This document shows positions 1 to 44,813 of a stretch of DNA of 44,813 bases, one piece after another. Every line of letters starts with the position of its first letter. Position 1 is the stretch's first letter. The notes under the pieces are model-generated. The model was not told where the DNA came from, ran no database searches, and worked only from the letters and a program-made list of their open reading frames with translations. Made by a program: the position numbers and the translations under genes. Source of the stretch: Acidobacteriota bacterium (lineage in GTDB: Bacteria; Acidobacteriota; Terriglobia; 20CM-2-55-15); the NCBI GenBank assembly GCA_023265365.1, contig JAHFTY010000011.1, positions 1-44,813 of the forward strand, written 5' to 3'.

Positions 1-8
1 CTGCCGCA

Positions 9-548
9 ATGAAGATCTATACGAAGACCGGAGATCACGGCGACACGCGGCTGTTCGACGGCACAAAGGTGCGCAAACACGACCATCGTGTTGAAACGTA
101 TGGCGCCGTGGACGAACTGAATTCGTTTGTAGGCGCAGCGGCATCGTTTCTCAGCGATCCTGAGTTGATGTCGATTCTGGCCGATGTTCAGAAGGACCTC
201 TTTTGCGTCGGCGCACAGCTTGCCGACCCGAAGTTCAAGGAACGCGACAGCGCAAAATTCCAGCTTCCACCGGAGCGCACCAGGTCGCTCGAGGACTTGA
301 TCGATCGCTTTGAAACGGAATTGCCGCCGCTGCGTCAGTTCATCCTGGCAGGGGGCGGCCATGCCGGCTCGCTGCTCCATATTGCACGCACGGTTTGCCG
401 CCGGGCCGAACGAGGGGTGGTCGCGCTTTCCGAGGAAGTGGACGTCGGTTCCGGCACTATTGAATATCTCAACCGCCTTTCCGATTTTCTGTTCGTCCTG
501 GCCCGGCTGGTCAATCATCGGGAAGGCAAGCAGGAGGTCCCTTGGTAA
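9..548 (+). CDS. pduO: PduO-type ATP:cob(I)alamin adenosyltransferase
   Basis: The 179-residue product transfers the 5'-deoxyadenosyl group of ATP to cob(I)alamin, making adenosylcobalamin in the cytoplasm. The N-terminal TKTGDHGDT motif (residues 5-13) is the ATP-binding signature of the PduO family. The C-terminal EYLNRLSDFLFVLAR segment is its second conserved block, with the Asn and Arg that close the trimer active site. Length is normal for a single-domain PduO enzyme. The ATG at base 9 fits the family start, but the upstream region lies outside the window. The stop overlaps the TTG start of the next gene by 7 bp, so the two are probably co-transcribed. No other cobalamin gene is nearby, which suggests a corrinoid salvage role (inference). 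Confidence 0.93.
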   Translation: MKIYTKTGDHGDTRLFDGTKVRKHDHRVETYGAVDELNSFVGAAASFLSDPELMSILADVQKDLFCVGAQLADPKFKERDSAKFQLPPERTRSLEDLIDRFETELPPLRQFILAGGGHAGSLLHIARTVCRRAERGVVALSEEVDVGSGTIEYLNRLSDFLFVLARLVNHREGKQEVPW

Positions 549-1081
549 AAACGTTTTCCGCCGTTCTTTTCTTGCTCTTTCTTTCTCGTCCGGCGGTTGC
601 TCAGGATGATTTCCCCAGGCTGGAAATCGGGCTCGGGTATGCCAACCTGGGTCTTCCCGGAACGACGTCGAATTCAACCCAGCATCATTCGGGCTTCGGC
701 ATGCACACCGACTTCAACTTCACCAGGAACCTGGGAATCGATAACTATCTCGGTTATTACGGACTGGGCAACAACGCGTCGCTGTTTTCGAATATCTTTG
801 GCGGCAGACTGATGGTTCGTACCGACAAGATCACCCCTTATGTCGTCGCGGGGCTGGGCGGCTCTCAGGTTTCAATCAATCAGGGCGGGTCCTACTACAG
901 CGGCGGGAACGCGCTCTCCACGAGGCTGGGCGGCGGAATCGACTACAAGATTTCGGACGGGCTCGCATGGCGCGTGGATGCCAGCAAGCTGCAATTCCAT
1001 TCCAGAGATGCCGCCAACAAGAAGATCTGGGTGGGAAACATGAACATCTCGACAGGTATTGTGATCACGCTGATGCAGTAG
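542..1081 (+). CDS. Small secreted outer-membrane beta-barrel-like protein
   Basis: The 179-residue protein starts at TTG, four bases after an AGGAGG Shine-Dalgarno at 532-537. It opens with a signal peptide (residues 1-21, hydrophobic FSAVLFLLFL then AVAQ). The mature part is rich in Gly, Asn and aromatic residues in alternating short strands, with motifs such as GLGYANLG near the start, GRLMVRTDKITPYVVAGLG in the middle and GGGIDYKI late. This resembles OmpA/OmpX-like eight-stranded barrels (the 'outer membrane beta-barrel' families). The natural location would be the outer membrane. No catalytic motif is visible. It overlaps the adenosyltransferase by 7 bp; no functional link between the two is evident. 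Confidence 0.75.
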   Translation: MVKTFSAVLFLLFLSRPAVAQDDFPRLEIGLGYANLGLPGTTSNSTQHHSGFGMHTDFNFTRNLGIDNYLGYYGLGNNASLFSNIFGGRLMVRTDKITPYVVAGLGGSQVSINQGGSYYSGGNALSTRLGGGIDYKISDGLAWRVDASKLQFHSRDAANKKIWVGNMNISTGIVITLMQ

Positions 1082-1141
1082 ATATCGGCGGTGGATCGGC
1101 CGGAGGGCCGTAACGCAGGACCATGCCTGCGCTGCGGCCTC

Positions 1142-1393
1142 CTAGTTCCGGGAGTAAGCGACGAGGTAGACCGTTCGCGCGTCGTCGTAAACGTGAATGT
1201 AGGACCAGCCGTTCGACAGTTCCACATCGTAGAAGCCGTATCGAGAACTGTCCGGAAGGACCGGCACGCCATGGCGCAACGCTTTCGAAAGTTCCGGGAC
1301 GTGAGAAGAAAGTTTGTCATTCAGGGCAACCACGTCGTAGTCGCCGGCTTGCAACCAGATCGTGTCGTTCTTGAGGGCTGCTGTTGCTGCCAT
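1142..1393 (-). CDS. Small conserved-looking protein of unknown function
   Basis: This 83-residue product is not recognised. It begins MAATAALKNDTIWLQ and ends VYLVAYSRN. It has no signal peptide, no membrane segment and no cysteine pair; the composition is that of a small soluble alpha/beta protein. An AAGGAGA Shine-Dalgarno lies about 7 nt before the ATG on the minus strand, which supports a real gene. It is isolated: the neighbours on both sides read on the other strand. A longer overlapping minus-strand frame (943-1320) lacks such a ribosome site and covers the barrel gene, so it was not chosen. Confidence 0.6.
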   Translation of the reverse strand: MAATAALKNDTIWLQAGDYDVVALNDKLSSHVPELSKALRHGVPVLPDSSRYGFYDVELSNGWSYIHVYDDARTVYLVAYSRN

Positions 1394-1574
1394 TTGGGAA
1401 TCTCCTTTTTCAATATCTAATACTGAGAATCGAGCAATTTGTTACTGCGCCGGTTTAGTTTACGAATTCGTCCGGCGGAAAGTTCCATCGTTCGATCAGT
1501 CTCCAGACGCTGTTTATTGACGAAACGGTGGCACGTTCGATAGCGGTATGAGGGAGAATGGTAAAGATTTTACA

Positions 1575-1603
1575 GTTTTAACAGTTTTGCTCGTCCTTAT
1601 AAT
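1575..1603 (+). promoter_or_regulatory. Candidate promoter of the response regulator gene
   Basis: A perfect TATAAT lies at 1598-1603 in an AT-rich stretch of an otherwise GC-rich region. The -35 is unclear: GTTTTA (1575-1580) has 17-nt spacing, while TTAACA (1578-1583) has only 14. ACAGTTTT occurs twice in tandem at 1572-1579 and 1581-1588, perhaps a regulator half-site. Transcription would start near 1610, giving a leader of about 20 nt that carries a GGAGG ribosome site at 1615-1619. Confidence 0.5.
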
Positions 1604-1631
1604 AGGGAACGCATGGAGGCGAGGAAACAAC

Positions 1632-2000
1632 ATGAGGATATTGATCGTCGACGACGAACTGGAGATTCTGAACATCGTTTCGTCATTCCTCACAGACCGG
1701 GGTTATGACTGCGTCACGGCGAACAGCGGTGACGAGGCCCTGGAAATGGTGACCTCGGATTTCGATATTCAACTGGTTCTGCTCGATGTGGTGATGCCGG
1801 GACGCAACGGCATTGAAATTTTGAAGCAACTGATGCGCCTCGTACCCCACCCCCACGTCATCATGATGACCGCGCGCGCCGACGAGAAGATATTCGAAGC
1901 GGTCCGTTTTGGCGCGGTGGACTATCTGCTGAAACCGATCGACTTCGAAGCGCTGGACGCCACCCTGGCGGCCTCCCTCAAGCGACCCGGCAGCGCATGA
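1632..2000 (+). CDS. Single-domain response regulator (CheY-like receiver)
   Basis: The 122-residue product is a stand-alone receiver domain. It has the acidic pocket D7-D8, phosphoacceptor D52 (LLDVVMPG), conserved T80 (MMTARAD) and K101 (LLKPID). There is no output domain, so it would act through protein-protein contact in phosphorelay signalling. I chose ATG 1632 because MRILIVDDE is the canonical receiver start and GGAGG lies upstream. A start at 1548 would add 28 unrelated residues and would lie upstream of the TATAAT box at 1598. No histidine kinase is adjacent. It overlaps the next gene by 4 bp (ATGA). Confidence 0.9.
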   Translation: MRILIVDDELEILNIVSSFLTDRGYDCVTANSGDEALEMVTSDFDIQLVLLDVVMPGRNGIEILKQLMRLVPHPHVIMMTARADEKIFEAVRFGAVDYLLKPIDFEALDATLAASLKRPGSA

Positions 2001-2440
2001 TCTGGCTGCTGATCGTTGTCGCGCTGATTATCGGAATGTTGTTGCCCGTGCAGGGCGGAATCAACGCGCAACTGCGTTTGTGGGTTCCGCATCCCGTCGT
2101 TGCCGCACTGATTTCCTTCCTTGTGGGCACACTGATGCTTTTGATCGCATCGTACTTTCTTCGAAACAACTTTGCCGGAAGCGCTCGCTTGGCCGCGGCG
2201 CCGTGGTGGGTTTGGTTCGGTGGCGTGCTTGGGGCGAATTACGTGCTGATGGCCATCATCCTCGCACCGCGCCTCGGCGCCGCCACGTTGATCGGACTGA
2301 CGGTCACCGGCCAGATGATTTCGTCCGTCATCCTCGACCATTACGGATTGATAGGGTTTCCAATTCACCCGGTGAGCCTCGGCCGCATCATCGGGGCATC
2401 CCTCCTGCTGATTGGAGTCATCCTCATCCAGCGGTTTTAA
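1997..2440 (+). CDS. DMT-superfamily membrane protein, DUF606/YdcZ family
   Basis: The 147-residue integral membrane protein has about five hydrophobic segments (near residues 1-18, 32-53, 70-90, 95-113 and 126-145). The opening MIWLLIVVALIIGMLLPVQ followed by GGINAQL, then HPVVAALISFLVGTL, is typical of YdcZ/DUF606 proteins. These are half-length relatives of drug/metabolite transporters that work as dimers. The substrate is unknown. The start overlaps the response regulator stop (ATGA), so they share an mRNA. The final hydrophobic segment GRIIGASLLLIGVILIQRF ends the protein as usual for the family. Confidence 0.85.
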   Translation: MIWLLIVVALIIGMLLPVQGGINAQLRLWVPHPVVAALISFLVGTLMLLIASYFLRNNFAGSARLAAAPWWVWFGGVLGANYVLMAIILAPRLGAATLIGLTVTGQMISSVILDHYGLIGFPIHPVSLGRIIGASLLLIGVILIQRF

Positions 2441-2469
2441 AACGCGTCGTTGCAAAGGCGGGCGCGATC

Positions 2470-2718
2470 TACTGCTGTCCCATAAGGCGAAATCGAGTAA
2501 AAGCGTTTTTCCCTCCCTTGACGAGGCACTGATGTCTCAATAAGTCGACATCGAGTAAAAGTGTTTTCCCCTCCTCAACGAGGAGGGGTGGCGCGAAGCG
2601 CCGGGGTGGTGCTTTCACGAAATTGGTTTTGTTGAACGAACCGCCCCGCCGCTTCGCGGCACTCCGCCTTGGCCGAGGCGGGCAAAAGTCTTTGTCCTGC
2701 GAACTGCACTGCTTCATA
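2470..2718 (+). repeat. Intergenic palindromic repeat element, copy A
   Basis: This gene-free stretch (2441-2835) holds the first of three copies of a dispersed repeat; the others are near 23.9-24.1 kb and 33.6-33.9 kb, all in the same orientation. Landmarks are the hairpin GGCGCGAAGCGCC (2590-2602), the conserved TTTTGTTGAACGAACCGCC (2627-2645), the hairpin GCCGCTTCGCGGC (2648-2660) and a degraded CCGCCTTGG palindrome (2663 on). A leading unit of about 58 bp (ATCGAGTAAAAG..TTTTTCCCTCC) occurs twice in tandem here (about 2471-2527 and 2529-2585). No transposase is encoded. It resembles REP/MITE-type elements. Reading frames across it are by-products. Confidence 0.85.
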
Positions 2719-2821
2719 TAGAAACCGCGCCTTCCGGCAGGTCACATCGCTGGAATCCAAGAACAATCAATGTTTTCAGGGGTTGTTTCCGGAAGTTTCC
2801 ATTCGTTGGAACGGCGCCGCG

Positions 2822-2827
2822 TATAAT
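2822..2827 (+). promoter_or_regulatory. -10 box of a leaderless-type promoter
   Basis: TATAAT sits 8 nt before the GTG at 2836, so transcription would begin at or within about two bases of the start codon. No Shine-Dalgarno lies in the gap. No convincing -35 is visible (TTTCCA at 2796-2801 has a 20-nt spacer). Confidence 0.5.
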
Positions 2828-2835
2828 ACTGCGCC

Positions 2836-3582
2836 GTGTTGAATACCCCAATCGTCGGCTTCCTTCTCATCGCTTTGATCGCCCCATCGGCGGTGAAGTC
2901 GGCATTTGTGGCGCGGAAAGCGGCGGAACCCCGCGACTTCAGCAGGCGCATCGGCGTTCAGCGAAGCCGGCCGGTTGCCTTGAACAGGGCCTTGTTTGAT
3001 CAAACGGCGGCGGATGATTTCAATCGGCGCCGGAAGAAGAATGCCGGGACGCGCCACACCGTGCGCATGAATTTCTTCAATGACCGCCGGATCGACGTTC
3101 AATGGGAGAACGTGGAGGCGGTCGAGAGCCCTGCCGGTCTGGCATGGACAGGAATCGTTCCAGGAAGCCGTTTCGGACACGCCACGCTGATCATAGCGGC
3201 GGATACGGTGACCATCAGCGTGACGAAGGGTGACGGCTGGATGTATCAGGTCGAGACCGCCCCGGATGGCGGACTGTGGGCGGTCGAAGTGAATCAACGC
3301 AAATTCCCCCCGGAACCAAGGAGTGGCTTCAGTGAAGAGCAGAATGCTGATGTTCGGGATCGTCCTTATCCTGGCGACTGCGCTGAGCCAGTTCGCATCC
3401 CAGAAGAGTTCAACCGCCGCGCCAACCGCAGCATTCCTCCAGCGCTTGAATGCGGACGAGTCGATTCCTGCGGCATATCAAAGCCGCGTGGGCGTGCGGC
3501 GTACGGCTTCGGTGCGTATCGAGCGCTCCTACTTCGACCAGGGTCCGGATACCTCCATTTCCTCCAGCCGCCTCTCATCTGA
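2836..3582 (+). pseudogene. Truncated paralogue of the metalloprotease N-terminal domain
   Basis: The frame opens with a signal peptide (MLNTPIVGFLLIALIAPSA). Residues about 38-160 match the N-terminal domain of the following protease: RIGVQRS against RVGVRRT, LFDQ against YFDQ, VQWENVE against VVWNSVN, MYQVETAPDGG against LYTVEPEGG, and VEVNQRKFPPE against VEVDTRAFPDE. After about residue 160 the frame runs out of phase across the start of that protease (from 3332) to a stop at 3582, so the last ~85 residues are not genuine. The likely history is a tandem duplicate that lost everything after the N-terminal domain. It could still be secreted as a free prodomain-like protein. Start GTG 2836 is supported by the TATAAT at 2822. 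Confidence 0.6.
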
Positions 3583-6500
3583 AACGCCGGCCGTATCGCT
3601 GCAGTTGTTTGGCGATGTCGCGGTTTCAGTCGTTTGGAATTCCGTCAACCGGACTGGCGATGGGGGAGCCTGGGTGTGGTCGGGCGGGATCGCGGACGAC
3701 GAATACGGAAACGCGATCTTCGTGGCAGGAAAGTCCGGAGTGTTCGGCCAGATTCGACGTTCCAATGGAATGCTGTATACCGTGGAGCCCGAGGGCGGAG
3801 CGGCATACCGAGTCGTCGAAGTGGACACTCGGGCCTTTCCGGACGAACTTCCGCCGGTGGATTCCGCCTCATTTTTTTCGGCAGAAGACGACGCGGGAAC
3901 CCGTCTTGCCGCTTCAGGCAACATCGCTGTGGATGATGGGTCCACGATCGACGTCCTGGTGTTGTACACGCCTGCCGCGCGTGCGGCCATCGGCACGACG
4001 TCGGCGGTGCAGCAGCGCATTCAACTCGCCGTCGCCGAAACGAATACCGGCTACGGCAACAGCCAGGTCACCACGCGTGTTCGTCTGGTTCATGCTCAGG
4101 AAGTCGCGTACACCGAGTCCAGTTTCTCGGCGGATCTTGCGCGGCTGAGAACGGCAAGCGACGGCTTTCTCGACGAGACACAGCGGTTGCGCGATCAGTA
4201 TGGCGCCGATCTGGTCAGTCTCTGGATCGACAACAGCTCGTCATGCGGCCTCGGATACATGATGCCTTCGACTTCCGGCGATGCGCAGACCGGTTTCAGC
4301 GTCGTTCACTACGATTGCGCCACGGGCTATTACAGCTTCGCCCATGAAATGGGTCACAACATGGGCCAGGCACACGCGCGCGACGATCTGGATAATGGAC
4401 GGATCGTCACGGGGCTCTATCCGTACTCCTACGGTTACAAGCTGAAAAGCGTGTTGCGAACGATCATGGCGTACAACACGGGCTGTGATTGTCTCCGCAT
4501 CAATTACTGGTCGAACCCCAATGTGATGTACCAGAACCGCTACGTGACGGGAATCAGCTCCAGCAGCACGAATGCCGCATCGGATTACCTCACCATCAAC
4601 AATGTCCGGAGAGTGATTGCGAACTACCGCCAGGCCACGTCGACCTCGGGCGGCACGGACACGACGCCGCCCGCACTCGGGATCACCAGCCATCGAGACG
4701 GCGAAACCGTGCAGACTTCGTCGATTCAGCTTTCTGGAACAGCGACCGACTCCGGATTCGGAAACAACGGCATTGCATCGGTAACCGTGAACGGCAGCCG
4801 TGCCGGCGGCGATCAGGCGACGGGCGCAAACACGGCGAACTGGTCCGCAAATGTCACGCTGACGGCGGGAACCAATACCATTGCCGTTGTCGCCACCGAC
4901 TCCGCCGGCAACTCGACGCGCGCGACCTTGCGGATCACTTATTCCGGTGGGGTAGCGGCGCTTCCTCGTCTGGTGGCTTCGAATTTCACCGCTCCGGCTA
5001 CCGGTGTTTCGGGCGGCACGGTGGCCGTCTCCGGCAGCGTGTTGAATCAGTCCACCGTTGCAGCCGGAGCGTTCCGCGTGGCGTTTTATTTTTCAACCGA
5101 TCAGATCTATGGCGCCGGAGACGTGAACAGCGGCAGCTACTGCGACTTTCCTGCCGGGCTTGCGGCCAATGCCGGATCGCAGTGTGCGCGGGATATTGCC
5201 ATTCCGGCATCGTTGAGTCCGGGTAACTGGTATGTCGCCATGGTCGTCGACGATCAGGGCAGGATCGCGCAGTCGGACCGGTCCGGAAATGTATCGTTTT
5301 CACGTAATGGCGCTATGAATATCCAGCGTCCGGTTTCCGTGGATACGACGCCGCCGCAGCTGGTGATCACGAGTCATGTGGACGGCCAGCAGGTGTCGAA
5401 TGCGTCCATCGCGCTGTCCGGCACGGCGACCGACAACACTCGTGGAAACAGCGGCATCGCTTCGGTGACGGTCAATGGAGTTCGCGCCTCCAACGACACG
5501 GTCGGGGGCGCCGGCACCGCCTTCTGGACGATGGCGCTGACGCTGACAGGCGGCGCCAATACGCTGACCGTTGTGGCGGTTGACGGCAACCGCAATGAAA
5601 CGCGCGCCACGCTGCGCATCACGGTGCTGATCGGGTCGGCCACATTGCCAAGACTCGTGGTGAGCCGTTTTACAGCTCCGACATCCGCCACGGCCGGCGG
5701 CCGGATCGGAATCGATGCGCAGTATCAAAACCAGGGGACAGCGGCGGCTCCACCGTTCCGCGTTGGGTTCTATTTCTCGCGCGATGCCGTTTTCGACACC
5801 AATGACGCGCGCTCGGAATGGTCGTGCGCCGAGGACCAGGGTCTTGCCGTGGGCGGGACTGAATCCTGCCAGGGCGAAATGAGTGTTCCCGCCACGCTGG
5901 CTGCCGGCATCTGGAATCTCGCCGTGGTGGTCGACGATCGCAACGAGGTACGCCAGTCCGACCGCTCGGGCAACGTGCGATTTGCCGAAACCGGCGTTCT
6001 TTCCGTCGGCGGTGCAACCGTCATCGATGGCCAGGGTCCGCTCCTGTTTGTGGACAGCCACCGGGACGGCCAGGAAGTGACCTCGCCATCCTTGACCCTC
6101 TTTGGGCGCGCGACCGATGCGGGCCGCGGAGAAAGCGGAATCGTTTCCGTGAGTGTCAACGGCAGCCGCGCCAGCAACGACACGATTGCAGGCGGCGGCA
6201 CCGCAAACTGGGTGATGTCGCGAACACTGAGCGAAGGAGACAACACGCTGGCGATCGTAGCGTCCGATGGCCGCAGTAATTCCACAACGCTGACCATCCG
6301 TATCGTCTACCGCCCGCCACGCTCGGTGGACGGGACCCCGCCGTTCGTTGCGGTGACGTCGCCGTCCAACGGACAGGTGGTGACATCCAGGTACCTTCTG
6401 GTTTCGGGCACGGCCACCGATGCCGGCGCCGGAAACAACGGCATCGCTTCGGTTCAGGTGAATGGATCGCGAGCCGCATCCGATACGGCATCAGGCTCCG

Positions 6501-8011
6501 CAACGGTCGAATGGAACAAGACGATTGTGCTGGTGCCCGGCAGCAACGCCGTGACGATTGTCGCGCGCGATAACGCCCAGAACGCGGCGGCGGTGACCCT
6601 GATGGTGAACTACGTGCGCGAATCGAGTCAGGCCGACGGTTCGGTGTTGAACTTCCCGCACGTCGTTTATCCGTCAGAACTCACAGGAACAGGATTCGCC
6701 ATTCTCAATCCGACTTCGTCGGCGTCCACCGCTACTTTCACGTTGTACGGCACGGCGGGTGATGTCCTTGGCGTCTCGAAGGGGACGATTCCCGCCCGCG
6801 GGCAATTGTCCAAGCTGGCTTCGGAGATGTTTCCCAACCCCGCGAGGGAAGGCTGGATTCAGGTCACGAGCCCCACGGTGGGATTGCGCGGTCTCTGGAT
6901 CGGAGGAGACTTCAGCACGTTCGCCGACGGCTCGGACGATTCGGACGCGGACACGGAACTCCTGATTCCGCTGGTTACCGTCGATGAAGGCATCTACGTG
7001 TCGAATCCGGGCGACGTGGCCACGGCAATGACCCTGCATCTGACCGCATACGACGGACTGGAACTCGGCAGCCTGCACGTGGACCTGCCCGCTCACGGAG
7101 CGTTCATCACGCAAATCTCGCGCGCATTTTCCAGCGTGCCTCTGGCCAACGCCGCGTATGTGCGGATTTCCGCGGAATCGCCTATTGCCTCCTCAACCCT
7201 GATCTACAGCTACAAGACGGGTCCGTCATGGGCCGTGCTGAATGCGTTCAGCGCGAACGAAACGAGCAATGAATTCAGCCTTCCTCACGTCGTCAACGGA
7301 CTCAGTTCCGATACCACATGGGGAACGCAGGTCGGCATCATCAACCTCGCTCCGGTGGCTCAGACGGTGACCCTGACGTTCACCAACCTGCGACAGACGA
7401 CGAACTCCGTCCAGCGCACCATCCGGCCTTTCGGCGCGCTGAACGAGTCGATGCAGCAGCTCTTTTTCCCGAATCAGTCCGGATTTCAATCGTACGAAGA
7501 AGGCTGGATTCGGATCACCGCGGCGGGACCGATTGTCGCCTACGATACGTTTGCCAGCATCAACAAGGGGAGCGTCTCCGCCGTCGCGGCCATGGCGCGG
7601 CCGGTAACCGAGATCATGTTCGGACACATCGCGGATCGCGACCCGTGGTGGACCGGCATCGCTCTGCTCAATGCAACCGAAAGCGCCGCCGACATCGAGG
7701 TCTTTGCTTTTGACTCCGCTGGACGGCTGATCGGCGGACCTTCCACCAGTCCCGAGGCGCGGTTCCGCCTGCCCGCCCGTACGAAAATGGCAAAGCTGAT
7801 CGACGAGTTCCTGCCGGCAGTCGGCCGCCGGTCCGAGGACGGCGGCTTCATCTATGTCCGCTCCACGAACGGCGTGCCGCTCGTCGGGCTCGAACTGTTC
7901 TTCTCGAGGAGCCTCTCCATTCTCGCTAACGTCCCGGCGGTCTCGGTGGATCCCGGCGCCGGATTCACACCGCCCTCGGACGTCGCACCGGTCAAACGAA
8001 GTCCGCAATAG
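3332..8011 (+). CDS. Giant secreted metzincin metalloprotease with Ig-like and CARDB domains
   Basis: The 1559-residue exported protein has a signal peptide (1-~24) and an N-terminal domain (~40-190), probably inhibitory or for folding. The protease domain carries HEMGHNMGQAH at 338-348, an exact metzincin HExxHxxGxxH, followed by a Met-turn (IMAYN), as in reprolysin/M12B-like enzymes. Then come Ig-like repeats starting near 443, 671, 899 and 1000 (DTTPP or DGxxP openings, GTATD, GIASVTVNGSRA, NTIAVVATD). CARDB-like domains (LPRLVxSxFTAP) start near 544 and 772. A ~450-residue C-terminal beta-rich region (1108-1559) contains four repeats of the type AILNPT/SNPG/INLAP/LLNATES. GTG 3332 is preferred: AAGGAG at 3318-3323 is spaced 8 nt. 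GTG 3323 overlaps that site. Role is extracellular proteolysis; the substrate is unknown. Confidence 0.88.
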   Translation: MKSRMLMFGIVLILATALSQFASQKSSTAAPTAAFLQRLNADESIPAAYQSRVGVRRTASVRIERSYFDQGPDTSISSSRLSSETPAVSLQLFGDVAVSVVWNSVNRTGDGGAWVWSGGIADDEYGNAIFVAGKSGVFGQIRRSNGMLYTVEPEGGAAYRVVEVDTRAFPDELPPVDSASFFSAEDDAGTRLAASGNIAVDDGSTIDVLVLYTPAARAAIGTTSAVQQRIQLAVAETNTGYGNSQVTTRVRLVHAQEVAYTESSFSADLARLRTASDGFLDETQRLRDQYGADLVSLWIDNSSSCGLGYMMPSTSGDAQTGFSVVHYDCATGYYSFAHEMGHNMGQAHARDDLDNGRIVTGLYPYSYGYKLKSVLRTIMAYNTGCDCLRINYWSNPNVMYQNRYVTGISSSSTNAASDYLTINNVRRVIANYRQATSTSGGTDTTPPALGITSHRDGETVQTSSIQLSGTATDSGFGNNGIASVTVNGSRAGGDQATGANTANWSANVTLTAGTNTIAVVATDSAGNSTRATLRITYSGGVAALPRLVASNFTAPATGVSGGTVAVSGSVLNQSTVAAGAFRVAFYFSTDQIYGAGDVNSGSYCDFPAGLAANAGSQCARDIAIPASLSPGNWYVAMVVDDQGRIAQSDRSGNVSFSRNGAMNIQRPVSVDTTPPQLVITSHVDGQQVSNASIALSGTATDNTRGNSGIASVTVNGVRASNDTVGGAGTAFWTMALTLTGGANTLTVVAVDGNRNETRATLRITVLIGSATLPRLVVSRFTAPTSATAGGRIGIDAQYQNQGTAAAPPFRVGFYFSRDAVFDTNDARSEWSCAEDQGLAVGGTESCQGEMSVPATLAAGIWNLAVVVDDRNEVRQSDRSGNVRFAETGVLSVGGATVIDGQGPLLFVDSHRDGQEVTSPSLTLFGRATDAGRGESGIVSVSVNGSRASNDTIAGGGTANWVMSRTLSEGDNTLAIVASDGRSNSTTLTIRIVYRPPRSVDGTPPFVAVTSPSNGQVVTSRYLLVSGTATDAGAGNNGIASVQVNGSRAASDTASGSATVEWNKTIVLVPGSNAVTIVARDNAQNAAAVTLMVNYVRESSQADGSVLNFPHVVYPSELTGTGFAILNPTSSASTATFTLYGTAGDVLGVSKGTIPARGQLSKLASEMFPNPAREGWIQVTSPTVGLRGLWIGGDFSTFADGSDDSDADTELLIPLVTVDEGIYVSNPGDVATAMTLHLTAYDGLELGSLHVDLPAHGAFITQISRAFSSVPLANAAYVRISAESPIASSTLIYSYKTGPSWAVLNAFSANETSNEFSLPHVVNGLSSDTTWGTQVGIINLAPVAQTVTLTFTNLRQTTNSVQRTIRPFGALNESMQQLFFPNQSGFQSYEEGWIRITAAGPIVAYDTFASINKGSVSAVAAMARPVTEIMFGHIADRDPWWTGIALLNATESAADIEVFAFDSAGRLIGGPSTSPEARFRLPARTKMAKLIDEFLPAVGRRSEDGGFIYVRSTNGVPLVGLELFFSRSLSILANVPAVSVDPGAGFTPPSDVAPVKRSPQ

Positions 8012-8293
8012 GGGCCATGACTTTCAGACTGGACCTGTTCAGGTGGGCTTCGACGGTATGGTGCAAACGGCGATCTGAACCTGACAGGCATCGAACTGTT
8101 CTAGATTCTGTTGCAGCACCGAAGAGATGTTCGGGCCGATAGTGGCCGGTCAGAGCGGCGGCGATTTCAGTTTTGGAGGCGCGGCAGCGGTAATCGCGGT
8201 GCTCGGTGAGTTTTGAGAGCCACCGCCGAAAAAGGCTGCTTCCTGAAAGTGATCGTGCGGTGCCGGGCGGTGTTTGCGTAAACTACAACGGCG
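8012..8293 (+). other. Gene-free stretch with possible protease remnant
   Basis: I see no convincing gene here. One short frame at 8060-8104 reads GANGDLNLTGIELF and stops; it resembles the protease C terminus (TNGVPLVGLELF). It may be debris of another decayed paralogue. A TAAACT at 8279-8284, ten bases before tRNA-Val, is a plausible -10 box for the tRNA. No terminator hairpin was found after the protease. Confidence 0.35.
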
Positions 8294-8366
8294 GGGCAGT
8301 TAGCTCAATTGGAAGAGCATTCGGTTTACACCCGAAAGGTCATAGGTTCGAGCCCTATACTGCCCA
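8294..8366 (+). tRNA. tRNA-Val (anticodon TAC)
   Basis: The 73-nt cloverleaf is complete. The acceptor stem GGGCAGT pairs with ACTGCCC and the discriminator is A. The D arm is GCTC/GAGC. The anticodon stem TTCGG/CCGAA encloses loop TTTACAC, with anticodon TAC at 8327-8329. The T arm ATAGG-TTCGAGC-CCTAT is perfect. The CCA end is not encoded. It decodes GTA and, by wobble, GTG valine codons. Confidence 0.97.
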
Positions 8367-8445
8367 TTCCTCGCGCGGTTCTTCTAATCCTTATAAGACT
8401 TCTCCAGAAATCCCTGACTTTGATCGTGAAGAGGATGGCTCGCTC

Positions 8446-8712
8446 ATGACGACGCGCGAGACGGAACTCGAGCAACGGAACCGTGAACTGGAGGCGGGGC
8501 GGCAGTTTGCGCAGTCGAACATGAAGTATGCCGACCTCTTTGATTTCGCTCCGATCGGTTATGTGAGTCTGGATTCGTCCCGCAGAATCGTCGAGATCAA
8601 CCTCGCCGCAGCGGCTCTGCTTGGTGGTACCGCTCCCCAGTTCATTGGCCGTTCCTTCACGGATTTTGTGAAAAGCGAGGACGAGTCGAACTTCCTCGAT
8701 CACGTTCAGTAG
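8446..8712 (+). CDS. PAS-domain fragment ended by an in-frame amber codon
   Basis: The 88-residue product has a short N-terminal coiled-coil-like stretch (ETELEQRNRELEAG) and the first two thirds of a PAS domain (LFDFAPIGYVSLD, IVEINLAAAALLG, FTDFVKSEDESNFLDHVQ). It stops at TAG 8710-8712. The same frame then continues CSTAGHRMRAELDLVTADG, which reads exactly like the missing end of a PAS domain of sensor kinases. The gene therefore looks interrupted by a nonsense codon, and the sensor output domain is absent. The start is ATG 8446, since the frame upstream runs through the tRNA. It is probably a decayed signalling gene; readthrough is possible but unsupported. Confidence 0.55.
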   Translation: MTTRETELEQRNRELEAGRQFAQSNMKYADLFDFAPIGYVSLDSSRRIVEINLAAAALLGGTAPQFIGRSFTDFVKSEDESNFLDHVQ

Positions 8713-8733
8713 TGCAGCACGGCCGGGCATCGG

Positions 8734-9135
8734 ATGAGAGCCGAACTGGACCTTGTGACGGCGGACGGCTATAATTCCGGTGAAAACATCTCGCGTCTCG
8801 ACGCCGAAATTCTGTTTCGCGAGGGTCAGTCGCTGCAGGATCACCAGGCTTTTGGGAAGGCGCTCGAAGCCTACCGGCAGGCGGCGGCGATTCAGCCGGG
8901 CCACGCCTCGATTCATTTCCGCATGGGAGAAGTTCTGGGAAAGCTTGGAAAGTGGACGGAGGCGGCGGCCTCGTATCGCGAAACGATCCGGCTGCGGCCG
9001 AACGACACGGAAGCGCACCTCAATCTGGGGTTCGTGTACTACGAGATGGGCCTGGATACGGAAGCACAGGCCGAATTCGAGCTCGCCAAAAGCCTGGGCG
9101 GCCTTGCGAAGTCCGCGCGAAAAATGCCATTCTAG
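8734..9135 (+). CDS. TPR-repeat protein
   Basis: The 133-residue product contains about three tetratricopeptide repeats (AFGKALEAYRQAAAIQPGHASIHF, then WTEAAASYRETIRLRPNDTEAHL, then LGFVYYEMGLDTEAQAEFELAK), a scaffold for protein-protein contacts. There is no signal peptide. The first ~12 residues (MRAELDLVTADG) belong in sequence to the PAS domain interrupted just upstream in the same frame, so ATG 8734 may not be the original start; no Shine-Dalgarno precedes it. A TATAAT lies at 8770-8775 inside the frame, but no in-frame start follows it closely. It ends 5 bp before the GAF-GAF-ANTAR gene and may be co-transcribed. Confidence 0.7.
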   Translation: MRAELDLVTADGYNSGENISRLDAEILFREGQSLQDHQAFGKALEAYRQAAAIQPGHASIHFRMGEVLGKLGKWTEAAASYRETIRLRPNDTEAHLNLGFVYYEMGLDTEAQAEFELAKSLGGLAKSARKMPF

Positions 9136-9140
9136 GCGCG

Positions 9141-10382
9141 GTGCCGCCATCCAATTCGTTCGAAAACATCCAAAAGACGCTCGACCTTGCCGGACAAGAG
9201 CTGAAGATCCTGCACGAAATCAGCCAGTCGATCAGCTGCAGCCTCGACCTGGACCAGGTCCTTCACAAGATCATCGACCTGGTCGTGGACGTCACGCGCG
9301 GTGACTCCTGCCTCCTGTACCTCCTGGATGAGAACCGGGAACACCTGGTTCTGCGCGCATCGAAAAATCCTCACCCGAAACTCATCGGCAAGATCGGAGT
9401 GCGTGTCGGCGAAGGGATCACGGGCTGGGTTGCGCGGGAGGCCGAACCGGTCGCGATTGCGCGCCACGCCGGCAAGGACGCCCGGTTCAAGGTGTTCAAC
9501 AGTCTTCCGGAGGACAAGTACGAGGCCTTTCTTTCCGTTCCGATCATTGCCCCGACCGACCGAGTCACCGGCGTCATCAACGTGCAGCACCGCAAAGCCC
9601 ACCGGCACAGCGATCGCGAAAAAGCGCTGCTATCCATCATCGGTCACCAGGTTGGGGGCGCGATCGAAAACGCCCGCCTCTACCAGGAAAGCACCCGCCG
9701 TTCCCAACAGATCTCGACGCTGGCGCAGGTCGGGCAGGTCATTTCTTCCGGTCGTTACCTCGAAGAGATGCTGCAACTGATCGTGCGCATGATCGCCGAA
9801 ATGATGCAGGCCCGAGTGTGCTCGATCATGCTGGTGGACACGCAGAAAAACGAACTCGTTCTCAAAGCCGCCAAGTGTTCCAGCGAAGAATACTGGCAGC
9901 GGCCGAACCTCAAAATCGGGAAAAGCATGATAAGCCGGGTGGTGAAGGAAAAGGCTCCGCTGATGGTGCGGGATGTCACCAAGGAGGAATCGTACCGCTA
10001 TCCCGAACTGGCCACGAAAGAGGGTGTGCGGTCTCTGCTGTCGGTCCCGATGATTCTAAAGGACCATGTTATCGGCGTGATCAACGTGTACTCCGCCGAA
10101 GAAAGAATTTTTTCCAACGAGGACCAGCGCGTCCTTTCGACAGTCGCCGACCAGGCTGCGCTCGCCTTCGAGAACACGAAACTCAATGTCGCGATCCTGG
10201 AAAGCCAGGAAGCGCTGCAGACACGCAAACTCATCGAGCGCGCAAAGAGCATCCTTCAGAAACAGGCTCACCTGTCGGAAGACGAAGCCTACAAGCGGCT
10301 GCAGCAGCAGAGCATGAGAACGCGAAAATCCATGCGCGAGATTGCGGAAGCGGTCATTCTATCCAGCGAGATGCAGGGGTAG
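9141..10382 (+). CDS. GAF-GAF-ANTAR sensor/antiterminator protein
   Basis: The 413-residue cytoplasmic protein has two GAF ligand-binding domains (about 24-180 and 190-347; each ends with FLSVPII/LLSVPMI then GVINV and a DQ/HQ helix). A C-terminal ANTAR domain (about 355-409) contains KLIERAKSILQ, SEDEAYKRLQQQ and REIAEAVI. ANTAR domains bind two-hexaloop RNA hairpins and prevent transcription termination; GAF domains sense small molecules or redox state. The start is inferred as GTG 9141, just after the TPR stop; an upstream extension would overlap the TPR gene out of frame. The ribosome site is weak. The RNA targets are not in view. Confidence 0.88.
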   Translation: MPPSNSFENIQKTLDLAGQELKILHEISQSISCSLDLDQVLHKIIDLVVDVTRGDSCLLYLLDENREHLVLRASKNPHPKLIGKIGVRVGEGITGWVAREAEPVAIARHAGKDARFKVFNSLPEDKYEAFLSVPIIAPTDRVTGVINVQHRKAHRHSDREKALLSIIGHQVGGAIENARLYQESTRRSQQISTLAQVGQVISSGRYLEEMLQLIVRMIAEMMQARVCSIMLVDTQKNELVLKAAKCSSEEYWQRPNLKIGKSMISRVVKEKAPLMVRDVTKEESYRYPELATKEGVRSLLSVPMILKDHVIGVINVYSAEERIFSNEDQRVLSTVADQAALAFENTKLNVAILESQEALQTRKLIERAKSILQKQAHLSEDEAYKRLQQQSMRTRKSMREIAEAVILSSEMQG

Positions 10383-10395
10383 GATTCCGGCCGGG

Positions 10396-10671
10396 CTATT
10401 CGGAAAGCGTGCGCATTTCCTCTTCGTAGTACTTCCGGTAGAGGATTTCCCATTCGGCGCTGCCTTCAGGGATTCCGCGCTTCTGCGATTCCACTTTGTG
10501 ACGGGCGCCCTTGTCGATTTCGGCTTCTTTTTTCAGCCATTTGTTCAGGATCTCCACGACGGCGAGGCGGATGGTATTTCGATCCTCGATGAAGTCGATT
10601 TCGTCGGTGGATGCGAGTCTTTCCGCGATAGCGTGGGACAGGACGTTGATTTTTTCTCGACTCAGTCGCAT
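10396..10671 (-). CDS. DUF507 family protein (distal copy)
   Basis: The 91-residue helical, highly charged protein starts MRLSREKINVLSHAIAERL and contains RLAVVEILNKWLKKEAEID and the tail WEILYRKYYEEEMRTLSE. These features mark DUF507, a small family without known function. It ends 13 bp from the convergent ANTAR gene. A second DUF507 gene lies 9 bp upstream on the same strand, so both are probably translated from one mRNA. No membrane segment or metal motif is present. Confidence 0.8.
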   Translation of the reverse strand: MRLSREKINVLSHAIAERLASTDEIDFIEDRNTIRLAVVEILNKWLKKEAEIDKGARHKVESQKRGIPEGSAEWEILYRKYYEEEMRTLSE

Positions 10672-10680
10672 CGGGTTATT

Positions 10681-10959
10681 TCACAGAATGATTTTCCGCT
10701 CACGCACCAGTTTGCTTTTGATCATCTTGAACATCTCCTGGTAGGAAATGCCGTTCTGGCGCATGTGGTCGGAGTATTGAGTCAGAAGGGTACGGACTTC
10801 CTCGTTGACTCTGTCTTCGAGCATTAATTCGGATTCCATGATCTGGAATACCGGCGTAACGAGGTCGTATCCGGCGGGGATCTCGATCATCTCTTGATCC
10901 ACCAGCTCGTCGACCACCTTTGATGCGAGCAGGTGGATGAATTCTTTTCTCAACGCCAT
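10681..10959 (-). CDS. DUF507 family protein (proximal copy)
   Basis: The 92-residue product starts MALRKEFIHLLASKVVDEL and carries MLEDRVNEEVRTLLTQYSDHM and MFKMIKSKLVRERKIIL. It shows the same pattern as the next gene (N-terminal helix, charged middle, C-terminal helix), so the two look like diverged paralogues that may form a heteromer. ATG 10959 is preferred to an upstream start at 11034, which would add 25 residues of no similarity and approach the tRNA terminator. The function is unknown. Confidence 0.75.
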   Translation of the reverse strand: MALRKEFIHLLASKVVDELVDQEMIEIPAGYDLVTPVFQIMESELMLEDRVNEEVRTLLTQYSDHMRQNGISYQEMFKMIKSKLVRERKIIL

Positions 10960-11042
10960 AGCAAACGTTGATAGTCCCACATACAGCGAGACGTTTTCAA
11001 GAGCAGCAGCGGTCTCTGACCGCGCCGGCAGCAAAATAAAAA

Positions 11043-11063
11043 GCCCGGCAGGGAATGCCGGGC
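11043..11063 (-). terminator. Intrinsic terminator of tRNA-Asp
   Basis: An 8-bp GC stem GCCCGGCA/TGCCGGGC with loop TTCCC (minus strand) is followed by TTTTTATTTTG. It lies 17 nt after the tRNA-Asp 3' end, so the tRNA is terminated before the DUF507 pair. Confidence 0.85.
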
Positions 11064-11080
11064 AAATTCATGGAATTGGA

Positions 11081-11154
11081 CGGGGCCGACGAGACTCGAA
11101 CTCGCGACCTCCTGCGTGACAGGCAGGCGTTCTAACCAACTGAACTACGACCCC
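11081..11154 (-). tRNA. tRNA-Asp (anticodon GTC)
   Basis: On the minus strand the 74-nt cloverleaf has acceptor GGGGTCG/CGGCCCC with one T-G pair and discriminator G. The D arm is GTTC..GAAC, and the anticodon stem CCTGC/GCAGG has loop CTGTCAC. The T arm is GCGAG-TTCGAGT-CTCGT. No CCA is encoded. Confidence 0.97.
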
Positions 11155-11168
11155 AAGGACAAATGGAA

Positions 11169-11197
11169 ATCTTACACGCCGATTCCGGAAGGCACAA
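11169..11197 (-). promoter_or_regulatory. Candidate promoter of tRNA-Asp
   Basis: On the minus strand TTGTGC (11197-11192) and TAAGAT (11174-11169) are separated by 17 nt. The tRNA 5' end follows 14 nt after the -10 box. Both boxes are imperfect. Confidence 0.4.
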
Positions 11198-11247
11198 CAG
11201 GTAATTCCCGGTTCCGGTTCGCAGGGACTGGACCTAATCGACAAGCG

Positions 11248-11281
11248 AAAAAAAAGCGGAGCAGCGTTGGCTGCTCCGCTT
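11248..11281 (-). terminator. Strong intrinsic terminator of the M48 peptidase gene
   Basis: A 12-bp perfect stem AAGCGGAGCAGC / GCTGCTCCGCTT with a 4-nt loop is followed on the minus strand by an uninterrupted run of eight T (complement of 11248-11255, sharing two bases with the stem). It lies 30 nt after the M48 stop. Confidence 0.93.
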
Positions 11282-11310
11282 TGCTTCATGTTGCGATCGG
11301 AGAAAAGCAG

Positions 11311-12426
11311 TTATGGACGGCGTTTCAGAACGGGACGATCGTCGTCTTTCTCCTTCTCCTTGTCCGCGTCATTCTTGTCTTTATCGGCTGTACTATCGTC
11401 CTTTGCATCTTTGGAGTCCTTGGAATCTTTCGCGTCCTTGTCCTTCGGATCATCGCGGGTGGACGTCGTCCGCCTCCGCAGGCTCGGCTTGTTGCTTTCT
11501 TCTTCGGTGGGCCGGCGATTTTCCAGTTGAGCCAGTTGTGTTTTGATTTTGTTGAACTCCGAAGTCGTCACGACGTATTGCTCGCGATCCGGAAGGACCT
11601 TTTCGATGTTGGCCTTTTCCAAGGTAATGCGGTCGCCTGTGAGCGGGTGCGTGCTGAAGAGCTTGTTCATCGTGCCCGGCTTGGCGCTTTCCTTCGCCTG
11701 GAGTTTTTCGAAGAAGCTCACCGCGGCTGTTGGATCATAACCGGTCTTATACATGTACTGGAGTCCGAGGTAGTCGGCTTCGGCTTCGGCTTTGCGGGAG
11801 AAGGAAAGGAACGTGATCGGAACAAGGAGGCCTGTTGCCTGACGGAGACCGAATCCGGCGGGCCCGCCGAGGAAAATCAACGGAATCGACGCAATATTCA
11901 GGAGTTGACCCTTCGATGCGTTTTCCGCACCGTGTCGCGCCGTCACATGGGCGATTTCGTGGGCCATCACGCCGGCAAGTTCCGCTTCATCATCCGCCGC
12001 CATGATCAGGCCGGTGTTCACATAAAAAAAGCCGCCGGGGAGGGCGAACGCGTTGACCTCGTCGGCCTCGACGACTTTGATGGTGAAAGGTACCTTCGCA
12101 TCCGAATTCCGAACGAGATTCTGGCCGACGCGGTTGACGTATTCGTTGATGACGGGGTCGTCCACGAGCTTGACTTCCCGTTCCACCTCAGCCGCAAGTT
12201 CCCGGCCCATCGCAATTTCCTTTTCAAGGGACATGAAATTGATGCTTCCCTTGTTGATGTTGCGATTGCCGATGTTGTCGATATCCGAGTTCTTGGGTTT
12301 CTTGCCGCTGTCCTTAGGCTTTTCTTCCTTTTGCTTGGTGTCCTTCTGTTGGGCAAACCCTACCGAGGTGCACATCAGGCCGGCCAGCGCCAAGGCCAGA
12401 GTGAGTCGGGCGACCTTAAAAATCAT
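11311..12426 (-). CDS. Secreted M48-family zinc metallopeptidase
   Basis: The 371-residue protein has a signal peptide (MIFKVARLTLALALAGLM, cleaved near SVGFAQ). The M48 catalytic motif HEIAHVTARHG has H156, E157 and H160; a third ligand is a Glu in the helix AEAEADYLG near 212. The IYFH-type fold element NTGLI/ALPGGFFYVN precedes it. This suits periplasmic quality control of outer-membrane proteins, as in BepA/YfgC, but the C-terminal TPRs are missing. The tail (~305-371) is a highly charged Lys/Asp tract (KDSKDSKDAKDD). The ATG at 12426 has GGAG about 8 nt upstream; an earlier ATG (12444) lacks that. It is a monocistronic unit with a strong terminator. Confidence 0.9.
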   Translation of the reverse strand: MIFKVARLTLALALAGLMCTSVGFAQQKDTKQKEEKPKDSGKKPKNSDIDNIGNRNINKGSINFMSLEKEIAMGRELAAEVEREVKLVDDPVINEYVNRVGQNLVRNSDAKVPFTIKVVEADEVNAFALPGGFFYVNTGLIMAADDEAELAGVMAHEIAHVTARHGAENASKGQLLNIASIPLIFLGGPAGFGLRQATGLLVPITFLSFSRKAEAEADYLGLQYMYKTGYDPTAAVSFFEKLQAKESAKPGTMNKLFSTHPLTGDRITLEKANIEKVLPDREQYVVTTSEFNKIKTQLAQLENRRPTEEESNKPSLRRRTTSTRDDPKDKDAKDSKDSKDAKDDSTADKDKNDADKEKEKDDDRPVLKRRP

Positions 12427-12551
12427 TGGTATTCTCCGATGCAAGTTGGTTCATCGTACGGGCCATCGTCTGATACGTCAAGGGCTTTGACGGCATCGTC
12501 CACGAATGGTTTGACCTTTATTCATCGCTTTCGGAGCATTCAAAAGCCCAA

Positions 12552-13268
12552 TCAAACGGAGGCCACCGGAAGGGTCACGATGTCGTCGACAGCCATCACC
12601 TCTTTCACCACAAACGGCTCCGCATAGTCGACGCCCATCAGATGTCCGTAGTACTTGCACTGCGTGGTCACGCGGTCGAGCAGGCGGCCCCATGCCGGAT
12701 AGAGTTCGGTGATGTCTTTCATGTCCCCTGAGAACTGTGAAGCGAAACAATTAATCGCATCCAGCTTCCGGGGAAAGTGAGCGGAGATATCAACCAAAAA
12801 TGAAGGTTTAACATCCCAATACATTGACGCATAAAGGACTTTACTTGGGCGATGCGGTTGGCCGGCTACCGGAAGCTGCTTGAGTCCGGCGGCATAGCAC
12901 GCTTCATATCCGATCGTCGCGGCGGTGTAGTGATCGGGATGCCGGGCTTCCCAGTAAGGCAGAATGACGGTTTTGGGCCGGGCCTTTCGAATCTGTTCGG
13001 CGACGGCGTACCTGTTTTCGATGGACGAAATCAGCCGGGAATCGCCGAGATTCATCCGCTCCCGGAACTTCGCCCCGATCACGGCCCGGGCGGCCTCCGC
13101 CTCCTGGGCGCGAAGTTCGGGGGTCCCCCGGGTACCCATTTCTCCCTGCGTGAGGTCCAGGATGCCAACCGAGTAGCCCTGGGCCACCATCCGCAGCAGG
13201 GTACCGGAACAGGTCAGTTCAATGTCGTCCGGGTGTGCGGCAATCGTCAGAATGTCTACTTGTTCCAC
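12552..13268 (-). CDS. bshB1: PIG-L/LmbE-family deacetylase, bacillithiol biosynthesis type
   Basis: The 238-residue enzyme belongs to the zinc-dependent GlcNAc deacetylases: AHPDD at 11-15 gives metal ligands and catalytic Asp, and HPDHYTA near 110 gives the third His. GEMGTRGTPELRAQE and the C-terminal YAEPFVVKE segment are characteristic of BshB1, which removes acetyl from GlcNAc-malate in bacillithiol synthesis. GTG 13268 is chosen: an AAGGTGA site lies about 8 nt upstream, and the family begins at VDILTIAAHPDD. The start overlaps the glutaredoxin-like gene by 13 bp. bshA and bshC are not in the window, so assignment to bacillithiol rests on family resemblance. Confidence 0.83.
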   Translation of the reverse strand: MEQVDILTIAAHPDDIELTCSGTLLRMVAQGYSVGILDLTQGEMGTRGTPELRAQEAEAARAVIGAKFRERMNLGDSRLISSIENRYAVAEQIRKARPKTVILPYWEARHPDHYTAATIGYEACYAAGLKQLPVAGQPHRPSKVLYASMYWDVKPSFLVDISAHFPRKLDAINCFASQFSGDMKDITELYPAWGRLLDRVTTQCKYYGHLMGVDYAEPFVVKEVMAVDDIVTLPVASV

Positions 13269-13513
13269 AGGCGCTTCACCTTTTTTTCGAACTCGGCCTC
13301 CTCGACGCGGTATTTGAAGGCCTTGTTCCCGTTGATTGTGATGACAGGAATCTCCATGCCATAGGCGGATTCGAGTGCGGGATCGGCCTCCACATTGACG
13401 ACGCTCAGGACAAATGGATACCGTCGCCGCACTCTTTCGATGACGTCTTTCGCCTCGTCGCAAAGATGGCAGCCGGGTCTGGAGTAGATGTCAACGTGAA
13501 TGGGATCCGACAT
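13256..13513 (-). CDS. Glutaredoxin-like thiol-disulfide protein
   Basis: The 85-residue protein has a thioredoxin fold with the CHLC active site (C15 and C18) in YSRPGCHLCDEAK and the cis-Pro segment IPVITING. It fits the DUF836/glutaredoxin-like group. It overlaps ribF by 23 bp at its start and the bshB1 start by 13 bp at its end, so the three genes form a compact minus-strand operon. The position beside a bacillithiol-type deacetylase suggests a bacillithiol-linked redox role, but this is inference; the CxxC type alone does not decide the partner thiol. Confidence 0.85.
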   Translation of the reverse strand: MSDPIHVDIYSRPGCHLCDEAKDVIERVRRRYPFVLSVVNVEADPALESAYGMEIPVITINGNKAFKYRVEEAEFEKKVKRLWNK

Positions 13514-14441
13514 TGGCGAATGTGCTGAGACGTCTCAGGAATCGTTGGGTATTGCAGACGTCCGCCGTGATCTGGCGGCGCAGGGCTTCGGGCGATTCGA
13601 ACTTCATTTCATCGCGAAGGCGTTTGATGCATCGAAGACGTGCGGAAACGACGCAGTCGGGGACGGGGTCGTTCAGCACAAACGTCTCGACCGTGATCGT
13701 GGATCCTGCAAACGTCGGCCGAACCCCGATGTTCGTCACCGAGTGCAGGAAAGGGCCGCCGTCGAGCGATATGCGTGTAATGTAGACGCCCCTGGCGGGA
13801 AGCAGTTCATTCTCGGGTTGAAGATTCAGCGTCGGGACCGTGACGTTGCGTCCGCGTCCTGCGCCGGAAACGATGGTGCCCTCCAGTTCGGGCCAGCGGC
13901 CGAGAAGCCGGCAGACTTTTGAAACAGCGCCGGTCGCAATGAGATCTCGAACTCGCGTGCTGCTGACGGGAATGCCGCGAACCTCGACGGGCGGAACCTC
14001 GATCACGTCGAGGCCGCCGTGGTCCCTCAGCGTCTGGACGCTGCCGCCACCGCGATATCCGAAATTGAAATTGCTTCCGACACAAACCATCCGGGCGGCA
14101 AGTCCGCGGATCAGGTATTGATCGATAAAGCTGTCCGGAGAGAGCCGGGAAAACGACTCGTCGAAATTCATCACAAAGAGAAGATCGACTCCGGTCTGCT
14201 CAATCAGGCGGATCTTCTGGTGTAACGTGCTGATCAGAAGCGGAGCTTTGTAGGGTGCGAGAAAGCGAATGGGATGCGGCGAAAACGTCATCGCGACGGA
14301 GCGGCACTGCAACTCCTGCGCGCGGCTCACCACGGTATCAAGGATGGCCCGGTGGCCCCGGTGGAGACCGTCAAAGTTTCCGATGCTGACAACGGAACGC
14401 TCCGCCGGCACCGCATCGGTGAGTGACGTTATGACTCGCAT
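13491..14441 (-). CDS. ribF: Bifunctional riboflavin kinase / FAD synthetase
   Basis: The 316-residue enzyme turns riboflavin into FMN and then FAD. The N-terminal FAD synthetase half has the nucleotidyl-transferase motif SIGNFDGLHRGH (18-29), FSPHP and the SSTRVRDLI signature. The C-terminal flavokinase half has GRGRNVTVPTLNL, the PARGVYI strand and TNIGVRPTF. Length is normal. The gene begins at ATG 14441 with no Shine-Dalgarno; a TAAATT box lies 8 nt upstream, so a leaderless mRNA is likely. It is divergent from mazG with only 42 bp between them, and heads the operon with the glutaredoxin-like gene and bshB1. Confidence 0.95.
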   Translation of the reverse strand: MRVITSLTDAVPAERSVVSIGNFDGLHRGHRAILDTVVSRAQELQCRSVAMTFSPHPIRFLAPYKAPLLISTLHQKIRLIEQTGVDLLFVMNFDESFSRLSPDSFIDQYLIRGLAARMVCVGSNFNFGYRGGGSVQTLRDHGGLDVIEVPPVEVRGIPVSSTRVRDLIATGAVSKVCRLLGRWPELEGTIVSGAGRGRNVTVPTLNLQPENELLPARGVYITRISLDGGPFLHSVTNIGVRPTFAGSTITVETFVLNDPVPDCVVSARLRCIKRLRDEMKFESPEALRRQITADVCNTQRFLRRLSTFANVGSHSR

Positions 14442-14449
14442 CTAGTCCG

Positions 14450-14455
14450 AATTTA
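14450..14455 (-). promoter_or_regulatory. Candidate leaderless -10 box of ribF
   Basis: TAAATT on the minus strand ends 8 nt before the ribF ATG, with no ribosome site between. It shares the 42-bp intergenic region with the divergent mazG promoter. Confidence 0.4.
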
Positions 14456-14471
14456 ACACATTAAATCCCGC

Positions 14472-14477
14472 TATAAT
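14472..14477 (+). promoter_or_regulatory. Leaderless -10 box of the mazG operon
   Basis: Perfect TATAAT is followed by 6 nt (TCGTCC) and then the mazG ATG at 14484. The normal distance from -10 to start of transcription would place +1 on the A of ATG. There is no Shine-Dalgarno. TTAACA at 14453-14458 could be a -35 but is only 13 nt away. Confidence 0.6.
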
Positions 14478-14483
14478 TCGTCC

Positions 14484-15314
14484 ATGGCCGATGACACGAC
14501 GGGAAAACGGTTCGAAAAGCTGGTGGAGATCATGACCACGCTGCGTGGTCCCGACGGCTGTCCCTGGGACAAGGAGCAGGACTTCAATACCCTGAAACCC
14601 ATGCTCGTCGAGGAAGTGTACGAGGTCCTTGAAGCGATCGACATCGAGGACTGGGATGGCGTTTCCGAAGAACTGGGCGACCTTCTTCTTCACATCGTTT
14701 TTCAGGCGCAACTCGGAAAAGAGAACGGCCGTTTCAATATCGACACCGTGATCCAGAAGATCTGCGACAAGCTGATCCGCCGCCACCCCCACGTGTTCGG
14801 TAACGAAGAAGCGGGCACTTCCCAACAGGTCATCAGGAACTGGGAAGCCATCAAGGCGCAGGAGAAAGCCGAAAAACTGAACAGCCGGACGCCGGAACAG
14901 CGATCGTTGCTCGAAGGTATCCCCAGCAAATTGCCCGCGATCCACGAGGCGCATCAGATCTCGGCACGGGCGGCGCGCGTCGGTTTCGACTGGCCGGACG
15001 TGGAGGGAGTCTTCGAGAAGCTTCAGGAAGAAGTGCTGGAACTGAAGGAAGTCATCGCGGGGAAGGAACCCGGTCCCAAACGAGATCGGCTGGAAGACGA
15101 AATCGGCGACATCTTGTTTGTGATCGTGAACATCGCACGCTATCTCCGGATCGACTCGGAATCGGCGTTGAAGCGGGCAAATCGCAAATTCAAGTCGCGC
15201 TTTCAGTTCATGGAGAACGAACTGGCACGCCAGGGCCGGACCCTCGACGGAACCGGACTGGCGGAAATGGAAGCGCTCTGGCAACAGGCAAAGATCGAGA
15301 CTCCGGGAAAATGA
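14484..15314 (+). CDS. mazG: Nucleoside triphosphate pyrophosphohydrolase MazG
   Basis: The 276-residue two-domain enzyme hydrolyses (d)NTPs to NMP and PPi, acting in nucleotide-pool cleaning. The N-terminal MazG domain shows LRGPDGCPWDKEQ, then metal-binding EEVYEVLEAI and EELGDLLLHIVF. The second domain repeats the fold with LQEEVLELKEVI and DEIGDILFVIVNIARYL, the active EExxE/ExxD pattern. RRHPHVFG is typical of MazG. The ATG is directly downstream of a TATAAT box. It heads a four-gene operon, with a 4-bp ATGA overlap to the GNAT gene; no toxin mazF is nearby. Confidence 0.95.
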   Translation: MADDTTGKRFEKLVEIMTTLRGPDGCPWDKEQDFNTLKPMLVEEVYEVLEAIDIEDWDGVSEELGDLLLHIVFQAQLGKENGRFNIDTVIQKICDKLIRRHPHVFGNEEAGTSQQVIRNWEAIKAQEKAEKLNSRTPEQRSLLEGIPSKLPAIHEAHQISARAARVGFDWPDVEGVFEKLQEEVLELKEVIAGKEPGPKRDRLEDEIGDILFVIVNIARYLRIDSESALKRANRKFKSRFQFMENELARQGRTLDGTGLAEMEALWQQAKIETPGK

Positions 15315-16027
15315 ACATACGCCCCTTGACCACTCTCGACGAATTCCAGCTTTGCGTCGATCTTCAACGCGAGGCGTTCGGCTGGGCGGATATCGATCTT
15401 CTGCCGCGCCGTTTCCTGGTGGCCATGACGCATATCGGCGGACTTATCCTTGGCGCTTTCGAGGGCGATCGGCTGGTTGCATTCATCAGCTCCATCCCGG
15501 CCTATCGCGACGGAATGGTCTACTGGTATTCGCAAATGCTGGCCGTTGCCAAAGACCAGTGGAACACCGGCGCCGGATCTCAACTCAAGCTCGCGCAGCG
15601 TGAAGCCGCGCTGGAACGGGGAATCCGTCTGATCGAATGGACCTTTGACCCGCTCGAATCCAAAAACGCGTATCTGAACATCGTGAAGCTCGGCGCCGTC
15701 GTTCGACGCTACCTTCCGAATCATTACGGCGAAACCACCGGCGCCCTTCAGGCCGGTCTGGACAGCGATCGCGTGATCGCCGAATGGTGGATCGATCAGC
15801 CCAGGCCAGTTCTCACGGGCGATATCCGCCGCGTCGTCATACCGGTCGACCTGCAGACCCTGAAGAAACAGAGCCTGGACTCCGCGCGCGACATTCAGAA
15901 GCGTGTCCGGGAACAGTTTCTGACCAACATCCAGGATGGTTACTTCGCCGCCGGATTTGAACGAGGTGACGAGTGGAGCCAGTATCTGTTCACTCGAGGG
16001 GAGCCGCGTGAATATCACCCGGATTGA
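15311..16027 (+). CDS. GNAT-superfamily acyltransferase (COG3375-like)
   Basis: The 238-residue protein begins with a GNAT core: an N-terminal strand MNIRPLTTLDEF, a central strand ILGAFEGDRLVAFIS, and the motif-A region SQMLAVAKDQWNTGAGSQLK with a degenerate acyl-CoA pyrophosphate loop. LIEWTFDPLESKNAYLNIVKLGA and RRYLPNHYG are characteristic of the COG3375 group. Genes of this group often sit beside enolase-superfamily N-succinylamino acid racemases, where a GNAT succinylates D-amino acids. The next gene here is such an enolase homologue, with a 20-bp overlap. The substrate is therefore probably an amino acid (inference). Confidence 0.8.
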   Translation: MNIRPLTTLDEFQLCVDLQREAFGWADIDLLPRRFLVAMTHIGGLILGAFEGDRLVAFISSIPAYRDGMVYWYSQMLAVAKDQWNTGAGSQLKLAQREAALERGIRLIEWTFDPLESKNAYLNIVKLGAVVRRYLPNHYGETTGALQAGLDSDRVIAEWWIDQPRPVLTGDIRRVVIPVDLQTLKKQSLDSARDIQKRVREQFLTNIQDGYFAAGFERGDEWSQYLFTRGEPREYHPD

Positions 16028-17117
16028 AATGCGAGAGCTGCGCATGCAGCTGCTGCATCCGTTCGAAACCAGTTTCGGCGTCACACAGGAACGCCGGATT
16101 GTACTGCTCACCGTCTCCGACGGCGACCGCACCGGATACGGCGAGGTCACCGCGGGAGAAGGACCGTTCTACAGCCACGAAACATCCGAGACGGCGTGGC
16201 ATGTGTTGCGTGACTTCATTATTCCCAAAGCCATCGGGAAAGAAATCGAAAGCGCTCCCGGCTTCGCGCCTTTCGCGCAGGGTATTCGCGGGCACCATAT
16301 GGCAAAGGCAGGACTCGAAACCGCGCTGTGGGACCTGGAGGCAAAGACGAAAGGCATCCCGCTCTGGAAGATGCTTGGCGGCAGGCGGGAACGAATCGAC
16401 TGCGGGGTTTCGATCGGCATCCAGCCTTCGATCGACAAGCTGCTGGCCAGGATCGAGACGGAAGTGAATGCCGGTTATCGTCGAATCAAGATCAAGATCA
16501 AGCCGGGTTGGGACGTCGAGGTGATCCGGCAGGTGCGGGAGGCTTTTCCAAAGATTCTTCTGATGGGTGACGCGAACTCCGCTTACACGCTTGCCGATAT
16601 CGATCTGTTCAGGAAGATGGACAGATACGACGTCATGATGTTCGAGCAACCGCTGCATCACGAAGACATGATCGATCACGCGGAGTTGCAGAAACACATT
16701 GAGACTCCGATCTGCCTCGATGAATCCATCCACTCCGCCGACGACGCCCGGAAAGCGATTCAGATCGGCGCCTGCCGGATCATCAACATCAAACTGGGCC
16801 GTGTCGGCGGCCACGCTCAGGCGCGCGCCGTACACGATGTGTGCCGCGACCATGGCATTCCGGTATGGTGCGGCGGCATGCTGGAATCCGGCGTCGGTCG
16901 GGCGCACAACATTGCGTTGTCGAGTCTCGATAACTTTTCGCTTCCCGGCGATGTTTCGGCCAGCAAGCGTTATTGGAAAGAAGACATCATCGCTCCGGAG
17001 GTCGAGGTATCGCGCGAGGGCCAGATCGCTCAACGCAACGACCCGGGGATCGCGTGCGCCGTCAAAGAGGATCTGGTCCGCAAACTCACGGTCCGGACGC
17101 AGGTTTTCCAAAAATGA
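16008..17117 (+). CDS. Enolase-superfamily o-succinylbenzoate synthase / N-succinylamino acid racemase
   Basis: The 369-residue product has the full muconate-lactonizing-type active site: KxK acid/base lysines within 161-165 (IKIKIKPGW), metal ligands D188 (GDAN), E213 (FEQP) and D238 (LDES), and K262 (NIKLGRVGG). The N-terminal capping domain is intact. The family covers MenC (o-succinylbenzoate synthase) and NSAR racemase, often in one promiscuous enzyme; the sequence alone does not decide. The GNAT neighbour and absence of other men genes favour the racemase. GTG 16008 is chosen, with GAGGGGAG at 15995-16002; a start at 15936 would run deep into the GNAT gene. Confidence 0.88.
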   Translation: MNITRIEMRELRMQLLHPFETSFGVTQERRIVLLTVSDGDRTGYGEVTAGEGPFYSHETSETAWHVLRDFIIPKAIGKEIESAPGFAPFAQGIRGHHMAKAGLETALWDLEAKTKGIPLWKMLGGRRERIDCGVSIGIQPSIDKLLARIETEVNAGYRRIKIKIKPGWDVEVIRQVREAFPKILLMGDANSAYTLADIDLFRKMDRYDVMMFEQPLHHEDMIDHAELQKHIETPICLDESIHSADDARKAIQIGACRIINIKLGRVGGHAQARAVHDVCRDHGIPVWCGGMLESGVGRAHNIALSSLDNFSLPGDVSASKRYWKEDIIAPEVEVSREGQIAQRNDPGIACAVKEDLVRKLTVRTQVFQK

Positions 17118-18421
17118 CCATCTACGAAGCGGACTGGGTTTGCCCCGCTTCGTCGGGTCCTTGCGCCAACGGGGCAGTTGCCGTTGAGAATGGCCGGATT
17201 GCCGCCGTCGGAACGGATCTGCAGCTTCCCGGCCCGCGCATCCGCTTTTCGGGCTGCGCCATCATCCCTGGATTCGTGAATGCCCACGCTCATCTGGAAC
17301 TCACGATCCTGCGCGGCTTCCTCGAGGATATCGATTTCATCAAATGGATCCGGACCGTCACCGCTTCCAAAAAAGAAAGGCTGACGCGCGAGGATCTGTT
17401 GCTGTCGGCCAGGCTGGGGATCGCGGAGTCGCTGGCGGCGGGCGTCACCTGTGTTGGGGAGGTCATGGATGCGGGAGTATCGTGGCAGGCGATGCGCGAA
17501 CTGGGTTTGCAGGGCGTCGCCTATCAGGAATTGTTCGGGCCCGCCGACATTCACGTTGAAGAATCCCTGAAAGGACTCGCCGGAAAAATCGAAGCCCTGC
17601 GAACCCAGGAAACAGAGACCCAGCGGCTCGGGGTCTCTCCGCATGCGCCTTTCACTGTTGCGCCCCGGTTGTTTCGGGCGGTGAAGGACTATGCCAAAAA
17701 GGAAAGACTCCCCGTCACGGTTCATATTGCAGAATCCGCAGAGGAAGACCTTTACGTTCGACTGGGCGCCGGACCATTCGCGGATCGGAACCGGGAACGC
17801 AATTTCGAAGTTGAAGTCGCAGGCTGCAGTCCGGTGCAACACCTCGAGAACTGCGGCATGCTGGACGCCGATACCCTCCTGATTCATGTGATTCGTATCG
17901 AAGACAAAGACCTTCAGGTTCTGCGACGGACCGGCGCGGCTGTGGTGCATTGTCCGAAATCGAATGCGAAGCTCGGCCACGGCGTGGCCCGGGTGGTCGA
18001 GATGTGCGATGCCGGCGTGCGCCTGAGTCTGGGTACCGACAGCGTGGCCAGCAACAACGTCGTCGACATGTTCGAAGAAATGCGCGAGGCGATCTTCATG
18101 CAACGCGCGCACACCGGAAAGCACAACGCGCTTGGTGCTCATGGCGCCTTTCGTATAGCGACGCTGGGCGGAGCGGAATGTCTTGGACTCGAAAAGCGCC
18201 TGGGCAGCCTGGAGGCCGGGAAGCGGGCGGATTTCGTGGTGGTCGATCTGAACGATCCGGCGATTCAGCCGGTGTACGATCCCGTACAGGCAATGGTGTA
18301 TTCGGCTTGCCGGAAAAATGTCCGCGCAACCTACCTTGGCGGCGAGGAAATACGGATCGACGCCGGCCCGTGGATGAAACAGGCGGGCGAAATTGCCCGA
18401 AAGCTGGTCGCAGCCCCGTAG
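17114..18421 (+). CDS. Amidohydrolase/deaminase of the TrzA-AtzA group
   Basis: The 435-residue metal-dependent hydrolase has the subtype-III pattern: HAHLE (HxH metal pair), SPHAPFTV, the metal His of VHIAESAEE, and the metal Asp of GTDSVASNN. It resembles chlorohydrolase/deaminase-like enzymes such as S-adenosylhomocysteine/guanine deaminases and the aminodeoxyfutalosine deaminase of the futalosine menaquinone route; the HLELTILRG..FIKWI segment recalls the last. The ATGA overlap with the racemase gene shows translational coupling. ATG 17114 is the family start. Function could be deamination of a purine-like nucleoside or hydrolysis of an N-acyl product; not decidable here. Confidence 0.83.
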   Translation: MTIYEADWVCPASSGPCANGAVAVENGRIAAVGTDLQLPGPRIRFSGCAIIPGFVNAHAHLELTILRGFLEDIDFIKWIRTVTASKKERLTREDLLLSARLGIAESLAAGVTCVGEVMDAGVSWQAMRELGLQGVAYQELFGPADIHVEESLKGLAGKIEALRTQETETQRLGVSPHAPFTVAPRLFRAVKDYAKKERLPVTVHIAESAEEDLYVRLGAGPFADRNRERNFEVEVAGCSPVQHLENCGMLDADTLLIHVIRIEDKDLQVLRRTGAAVVHCPKSNAKLGHGVARVVEMCDAGVRLSLGTDSVASNNVVDMFEEMREAIFMQRAHTGKHNALGAHGAFRIATLGGAECLGLEKRLGSLEAGKRADFVVVDLNDPAIQPVYDPVQAMVYSACRKNVRATYLGGEEIRIDAGPWMKQAGEIARKLVAAP

Positions 18422-18436
18422 TCGGAAGATCCCGGT

Positions 18437-19030
18437 TTACACCTTGGACAGGAGGTGCCCGAGTTTTGTTTTCTTGGTCTGGAGATAGTTCTGGGTGCTT
18501 GCGGAGGGTGTGATCTCGATCGGAACACGTTCGGTGACGGTGATGCCGGCCGCTTCCAGCCCGTCGATCTTCCTGGGGTTATTCGACATCAGCCGGACGT
18601 TTTTCACCCCGAAGTGTTCAAGCACGGCGGCACAGAGATCGTAGTTGCGGTGATCCGCTTCGAAGCCGAGCTCGTGATTGGCCTCGACCGTATCGTGACC
18701 TTCATCCTGGAGTTCGTACGCGAGCAGTTTGTTCATCAGGCCAATGCCGCGGCCTTCCTGCAGTTGATAGATGAGAATGCCGCTTCCGTTTTCGGCAATG
18801 GTCTGCATGGCGAAGTGAAGCTGGTCGCCGCAGTCGCAGCGGGCGGATCCGAAAACGTCTCCGGTCAGGCACTGGGAGTGGATGCGAACCAATACGGCAG
18901 TATCCTTCGAGGGATCGCCGATGACCAGCGCCAGGACGTTTTCAGTTTTACCGGGAGATTCGAATCCGAAGATCCGGAAGCCGCCGAACTTCGTTGGGAA
19001 GTCCGCATCGGCGACTTTGGTCGCAATCAT
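18437..19030 (-). CDS. ribA: GTP cyclohydrolase II
   Basis: The 197-residue enzyme makes the first riboflavin precursor from GTP. Zinc ligands C54, C65 and C67 lie in SQCLTGDVFGSARCDCG. LQEGRGIGLMNKLLAY supplies the GTP-binding Arg, and LMSNNPRKIDGL is the C-terminal motif. It is the stand-alone cyclohydrolase without the RibB domain. The ATG at 19030 follows a perfect TATAAT by 6 nt with no Shine-Dalgarno, again a leaderless arrangement. The gene stands 12 bp downstream of the unknown secreted gene on the same strand but has its own -10. No FMN riboswitch precedes it. Confidence 0.95.
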   Translation of the reverse strand: MIATKVADADFPTKFGGFRIFGFESPGKTENVLALVIGDPSKDTAVLVRIHSQCLTGDVFGSARCDCGDQLHFAMQTIAENGSGILIYQLQEGRGIGLMNKLLAYELQDEGHDTVEANHELGFEADHRNYDLCAAVLEHFGVKNVRLMSNNPRKIDGLEAAGITVTERVPIEITPSASTQNYLQTKKTKLGHLLSKV

Positions 19031-19036
19031 GGGCGG

Positions 19037-19042
19037 ATTATA
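19037..19042 (-). promoter_or_regulatory. Leaderless -10 box of ribA
   Basis: A perfect TATAAT on the minus strand ends 6 nt before the ribA ATG. It lies between ribA and the stop of the upstream gene (19043), so ribA can be transcribed on its own. Confidence 0.6.
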
Positions 19043-19933
19043 TCACGGCACAAGGATGTCATCCTGAGTACCGAGACGGCCGTCGGGTCCTCTGGAAACC
19101 AGGCGGAACGTGAGTCCCGACGGTTTGTATTCCAGAGGCCGCCCCCAACCGTCCAATCTTACGAGGTCCTTCATGTAATGCGGATGAAGAACATTCGTGA
19201 GTTCCACGATGTCTTTGCCCGGAGGCAGGCTGCCGTCTTCGAGAATGAACCGTTCGATGCCGGCGACGAGTGTCTTCATCGTGGCAATTGTGTCGCGCCG
19301 GCGGCCCTCGTTGAGTGTGGCGACCAGATCGTTGGTGTCCACCCACGATCGATCACCCAGGCGTGCGGCGTCGATGGCCCAGTCTCCGGTTTTTGAATTC
19401 CTTTGAAACCGGAAGCCGAGAGTCACTGACGTTTCGGCAATCGTCCGCTTGTCGTTCTGCGCACTGATGCGTTGGAGCAGAATCTCGCGGGGCACGTGTG
19501 AAGAGAGACCGATTTCCGTCATCCGTTTCCGGACCTGTTCGAATTCGGTCGGATTGACGTGAACTCTTTCGATCGGGCTGGGCTCCCGCGTTGCCGGTGC
19601 GGAACCGGTTTGCGGAGGAATGTTGCCGTGGTAGATCGCGCCGAGCAGTTCCTGCATATTCACCCAGTCCCGGTCGGCCAGGCGAACCGCATCGACAATC
19701 CACTCGCTGCCGGCATCGTCCCTTCTGAACTGAAACGCAAGCGTGACTGTCGTATCCGCCACCGCGGTTTCCGCAGTTTGCTGATCGATTTTCCGGATTT
19801 CGATCGCACCGAGCGGCAGATCCGCGGAAGCAAACGCGGCGATCCGCTTCCGCGCTTCGTTGCGCGATAGTTTGGGTTCGGCGACAGCCGTCGAGACAAG
19901 GCACAGTGTGAGGATCCAGGCGAGGCGGCGCAT
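19043..19933 (-). CDS. Secreted protein with duplicated domain and pseudopilin-like C terminus
   Basis: The 296-residue protein has a signal peptide (1-18, MRRLAWILTLCLVSTAVA). Residues about 28-100 and 136-208 are an internal duplication: RKRIAAF against RKRMTEI, TVTLAFQFRRD against SVTLGFRFQRN, EWIVDAVRLADRDWV against DWAIDAARLGDRSWV. The C terminus (about 213-296) resembles the globular end of type II secretion major pseudopilin GspG: an IVELTNVLHPHYMKDL helix, then DGWGRPLEYK and RGPDGRLGTQDDI, which in GspG binds calcium. The N-terminal pilin helix is absent. The overall function is unknown. ATG 19933 follows TAAACT by 8 nt; an upstream start at 20056 would enter moaD. Confidence 0.65.
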   Translation of the reverse strand: MRRLAWILTLCLVSTAVAEPKLSRNEARKRIAAFASADLPLGAIEIRKIDQQTAETAVADTTVTLAFQFRRDDAGSEWIVDAVRLADRDWVNMQELLGAIYHGNIPPQTGSAPATREPSPIERVHVNPTEFEQVRKRMTEIGLSSHVPREILLQRISAQNDKRTIAETSVTLGFRFQRNSKTGDWAIDAARLGDRSWVDTNDLVATLNEGRRRDTIATMKTLVAGIERFILEDGSLPPGKDIVELTNVLHPHYMKDLVRLDGWGRPLEYKPSGLTFRLVSRGPDGRLGTQDDILVP

Positions 19934-19941
19934 CTCGGGGC

Positions 19942-19962
19942 AGTTTAACACTGTGCTAATAT
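19942..19962. promoter_or_regulatory. Divergent leaderless promoters of moaD and the secreted protein
   Basis: The 37-bp space holds TAATAT (19957-19962, plus strand), 8 nt before the moaD ATG. It also holds TAAACT (minus strand, 19947-19942), 8 nt before the ATG of the divergent gene. Neither side has a Shine-Dalgarno. Confidence 0.5.
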
Positions 19963-19970
19963 CCCAACAA

Positions 19971-20222
19971 ATGAAGGTCCGGTTGCTCTTCTTCGCCTCA
20001 CTCAAGGACATCGTTGGATCGCGCGATTTGCGCCTGGACCTTCCAGCGAACAGCACGGTTGGCGACCTGCTGACTGAACTGGAGAAATCGTATCCGCAAA
20101 TGAAGGCTTACCGGCCCGTGATCCTCACTGCCGTGAACGAAGAGTACGTCGACAAGAGCGCTTCCATTTCCGAAGGCGACGAAATTGCGATCTTCCCGCC
20201 AGTCAGTGGAGGGGCCCGGTGA
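19971..20222 (+). CDS. moaD: Molybdopterin synthase small subunit MoaD
   Basis: The 83-residue beta-grasp protein carries the thiocarboxylate sulfur used to form molybdopterin with MoaE. The typical start MKVRLLFFASLKDIVG and the end EIAIFPPVSGG are present. Unusually, two residues (Ala-Arg) follow the Gly-Gly at 80-81, whereas active MoaD ends in Gly-Gly. The stop overlaps the moaE GTG. Because the GGAGGGG encoding this region is also the moaE ribosome site, a point or frame change here could be constrained. Processing or inactivity must be considered. ATG 19971 is the family start. Confidence 0.9.
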   Translation: MKVRLLFFASLKDIVGSRDLRLDLPANSTVGDLLTELEKSYPQMKAYRPVILTAVNEEYVDKSASISEGDEIAIFPPVSGGAR

Positions 20223-20647
20223 TCAGCCGGCCCGGCGAACTGTACCAGATCACCCGCGAACCCATCGAGGTCCAGGGCATTTCGCGCAAGTTGCTGCGCG
20301 CCGCGGATGGGGCCGTTTGCGTTTTCGAAGGTGTGGTGCGAGATCATTCGAAGGGGAAGCGCACGTTATACCTGGAGTATGAAGGCTACGAGACGATGGC
20401 GCTGAAGAAGCTTGAGGAGATTGGGCTCTTTGTGCGGGGCGCATGGGAAATCGGGACGGTTGCGATTGTCCATCGGCTGGGCCGCATGGATATCGGCGAA
20501 ACCAGCGTCGCGGTGATTGTCACGTCGTCTCATCGCCGCCCCGCGTTCGACGCCTGCCACTACGCCATCGACAAGCTCAAGAAGGTCGTTCCGATCTGGA
20601 AGAAGGAATTTTTCGAAGACGGGGAAGTCTGGATCGAAGGGCAGTAG
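20219..20647 (+). CDS. moaE: Molybdopterin synthase large subunit MoaE
   Basis: The 142-residue subunit converts precursor Z (cPMP) to molybdopterin with MoaD. Conserved elements are GAVCVFEGVVRDHSKG, LYLEYEGYETMA, HRLGRMDIGE, SSHRRPAFDACHYAID and the catalytic-lysine segment KKVVPIWKKE near 120-130. Start GTG 20219 overlaps the moaD stop, with a GGAGGGG site 4-10 nt upstream. The moaD-moaE pair is followed directly by a bidirectional terminator. Other moa/moe genes are not in the window. Confidence 0.93.
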   Translation: MISRPGELYQITREPIEVQGISRKLLRAADGAVCVFEGVVRDHSKGKRTLYLEYEGYETMALKKLEEIGLFVRGAWEIGTVAIVHRLGRMDIGETSVAVIVTSSHRRPAFDACHYAIDKLKKVVPIWKKEFFEDGEVWIEGQ

Positions 20648-20685
20648 AAGAAATCCCAGCCTGACCAGTCAGGCTGGGATTTCTT
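20648..20685. terminator. Bidirectional intrinsic terminator
   Basis: A 17-bp perfect stem (20648-20664 with 20669-20685) and 4-nt loop starts right after the moaE stop. Its outer AAGAAA/TTTCTT ends give U-rich tails on both strands. The last base is the first base of the convergent gene's stop triplet. Confidence 0.88.
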
Positions 20686-23600
20686 CACTTCGTCAAGGCT
20701 TTGTCGACTTCGGCTTTGAGGGCGGTGAATTCCTTCAGCACATCGTTATAGCGCTCGAACGCGCTTGCGCCGACTTTTTGATCCGCGCGATTGATCTCCG
20801 CCGAGATGTTGCTGATCTGGTTCAGCATCATGTTTGCGGGATACGGTCCTGGCCTGTCGACAAACTTATCCCACAGCTCCTGCAGTTTTACCGGGTCGCC
20901 GGTTTTGTTCTCTCTCGCAACGCGCAACCGTTCAACGACCATCCGGGCGTCGCCCAGAAGGTCGCGCACCTTCAACGCAAAGGTCGATTGCTCGACCAGA
21001 TCCGCCTGTGTCACGCCATCCCTGGTGACGCGTGGATCGATCTTCACCTCGATGTTTTCCGTTTTCGTGACTCCATCGACCAACAGCCTCGCCTTGTAGG
21101 TTCCCGGCGGCGCCATCGGCCCGTTGCCCTCACCCTGAGGCGATCGTGCCGACCAGGGACCCGGATAACGCAAATCCCAGACAAATCGGTTCATCCCCGC
21201 TTTCTTCGGCAGCGCGCCCGCGCCGCCCGCTTCACTGGAATAGCGCCTAACGACCTTGCCTGCGTTGTCGAGAATCTCCAGCGTGACTTCGCCGGCGGGA
21301 GGAGCGGAGAGAGCGTAGTCGATACGAGCGCCGATGCGGGGATACTCCGGGAAGTCCGGCTCTCCGGCGGACGCCGAGTAGCGGGTCCGGTATGCGATTG
21401 CGGGCTGGAATAAAAAGACCCTGGCGGCGGGATCAAACGGAACGACAGCCGGCGCTTTTGCCGCAGGCGCCGGAGCCGGCGCATTCTTTTTCGCGGCCTG
21501 GACAAATCCAAACGCCATCCCACCGCCGATGAATGAAGACGAGGCCTGCTGCGATGTATTGCGGGCAAATCCGGCCGCGAGTTGCCGGAGCGGCGTGATG
21601 TTGTCCATGATCCAGAACGAGCGGCCCATCGTCGAGATGACCAGGTCGTTCTGGTGGACTTTGATGTCCGTCACCGGCGTTGCCGGAAGGTTCTGCTGCA
21701 AAGGCTGCCAGTGTTTTCCCTGATCGAACGAAACGAACGCGCCGTACCAGGTTCCTGCGTAGAGCAGCCCTTCCTTCTTCTGATCTTCGCGAACCACATG
21801 CATCGGATGGTCGGCCGGGATTCCGTTGTTGCCGGGCGTGAGCAACGTCCAGTGTTCGCCATAGTCGCCGGTCATATAGAGGTATGGCTTGAAATCTCCC
21901 AGGTAGAGCCTGTACACGGAGACGTATGCCGAGCCCTTGCGGTGCGGCGAATCTTCGATCGTATGGACGCGGCCTCCGGGCGGAAGCTCCTTCGGCGTGA
22001 CATTCTTCCAGGTCTTTCCGTCGTCGCGGGTGACCCAGACAGGGCCGTCGTTCGAGCCGGTCCAGATGACTCCAGGTTCGATTCGTGACGCGCGAATGGC
22101 GTACAGGGCGCTGTAGACTTCCTCGCCCGTGACGTCGCGCGTGATCGGTTCGCCCGAAGGAATCTGTTTGTCCGGTTCGTTCGCCGTGAGGTCGGGGCTG
22201 ATCGTCTGCCAGTGAATGCCGCCATCGGTGGAGCGGTGAAGATACTGTGATCCGTGATAGACGACCTTCGGGTTCTGCGGACTCACTTCGATGGGAGCCT
22301 GCCGCACGAATCGGTATTTCATGTCCTTCGGATTGAGCCCGTATCGCTGCTGCGGATAGATCCAGTAATGCTGCTCCTGACCCGTTTCGACGCTGTATCT
22401 CCCGAACTCTCCCTTGCAGTCGCCGTACACAATCTTTCCGTCAGGCGTCGGACGGATCTGCCCGCTCTCGCACCCGGAAGCCTGCATCCAGGTTTGTGTC
22501 GGCTGATCGGGCGCCCATGAAAACGGCGGCGTGCTGGCAATCACCACGGTGCTGTTGTCCTGCTGGGGTCCGTACACGCGATACGGAAACTGTTCGTCCG
22601 TATCCACGTGGTAAAACTCGGCCGTCGGCTGGTTGTAAACCGTCGACCAGCTCAACCCGCCATCCTGCGATACGGCGGCGCCGCCGTCGCTGCTGGCGGC
22701 CATGATGTTCGGATTGTCGGGATTGAACCAGATCGCGTGGTTGTCGCTGTGCGGAGTTTCCACGTTGACGAACGTCCTGCCGCCGTCCGTCGACTTGTGC
22801 ATGGAGACTTCGCCGACCCAGATTTCGTTTTCGTTTTTCGGATTCGCATGGACGTAATTGAAGTAGAACGGTCTCGCCCGAAGGTTCGCGCTCGAGTTGA
22901 CAAGTGTCCAGGACTGACCTGCATTGTCGGAGCGAAAGAGGCCGCCTTCAATTCCGGGCGCCTCGACCATGGCATAGACGATGTTGGGCTTCGATTGCGG
23001 AAGATCGACCCACACTTTCCCGATGAGGTTCTTCGGCATTCCGTTGGTGAGATGGGTCCACCGCTCGCCTCCGTCCGTCGTCTTGTAGATGCCGCCGTCG
23101 GCCGCGGGACCGCCGCTGATGATCGTCCATGGCTTGCGTTGTCCCCTCCAGGCGCCCGCGTAGATCTCGTCGGGACTGGATTCGTTCATGGCGAGAGACA
23201 CGAAACCGGTCTCGTTATTGATGAACAGGATCTTCTGCCATGAGCGTCCGCCGTCCCGGGTGCGATAGACGCCGCGATCCGGTCCGGCCGCGAACGGGTT
23301 TCCGAGAACGGCAACGTAGGCGATATCCGGATTCTTTGGATGAATGCGGATGGCTCCGATCTGTCCTGCATCCGGAAGGCCGATGAAGTTCCATGTCCGG
23401 CCCGCATCGCTCGATTTGTAAACGCCGCGTCCCAGGATCACGTTGCTCCGGATGGCGGAGCTTCCGGTGCCCACGTACACGACATTTGGATTCGACTCGG
23501 CCACCGCGATGGCGCCGATGGAACCCGTCGAGATTTTGCCGTCGGTCGCCGGCAGCCATGTGATTCCGTAATTGGTGGTCTTCCAGACGCCTCCGCCCAC

Positions 23601-23801
23601 GGTTCCCATGTAGAACGTGTTCGGCTGCGCACGGACTCCACTAACCGCGGTCACGCGTCCGCCACGGTGTGGCCCGATCGTTCGCCACCGGAGTTCCTGA
23701 TAGAGCTTCGGATCGACGACAGTGTTGCTTGTTTGCGATTGAGCGCCGGAAAGTGAACACAGCGCGGCGGCAAGAACAAGGGCGACGCAGAGTTTTCTCA
23801 T
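20685..23801 (-). CDS. Secreted Asp-box beta-propeller protein (VPS10/sortilin-like, 'glycosyl hydrolase'-annotated)
   Basis: The 1038-residue protein begins with a signal peptide (MRKLCVALVLAAALCSLSGAQ). Residues about 35-780 carry at least nine Asp-box (BNR) motifs, such as SSDAGRTW, TRDGGRSW, TTDGGERW, STDGGRTF and SQDGGLSW, forming one or two beta-propellers. RTIGPHRGGRVTAVSG is the usual opening of this acidobacterial/Bacteroidetes family. The C-terminal part (~850-1038) has a beta-sandwich-like segment (LDNAGKVVRRYSS, GTYKARLLVDG) and a helical tail. Such proteins are often called glycosyl hydrolases, but sialidase catalytic residues are not evident. ATG 23801 is chosen by signal peptide and by a TTGACA/TACAGA promoter; an open frame extends into repeat B. 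Confidence 0.85.
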   Translation of the reverse strand: MRKLCVALVLAAALCSLSGAQSQTSNTVVDPKLYQELRWRTIGPHRGGRVTAVSGVRAQPNTFYMGTVGGGVWKTTNYGITWLPATDGKISTGSIGAIAVAESNPNVVYVGTGSSAIRSNVILGRGVYKSSDAGRTWNFIGLPDAGQIGAIRIHPKNPDIAYVAVLGNPFAAGPDRGVYRTRDGGRSWQKILFINNETGFVSLAMNESSPDEIYAGAWRGQRKPWTIISGGPAADGGIYKTTDGGERWTHLTNGMPKNLIGKVWVDLPQSKPNIVYAMVEAPGIEGGLFRSDNAGQSWTLVNSSANLRARPFYFNYVHANPKNENEIWVGEVSMHKSTDGGRTFVNVETPHSDNHAIWFNPDNPNIMAASSDGGAAVSQDGGLSWSTVYNQPTAEFYHVDTDEQFPYRVYGPQQDNSTVVIASTPPFSWAPDQPTQTWMQASGCESGQIRPTPDGKIVYGDCKGEFGRYSVETGQEQHYWIYPQQRYGLNPKDMKYRFVRQAPIEVSPQNPKVVYHGSQYLHRSTDGGIHWQTISPDLTANEPDKQIPSGEPITRDVTGEEVYSALYAIRASRIEPGVIWTGSNDGPVWVTRDDGKTWKNVTPKELPPGGRVHTIEDSPHRKGSAYVSVYRLYLGDFKPYLYMTGDYGEHWTLLTPGNNGIPADHPMHVVREDQKKEGLLYAGTWYGAFVSFDQGKHWQPLQQNLPATPVTDIKVHQNDLVISTMGRSFWIMDNITPLRQLAAGFARNTSQQASSSFIGGGMAFGFVQAAKKNAPAPAPAAKAPAVVPFDPAARVFLFQPAIAYRTRYSASAGEPDFPEYPRIGARIDYALSAPPAGEVTLEILDNAGKVVRRYSSEAGGAGALPKKAGMNRFVWDLRYPGPWSARSPQGEGNGPMAPPGTYKARLLVDGVTKTENIEVKIDPRVTRDGVTQADLVEQSTFALKVRDLLGDARMVVERLRVARENKTGDPVKLQELWDKFVDRPGPYPANMMLNQISNISAEINRADQKVGASAFERYNDVLKEFTALKAEVDKALTK

Positions 23802-23809
23802 GGGGTAGA

Positions 23810-23839
23810 TCTGTACTGCCGAAGGGTGCGAGTTGTCAA
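23810..23839 (-). promoter_or_regulatory. Promoter of the Asp-box protein, near-leaderless
   Basis: On the minus strand a perfect TTGACA (23839-23834) and TACAGA (23815-23810) are 18 nt apart. The ATG follows the -10 by 8 nt without a ribosome site. Confidence 0.55.
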
Positions 23840-23887
23840 CTGTAGTGGCGGACACCAACCCGGCGTTTCGCGTTACCCTGCCTCGTG

Positions 23888-24083
23888 GAGGCACTGCTGT
23901 CCAAATAAGGCGAAATCGAGGAAAAGCGGTTTCCCCTCCTCGACGAGAAGGGGTGGCGCGAAGCGCCGGGGTGGTGCTGTTCAAGAATTGTTTTGTTGAA
24001 CGAACCGCCCCGCCGCTTCGCGGCACCCCGCCTTGGCCAAGGCGGGGAAAAGTCTTTATCCTGCGACTCCATGGCTTCATGTA
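23888..24083 (+). repeat. Intergenic palindromic repeat element, copy B
   Basis: This is the most regular copy and fills most of the 392-bp gap 23802-24193. Order: leading unit (GCGAAATCGAGGAAAAG), hairpin GGCGCGAAGCGCC (23955-23967), TTTTGTTGAACGAACCGCC (23990-24008), hairpin GCCGCTTCGCGGC (24012-24024), a 22-bp perfect palindrome centred on TTGGCCAA (24026-24047), then AAAAGTCTTTATCCTGCGAC. A degenerate extra box GAGGGGTGGCGG...CCGGGGTGGT follows at about 24130-24155. It separates gcvPB from the Asp-box gene. Confidence 0.88.
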
Positions 24084-24193
24084 AAAACAAGACCCTTCTC
24101 GCTTAGGGAATATTTGGATCCAAACCGTGAGGGGTGGCGGAAAACCCGGGGTGGTCTTTCCGCCGATTCATTCAAAGGTTCGCGCTCAGGCGC

Positions 24194-25696
24194 TTAACGG
24201 GCTGGCGACGTTGGTGACTTCCAGCGGAGAACCGGCTTGCGGGCAGCACCGGCTTCGTCGATGCGGCCGATGCGCGTGGTGTGTGGAGCCTTCTTCACGA
24301 TTTCGGGGGTTTCCTCGGCTTCCCGGGCGATCACGCGCATCGCGTCGATGAAAGCGTCGAGTTCCTGTTTCGGTTCGGTTTCGGTCGGCTCGATCATGAT
24401 GGCTCCGGGAACGATCAGCGGAAAGGAAACCGTGGGGGGATGAAAGCCGTAGTCCATCAGGCGTTTCCCGATATCCCCGACGTGGACATCCTTACGGGCT
24501 TGAATACGGTCCGAGAAAACCACCTCGTGAAGTGTGGGGGAGTCATACGGAAGGGCATAGGAGTCTTTCAGCTTCGCCCGAATGTAGTTTGCGTTGAGCA
24601 CTGCGATTTCCGAAACCTCTTTCAAGCCTTCCGGCCCGTTCGCGAGGATGTAACAGAGGGCGCGGACGTGCATGCCGAACTGGCCGTTATACGCTTTCAT
24701 CTTGCCGATGGACTGCGGGCGATCGTAGTCGAAGAACAGGGAATTGTCCGGCTTCACGCCGACCGTCGGGTAGGGAAGGAACGGCTCGAGAATCTTCCTT
24801 ACCGCGACCGGACCGGAGCCGGGCCCGCCTCCGCCGTGCGGCGTCGTAAACGTCTTGTGCAAATTGATATGGAGCACATCGGCGCCAAAATCTCCCGGGC
24901 GCGTGATGCCCATCATCGCGTTCAGGTTGGCGCCGTCCATATACACGAGCGCGCCGTGGGAGTGGAGCACTTCGGCGATCTCGCTGATCTGGCTCTCGAA
25001 CACACCAAGCGTGTTCGGGTTCGTGATCATGATGGCGGCGACTTCGCCGTCGACCGCTTTTCTCAAGGAATCCAGGTCGACGGTGCCGCCGGCATTCGAC
25101 GGAACATTTTCGACCACGTACCCCGAAATGGCGACGCTTGCCGGATTCGTTCCGTGGGCGGAGTCGGGGATGAGAATCTTCGTTCGTGCCCGGCCTTTGG
25201 ACTCGTGATAGGCGCGAATCATCAGGATGCCGGTTAACTCGCCATGCGCTCCCGCGGCGGGTTGAAGGCTGACCGCGTCCATTCCGCTGATTTCCGCGAG
25301 ACACTGTTCGAGCGCTTTCTGTACTTCGAGCGCACCTTGAATCAGTTCGTTCGGCATGAGCGGATGCGCGTGCATGAACCCATCGAGGCGAGCCATCCGT
25401 TCGTTGATCCGCGGGTTGTATTTCATGGAACACGAACCCAGCGGGTAGAGACCGAGGTCGATGTGATAGTTCCATGTCGAAAGCCGTGTGAAGTGGCGGA
25501 TGACATCGACTTCGCTCAGCTCCGGCATTCCATCGATCGATTCCCGGAGCATGCCCTGGTCCACGACTTCCGAAATCCGGCGCTGCGGAACATCGAGCGC
25601 GGGAAGGTTGAATCCCCGGCGACCGGCCGATCCTTCCTCGAAGACCAGGCGTTCATTGAGTTGAAAGTGGGTGCTGGTACGGTTTTGCTCGCTCAT
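24194..25696 (-). CDS. gcvPB: Glycine decarboxylase P-protein, subunit 2
   Basis: The 500-residue subunit carries the pyridoxal phosphate of the two-subunit P-protein, which decarboxylates glycine and passes the aminomethyl group to GcvH. PLP lysine is K281 in HINLHKTFTTPHGGGGPG. LGSCSMKYNPRINE (86-99), LQPAAGAHGE and DSAHGTNPASV are family blocks. ATG 25696 overlaps the gcvPA stop by 4 bp. It is the last gene of gcvT-gcvH-gcvPA-gcvPB; no terminator is seen before repeat B. The C-terminal ~25 residues (TTRIGRIDEAGAARKPVLRW) form a family-like tail. Confidence 0.96.
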   Translation of the reverse strand: MSEQNRTSTHFQLNERLVFEEGSAGRRGFNLPALDVPQRRISEVVDQGMLRESIDGMPELSEVDVIRHFTRLSTWNYHIDLGLYPLGSCSMKYNPRINERMARLDGFMHAHPLMPNELIQGALEVQKALEQCLAEISGMDAVSLQPAAGAHGELTGILMIRAYHESKGRARTKILIPDSAHGTNPASVAISGYVVENVPSNAGGTVDLDSLRKAVDGEVAAIMITNPNTLGVFESQISEIAEVLHSHGALVYMDGANLNAMMGITRPGDFGADVLHINLHKTFTTPHGGGGPGSGPVAVRKILEPFLPYPTVGVKPDNSLFFDYDRPQSIGKMKAYNGQFGMHVRALCYILANGPEGLKEVSEIAVLNANYIRAKLKDSYALPYDSPTLHEVVFSDRIQARKDVHVGDIGKRLMDYGFHPPTVSFPLIVPGAIMIEPTETEPKQELDAFIDAMRVIAREAEETPEIVKKAPHTTRIGRIDEAGAARKPVLRWKSPTSPAR

Positions 25697-27018
25697 TCAA
25701 GTCCCTCTACGAACGCGTCGATCTGCGCCTTTGTCGTCGTTTCGGTCACGCACACGAGCATTGCATTGCTGAGTTCCGGGTAAAAGCGCGACAACTGCAA
25801 GCCCGGCACAATCCGGTTCTGCAGCAGCTTCCGGGAGCGGGCCGCCAAGTCGTCTTTGAGCTGGATCACGAATTCGTTGAAGCGGGGCGCATTGAAAAGG
25901 ACATCGTGGACGGTACGTGTTCGCACCTGCTGAACGGCGTAATCGGTTTTCAAAATGTTCTGCTCACCGGTTTCGCGAAGTCCTGCCGGCCCCACGGTGG
26001 CAATGTACATCGTCGCCATCAGGGCGCAGAGGGATTGGTTGGTGCAGATGTTGGAAGTCGCTTTCTCGCGCCGGATATGCTGTTCGCGTGTGGACAGCGT
26101 CAGGACAAAAGCGCGCCTTCCCCTAAAGTCCTGACCCATGCCGACGAGCCGGCCCGGCATCTGCCGAACGAACTTCTCGCGAGTCGCCATAAACCCGACG
26201 TGCGGGCCGCCGAAACTGATGGGTACGCCGAAAGACTGTCCTTCACCCACGACGATGTCCGCCGTGTCCGGCGCCCGGAGGATGCCCATGGACATGGCCT
26301 CGGCCACATTGACGATTGAAAGGGCGCCGTGCCGGTGCGCGATGTCCGCGATCTCGTGGGCGTTTTCGATGGTCCCGAAGAAATTCGGGGTTTGAAGCAC
26401 CACGGCGGCGACATCGTCGCTGATGCGTTTCTCGATGTCCGCCGTGTCCACCCTTCCGGTGTCGGAGTAGTCGATGGTTTCGAGCTGGAGTCCGAGGTTC
26501 TTTGCGTATGTGGTGATGACGGCCCGATATTCCGGATGTACGGTTTTGGCGATGAGAAACCTGTTCTTTTTCGTCACGCGCTGCGCCATCAGGATCGCTT
26601 CGGCCAGCCCGGTGCTGCCGTCGTAGAGAGACGCGTTCGCGACTTCCATTCCGGTGAGCTGCGTAATGAACGTCTGAAATTCGAAAATCGCCTGCAGCGT
26701 GCCTTGTGCGATTTCCGGCTGGTAGGGCGTATACGCGGTGAAGAACTCGGACCGCGAGATCAGCGCGTCGATGATGATCGGAATGTGATGCCGGTACGCA
26801 CCGGCGCCAAGGAACGAGGCATAGCCGGCCGCATTTCGTTCGGCGCGCCGGCGGAAGTATTCGAGCAGTTCCGGTTCGGTCAACGACTTTGGGATATCGA
26901 GCATGCGCCTCAGCCGGAGACGTTCGGGGATACCGGCAAAAAGCTGTTCGATCGAATCGACGCCGATGTCGTCGAGCATTTGCCGTCGATCGGAGGTGGA
27001 GCTGGGGATGTATCGCAC
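25693..27018 (-). CDS. gcvPA: Glycine decarboxylase P-protein, subunit 1
   Basis: The 441-residue subunit pairs with GcvPB to form the split P-protein. RYIPSSTSDRRQMLDDIGV and PYQPEIAQGTLQAIFEFQT (ITQLTGMEVANASLYDGST) are signature blocks near the N terminus and at about 120-160. It lacks the PLP lysine, as expected. The GTG start at 27018 follows the gcvH stop by 9 nt; GAGGAG sits across that stop, 12 nt from the GTG, a rather long spacing. It overlaps gcvPB by 4 bp. Confidence 0.96.
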   Translation of the reverse strand: MRYIPSSTSDRRQMLDDIGVDSIEQLFAGIPERLRLRRMLDIPKSLTEPELLEYFRRRAERNAAGYASFLGAGAYRHHIPIIIDALISRSEFFTAYTPYQPEIAQGTLQAIFEFQTFITQLTGMEVANASLYDGSTGLAEAILMAQRVTKKNRFLIAKTVHPEYRAVITTYAKNLGLQLETIDYSDTGRVDTADIEKRISDDVAAVVLQTPNFFGTIENAHEIADIAHRHGALSIVNVAEAMSMGILRAPDTADIVVGEGQSFGVPISFGGPHVGFMATREKFVRQMPGRLVGMGQDFRGRRAFVLTLSTREQHIRREKATSNICTNQSLCALMATMYIATVGPAGLRETGEQNILKTDYAVQQVRTRTVHDVLFNAPRFNEFVIQLKDDLAARSRKLLQNRIVPGLQLSRFYPELSNAMLVCVTETTTKAQIDAFVEGLE

Positions 27019-27027
27019 GCGCCCGGA

Positions 27028-27414
27028 TTACTCCTCTTCCTTGGTGTAGTCGCCGTACTCTTCGGCCGACATCAGGTCAGCCGTTTCGGATGGATCCTTC
27101 ATCCGGACCTGAATGAGCCAGCCCTTGCCGTAAGGATCTTCGTTCAGGATCTCCGGCGCGTTACCGAGGTCGTCGTTCACCTCGACGACTTCGCCCGTTA
27201 CCGGAATAAACAGCTCCGACACGGCTTTCACGGACTCGACGTTTCCAAAGGCGTCGCCGGACTTGAATCTGTCGCCGACCTTGGGCAGTTCGACGTAAAC
27301 CACTTCTCCCAATTCCTTCGTCGCAAAAAGAGTGATTCCCACCGTGCCGATGTTGTCGGAAACGCGGATCCATTCATGTTCTTTCGTGTAGAGCAAATCA
27401 TCCGGGCTGCTCAT
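27028..27414 (-). CDS. gcvH: Glycine cleavage system H protein
   Basis: The 128-residue lipoyl carrier shuttles the aminomethyl group among P, T and L proteins. Lipoylation lysine is K63 in ESVKAVSELFIPVTGEV. The opening LLYTKEHEWIRV and the Glu-rich tail are typical. It starts 3 nt after the gcvT stop and is followed by gcvPA, within one operon. Lipoate genes and the L protein are not in the window. Confidence 0.97.
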   Translation of the reverse strand: MSSPDDLLYTKEHEWIRVSDNIGTVGITLFATKELGEVVYVELPKVGDRFKSGDAFGNVESVKAVSELFIPVTGEVVEVNDDLGNAPEILNEDPYGKGWLIQVRMKDPSETADLMSAEEYGDYTKEEE

Positions 27415-27417
27415 CGA

Positions 27418-28509
27418 CTATCTCCGTTTGTAAAAAGGTGTTGCCACAACCTGCGCATCGCACAAGCGACCGCGTACCGAAACGTGAAACCGGGAACCGA
27501 TTGCCGAATGCTCCGCCGGCAGGTAAGCGAGCCCGATGTTCTTCTTCAGCGTGATTGAAGGAGAACCGCTCGTGACGTGGCCGGCCTCCTTGCCGTCCAC
27601 AAATACCGGGTAGTGTTCGCGGGCAATATCGCGTCCAACCATCTCGAAGCCGGCGAGCTTGCGCCCGACACCCTCCAGTTTCTGCCGAAGCAGGGTATCG
27701 CGGCCGATGAATTCTCCCTTATCAAATTTCACAATCCAGGCCAGACCCGCTTCGAACAACGTCGTCGTTTCATCCATATCGTTTCCATAGAGCAGCAGTC
27801 TGGCCTCGAGACGAAGCGTGTTTCGGGCTCCCAGTCCCGCAGGAATCAACCCGTGAGGCTCTCCGGCCTGGAGCAGGGCATTCCAGATGGATTCGGAATG
27901 GCCGGAATCGAAATAGAGTTCGAAGCCGTCTTCCCCGGTGTAGCCGGTTCGCGAAATGACCGCATGCGCGTTCAAAACCTTGTCCTGCGCAAAGTGGTAG
28001 TACCCGATTTTGTCGAGCGGGCAAGTCGTGAGTTTCTGCAGGATCGTGGTCGAATGAGGTCCCTGCAGCGCGAGAAGGGAGATCCGATCGCTGGTGTTCT
28101 CGACCGTCGCATCGAAACGATTGTGCGAACTGATCCATCCGAAATCCTTTTCGATGTTTCCGGCGTTCACCACGAGCATGAAATGCCGGGCGTTATAACG
28201 ATAGACCAGGAGGTCGTCCACGACAGTCCCTTCCGGATAGGGCAGCGCGGAGTACAGCGCCTGGCCGTCGGCGAGCTTTGAGGCGTCATTGGACGTCACC
28301 CGCTGGATCAGGTCGAGCGCCTGAGGACCGTGCACGACGAACTCGCCCATGTGGCTGACGTCGAAGAGTCCGGCCGCCGTTCGAACCGCCGTGTGTTCCT
28401 TCGCAATGCCGCTGTATTCCACGGGCATTTCCCAGCCACCAAATGGAATCAGGCGTGCACCCAGGCGTTTGTGAACATCGAACAGTGCCGTCTTTTTATT
28501 TTCGGACAA
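27418..28509 (-). CDS. gcvT: Aminomethyltransferase (glycine cleavage T protein)
   Basis: The 363-residue enzyme transfers the methylene group from GcvH to tetrahydrofolate and frees ammonia. Conserved parts are [50 protein letters not shown] (folate-site region) and [14 protein letters not shown]. The start is taken as TTG 28509 because AGGAGG lies 7 nt upstream and the family starts at this point; a longer frame to 28575 would add 22 residues without similarity and collide with the divergent ligase gene. It heads the gcv operon. The 53-bp leader region is too short for a glycine riboswitch. Confidence 0.94.
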
Positions 28510-28562
28510 GTCTCCTCCTGTGATCGGGTGCCCCCGCCGAGTCACAAGCATAGCGAGCAACC

Positions 28563-30308
28563 ATGCGCACCGCAATGAGCAGCATTCCGGGTCTGATGTT
28601 GGAATCCGCCAACCGTTTCAATAAGTCCGGCGCTTTCCAATTCAAAGAGAGCGGCCGGTGGGTCGAGGTCTCCACAAGCCAGTTTGCCGCGCGTGTCGAA
28701 ACACTGTTTCACGGCCTCGGCGCTTTCGGTGTTCAGGCAGGAGACCGTGTTGCCATCCTGTCAGAGAACCGGTTGGAATGGGCAATTTGTGATTATGCCA
28801 TTCAAAGTCTCGGCGGAATCGTCGTTCCCGTATACCCGACGCTTTCTTCCGTCCAGATCGAACATCTGCTGAAAGACTGCGAAGCGCGTCTTGTTTTCGT
28901 ATCGGGTCCGGAAACGCTCGAAAAGGTGATCGTGCCGCGTAAACGGCTGCCGGATCTGAAGTTCATCGTCACCTTCGACCGGAAAACCTGTCAGCCCGGC
29001 GTCCTTGGTCTGGAAACGCTTTTCAATGTCGGGCGGCAGGGCGTTGCCGACCGTCCAGAGGATTTCCGCAGGGCGATCGCCAGACTGAGTCCGGAGGATG
29101 TTGCCACCATTATCTATACCTCCGGAACCACCGGGATTCCCAAAGGGGCCATGCTGACGCACCGCAACCTTGTTTCAAACGTCCTGGCGACGCTCGACGT
29201 GCTGCCGCTGAATGAAACGGATGTCGGGCTCTCGTTTCTGCCGCTCTCCCACATTTTTCAGCGCCATGTCGACTACGCCGCGATGAGCGCCGGCGCGACA
29301 ATCGCCTATGCGGAAGGTCTGAACAAGGTCGTCGACAATATGACAGAAGTTCGTCCGACATTCGCTGCAGGAGTGCCCCGGTTTTTCGAGAAAGTACGGG
29401 CCGGCATTCTCGCCCAGGTCGGGAACGGGACGGCGGCAAGGCGTGCGGTTTTTAACTGGGCAATGCGATCGGCGCCCGCCGGCGCCGGGCACCGCCTTGC
29501 CGATCGCCTCGTCTTCAGGAAGATCCGCGCAAGACTCGGGGGCCGTTTGCGCTGGTTCATTTCGGGCGGCGCCGCTCTCGAAAAGGAAGTGGCCGAGTTT
29601 TTTTTCGCGATCGGCCTGCCGATTCTCGAAGGCTATGGGCTGACGGAAACATCGCCAGTCATCTGCTTCAACAGGCCGGAACAGGCGCGAATCGGATCGG
29701 TCGGCAAGCCGGTCGGGGACGTCGAAGTGCGGATTGCGTCCGATGGCGAGATCCTGGTTCGCGGATCGAATGTGATGAAGGGTTATTTTCGAAGACCGAA
29801 GGAAACCGGGGAGGCTCTTCGTGACGGCTGGTTTCACACCGGAGATGTCGGCGTGTTGAGTGGCGACGGATTCCTTCAGATCACGGATCGCAAGAAAGAT
29901 CTGATCGTCACGTCAACGGGGAAGAATATTGCGCCTCAGCCCATCGAAAACCGGCTGAAGCTCGTGCCGTTCTTCGAGAATGTCGTGCTGATCGGGGACC
30001 GGCGGAATTTCATCACGGCGCTGGTCGTTCCTGACCTTGATGCGTTGTCCGCGTTTGCCCGCGCCAACGGGATTCCCTTTCGAGAACCGCGCGAACTCCT
30101 GCGCTCGGAAACCGTTCTGGAACTGGCCATGCGCGAGGTTGAGAAGAAGACCGAAGATCTGGCCGACTACGAGAAGATCCGGAAGATTGCTTTCCTGGAA
30201 AGCCCTTTCACCATCAGCAGCGGTGAGTTGACCCCCACGCTCAAGGTGAAACGGAGCGTCGTCGAAGAAAAATTCCGGGCCCGGATCGACGAGCTTTACG
30301 CGGCATAG
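28563..30308 (+). CDS. Long-chain acyl-CoA synthetase (AMP-forming)
   Basis: The 581-residue enzyme of the adenylate-forming family activates fatty acids to acyl-CoA. The P-loop IIYTSGTTGIPKGAMLTHRN (near 181-200), GYGLTETSPVICFNRP, WFHTGDVGVL and DRKKDLIVTSTGKNIAPQPIE (with the C-terminal catalytic region) match long-chain acyl-CoA ligases such as FadD/Faa-type. It has no membrane segment. ATG 28563 or ATG 28575 (MSSIPGLML) are both possible; no clear ribosome site decides. It is divergent from gcvT and convergent with the large membrane protein downstream. Confidence 0.92.
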   Translation: MRTAMSSIPGLMLESANRFNKSGAFQFKESGRWVEVSTSQFAARVETLFHGLGAFGVQAGDRVAILSENRLEWAICDYAIQSLGGIVVPVYPTLSSVQIEHLLKDCEARLVFVSGPETLEKVIVPRKRLPDLKFIVTFDRKTCQPGVLGLETLFNVGRQGVADRPEDFRRAIARLSPEDVATIIYTSGTTGIPKGAMLTHRNLVSNVLATLDVLPLNETDVGLSFLPLSHIFQRHVDYAAMSAGATIAYAEGLNKVVDNMTEVRPTFAAGVPRFFEKVRAGILAQVGNGTAARRAVFNWAMRSAPAGAGHRLADRLVFRKIRARLGGRLRWFISGGAALEKEVAEFFFAIGLPILEGYGLTETSPVICFNRPEQARIGSVGKPVGDVEVRIASDGEILVRGSNVMKGYFRRPKETGEALRDGWFHTGDVGVLSGDGFLQITDRKKDLIVTSTGKNIAPQPIENRLKLVPFFENVVLIGDRRNFITALVVPDLDALSAFARANGIPFREPRELLRSETVLELAMREVEKKTEDLADYEKIRKIAFLESPFTISSGELTPTLKVKRSVVEEKFRARIDELYAA

Positions 30309-30361
30309 TCGCTTCCAGCCGGTGTTCACGTGACCTACCGGCGTTTTCCGGCACCGATGAG

Positions 30362-33300
30362 CTATTGGCGGACGTACTGTTTGGCGATGGGCTGACTGGG
30401 GTCGAGTTGCAGGGCAAGCCGGTACCAGCGCTGCGCTTCGCCTTCGCGTCCGGACTGACGCATTGCTTCGGCAATGCCGACCAGCGCCTGAATATTATCG
30501 GGGTTCAGGTCCAGCGCTTTCTGGAACTGCTCGATGGCTTCCGCCATCTTCCCGCGTTCTTCGAGATAGAGTCCGTAGTTATTCAATGTCAGCCAGTCTT
30601 CAGGAAAGTCATCGATCGTTTTCCTGAACTCCACGCCGGCGAGATCATGCTGAAAAGTCTGTCCATAAGCGATGGCCAGCAGGTTGCGGGCTCGCGCATT
30701 GGCTGGATCTTTCGCGATGGCCTTGCGAACCGTCTGAATCGCCTCATCCGCGCGCTGCTGGTAAAAGAGCAGGGTGGCCTGAATATAGGTGGCCTTTGCA
30801 TTCCCGGGATCGAGCGCCAGCAGCTTTGCGATTGTGGCCGGCAGTTCCGGGCTTCCCATCTCGACCTGCACTTCGGCCAACGCCTCTATCGCCGCAACGT
30901 TCCGGGGCTCATCGGCCAGTACGGCAAGAATGAGGTTTCCGGCCTTGTCATTCAGCGACTCCTGCGAGTAAAACTCCGCACCGGCCAACCGCACCGTTGA
31001 GGTCGGATGTGCGCCCAGTGTCCGTTCGATGAACTTTGCGATCTCCGGGCGAACCTGAACGGCCCGCGCAACCTTCAGCAGGCCCTTCCACGCGACGCGG
31101 TCATCCGGATCGGCTCCGAGCGCGGCCTGGAATTCGCGTGCTGCGTCGACGTGACTTTCGGAACTGAGATACATCTCGCCGGCGAGCCGGTGCTTTTCCC
31201 CGGTCGCCGTTTTCACGAGCTGCTGCACATAAGCAGGCGCTGCGACCGTCCGCCGTACGGACTGGAGCGCGGCGTAGTTTTCATCGGTGGTGTTCGCGTA
31301 GACGAATCGCGGAGCGTGGAATTCGAGCACCGGGTTCGAATCGGTATTCAGTGCCGCCCCGCCGGCGAACGTATCGAGGTCGCTGTCTTCCAGCATGTAC
31401 ATGGAAGCAATGCTGTAGAGATCGACGATCCCGATGCCTTTTAGATCCGCGGCGGACGCTGCAAAGTTCCGTGCCAGCACATTTTCGTCGACGACGATGG
31501 GGGAAGGAGATCCGAGCAGCAGAAAATCATTCTGGTTCAACGCCCACAGTTGGGCGTGCGGAAAAACGCTCCGGAAGGTTCCGATCACGGTTCGCAGATC
31601 GTCGGTCGACATGTTGTAACTGTGAAACCACTGACAGTGAATTCCGTTGGGCGAAAGGCGGGAAAGCGCCTCCTGAAAGAACTCACGGCTGAAAAGCGAC
31701 GCCATTCCGGACATCCAGGGATTCGACGGCTCGGAAACGATGACGTCGAACTGCCTGCGGACGTAACGCAGATGGTTTCGTCCGTCGCCGATGACGAGTC
31801 GTGTGCGCTGGTCTGAAAGAGCGTTGTGGTTGACGTGACGAAACAGTTCGGAGGCTTCAGCGACTTCGGGCGAGATTTCCACAACGTCGAGCGACTCGAC
31901 CGGATGCTGCAAGGCCGCCCCCGCCGTGACGCCGCTTCCCAGCCCGATGATCGCGACGCTTTTCGCGTGGTCGCTCAGCAGGAGTGGAAGGTGTCCGAGC
32001 ATCTTCTGGGTCGTCATGTCGCCCGAGTCCGTCGCATCCACCTTGCCGTCGATCGCCATCGAGAGCGTGCCGCGATGCTTTCGCACCGATACGGTCGTCG
32101 TGGCGCCTTCCTTGAAGTAAACGAGATCTCCCGCCTTCAGCGTCGACTCGAGGTCGGCCCGCGGGTTGTAGTACGGAGCGTACTTGTAGGCGCCTGAACT
32201 CATCAATTCGGGATCCCATCGGGGAATCAGGAGAGCCCCGGGCGCGATCAGAACTGCCGCCACCAGCGGGGTCCAGCGCTCGGGCGGAGGCGCCAGCAGA
32301 ATGCCCGAGGCGGCGTTGACGGCAGCGGCCGCGATGAGGGCCCACTGGGAACCGATGTGCGGGATGACGAAAAAACCGGCGATCAGCGAGCCGAGAATTC
32401 CTCCGACGGTATTGAACGCATAGATGGCGCTGACCTCCGTCCCCAGAAGGGAGTCCGACTTTGCGTAAAGCCGGGATGCGAGAGGGAATGTCATGCCCAA
32501 CAAGGTGGTGGGCACGAGCATGAGCGCAAAGAAGATCAAAAACTCGACGGTCTGGATCATCGCAAACTGCTCGACGTATTTCGTGACGATCTGTCCGATC
32601 CAGACCGGCATTCGCCCGAAAGCGGGAACGACCGCCAGCGATGTCAGGCCGACGAGAACTTCGACCCATGCCAGCGTCGCCATCGAGACGTTGCGCCGGG
32701 CCGCCCATCGCGAACCCAACGCGGCGCCCAGGCCAAGCCCCGCGATCATCGAAGTCAGCATCAGCGTGAAGGCATACGTCGTCGGACCTACCACCAAACC
32801 CAGAACCCGCGTCCACGCCACCTCGTCCATCAGCGCCGCAAATCCGGACAGCAGCATCGCCACGAGGATGACTCGAGGACCGGCCCCGGCCGGTCCGGTC
32901 GATTCCGGCGCCGGCGACCGGACAGCGTCTCCACGGCTCCACGCGATCCCGGCGACGAGCAGATTGACGCCGACCGTAGCGAGCAGCGTCAGATTCACAC
33001 CAAGATATGGAACCAAAAGGAACCCCGCCGCGGCCGTCCCCACGGCAGCGCCCCATGTGTTCGCCGTATAAACCTTGCCGGCTTCCGAACCCACCGACGA
33101 AATGGTCTCAACGTAGAATCGGATCAGGATCGGCAACGTCGCGCCCATCAAAGTGGCCGGAACGATTAGAAGAAGGAGGACGACCAGCAGCCTCGCGAGC
33201 GTCAACAGAAAGAACGAATCGTAAGCTCCTGCGTACAACGCTCCGAACACGGGATTCGCGGCCTTCAACAGAAGCGGAAGCGCGAGGTTGTACAGGGCAA

Positions 33301-33541
33301 TTCCGGATTCCAGCAGCGCGTAAGTTCGAATCAGCGGAATCGGCCTTCTGTCGATCGTGCGGCCGGCCAGCCGGCTTCCCAGCGCGAGGCCTGCCATGAA
33401 GACCGCGAGGATGGCGCTGACCGAAAAGACCGTGTTGCCGATGACAACGACGAAAAGCCGCGTCCACACGACCTCGTAGACGAGGCCACACGCACCGGAA
33501 ACAAAGAAAAGAAGAAGGAATAACCGCGATCTGTTTCTCAA
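30362..33541 (-). CDS. Membrane-embedded spermidine-synthase-like fusion with TPR tail
   Basis: The 1059-residue protein has three parts. Residues 1-~430 contain about 12-14 transmembrane helices (FLLLFFVSGACGLVYEVVWTR opens the family). Residues ~490-710 are a SpeE-like class-I methyltransferase fold: VAIIGLGSGVTAG binds the nucleotide, LDVVEISPEV the acidic end, and VIGDGRNHLRYV..FDVIVSEPSNPWM the active-site strand. Residues ~790-1059 are TPR repeats. Proteins of this fused MFS/spermidine synthase group are common in acidobacteria, and few have known products. The start TTG 33541 follows TAAAAT by 9 nt. It is convergent with the acyl-CoA ligase. Confidence 0.88.
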   Translation of the reverse strand: MRNRSRLFLLLFFVSGACGLVYEVVWTRLFVVVIGNTVFSVSAILAVFMAGLALGSRLAGRTIDRRPIPLIRTYALLESGIALYNLALPLLLKAANPVFGALYAGAYDSFFLLTLARLLVVLLLLIVPATLMGATLPILIRFYVETISSVGSEAGKVYTANTWGAAVGTAAAGFLLVPYLGVNLTLLATVGVNLLVAGIAWSRGDAVRSPAPESTGPAGAGPRVILVAMLLSGFAALMDEVAWTRVLGLVVGPTTYAFTLMLTSMIAGLGLGAALGSRWAARRNVSMATLAWVEVLVGLTSLAVVPAFGRMPVWIGQIVTKYVEQFAMIQTVEFLIFFALMLVPTTLLGMTFPLASRLYAKSDSLLGTEVSAIYAFNTVGGILGSLIAGFFVIPHIGSQWALIAAAAVNAASGILLAPPPERWTPLVAAVLIAPGALLIPRWDPELMSSGAYKYAPYYNPRADLESTLKAGDLVYFKEGATTTVSVRKHRGTLSMAIDGKVDATDSGDMTTQKMLGHLPLLLSDHAKSVAIIGLGSGVTAGAALQHPVESLDVVEISPEVAEASELFRHVNHNALSDQRTRLVIGDGRNHLRYVRRQFDVIVSEPSNPWMSGMASLFSREFFQEALSRLSPNGIHCQWFHSYNMSTDDLRTVIGTFRSVFPHAQLWALNQNDFLLLGSPSPIVVDENVLARNFAASAADLKGIGIVDLYSIASMYMLEDSDLDTFAGGAALNTDSNPVLEFHAPRFVYANTTDENYAALQSVRRTVAAPAYVQQLVKTATGEKHRLAGEMYLSSESHVDAAREFQAALGADPDDRVAWKGLLKVARAVQVRPEIAKFIERTLGAHPTSTVRLAGAEFYSQESLNDKAGNLILAVLADEPRNVAAIEALAEVQVEMGSPELPATIAKLLALDPGNAKATYIQATLLFYQQRADEAIQTVRKAIAKDPANARARNLLAIAYGQTFQHDLAGVEFRKTIDDFPEDWLTLNNYGLYLEERGKMAEAIEQFQKALDLNPDNIQALVGIAEAMRQSGREGEAQRWYRLALQLDPSQPIAKQYVRQ

Positions 33542-33550
33542 AGGCGGAGA

Positions 33551-33556
33551 ATTTTA
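33551..33556 (-). promoter_or_regulatory. Near-leaderless -10 box of the membrane fusion gene
   Basis: TAAAAT on the minus strand ends 9 nt before TTG 33541. The gap lacks a good Shine-Dalgarno. Confidence 0.45.
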
Positions 33557-33604
33557 GCATACTGCTCGGGCGGCCTTGAACGTGGGTCCCCGGCTTTGAA
33601 GTTG

Positions 33605-33895
33605 GGAGGGAATCGACACCACCCGGGCGCTTCGCGGCACCCCGCCTCGTCGAGGCGTTGAGGCGTTGAGGAGGGGCTTTGCACAAGAAATCGGTTCGGC
33701 AGTGAGAGGAAGGGATGGCGCGAAGCGCCGGGTGATGTTGATCAGGAAATCGACTTTGTTGAACGAACCGCCCCGCCGCTTCGCGGCACCCCGCCTTGGC
33801 CAAGGCGGGGAAATTTCTTCGTCCTGCGACTTTTTGTGCAAAGCCTCGAGGAGGGGAAGTTTCAGACACGGTGGCGCGAAGCGCCGGGGTGGTTT
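33605..33895 (+). repeat. Compound palindromic repeat element, copy C
   Basis: The 376-bp gap between divergent genes holds a full element (about 33700-33845) flanked by partial ones. The full unit has hairpins GGCGCGAAGCGCC (33717-33729) and GCCGCTTCGCGGC (33775-33787), and the 22-bp palindrome around TTGGCCAA (33789-33810). A second GGCGCGAAGCGCC is at 33873-33885, and a fragment with GCTTCGCGGCACCCCGCC lies at about 33629-33646. It looks like nested or tandem insertions. Confidence 0.85.
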
Positions 33896-33917
33896 TTAGT
33901 CGGGCGCAAAAAGGGGG

Positions 33918-34907
33918 ATGATGCTGGGTAAAGTGTTCGTGACGCGACCGATATTTCAGGAAACCCTTGAGACGCTCCGTCAGGAGATTGATCTTGATGC
34001 GAATCCGGAGGACCGGATTCTGTCGAAAACGGAGTTGATCGAAAAGTTGTCCGGGGTCGACGGTGTGATCTCCCTCGTTACCGATACCATCGATCGAGAA
34101 GTCCTGGAGCGCAGTACGAAACTGAAAGTCGTGGCGAACTTCGGCGTGGGATTCAATAACGTGGATGTCGACACCGCCACAAGGTTGGGTATTGCCGTAA
34201 CGAACACCCCGGGCGTGCTTACGGAAACCACCGCAGATTTTGCCTGGACGTTATTAATGGCGGCAGCACGCCGCATCGCCGAGAGCGCCCGGTTCGTACG
34301 GGCAGGGAAGTTCAAGGCGTGGGGGCCGAAGATGATGCTGGGTTATGACGTCTTCGGCAAGACGCTCGGTTTGATCGGCCTGGGACGCATCGGCCAGGCG
34401 ATGGCCCGGAGGGCGCGCGGTTTCAACATGAAGGTCCTTTTTTACGACACCGAAACTATTCCCGGGAATGTTGTCCAGGAACTTGGCGTCGAGCCCGCGC
34501 CGCTGGACGAACTGTACCGTCGTTCGGACTTCATTTCGCTTCACGTGCCGCTGCTTCCGGTGACGCAACACCTGCTCAACGACGAGACCTTCTCGATGAT
34601 GAAACCCACCTGCATCGTGGTGAACTCCTCGCGCGGCCCGGTCGTCGATGAGAAGGCGCTGGTCCGGGCGCTGAAAAACCGGAAGATCGCGGCAGCCGCT
34701 CTGGACGTTTATGAAAGCGAGCCCCACATCGAACCGGAACTGCTTGAAATGGAGAACGTGGTATTGGCCCCTCACATCGCAAGCGCATCTTATGAAACAC
34801 GCGCCAGGATGTCGTCCATGACTGCCGAAAACGCGCTGGCTGTTCTAAAGGGCAGGCGGCCTCCGAACCTGGTCAACGCCGATGCCTGGGATCGACGTCG
34901 TCGATGA
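33918..34907 (+). CDS. D-2-hydroxyacid dehydrogenase (glyoxylate reductase / glycerate dehydrogenase type)
   Basis: The 329-residue NAD(P)-dependent enzyme has the Rossmann motif GLGRIGQAMA (near 153-162), catalytic Arg in NSSRGPVVDE, catalytic Glu in LDVYESEP and catalytic His in LAPHIASAS. GVGFNNVDVDTA and GVLTETTADFAW are typical of glyoxylate/hydroxypyruvate reductases. It opens a six-gene operon, with ATGA overlap to the LD-carboxypeptidase gene. ATG 33918 and ATG 33921 both follow AAGGGGG closely; the second has better spacing. Confidence 0.92.
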   Translation: MMLGKVFVTRPIFQETLETLRQEIDLDANPEDRILSKTELIEKLSGVDGVISLVTDTIDREVLERSTKLKVVANFGVGFNNVDVDTATRLGIAVTNTPGVLTETTADFAWTLLMAAARRIAESARFVRAGKFKAWGPKMMLGYDVFGKTLGLIGLGRIGQAMARRARGFNMKVLFYDTETIPGNVVQELGVEPAPLDELYRRSDFISLHVPLLPVTQHLLNDETFSMMKPTCIVVNSSRGPVVDEKALVRALKNRKIAAAALDVYESEPHIEPELLEMENVVLAPHIASASYETRARMSSMTAENALAVLKGRRPPNLVNADAWDRRRR

Positions 34908-35836
34908 ACTGGATCAAACCACCGGCGCTCAAGACTGGCGACACGATTGGAATCGTCGCGCCGGCAAGCAGTATCAAGCCCGAACTGTTCGAACAGGGCT
35001 GCCGTGAACTGGAAAGTCTCGGCTTTCGCACGTACTTTCGGCCGGACATCCTCTCGAGCTTTCGATTCTTTGCCGGGCCCGATCAGCGACGCCGCGAGGA
35101 GTTTCTGGAGATGCTCCGAAATCCGGAAATCAAAGCGATCTTCTGTGCCCGGGGAGGCTACGGCAGCGGCCACCTCATTCCGGATCTGACGCCGGAGGTG
35201 CTTCGCGACAACCCGAAAATCATATGCGGCGCCAGCGACATCACGGTCGTATTGGGCGCCATGCAGCGTGCAGGCGTCGTCGGGTTTCACGGCCCGATGG
35301 TTGCGACGTCCATTCGTCAGGGAGCCGGCGGCTATGACCGGACGTTGCTTCGGGACGTATTGCAACATGGGAATGCGGTTCGTTTTCCGTTGCAGGGAAC
35401 GAAGATTCTCAATCCGGGAGTTGCGGAAGGCCGTCTCACCGGAGGTTGTCTCTCCCTGGTGGCCGCCGCGATCGGAACAGCGGCGGAGGCGGACACGGCG
35501 GATTCCATTTTCGTTCTGGAAGACATCGACGCGAAACCCTATCAGATCGACCGGATGATCACCCAATTGATACAGGCCGGAAAGTTCGATGCGGTGCGGG
35601 CAGTGGTTTTCGGCGAGATGCTCCGGTGTTTTCAGCATTCCGATCAGGGTTACATGCTGGAGGATGTTCTGGGCGACCTGCTTCGTCCGCTCGGCATCCC
35701 GATTCTGTTCGGGTTTCCGACCGGACACACGTCCAGGCCGAATCTCATTGTGCCTTTCGGCGTTCGGGCACGCCTCGATTTGAATGACGCTCCGGTCTTC
35801 GAGCTGTTGGAACCTGCAGTAACATCGAATTCATGA
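34904..35836 (+). CDS. ldcA: Muramoyltetrapeptide LD-carboxypeptidase (S66)
   Basis: The 310-residue serine peptidase cuts the terminal D-Ala from recycled murein tetrapeptide. The S66 triad is visible: S111 in CGASDIT, E206 in VLEDID and H275 in PTGHTS. GDTIGIVAPASS and ARGGYGSGHLIPDL are family motifs. It has no signal peptide, so it acts in the cytoplasm. It overlaps the next gene, mpl, by 4 bp. LdcA produces the tripeptide that Mpl ligates, so the pair is a functional unit. Confidence 0.94.
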   Translation: MNWIKPPALKTGDTIGIVAPASSIKPELFEQGCRELESLGFRTYFRPDILSSFRFFAGPDQRRREEFLEMLRNPEIKAIFCARGGYGSGHLIPDLTPEVLRDNPKIICGASDITVVLGAMQRAGVVGFHGPMVATSIRQGAGGYDRTLLRDVLQHGNAVRFPLQGTKILNPGVAEGRLTGGCLSLVAAAIGTAAEADTADSIFVLEDIDAKPYQIDRMITQLIQAGKFDAVRAVVFGEMLRCFQHSDQGYMLEDVLGDLLRPLGIPILFGFPTGHTSRPNLIVPFGVRARLDLNDAPVFELLEPAVTSNS

Positions 35837-37227
35837 AGATTTATCTCATCGGGATTTGCGGGACGGCCATGGCGTCGCTTGCGGGAATGCTGCGCGAGAA
35901 GAAATACGACGTGAGCGGCTCGGACTCTGGCGTGTACCCGCCGATGTCGGACTTCCTGGACCGTCTTGGCATTCCCGTGCATCAAGGCTACAACCCCGAC
36001 CATCTCCGCCAGGACAAGCCGGACCTTGTTGTCATCGGCAATGCGCTGTCCCGTGGAAACCCGGAGATCGAGTACGTCCTGGACACAGGAGTCCGGTACG
36101 CGTCGATGGCGGAGACCGTCAAAGAGCTTTTCATTCGCGGCAAAAACTCCATTGTCATCGCCGGCACCCACGGCAAGACGACGACGACGGCAATGCTCGC
36201 GTGGATGCTCGAGGTGGCGGGGCGGGAGCCGTCGTTTCTCGTCGGGGGGATTGCGGAAAACTTTGGAAAGAGCTTTCAGGTGGCGGATGGCTCCGACTTC
36301 GTCATCGAAGGCGACGAGTACGACACCGCGTTTTTCGACAAGGGTCCCAAGTTTGTCCACTACCTGCCGCGGATTCTGGTGTTGAAGAATATCGAGTTCG
36401 ATCATGCGGACATTTACAAGGATCTTGAAGCGCTCAAGGTCTCGTTCAGACGGCTTCTCAATATCGTTCCGCGAAACGGGCTGATTGTGGCCGGCGTCGA
36501 CAGCCCGGTCGTGGCGGAACTCATTCCGGCTGCGTTCTCGCGTGTGGCGACGGCCGGTTTGGGAGCGGGGGAGTGGCTGGCGCGCAACATCGTTTCGTCG
36601 GAGGAAGGCATGTCCTTCGACGCGTTCCGGGGAGAGGCGAGCATCGGGAGTTTCTCGATACCGATGCTTGGGACGTTCAACGTGCAGAACGCGCTGCACT
36701 GCATCGTCGTCTGCAGGGAACTGGGGATTGAGAACAGGGTTATTCAGCAGGGTCTGTCGACATTCAAAAGCGTGAAACGGCGCATGGAGGTTCGGGGTGA
36801 AGTCGAAGGCGTCCGCGTTTATGACGACTTTGCGCATCATCCCACGGCTGTGTCCGAAACGTTGAAAGCCATTCGCCGGCGCTTTCCGAAGGATCGCGTC
36901 TGGGCTGTGTTCGAGCCCCGCTCGAACACCTGCCGGCGCCGGATTTTCGAACAAGCGTTTATCGAGGCCTTCGATCCGGCCGATCAGGTGGTGATTGCGC
37001 GCGTTTTTGGCGCATCGAAACTTGCGCCCGAAGATGCGTTGTCGCCGGATCGCGTGGTGGAGGGGGTTCGCGCCCGTGGCAGGGAAGCCGTAACCTTCGA
37101 TTCCACCGGAGAGATTGTGGAGTTCATTGGCGGGCAGGCCCGGCCCGGCGATCGTGTGGTGATCATGTCGAATGGCGGCTTCGAGAATATCCATAACCGG
37201 CTTCTGGAAAGGCTTCGACAACGATGA
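35833..37227 (+). CDS. mpl: UDP-N-acetylmuramate:L-alanyl-gamma-D-glutamyl-meso-diaminopimelate ligase
   Basis: The 464-residue Mur ligase attaches recycled tripeptide to UDP-MurNAc. N-terminal UDP-binding MKIYLIGICGTAMASLAGML, ATP P-loop GTHGKTTTT (111-119), metal-binding DEYDTAFFDKGPKF and VYDDFAHHPTAV match Mpl; FEPRSNTC is characteristic. Mpl is distinguished from MurC by GNALSRGNPEIEYVL near 69. It overlaps ldcA (ATGA) and the M61 gene (ATGA). The operon order supports peptidoglycan recycling. Confidence 0.95.
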   Translation: MKIYLIGICGTAMASLAGMLREKKYDVSGSDSGVYPPMSDFLDRLGIPVHQGYNPDHLRQDKPDLVVIGNALSRGNPEIEYVLDTGVRYASMAETVKELFIRGKNSIVIAGTHGKTTTTAMLAWMLEVAGREPSFLVGGIAENFGKSFQVADGSDFVIEGDEYDTAFFDKGPKFVHYLPRILVLKNIEFDHADIYKDLEALKVSFRRLLNIVPRNGLIVAGVDSPVVAELIPAAFSRVATAGLGAGEWLARNIVSSEEGMSFDAFRGEASIGSFSIPMLGTFNVQNALHCIVVCRELGIENRVIQQGLSTFKSVKRRMEVRGEVEGVRVYDDFAHHPTAVSETLKAIRRRFPKDRVWAVFEPRSNTCRRRIFEQAFIEAFDPADQVVIARVFGASKLAPEDALSPDRVVEGVRARGREAVTFDSTGEIVEFIGGQARPGDRVVIMSNGGFENIHNRLLERLRQR

Positions 37228-38705
37228 GACGAATGCTGCTGTTGTTGCTCTTGCTGGTTCAGGCGGTCCCGGCCTTTTCGCAGTCCATTCGCTACAGCGT
37301 GGCCATGCCGCAGCCGTCGTCACATGTTTTTCGGATCGAGATCACAATCGATCATCCGGGCATAACGCCGGTCGAGCTTCGGTTGCCAGTCTGGAACGGG
37401 CTTTATCAGGTCCGGGATTTTTCGCAGTTTGTCCAGAATCTCCAGGCCAACGTGCCGGTGAAACGCGTCGACAAGGATACCTGGCGATTCAGTGTCGGGA
37501 GCGACGACCTGCTCAAAGTGACATATGGCGTCTTCGCGAACGAGTGGGGCGCTTTTTCGAGCGAGCTCAACGAGAGTCATGCTTTCTTCAACAGCGCGGA
37601 CCTTCTGATGATGTGGCCGGCAAAAAGAAGCCTTCCTGTGGAATTGACGGTCAGACCGCCTGCCGGCTGGCAGGTTTCCACAAGCCTGGCCCCGGCAGGG
37701 AGTCCATTGACCTACAAAGCCGAGAACTACGATCACCTCGTGGACTGTCCGGTCGATGTGGGCAAGCTCGATACGTTTACATTCGTGGTGAACGATGTTC
37801 CCTTCAGTATTTCGGTTGACGGGAATCACCGCGAATACGATCGCACCGAGCTTCAAACGATGATCCAGCAGATTGTGCGAACCGAAACCGGGTTCATGAA
37901 CGATATCCCTGTCGGGAAGTACACCTTCCTTTTCCACTTCAATGACGGCGATCGCGGCTCGAGCGGAGGAATGGAGCACCGGGACTCCACGGCCATTCAT
38001 ACCGTCTTCCGGGGAGGCCGAAGCGTTCGCACTGTGGCCGGCGTGGCCGCGCACGAGTTCTTCCACTTGTGGAACGTGAAACGAATCCGGCCCATGGGTC
38101 TGGAACCGGTGGATTACTTCAAGGAGAACTACACGACCGCGCTCTGGTTCTCCGAAGGCGTGACGAGTTATTACGGCGACCTTCTGCTTCGCAGGGGTGG
38201 CCTGTTGAGCAGGCAGGAGTATCTCAATGCGCTCTCCGAAGAAATCCAGGCGCTGCAGAGCCGCGCTGCGCGGAAGACGCAGTCGGCGGCGGAGTCGAGC
38301 CTGTTGACGTGGTACGACAAGTACGACTACTACCGGCAGCCCGATCAGAGTATTTCGTACTACAACAAGGGGCTTCTGATCGGACTGTTGCTCGACCTCC
38401 GGATTCGCGATGCATCGGACAACAAGTTTTCCCTCGATACCGTCATCCGTCACCTGAATGAAAACTACGCCAGGAAGGAACGTCTTTTCGAAGACGATTA
38501 CGGAATCGCCAGGGCGATCGCCGAAGCGACCGGATTGAATCTGGACCGGGAATATCAATCGTACGTCCACACGACCGAGGAGTTGCCTTACGCTGAGGTA
38601 TTGCGTGCCGCGGGACTCGAACTGAACGGCAGCCGCATTCGGGAAGTGCCGAATCCAACGCCGCGCCAGAAGCGCATTCTGGAGTCCTGGCTGACAGGGA
38701 GGTAA
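37224..38705 (+). CDS. Secreted M61 family glycyl aminopeptidase
   Basis: The 493-residue protein has a signal peptide (MRRMLLLLLLLVQAVPAFSQ). The M61 zinc site is HEFFHLWNVKRIRP (H277, E278, H281) with the third ligand E311 in FSEGVTSYYGD. Family blocks RVDKDTW and LMMWPAK lie in the N-terminal beta domain. It is shorter than classical ~600-residue M61 enzymes, and I see no clear C-terminal PDZ domain. It would cleave N-terminal Gly/Ala from peptides in the periplasm. ATGA overlap with mpl suggests envelope-peptide processing as the shared theme (inference). Confidence 0.9.
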   Translation: MRRMLLLLLLLVQAVPAFSQSIRYSVAMPQPSSHVFRIEITIDHPGITPVELRLPVWNGLYQVRDFSQFVQNLQANVPVKRVDKDTWRFSVGSDDLLKVTYGVFANEWGAFSSELNESHAFFNSADLLMMWPAKRSLPVELTVRPPAGWQVSTSLAPAGSPLTYKAENYDHLVDCPVDVGKLDTFTFVVNDVPFSISVDGNHREYDRTELQTMIQQIVRTETGFMNDIPVGKYTFLFHFNDGDRGSSGGMEHRDSTAIHTVFRGGRSVRTVAGVAAHEFFHLWNVKRIRPMGLEPVDYFKENYTTALWFSEGVTSYYGDLLLRRGGLLSRQEYLNALSEEIQALQSRAARKTQSAAESSLLTWYDKYDYYRQPDQSISYYNKGLLIGLLLDLRIRDASDNKFSLDTVIRHLNENYARKERLFEDDYGIARAIAEATGLNLDREYQSYVHTTEELPYAEVLRAAGLELNGSRIREVPNPTPRQKRILESWLTGR

Positions 38706-39122
38706 ATGAGAAACGCTCAATTGATTTATTGCATTGTTTGTGACGACGTTCGCATCGAGATGGGAAACAAGCTCTCGATGATGGGAGTTTTCGAGAACGT
38801 GTTCCTGCCGGCATTCCCGTCGATCCTCTTGAAGTTCTCCGTGGTGAACCACTGGGAGGGCGTCGGCCAGTTCGAAACACAGGTGAAGATCCTGAATCCC
38901 GAGCGCCGCGAGGTGGTGGCCTCGGCTCCTTCGCAGTTTGTCATCGAAGAGCAGGGCTACGCCGACAACATCACGTTCTTCACGAACGTCGCGTTCGACC
39001 GGCCAGGGCCCTACGCGGTTCAAATCTGGATTGATGGGAAGCCGGCTGCCGAGAAACGAATCTTCGTACATCACGTCGCACCGCAAACTCCGGCGCAAAC
39101 GAACTCCACGTCGGTGAACTGA
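38706..39122 (+). CDS. DUF6941-like protein of unknown function
   Basis: The 138-residue product starts at the base after the M61 stop. MRNAQLIYCIVCDDVRIEMGNKLSMMGVF, split here as RNAQLIYCIVCDDVR plus NKLSMMGVFENVF, matches the DUF6941 pattern. The rest is a beta-sandwich-like sequence (FETQVKILNPERREV, GPYAVQIWIDGK), ending with a Pro/Thr-rich tail. It has no signal peptide. The function is unknown; context is the recycling/aminoacyl operon. Confidence 0.7.
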   Translation: MRNAQLIYCIVCDDVRIEMGNKLSMMGVFENVFLPAFPSILLKFSVVNHWEGVGQFETQVKILNPERREVVASAPSQFVIEEQGYADNITFFTNVAFDRPGPYAVQIWIDGKPAAEKRIFVHHVAPQTPAQTNSTSVN

Positions 39123-39131
39123 GACCCGGCA

Positions 39132-40316
39132 ATGGCAACGACGGAACGGCTCTATTACCACAACCCGAATCTTCTCGAGTTCGAAGCGAACGTTCTTGAG
39201 GCGATCCCGCTTGGCGATCGCTTCGGCATTGTTCTGGACCGGACCGCGTTCTATCCCACATCCGGGGGACAGCCTCACGACCTGGGCTCGATCGGCGGAG
39301 TCGAAATTCTCGACGTGTATGAAGACGAGCGCACCGGAGCCATCGTCCATGTCGCGGCCCAGCCCTTCGCCGCCGGGAAAGTGCACGGCCGAGTCGATGC
39401 GGCCCGGCGACGCGACCACATGCAGCAGCATTCCGGCCAGCATGTCCTGTCGCAGGCTTTTGTCGAGCTGTTCAACTGGCCGACGGTGAGCTTTCATCTC
39501 GGCGCAACGAGCTGCACTGTTGATTTGCCGGTCGAGCAGGTGTCGCGCGAACAGGCATCCCGGGCTGAGGAACTGGCCAACCGGATCGTCGACGAGAATC
39601 GAAACGTCGCGGTCTGTTATGTCGCTTCGGAAAACATTGCGGAGGCCGGTTTGAGAAAACCGACCGAACGCGCCGGCGACATTCGTGTGATCGATATTGC
39701 CGGGTTCGACAAATCCGCCTGCGGGGGAACACACGTCCGGATGACCGGCGAGATCGGGCCAATCCTGGTGACCCGCATCGAACGGGTAAAGAAACAAACA
39801 CGCATCGAGTTCTTTTGCGGCGGCCGCGTCTTGCGCTACGCGAGGGATGCGAATCGAGTGCTGGAGTCCATCAGCCAGACGATTTCCGCGTCGCCGCTGG
39901 AATCGGCGGCCGCGGTGAAGACGATCTGGGACGATCTGCAGCGCGCACGGAAACGTATCGAAGCACTCGATTCGAGCCTTCTGGATGTCGAGGCGGCGCA
40001 GTTTCCGGTCGAGAACGGTCTGGCCGTCGGGGCCTTCGAAGGCCGCGGGATCGAAACCATCAAATTGCTGGCTCTGAAGATCTGCGCCCGGCCCGGGCTC
40101 ACCGTGCTTCTTGCCGACAAAAGCGATCAGATTCGCGTGGTCTTCGCGCGATCCGCGGACCGTTCCATGGACGCGGCTGCGGTTCTGAAACAAACGCTGG
40201 AACGGTTCGGCGGGCGCGGCGGCGGAAAAGCAAGCCTGGCCCAGGGGGGAGGACTCGTCGCGGAGAATGCCGCGGTGGTGGTGGAGTTTGCAAAGTCCCT
40301 GGTGACTTCAGTCTAA
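39132..40316 (+). CDS. Alanyl-tRNA editing protein AlaX-L
   Basis: The 394-residue protein is a trans-editing factor that hydrolyses Ser/Gly mis-charged to tRNA-Ala. The editing zinc site is HMQQHSGQHVLS (H100, H104) plus CGGTH (C197, H201). DRTAFYPTSGGQPHD is the N-terminal signature. A C-terminal DHHA1-like domain (~280-394) ends GGRGGGKASLAQGGG, as in full AlaRS. There is no aminoacylation domain, so it is AlaX-L (type II). It ends the operon, 9 bp after DUF6941. No terminator is evident in the 54-bp gap to the convergent gene. Confidence 0.92.
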   Translation: MATTERLYYHNPNLLEFEANVLEAIPLGDRFGIVLDRTAFYPTSGGQPHDLGSIGGVEILDVYEDERTGAIVHVAAQPFAAGKVHGRVDAARRRDHMQQHSGQHVLSQAFVELFNWPTVSFHLGATSCTVDLPVEQVSREQASRAEELANRIVDENRNVAVCYVASENIAEAGLRKPTERAGDIRVIDIAGFDKSACGGTHVRMTGEIGPILVTRIERVKKQTRIEFFCGGRVLRYARDANRVLESISQTISASPLESAAAVKTIWDDLQRARKRIEALDSSLLDVEAAQFPVENGLAVGAFEGRGIETIKLLALKICARPGLTVLLADKSDQIRVVFARSADRSMDAAAVLKQTLERFGGRGGGKASLAQGGGLVAENAAVVVEFAKSLVTSV

Positions 40317-40370
40317 GATGGCGAGTTGTTTCACCTTCGGGAATACCGCTGACTGAAATTCCTACTGGAA

Positions 40371-40907
40371 CTAGCTCAGCGCGGCAGCAATGGCCTGGCC
40401 GAACCGTAACGATTCCTCGGGGCCTTCAGCGGTGATGATGTTCTGGTCCACCACCAGCGACTTCTTTACATAGATGGCGCCGCCCGTCTTTAGTTGCTGA
40501 ATGGCCTGGGGGAGGGAATAGACGGTTGCTTCGCGGTTCGCGAGCAGCTTGGCTTTGGCGAGAATGACCGTGGACAGAGAGATTGCGGCGACGACTTTTC
40601 CGGCGGCCGCCATGGCTGTGGTCAATTCGATAAGTTTTTTGTCGTTCCAGAGGAAATCGGGCACGGAACTTCCGCCGCAGATGACGAGTCCGTTGTAGTC
40701 GTCGGCCTTGGCGTCGGCGATCGCGATTTCCGCCTGCACGGTTCCTCCCTTCATTCCGTGACAGGTTCGCGCCGAGGTCGATGCGACCACGACTTTCGCA
40801 CCCTCGTTTTCCAATGTCTTTCTGGGTTCGAAGAATTCTTCGTCACGAAACTGCGTATGAGGAATCACCATCAGAACCGTCTTGCCGTCGAGCTTTGTAT
40901 CGGGCAT
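40371..40907 (-). CDS. DJ-1/PfpI family protein with Ser at the nucleophile position
   Basis: The 178-residue product has the DJ-1/PfpI fold: VLMVIPHTQFRDEEFFEP with an early acidic residue (E23/E24), DYNGLVICGGSSVPDFLW, and the nucleophile elbow KVVAAISLSTVIL. In relatives this elbow reads AAICLSPVIL, with Cys as nucleophile; here the residue is S110. It could be a Ser-based or inactive variant. It is a single minus-strand gene, convergent with AlaX-L and divergent from map. The ATG is at 40907. Confidence 0.85.
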   Translation of the reverse strand: MPDTKLDGKTVLMVIPHTQFRDEEFFEPRKTLENEGAKVVVASTSARTCHGMKGGTVQAEIAIADAKADDYNGLVICGGSSVPDFLWNDKKLIELTTAMAAAGKVVAAISLSTVILAKAKLLANREATVYSLPQAIQQLKTGGAIYVKKSLVVDQNIITAEGPEESLRFGQAIAAALS

Positions 40908-40957
40908 CCTTCGTCTCCATCAATAAACTTCGCGCCGAATTATAGCGTGCGGCTTGC

Positions 40958-40963
40958 TAAAAT
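40958..40963 (+). promoter_or_regulatory. Leaderless -10 box of map
   Basis: TAAAAT is followed by exactly 6 nt (GAGCCA) and then ATG 40970, the same spacing as mazG and ribA. No Shine-Dalgarno. Confidence 0.55.
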
Positions 40964-40969
40964 GAGCCA

Positions 40970-41719
40970 ATGATCCATTTGAAGAGCGCTCGTGAAATCG
41001 AGCTGATGAAAGGCGCGAGCAGGATTGTCGCTGAAATCCTGCTGGAGTTGCGGGAACAGGCCAGGCAAGGCATGTCGACGGCCGACCTCGACCGGATCGC
41101 CGAAGACCTTATTCACAAAAAGAAAGCCCGGCCCGCATTCAAGGGCTATCGGGGGTTTCCGGCATGTGTCTGCATATCCATCAACGAGGAAGTCGTTCAT
41201 GGGATTCCCTCATCGAAACGGATACTCAAAAACGGAGACATCGTCGGCCTCGATTTTGGCGTCATCTATGATGGTTACTTTGGCGACGCGGCGTTCACCG
41301 TCGCCATCGGCGAGATTCCGGATCACGTCCGGGACCTTCTGAGGGTGACGGAACAAGCGCTTTACGAAGGGATCAAACAAGCTCTCCCCGGAAATTACAT
41401 TGCCGATATTTCTGCTGCCATACAGAAGGCCGCCGAGGCCCATCATTTCGGAATCGTCCGCGAATTCTGCGGTCACGGTATTGGCCGCGCCCTGCACGAA
41501 GATCCTCCGGTTTTGAATTATGCCGGCAACGGGAAAGGTCCGAAGATCAAACCCGGTCTGGTTCTGGCGATCGAGCCGATGATCAACCTTGGAACTGAAA
41601 AAGTGAAGGTTCTGGATGACGGCTGGACGGTCACAACGCTTGACGGAAAGCCCTCGGCTCACTTTGAGCATACGATCGCCGTCACTCCGGATGGGCCGGA
41701 GATCCTTACCCGAGTGTGA
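40970..41719 (+). CDS. map: Methionine aminopeptidase, type I
   Basis: The 249-residue enzyme removes initiator methionine. Metal ligands are in LDFGVIYDGYFGDAA (two Asp), GHGIGRALHEDP (His), IEPM and FEHTIAV (two Glu). AFKGYRGFPACVCISINEEVVHGIPS is the substrate-side region of type I enzymes (shown here in parts: FKGYRGFPACVCISINEE). The N terminus lacks the zinc-finger extension. It stands alone after a -10 box; the following 87 bp (41720-41806) contain only a weak AATCTC/GAGATT hairpin before the convergent VWA gene. Confidence 0.96.
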   Translation: MIHLKSAREIELMKGASRIVAEILLELREQARQGMSTADLDRIAEDLIHKKKARPAFKGYRGFPACVCISINEEVVHGIPSSKRILKNGDIVGLDFGVIYDGYFGDAAFTVAIGEIPDHVRDLLRVTEQALYEGIKQALPGNYIADISAAIQKAAEAHHFGIVREFCGHGIGRALHEDPPVLNYAGNGKGPKIKPGLVLAIEPMINLGTEKVKVLDDGWTVTTLDGKPSAHFEHTIAVTPDGPEILTRV

Positions 41720-41806
41720 GAATCCTGGATTCATTCCGAAGATTTGAGAACTCGAATTCCTTCATTTCAGAATCGAAATCGGAAATCTCGACAATTGAGA
41801 TTGGAA

Positions 41807-42703
41807 TCAGGGGAGGGGGCCGTAGTAACCATGCCGGTAGTTGGCGTTGAGGTTTTTGGGGAGGCCTGGAGGCGGAATAATCTCGACGCGCACGGAGCGC
41901 CAGCTTCCATCGCGATCGGCGCTTGACGAGTAGCCCAGCGTATATTGCTCCCGCAGGTCGCGCGCGATGCGTTCCATCATGGTCTTCGCCTGTTCGGGGT
42001 TTTCCGGAAAATACGCTTTGCCTCCACTGGCCTCGGCGATTTTGAGCAGATCGAGTTCGGCCTTTTCGCCCTCGAGTGCGCTCAGCAACCCCACCGGATA
42101 GACGGCGACGCGGCTGCGTTTGAGGCGGTCGAGGACGTCGTTCAGGTTCTGCCTGCTGACATTGTCGAGTCCGTCCGTAATGAGCAGGATCGCCCGTTTC
42201 GGATATTTCGCTTTTTCCATTTGATCGATGGCAAGGATCATCGCGTCATAAAGCGCGGTCTGGCCGAAGGGTTTGACGCGCCCCAGAACTTGTTCGAGAA
42301 CCTCTTCATCGCCGGTGAAGTCCTGGGCGAGCCGGGCGTCGAAGTCGAAATGGACGATGAAGGCTTCGTCCTCGGCGTTGCTTTTGCGGACGAAGGAGAG
42401 CGCGGCGGCGTCCAGCCTGGCTTTGCGGGGCTCGATGCTGCGGCTGTTGTCGATCACGAGGCCGAGGCTGACGGGAATATCCTCATGTTTGAACACTTTG
42501 ATCGGTTGCTCGACTCTGTTTTCAAGAATCCTGAAATTGTCCTGTGCGAGACCGCTGACGGTCCGGTCCTTGTCGTCGACCACCGATACGTGGAGTTCGA
42601 CGAGGTCGACGTTCACGTTCAGTTTGTAGACGGGAGCTTCCTGCGGGGCGAGTGCCGTCGAGGTCAGCAAACACAGGACAGTCGAGAGTCTCAGGAGTTT
42701 CAT
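41807..42703 (-). CDS. Secreted VWFA-domain protein, acidobacterial type
   Basis: The 298-residue protein has a signal peptide (MKLLRLSTVLCLLTSTALA). A short beta N-terminal part (VDLVELHVSVVDDKDRTVSG, here read as VELHVSVVDDKDRTVSGL) precedes the von Willebrand A domain. Its MIDAS is D85-N-S87-R-S89 with later TALYD and LLITDGLDN. LAQDNFRILENRVEQPI and the C-terminal EQYTLGYSS are typical of the acidobacterial VWFA-related family (TIGR03436). Function is unknown, with metal-dependent ligand binding in the periplasm likely. ATG 42703 is chosen by signal peptide. It lies 13 bp after the DedA gene on the same strand; a TACATT box lies 7 nt before the ATG. Confidence 0.85.
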   Translation of the reverse strand: MKLLRLSTVLCLLTSTALAPQEAPVYKLNVNVDLVELHVSVVDDKDRTVSGLAQDNFRILENRVEQPIKVFKHEDIPVSLGLVIDNSRSIEPRKARLDAAALSFVRKSNAEDEAFIVHFDFDARLAQDFTGDEEVLEQVLGRVKPFGQTALYDAMILAIDQMEKAKYPKRAILLITDGLDNVSRQNLNDVLDRLKRSRVAVYPVGLLSALEGEKAELDLLKIAEASGGKAYFPENPEQAKTMMERIARDLREQYTLGYSSSADRDGSWRSVRVEIIPPPGLPKNLNANYRHGYYGPLP

Positions 42704-42716
42704 TACAGCCAATGTA

Positions 42717-43328
42717 CTACGCGGACTTCCGGATCTTCCACCACTCATACAGTCCCGGAGAGATCGAGAGAAGGATGACAATGGCGATCACCAGGTGAAG
42801 GTACTTCTCGATCTGGGGGATGGCCCGTCCCAGCGTGAAGCCGAGCAGGGTTGTGCTCAGCACCCAGAGGAGGCCTCCAAGAATATTAAAGGTGACGAAG
42901 CGCTTGTAGTCCATTTGGGCGGCGCCCGCAACGGCGGGTACGAAGGTCCGCACGATGGGGACGAATCGGGCGAAGACGATGGTCTTGTTTCCGTACCGCT
43001 CGTAGAAAGTGTGCGCCCGATCGAGGTGCTGCCGGAACTTCGGATATTTTTCTCGCAGCGTGTTTCCGGCCTTGCGGCCGATGAGGTAGCCGGTCTGGTC
43101 ACCCACCACAGCGGCGATCGCCGGGAAGAGGATCAGCCAACGGATGTCCAATTGGCCCGCCGCCGCGAGAATGCCGGACGTTACGAGAAGGGAATCTCCC
43201 GGCAGAAAGAACCCGAAGAAAAGGCCGGTTTCGACGAAAACGATTCCGGTGATTCCGATGATGCCGCCCCACTGGATGAGCGCCCGCGCGTCGACGAGCT
43301 GGCGCAGTGAATCGATCAAACTTTCCAT
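42717..43328 (-). CDS. DedA family membrane protein
   Basis: The 203-residue protein has about five hydrophobic segments (GITGIVFVETGLFFGFFLPGD, ILFPAIAAVVGDQTGYLIG, LGGLLWVLSTTLLG and the C-terminal VIAIVILLS). The DedA signatures FLPGDSLL, GDQTGYLIGR and FARFVPIVRTFVPAVAGAA are present with the key Arg and Pro. DedA proteins are inner-membrane lipid scramblase/transport-type proteins needed for envelope integrity. ATG 43328 is chosen; a GTG is directly upstream. It is co-directional with the VWA gene and divergent from the broken amidohydrolase. Confidence 0.9.
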   Translation of the reverse strand: MESLIDSLRQLVDARALIQWGGIIGITGIVFVETGLFFGFFLPGDSLLVTSGILAAAGQLDIRWLILFPAIAAVVGDQTGYLIGRKAGNTLREKYPKFRQHLDRAHTFYERYGNKTIVFARFVPIVRTFVPAVAGAAQMDYKRFVTFNILGGLLWVLSTTLLGFTLGRAIPQIEKYLHLVIAIVILLSISPGLYEWWKIRKSA

Positions 43329-43400
43329 CACGTGATGGTAATGGAGGAAGGGGTTTCGTGTGCTACATTTGTGCCCTTCGAACCCACCTCAGGAGGGAAT

Positions 43401-44813
43401 ATGAGTCATCGGCGAACTGTTTGGTTCCTCGCCGTCCTGTTCGTTGCGATCTCGAGTGTTGGCGCAACGTACGAAGCCCAGACTGTGCGATCGGTTTACG
43501 CGATCACGGACGCGAAGATCTACACCGTTTCGGGTCCCGTGATCGCGCGCGGCGCCATCGTGATCCGGAACGGACTGATCGAGGCTGTTGGCGCCGGTGT
43601 GCCGGTGCCGCCGGAAGCGACCGTGATCGACGGCAATGGTATGACGGTTTTCCCGGGCCTGATCGACAGTTTCACCGATGCCGGACTTCCCAATACGGCC
43701 GCACCCGCCGCAGTCGGCGGCCAGCGGGGGCAGCGAGGAGGAGGGCCACAGCAGCGGGCGCCACAAAACGCGCATGAGGCGATTTTCCAGACCCCGCTGG
43801 GCTTGAATCCGGACCGCCGGATTGCGGAAGAAGTGCAGCCCGATGGAAAGAACGTGGAAGCCTCGCGCAACGCGGGAATCACCAGCGCGTTGTCGATCGC
43901 GCGAAACGGCATATTCACCGGTCAGGCGGCTCTCATCACAGGCGCTGAGGGCATCGACGCTGTCGGCGGCTGAAATATTTGGGATGGGGAATGCACTCGG
44001 CAGTCTGGATGCGGGGAAAATCGCGAATCTTGTCGTTGCGTCAGGGGAGCCCTTTGCCCGGGGCACTCAGGTTCGACACGTTTTCGTCGACGGCAAGCCC
44101 TACCAACCGGCTCCCGTCCAGTCCACGAATAATCCGCAACAGCCTCCGGCCCCTAAAGTGATTCCGCGGCCGGGCAGCTACATCACGCCCACGCCGAAGG
44201 AAGTGCTGATCCGGAATGGAACGATCCTCACCATCACCAAAGGCACCATCAAGAATGGATCGGTGTTGATCCGCGACGGCAAGATCGCCGCCGTCGGCAC
44301 GAATCTAGCCGCCTCACCTCAGGCCAGGATCATCGATGCGACCGGCAAGTTCGTCATGCCCGGCATTATCGATGCCCATTCGCATATGGCTTCCGGCGGT
44401 GGAATCAACGAAGGGAGTTCGCCGGTGACGCCTCAGGTCAAGCTGGAGGACTTCATCGATGACGAGGATGTGGCCATCTACCGCGCACTCGCAGGAGGCG
44501 CCACACTCGTGAACTGCCTCCATGGGAGCGCGAACGTGATCGGCGGTCAGAGCGCCATCTACAAGTTGAAGTGGGGACGACCGGCCGATGAAATGACGTT
44601 CGGCGCTCCACGGGGCGTGAAGTTCGCGCTGGGAGAAAACCCGAAACGTTCGAACTCCAACCAGCCCGCCGATAACCGACGCTGGCCCGCAACGCGGATG
44701 GGCGTCGAAGAGACCCTGCGCGAGTCATTCACCGAGGGCCGCCGTTACATCAGGGAGTGGGAAGACTACAACGCGGAGAAAGCTCGCGGCCGGAACGTGG
44801 TTCCGCCGCGAAG
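43401..44813 (+). pseudogene. Tandem amidohydrolase with deletion-frameshift, running off the window
   Basis: ATG 43401 has AGGAGGG 4-10 nt upstream and begins a signal-peptide protein (RTVWFLAVLFVAISS). The first amidohydrolase-like domain reads TDAKIYTVSGPVIARGAIV and VFPGLIDSFTDAGLP, then stops at TGA 43971 after 190 residues. From about 43957 the next frame is open to the window end: it resumes with the C-terminal end of that domain ([21 protein letters not shown]), then a second amidohydrolase domain ([33 protein letters not shown] with the HxH pair). Related acidobacterial proteins are continuous two-domain enzymes, so an internal part (~200 residues) of domain one seems deleted together with a frame change near 43950. 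An assembly error is possible. Confidence 0.65.

Follow-up and report, generated by a model that had tools for sequence, protein, structure and literature searches.

Candidate extended -10 promoters abutting start codons in an uncultivated family of the Acidobacteriota

Leaderless genes have been predicted in all three Acidobacteria genomes considered by Zheng et al. (2011, PMC3160421), where, according to the passages on this phylum, they make up 9.7-19.4% of genes (mean 13.3%). In the same passages a TANNNT element about 12 bp before the start is given as the mark of a leaderless gene. In Deinococcus, -10 boxes that abut open reading frames (ORFs) work as promoters in reporter tests, as described in the relevant part of that study (PMC12340547). 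The bidirectional promoters of E. coli represent a different arrangement; the sections on their geometry describe a pseudo-symmetric element whose divergent starts are commonly separated by 18, 10 or 23 bp (PMC12825309).

The DNA analyzed here (the window, 44,813 nucleotides) is contig 273 of a 362-contig, 4.72 Mb Acidobacteriota MAG. Among named genomes, the nearest relatives of its MazG are found in the Acidobacteria MAGs L011-L014 (75-78% identity, three of the four best being labelled gp5), followed by Candidatus Sulfopaludibacter (72-75% identity) and then by other Acidobacteria. The source is taken as an uncultivated member of the Acidobacteriota. The window also contains two tRNA genes identified by Rfam (8294-8366 on the plus strand and 11081-11154 on the minus strand). 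Because of their overlap with these tRNA genes, the ORFs 8206-8712 and 11116-12627 of the mechanical list are unlikely to be genes as listed.

Several genes of the window have a -10 box directly before the start codon. The reading favored here, with a probability of about 0.85, is that such boxes are -35-independent extended -10 promoters that abut start codons and give leaderless or nearly leaderless mRNA. The promoters would be of the housekeeping-sigma type, with an extended -10 element (TGTGn-TAnaaT) and no recognizable -35 element. Judging from the spacing, RNA polymerase would start on the start codon or a few bases off. The resulting mRNA would have no leader or a leader of a few bases, without a Shine-Dalgarno (SD) site, and its translation would probably rely on direct recognition of the start codon at the 5' end.

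Boxes and genes in the window

The first-pass annotation of the window listed -10 boxes exactly 6 nt before the ATG of mazG, ribA and map and at gaps of 8-9 nt elsewhere. All of the named boxes are present on direct reading, including the three with 6-nt spacing, and Pfam supports the gene labels mazG, ribA, map, moaD, moaE, ribF and Asp-box gene (Table 1). The longer gaps are also right, although the 2836 gene and the fusion gene do not start with ATG. The TTGACA-18-TACAGA sequence claimed for the Asp-box gene lies at the claimed distance, but TACAGA does not fit TANNNT. Six cases are firm, namely mazG, ribA, map, moaD, ribF and the divergent neighbor of moaD. Among the weaker ones, the 2836 gene has no Pfam match and is overlapped by a high-scoring ORF. 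Direct reading found no SD site in front of mazG, ribA, map, moaD or ribF, and at each of these genes the -10 box occupies the SD position. The mazG box is preceded by CGC and so lacks the TGN extension.

Table 1. Candidate boxes, genes and short divergent intergenic regions of the window (gap, nucleotides between box and start codon)
Feature	Position	Strand	Gap	Start codon	Details
mazG -10 box TATAAT	14472-14477	+	6	ATG 14484	direct reading
mazG, nucleotide pyrophosphohydrolase	14484-15314	+			Pfam PF03819, E 6e-39
ribF -10 box TAAATT	14450-14455	-	8	ATG 14441	TGTGT ahead; back to back with mazG box
ribF, FAD synthetase / riboflavin kinase (flavokinase)	13491-14441	-			Pfam PF06574, PF01687
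ribA extended -10 TGATATAAT	19037-19045	-	6	ATG 19030	TATAAT at 19042-19037
ribA, GTP cyclohydrolase II	18437-19030	-			Pfam PF00925, E 2e-64
moaD extended -10 TGTGCTAATAT	19952-19962	+	8	ATG 19971	TAATAT at 19957-19962
moaD, ThiS family	19971-20222	+			Pfam
moaE	20219	+		GTG	directly after moaD; GGAGG site
moaD divergent neighbor, extended -10 TGTTAAACT	19942-19950	-	8	ATG 19933	box TAAACT
map -10 box TAAAAT	40958-40963	+	6	ATG 40970	TGC ahead
map, methionine aminopeptidase M24	40970-41719	+			Pfam PF00557, E 3e-49
2836 gene box TATAAT	2822-2827	+	8	GTG 2836	weaker case
1059-aa fusion gene box TAAAAT	33551-33556	-	9	TTG 33541	TGC ahead; weaker, start codon uncertain
Asp-box gene TTGACA-18-TACAGA		-	8	ATG 23801	Pfam BNR/Asp-box; weaker case
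mazG/ribF intergenic region					42 bp; outward boxes on both sides
moaD/neighbor intergenic region					37 bp; outward boxes on both sides
map/DJ-1 gene intergenic region					62 bp; outward boxes on both sides

Position, architecture and gene context of the boxes

The positional enrichment of TATAAT expected by the first-pass annotation is present genome-wide. TATAATN6ATG occurs at 10 sites compared to one for the reversed pattern, while TATAATN6-9ATG occurs at 50 sites, against 16 for TATAATN18-21ATG (binomial p = 1.7e-5) and four for the reversed pattern. Genes were also called in 1.15 Mb of the genome using a coding-score model blind to upstream motifs, which avoids circularity. Of the resulting 967 genes, 122 at stretch ends were left out, and the ATG tables also exclude genes started by GTG or TTG and genes whose upstream DNA is masked or too short. 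With these motif-blind starts, TANNNT lies above background within a narrow, short distance of the start codon, with a peak at gaps 6-9 and a fall beyond 10. A special role for spacing of exactly 6 nt is rejected, given the breadth of the peak and the variable gaps of orthologues (6-10 for ribA).

Among ATG starts in the 1.15 Mb, a TANNNT box at gap 6-9 precedes 39/203 genes with a divergent upstream gene (background 4.7%), 20/93 genes with a same-strand gene 25-80 bp away (background 3.9%), 11/135 genes with a same-strand gene more than 80 bp away (background 3.4%) and 14/243 operon-internal genes (background 1.4%). The same method applied to E. coli K-12 gives no excess at divergent heads (1/67, background 9.6%), in the 25-80 bp class (3/39, background 7.9%) or in the class above 80 bp (1/75, background 9.5%), and finds the box at 4/91 internal genes (background 3.1%). 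When alternative starts are allowed, the box is found at 129/533 heads and 25/312 internal genes. Shifted windows give a mean of 59 for the heads and 11.4 for the internal genes, so that the excess amounts to 13.1% and 4.3%, respectively; E. coli heads again have no excess (25/216 against a mean of about 47). GTG and TTG starts carry little signal (5/43 divergent heads, background 5.2%). That the starts were called by a home-made program counts against the favored reading.

The candidate boxes favor TAnAAT and are preceded by T-G-T-G-n, the four letters occurring in 38, 45, 45 and 55% of cases. TGN stands ahead of 28/87 candidates compared to 14/106 control TANNNT boxes farther upstream (p = 0.0013). 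A -35 box was also considered and rejected, since the match to TTGACA (mean 2.31) has no excess among the candidates over shifted spacers (2.23-2.43). TGN and the lack of a -35 excess are properties of the candidates as a class and not of every gene.

Alternatively, the boxes might have no promoter function and be chance matches, read selectively in an upstream zone that is richer in AT. The range of elements accepted by the first-pass annotation, which took varied hexamers, varied gaps, GTG and TTG starts and the non-TANNNT TACAGA, speaks for such an origin, and the single weak cases at 2836, 33541 and 23801 could be due to chance. For the class, however, chance is contradicted by the position-specific excess over shifted windows, the contrast with E. 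coli, the extended -10 element and the footprints in relatives, and we consider it exceedingly improbable.

The boxes are enriched at the heads of transcription units, as the first-pass annotation held. ATG-started heads have TANNNT at gap 6-9 in 70/431 cases compared to 14/243 for internal genes (Fisher p = 2.9e-5), so that the genes with this architecture lie mainly at heads as a class. The exception is ribA, which lies 12 bp downstream of a same-strand gene and is thus not a positional head. The 361/431 ATG-started heads without a box count against the favored reading. The first-pass annotation went further: first genes would be leaderless, and internal genes would rely on SD sites with clear GGAGG sequences. 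The moaD-moaE pair, a leaderless-type head followed by a gene with a GGAGG site, fits such a genome-wide division of labor, and TGN-TANNNT at gap 6-9 hardly occurs outside heads (41/533, background 8.1, compared to 2/312 internal genes, background 1.0). However, the excess covers about 13% of heads, and SD-type sites occur at 121/431 heads and 57/243 internal genes (p = 0.20). Heads are therefore not generally leaderless, and SD sites are not reserved for internal genes. Direct reading also found no clear SD site at the internal genes 15311, 17114, 34904 and 35833 of the window, and ribA again departs from the scheme. The GGAGG rule is not confirmed. A strict division of labor is very unlikely.

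Conservation in relatives and across the phylum

The boxes of four housekeeping genes were compared in orthologous loci. At moaD, GTGn-TANNNT lies exactly 8 nt from the ATG in 10/10 family loci (own included). The TGTG columns are kept in 9, 10, 10 and 10 of these 10 loci and the T, A and T of the box in all 10, whereas agreement in columns -45 to -20 does not exceed 7/10. For ribA, TGATATA(A/C)T is found at gap 6-10 in 9/10 family loci (own included); the remaining locus (L200) has no box and is counted against the favored reading. The gene upstream of ribA ends in a TGA stop codon, which is also the TGn of the ribA extended -10; the open frame of this gene spans 104-354 codons in 9/9 loci. 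Its role as a stop codon accounts for part of the conservation of the TGA, but TATA(A/C)T is conserved as well. By eye, ribA loci beyond the family include three with a box (gaps 10, 10 and 6 in L202, L204 and L213), while most of the 20 extra-family loci have no clear box at a comparable distance, and several of these loci consist of long fused frames.

The mazG loci were compared by eye. Among the six closest, TATAAT-N6-ATG is present in four, CATAAT-N6-ATG in one and no box in L012. The more distant L017 has GGAGG before a GTG start and looks SD-led, and the eight distant loci L018-L025 have TANNNT 6-11 nt before the ATG. Both L012 and L017 are counted against the favored reading.

The map box lies at gap 6-8 in 7/10 family loci (own included) and at gap 17 or 24 in the other three, which are likewise counted against; outside the family no comparable box is visible by eye. 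L228 and L229 have a TAGAAT box in common with their relatives, located 24 nt before the map ATG. The distance of this box suggests a change between leaderless and leadered expression within one family.

Variable distances raise the question of whether "leaderless" is more than approximate. The promoters may be real while most transcripts have a leader a few bases long, with translation through weak SD-like or structure-free initiation. If transcription starts about 7 bp past the box, gaps of 8-10 would place the 5' end 1-3 nt before the ATG, orthologue gaps range from 6 to 10 for ribA and from 6 to 24 for map, and a box 24 nt away, as at map of L228 and L229, would give a true leader. On the other hand, the peak at gaps 6-9 with its drop past 10 leaves no room for an SD site, and we regard short leaders as the unlikely alternative to promoters that start on or next to the start codon.

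The excess extends to other members of the phylum to different degrees. In G028, which belongs to another family of the class, the box is found at 18/87 divergent heads (background 5.4%). The signal is weak in G014, a relative within the class (5/49 divergent heads, background 6.7%; head excess 3.8%), and this is counted against the favored reading. Among 99 genomes of the phylum, TATAATN6-9ATG is more frequent than TATAATN18-21ATG in 75, less frequent in 21 and equal in three, with 15/99 genomes at p<0.01 in a comparison that is blurred by AT-rich genomes. The respective counts in G034, G053, G071 and G101 are 162/61, 158/91, 99/44 and 94/46, a strong excess in absolute terms, and from these leaderless use may vary strongly within the phylum.

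Candidate divergent promoter pairs and comparison with known systems

Outward-facing boxes on both sides are found in three short intergenic stretches of the window (Table 1). The box of the DJ-1 gene is well over 10 nt from the called ATG (40907), and the DJ-1 side is therefore not of the leaderless type in the window. By eye, the opposite-strand boxes of the moaD/neighbor and map/DJ-1 pairs are visible in relatives, and a back-to-back arrangement similar to that of mazG/ribF is present in L013 and L014. In the 1.15 Mb, both boxes lie at gap 6-10 in 6/59 short divergent pairs compared to 2-3/59 in control windows. The corresponding counts are 4/32 in G028 (0-2/32 in controls), 0/7 in G014 and 0/8 in E. 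coli. Close TGNTANNNT pairs number two in the outward and one in the inward orientation in the 1.15 Mb. The automatic start calls recover one of the three window pairs as having both boxes, so the caller undercounts pairs. Paired outward promoters were rejected as a genome-wide class, their frequency being only weakly above control.

Two outward -35-less promoters of the leaderless type may lie so close together that one polymerase excludes the other. The divergent regions of 37-62 bp would then act as either/or switches, and the stop-codon promoter of ribA would likewise build leaderless transcription into a gene junction. This extended proposal is speculative and, in our judgment, doubtful.

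If boxes of this kind act as start-codon promoters, the evidence for leaderless expression now includes an uncultivated family of the Acidobacteriota, where four housekeeping genes have footprints among orthologues. Orthologous promoters at differing distances from the ATG (6-24 nt for map and 6-10 nt for ribA) make the passage between leaderless and leadered expression traceable. Additionally, for part of a genome of this kind, neither start-codon annotation nor gene finding based on SD sites will work.

The window resembles the E. coli bidirectional promoters in having two opposed -10 elements within a short region, where binding in one direction should block the other (PMC12825309, sections on promoter geometry). 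Divergent starts there are most often 18 bp apart, whereas the genes here begin 37-62 bp apart; the two boxes are distinct and arranged back to back, with ATG-inferred starts farther apart than in the E. coli type. The -10-motif genes of Deinococcus-Thermus share the box abutting the ORF, which serves there, and probably here, as a promoter for leaderless mRNA; according to the part of that study concerned with them, a -35 element enhances expression and is not needed (PMC12340547). They belong to another phylum, amount to about 30% of ORFs and are reporter-tested. In Mycobacterium tuberculosis (PMC3898074), the passages on the leaderless transcriptome similarly describe a dominant TANNNT, no -35 consensus and coexisting leaderless and SD transcripts, with TGN before 7% of TANNNT boxes compared to 28/87 candidates here. 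The TA-led genes of Zheng et al. (PMC3160421) belong to the same phylum and have the same TANNNT element, at 13.3% of genes in the passages cited compared to an excess of 13.1% of heads here. For the three Acidobacteria genomes these passages go into no detail on an extended -10, footprints or divergent pairs, unlike the present analysis. The phenomenon is already known, and what is new is a well-conserved instance of it in an uncultivated Acidobacteriota family, with two small additions: the TGA upstream of ribA that doubles as an extended -10 and some conserved back-to-back promoter pairs.
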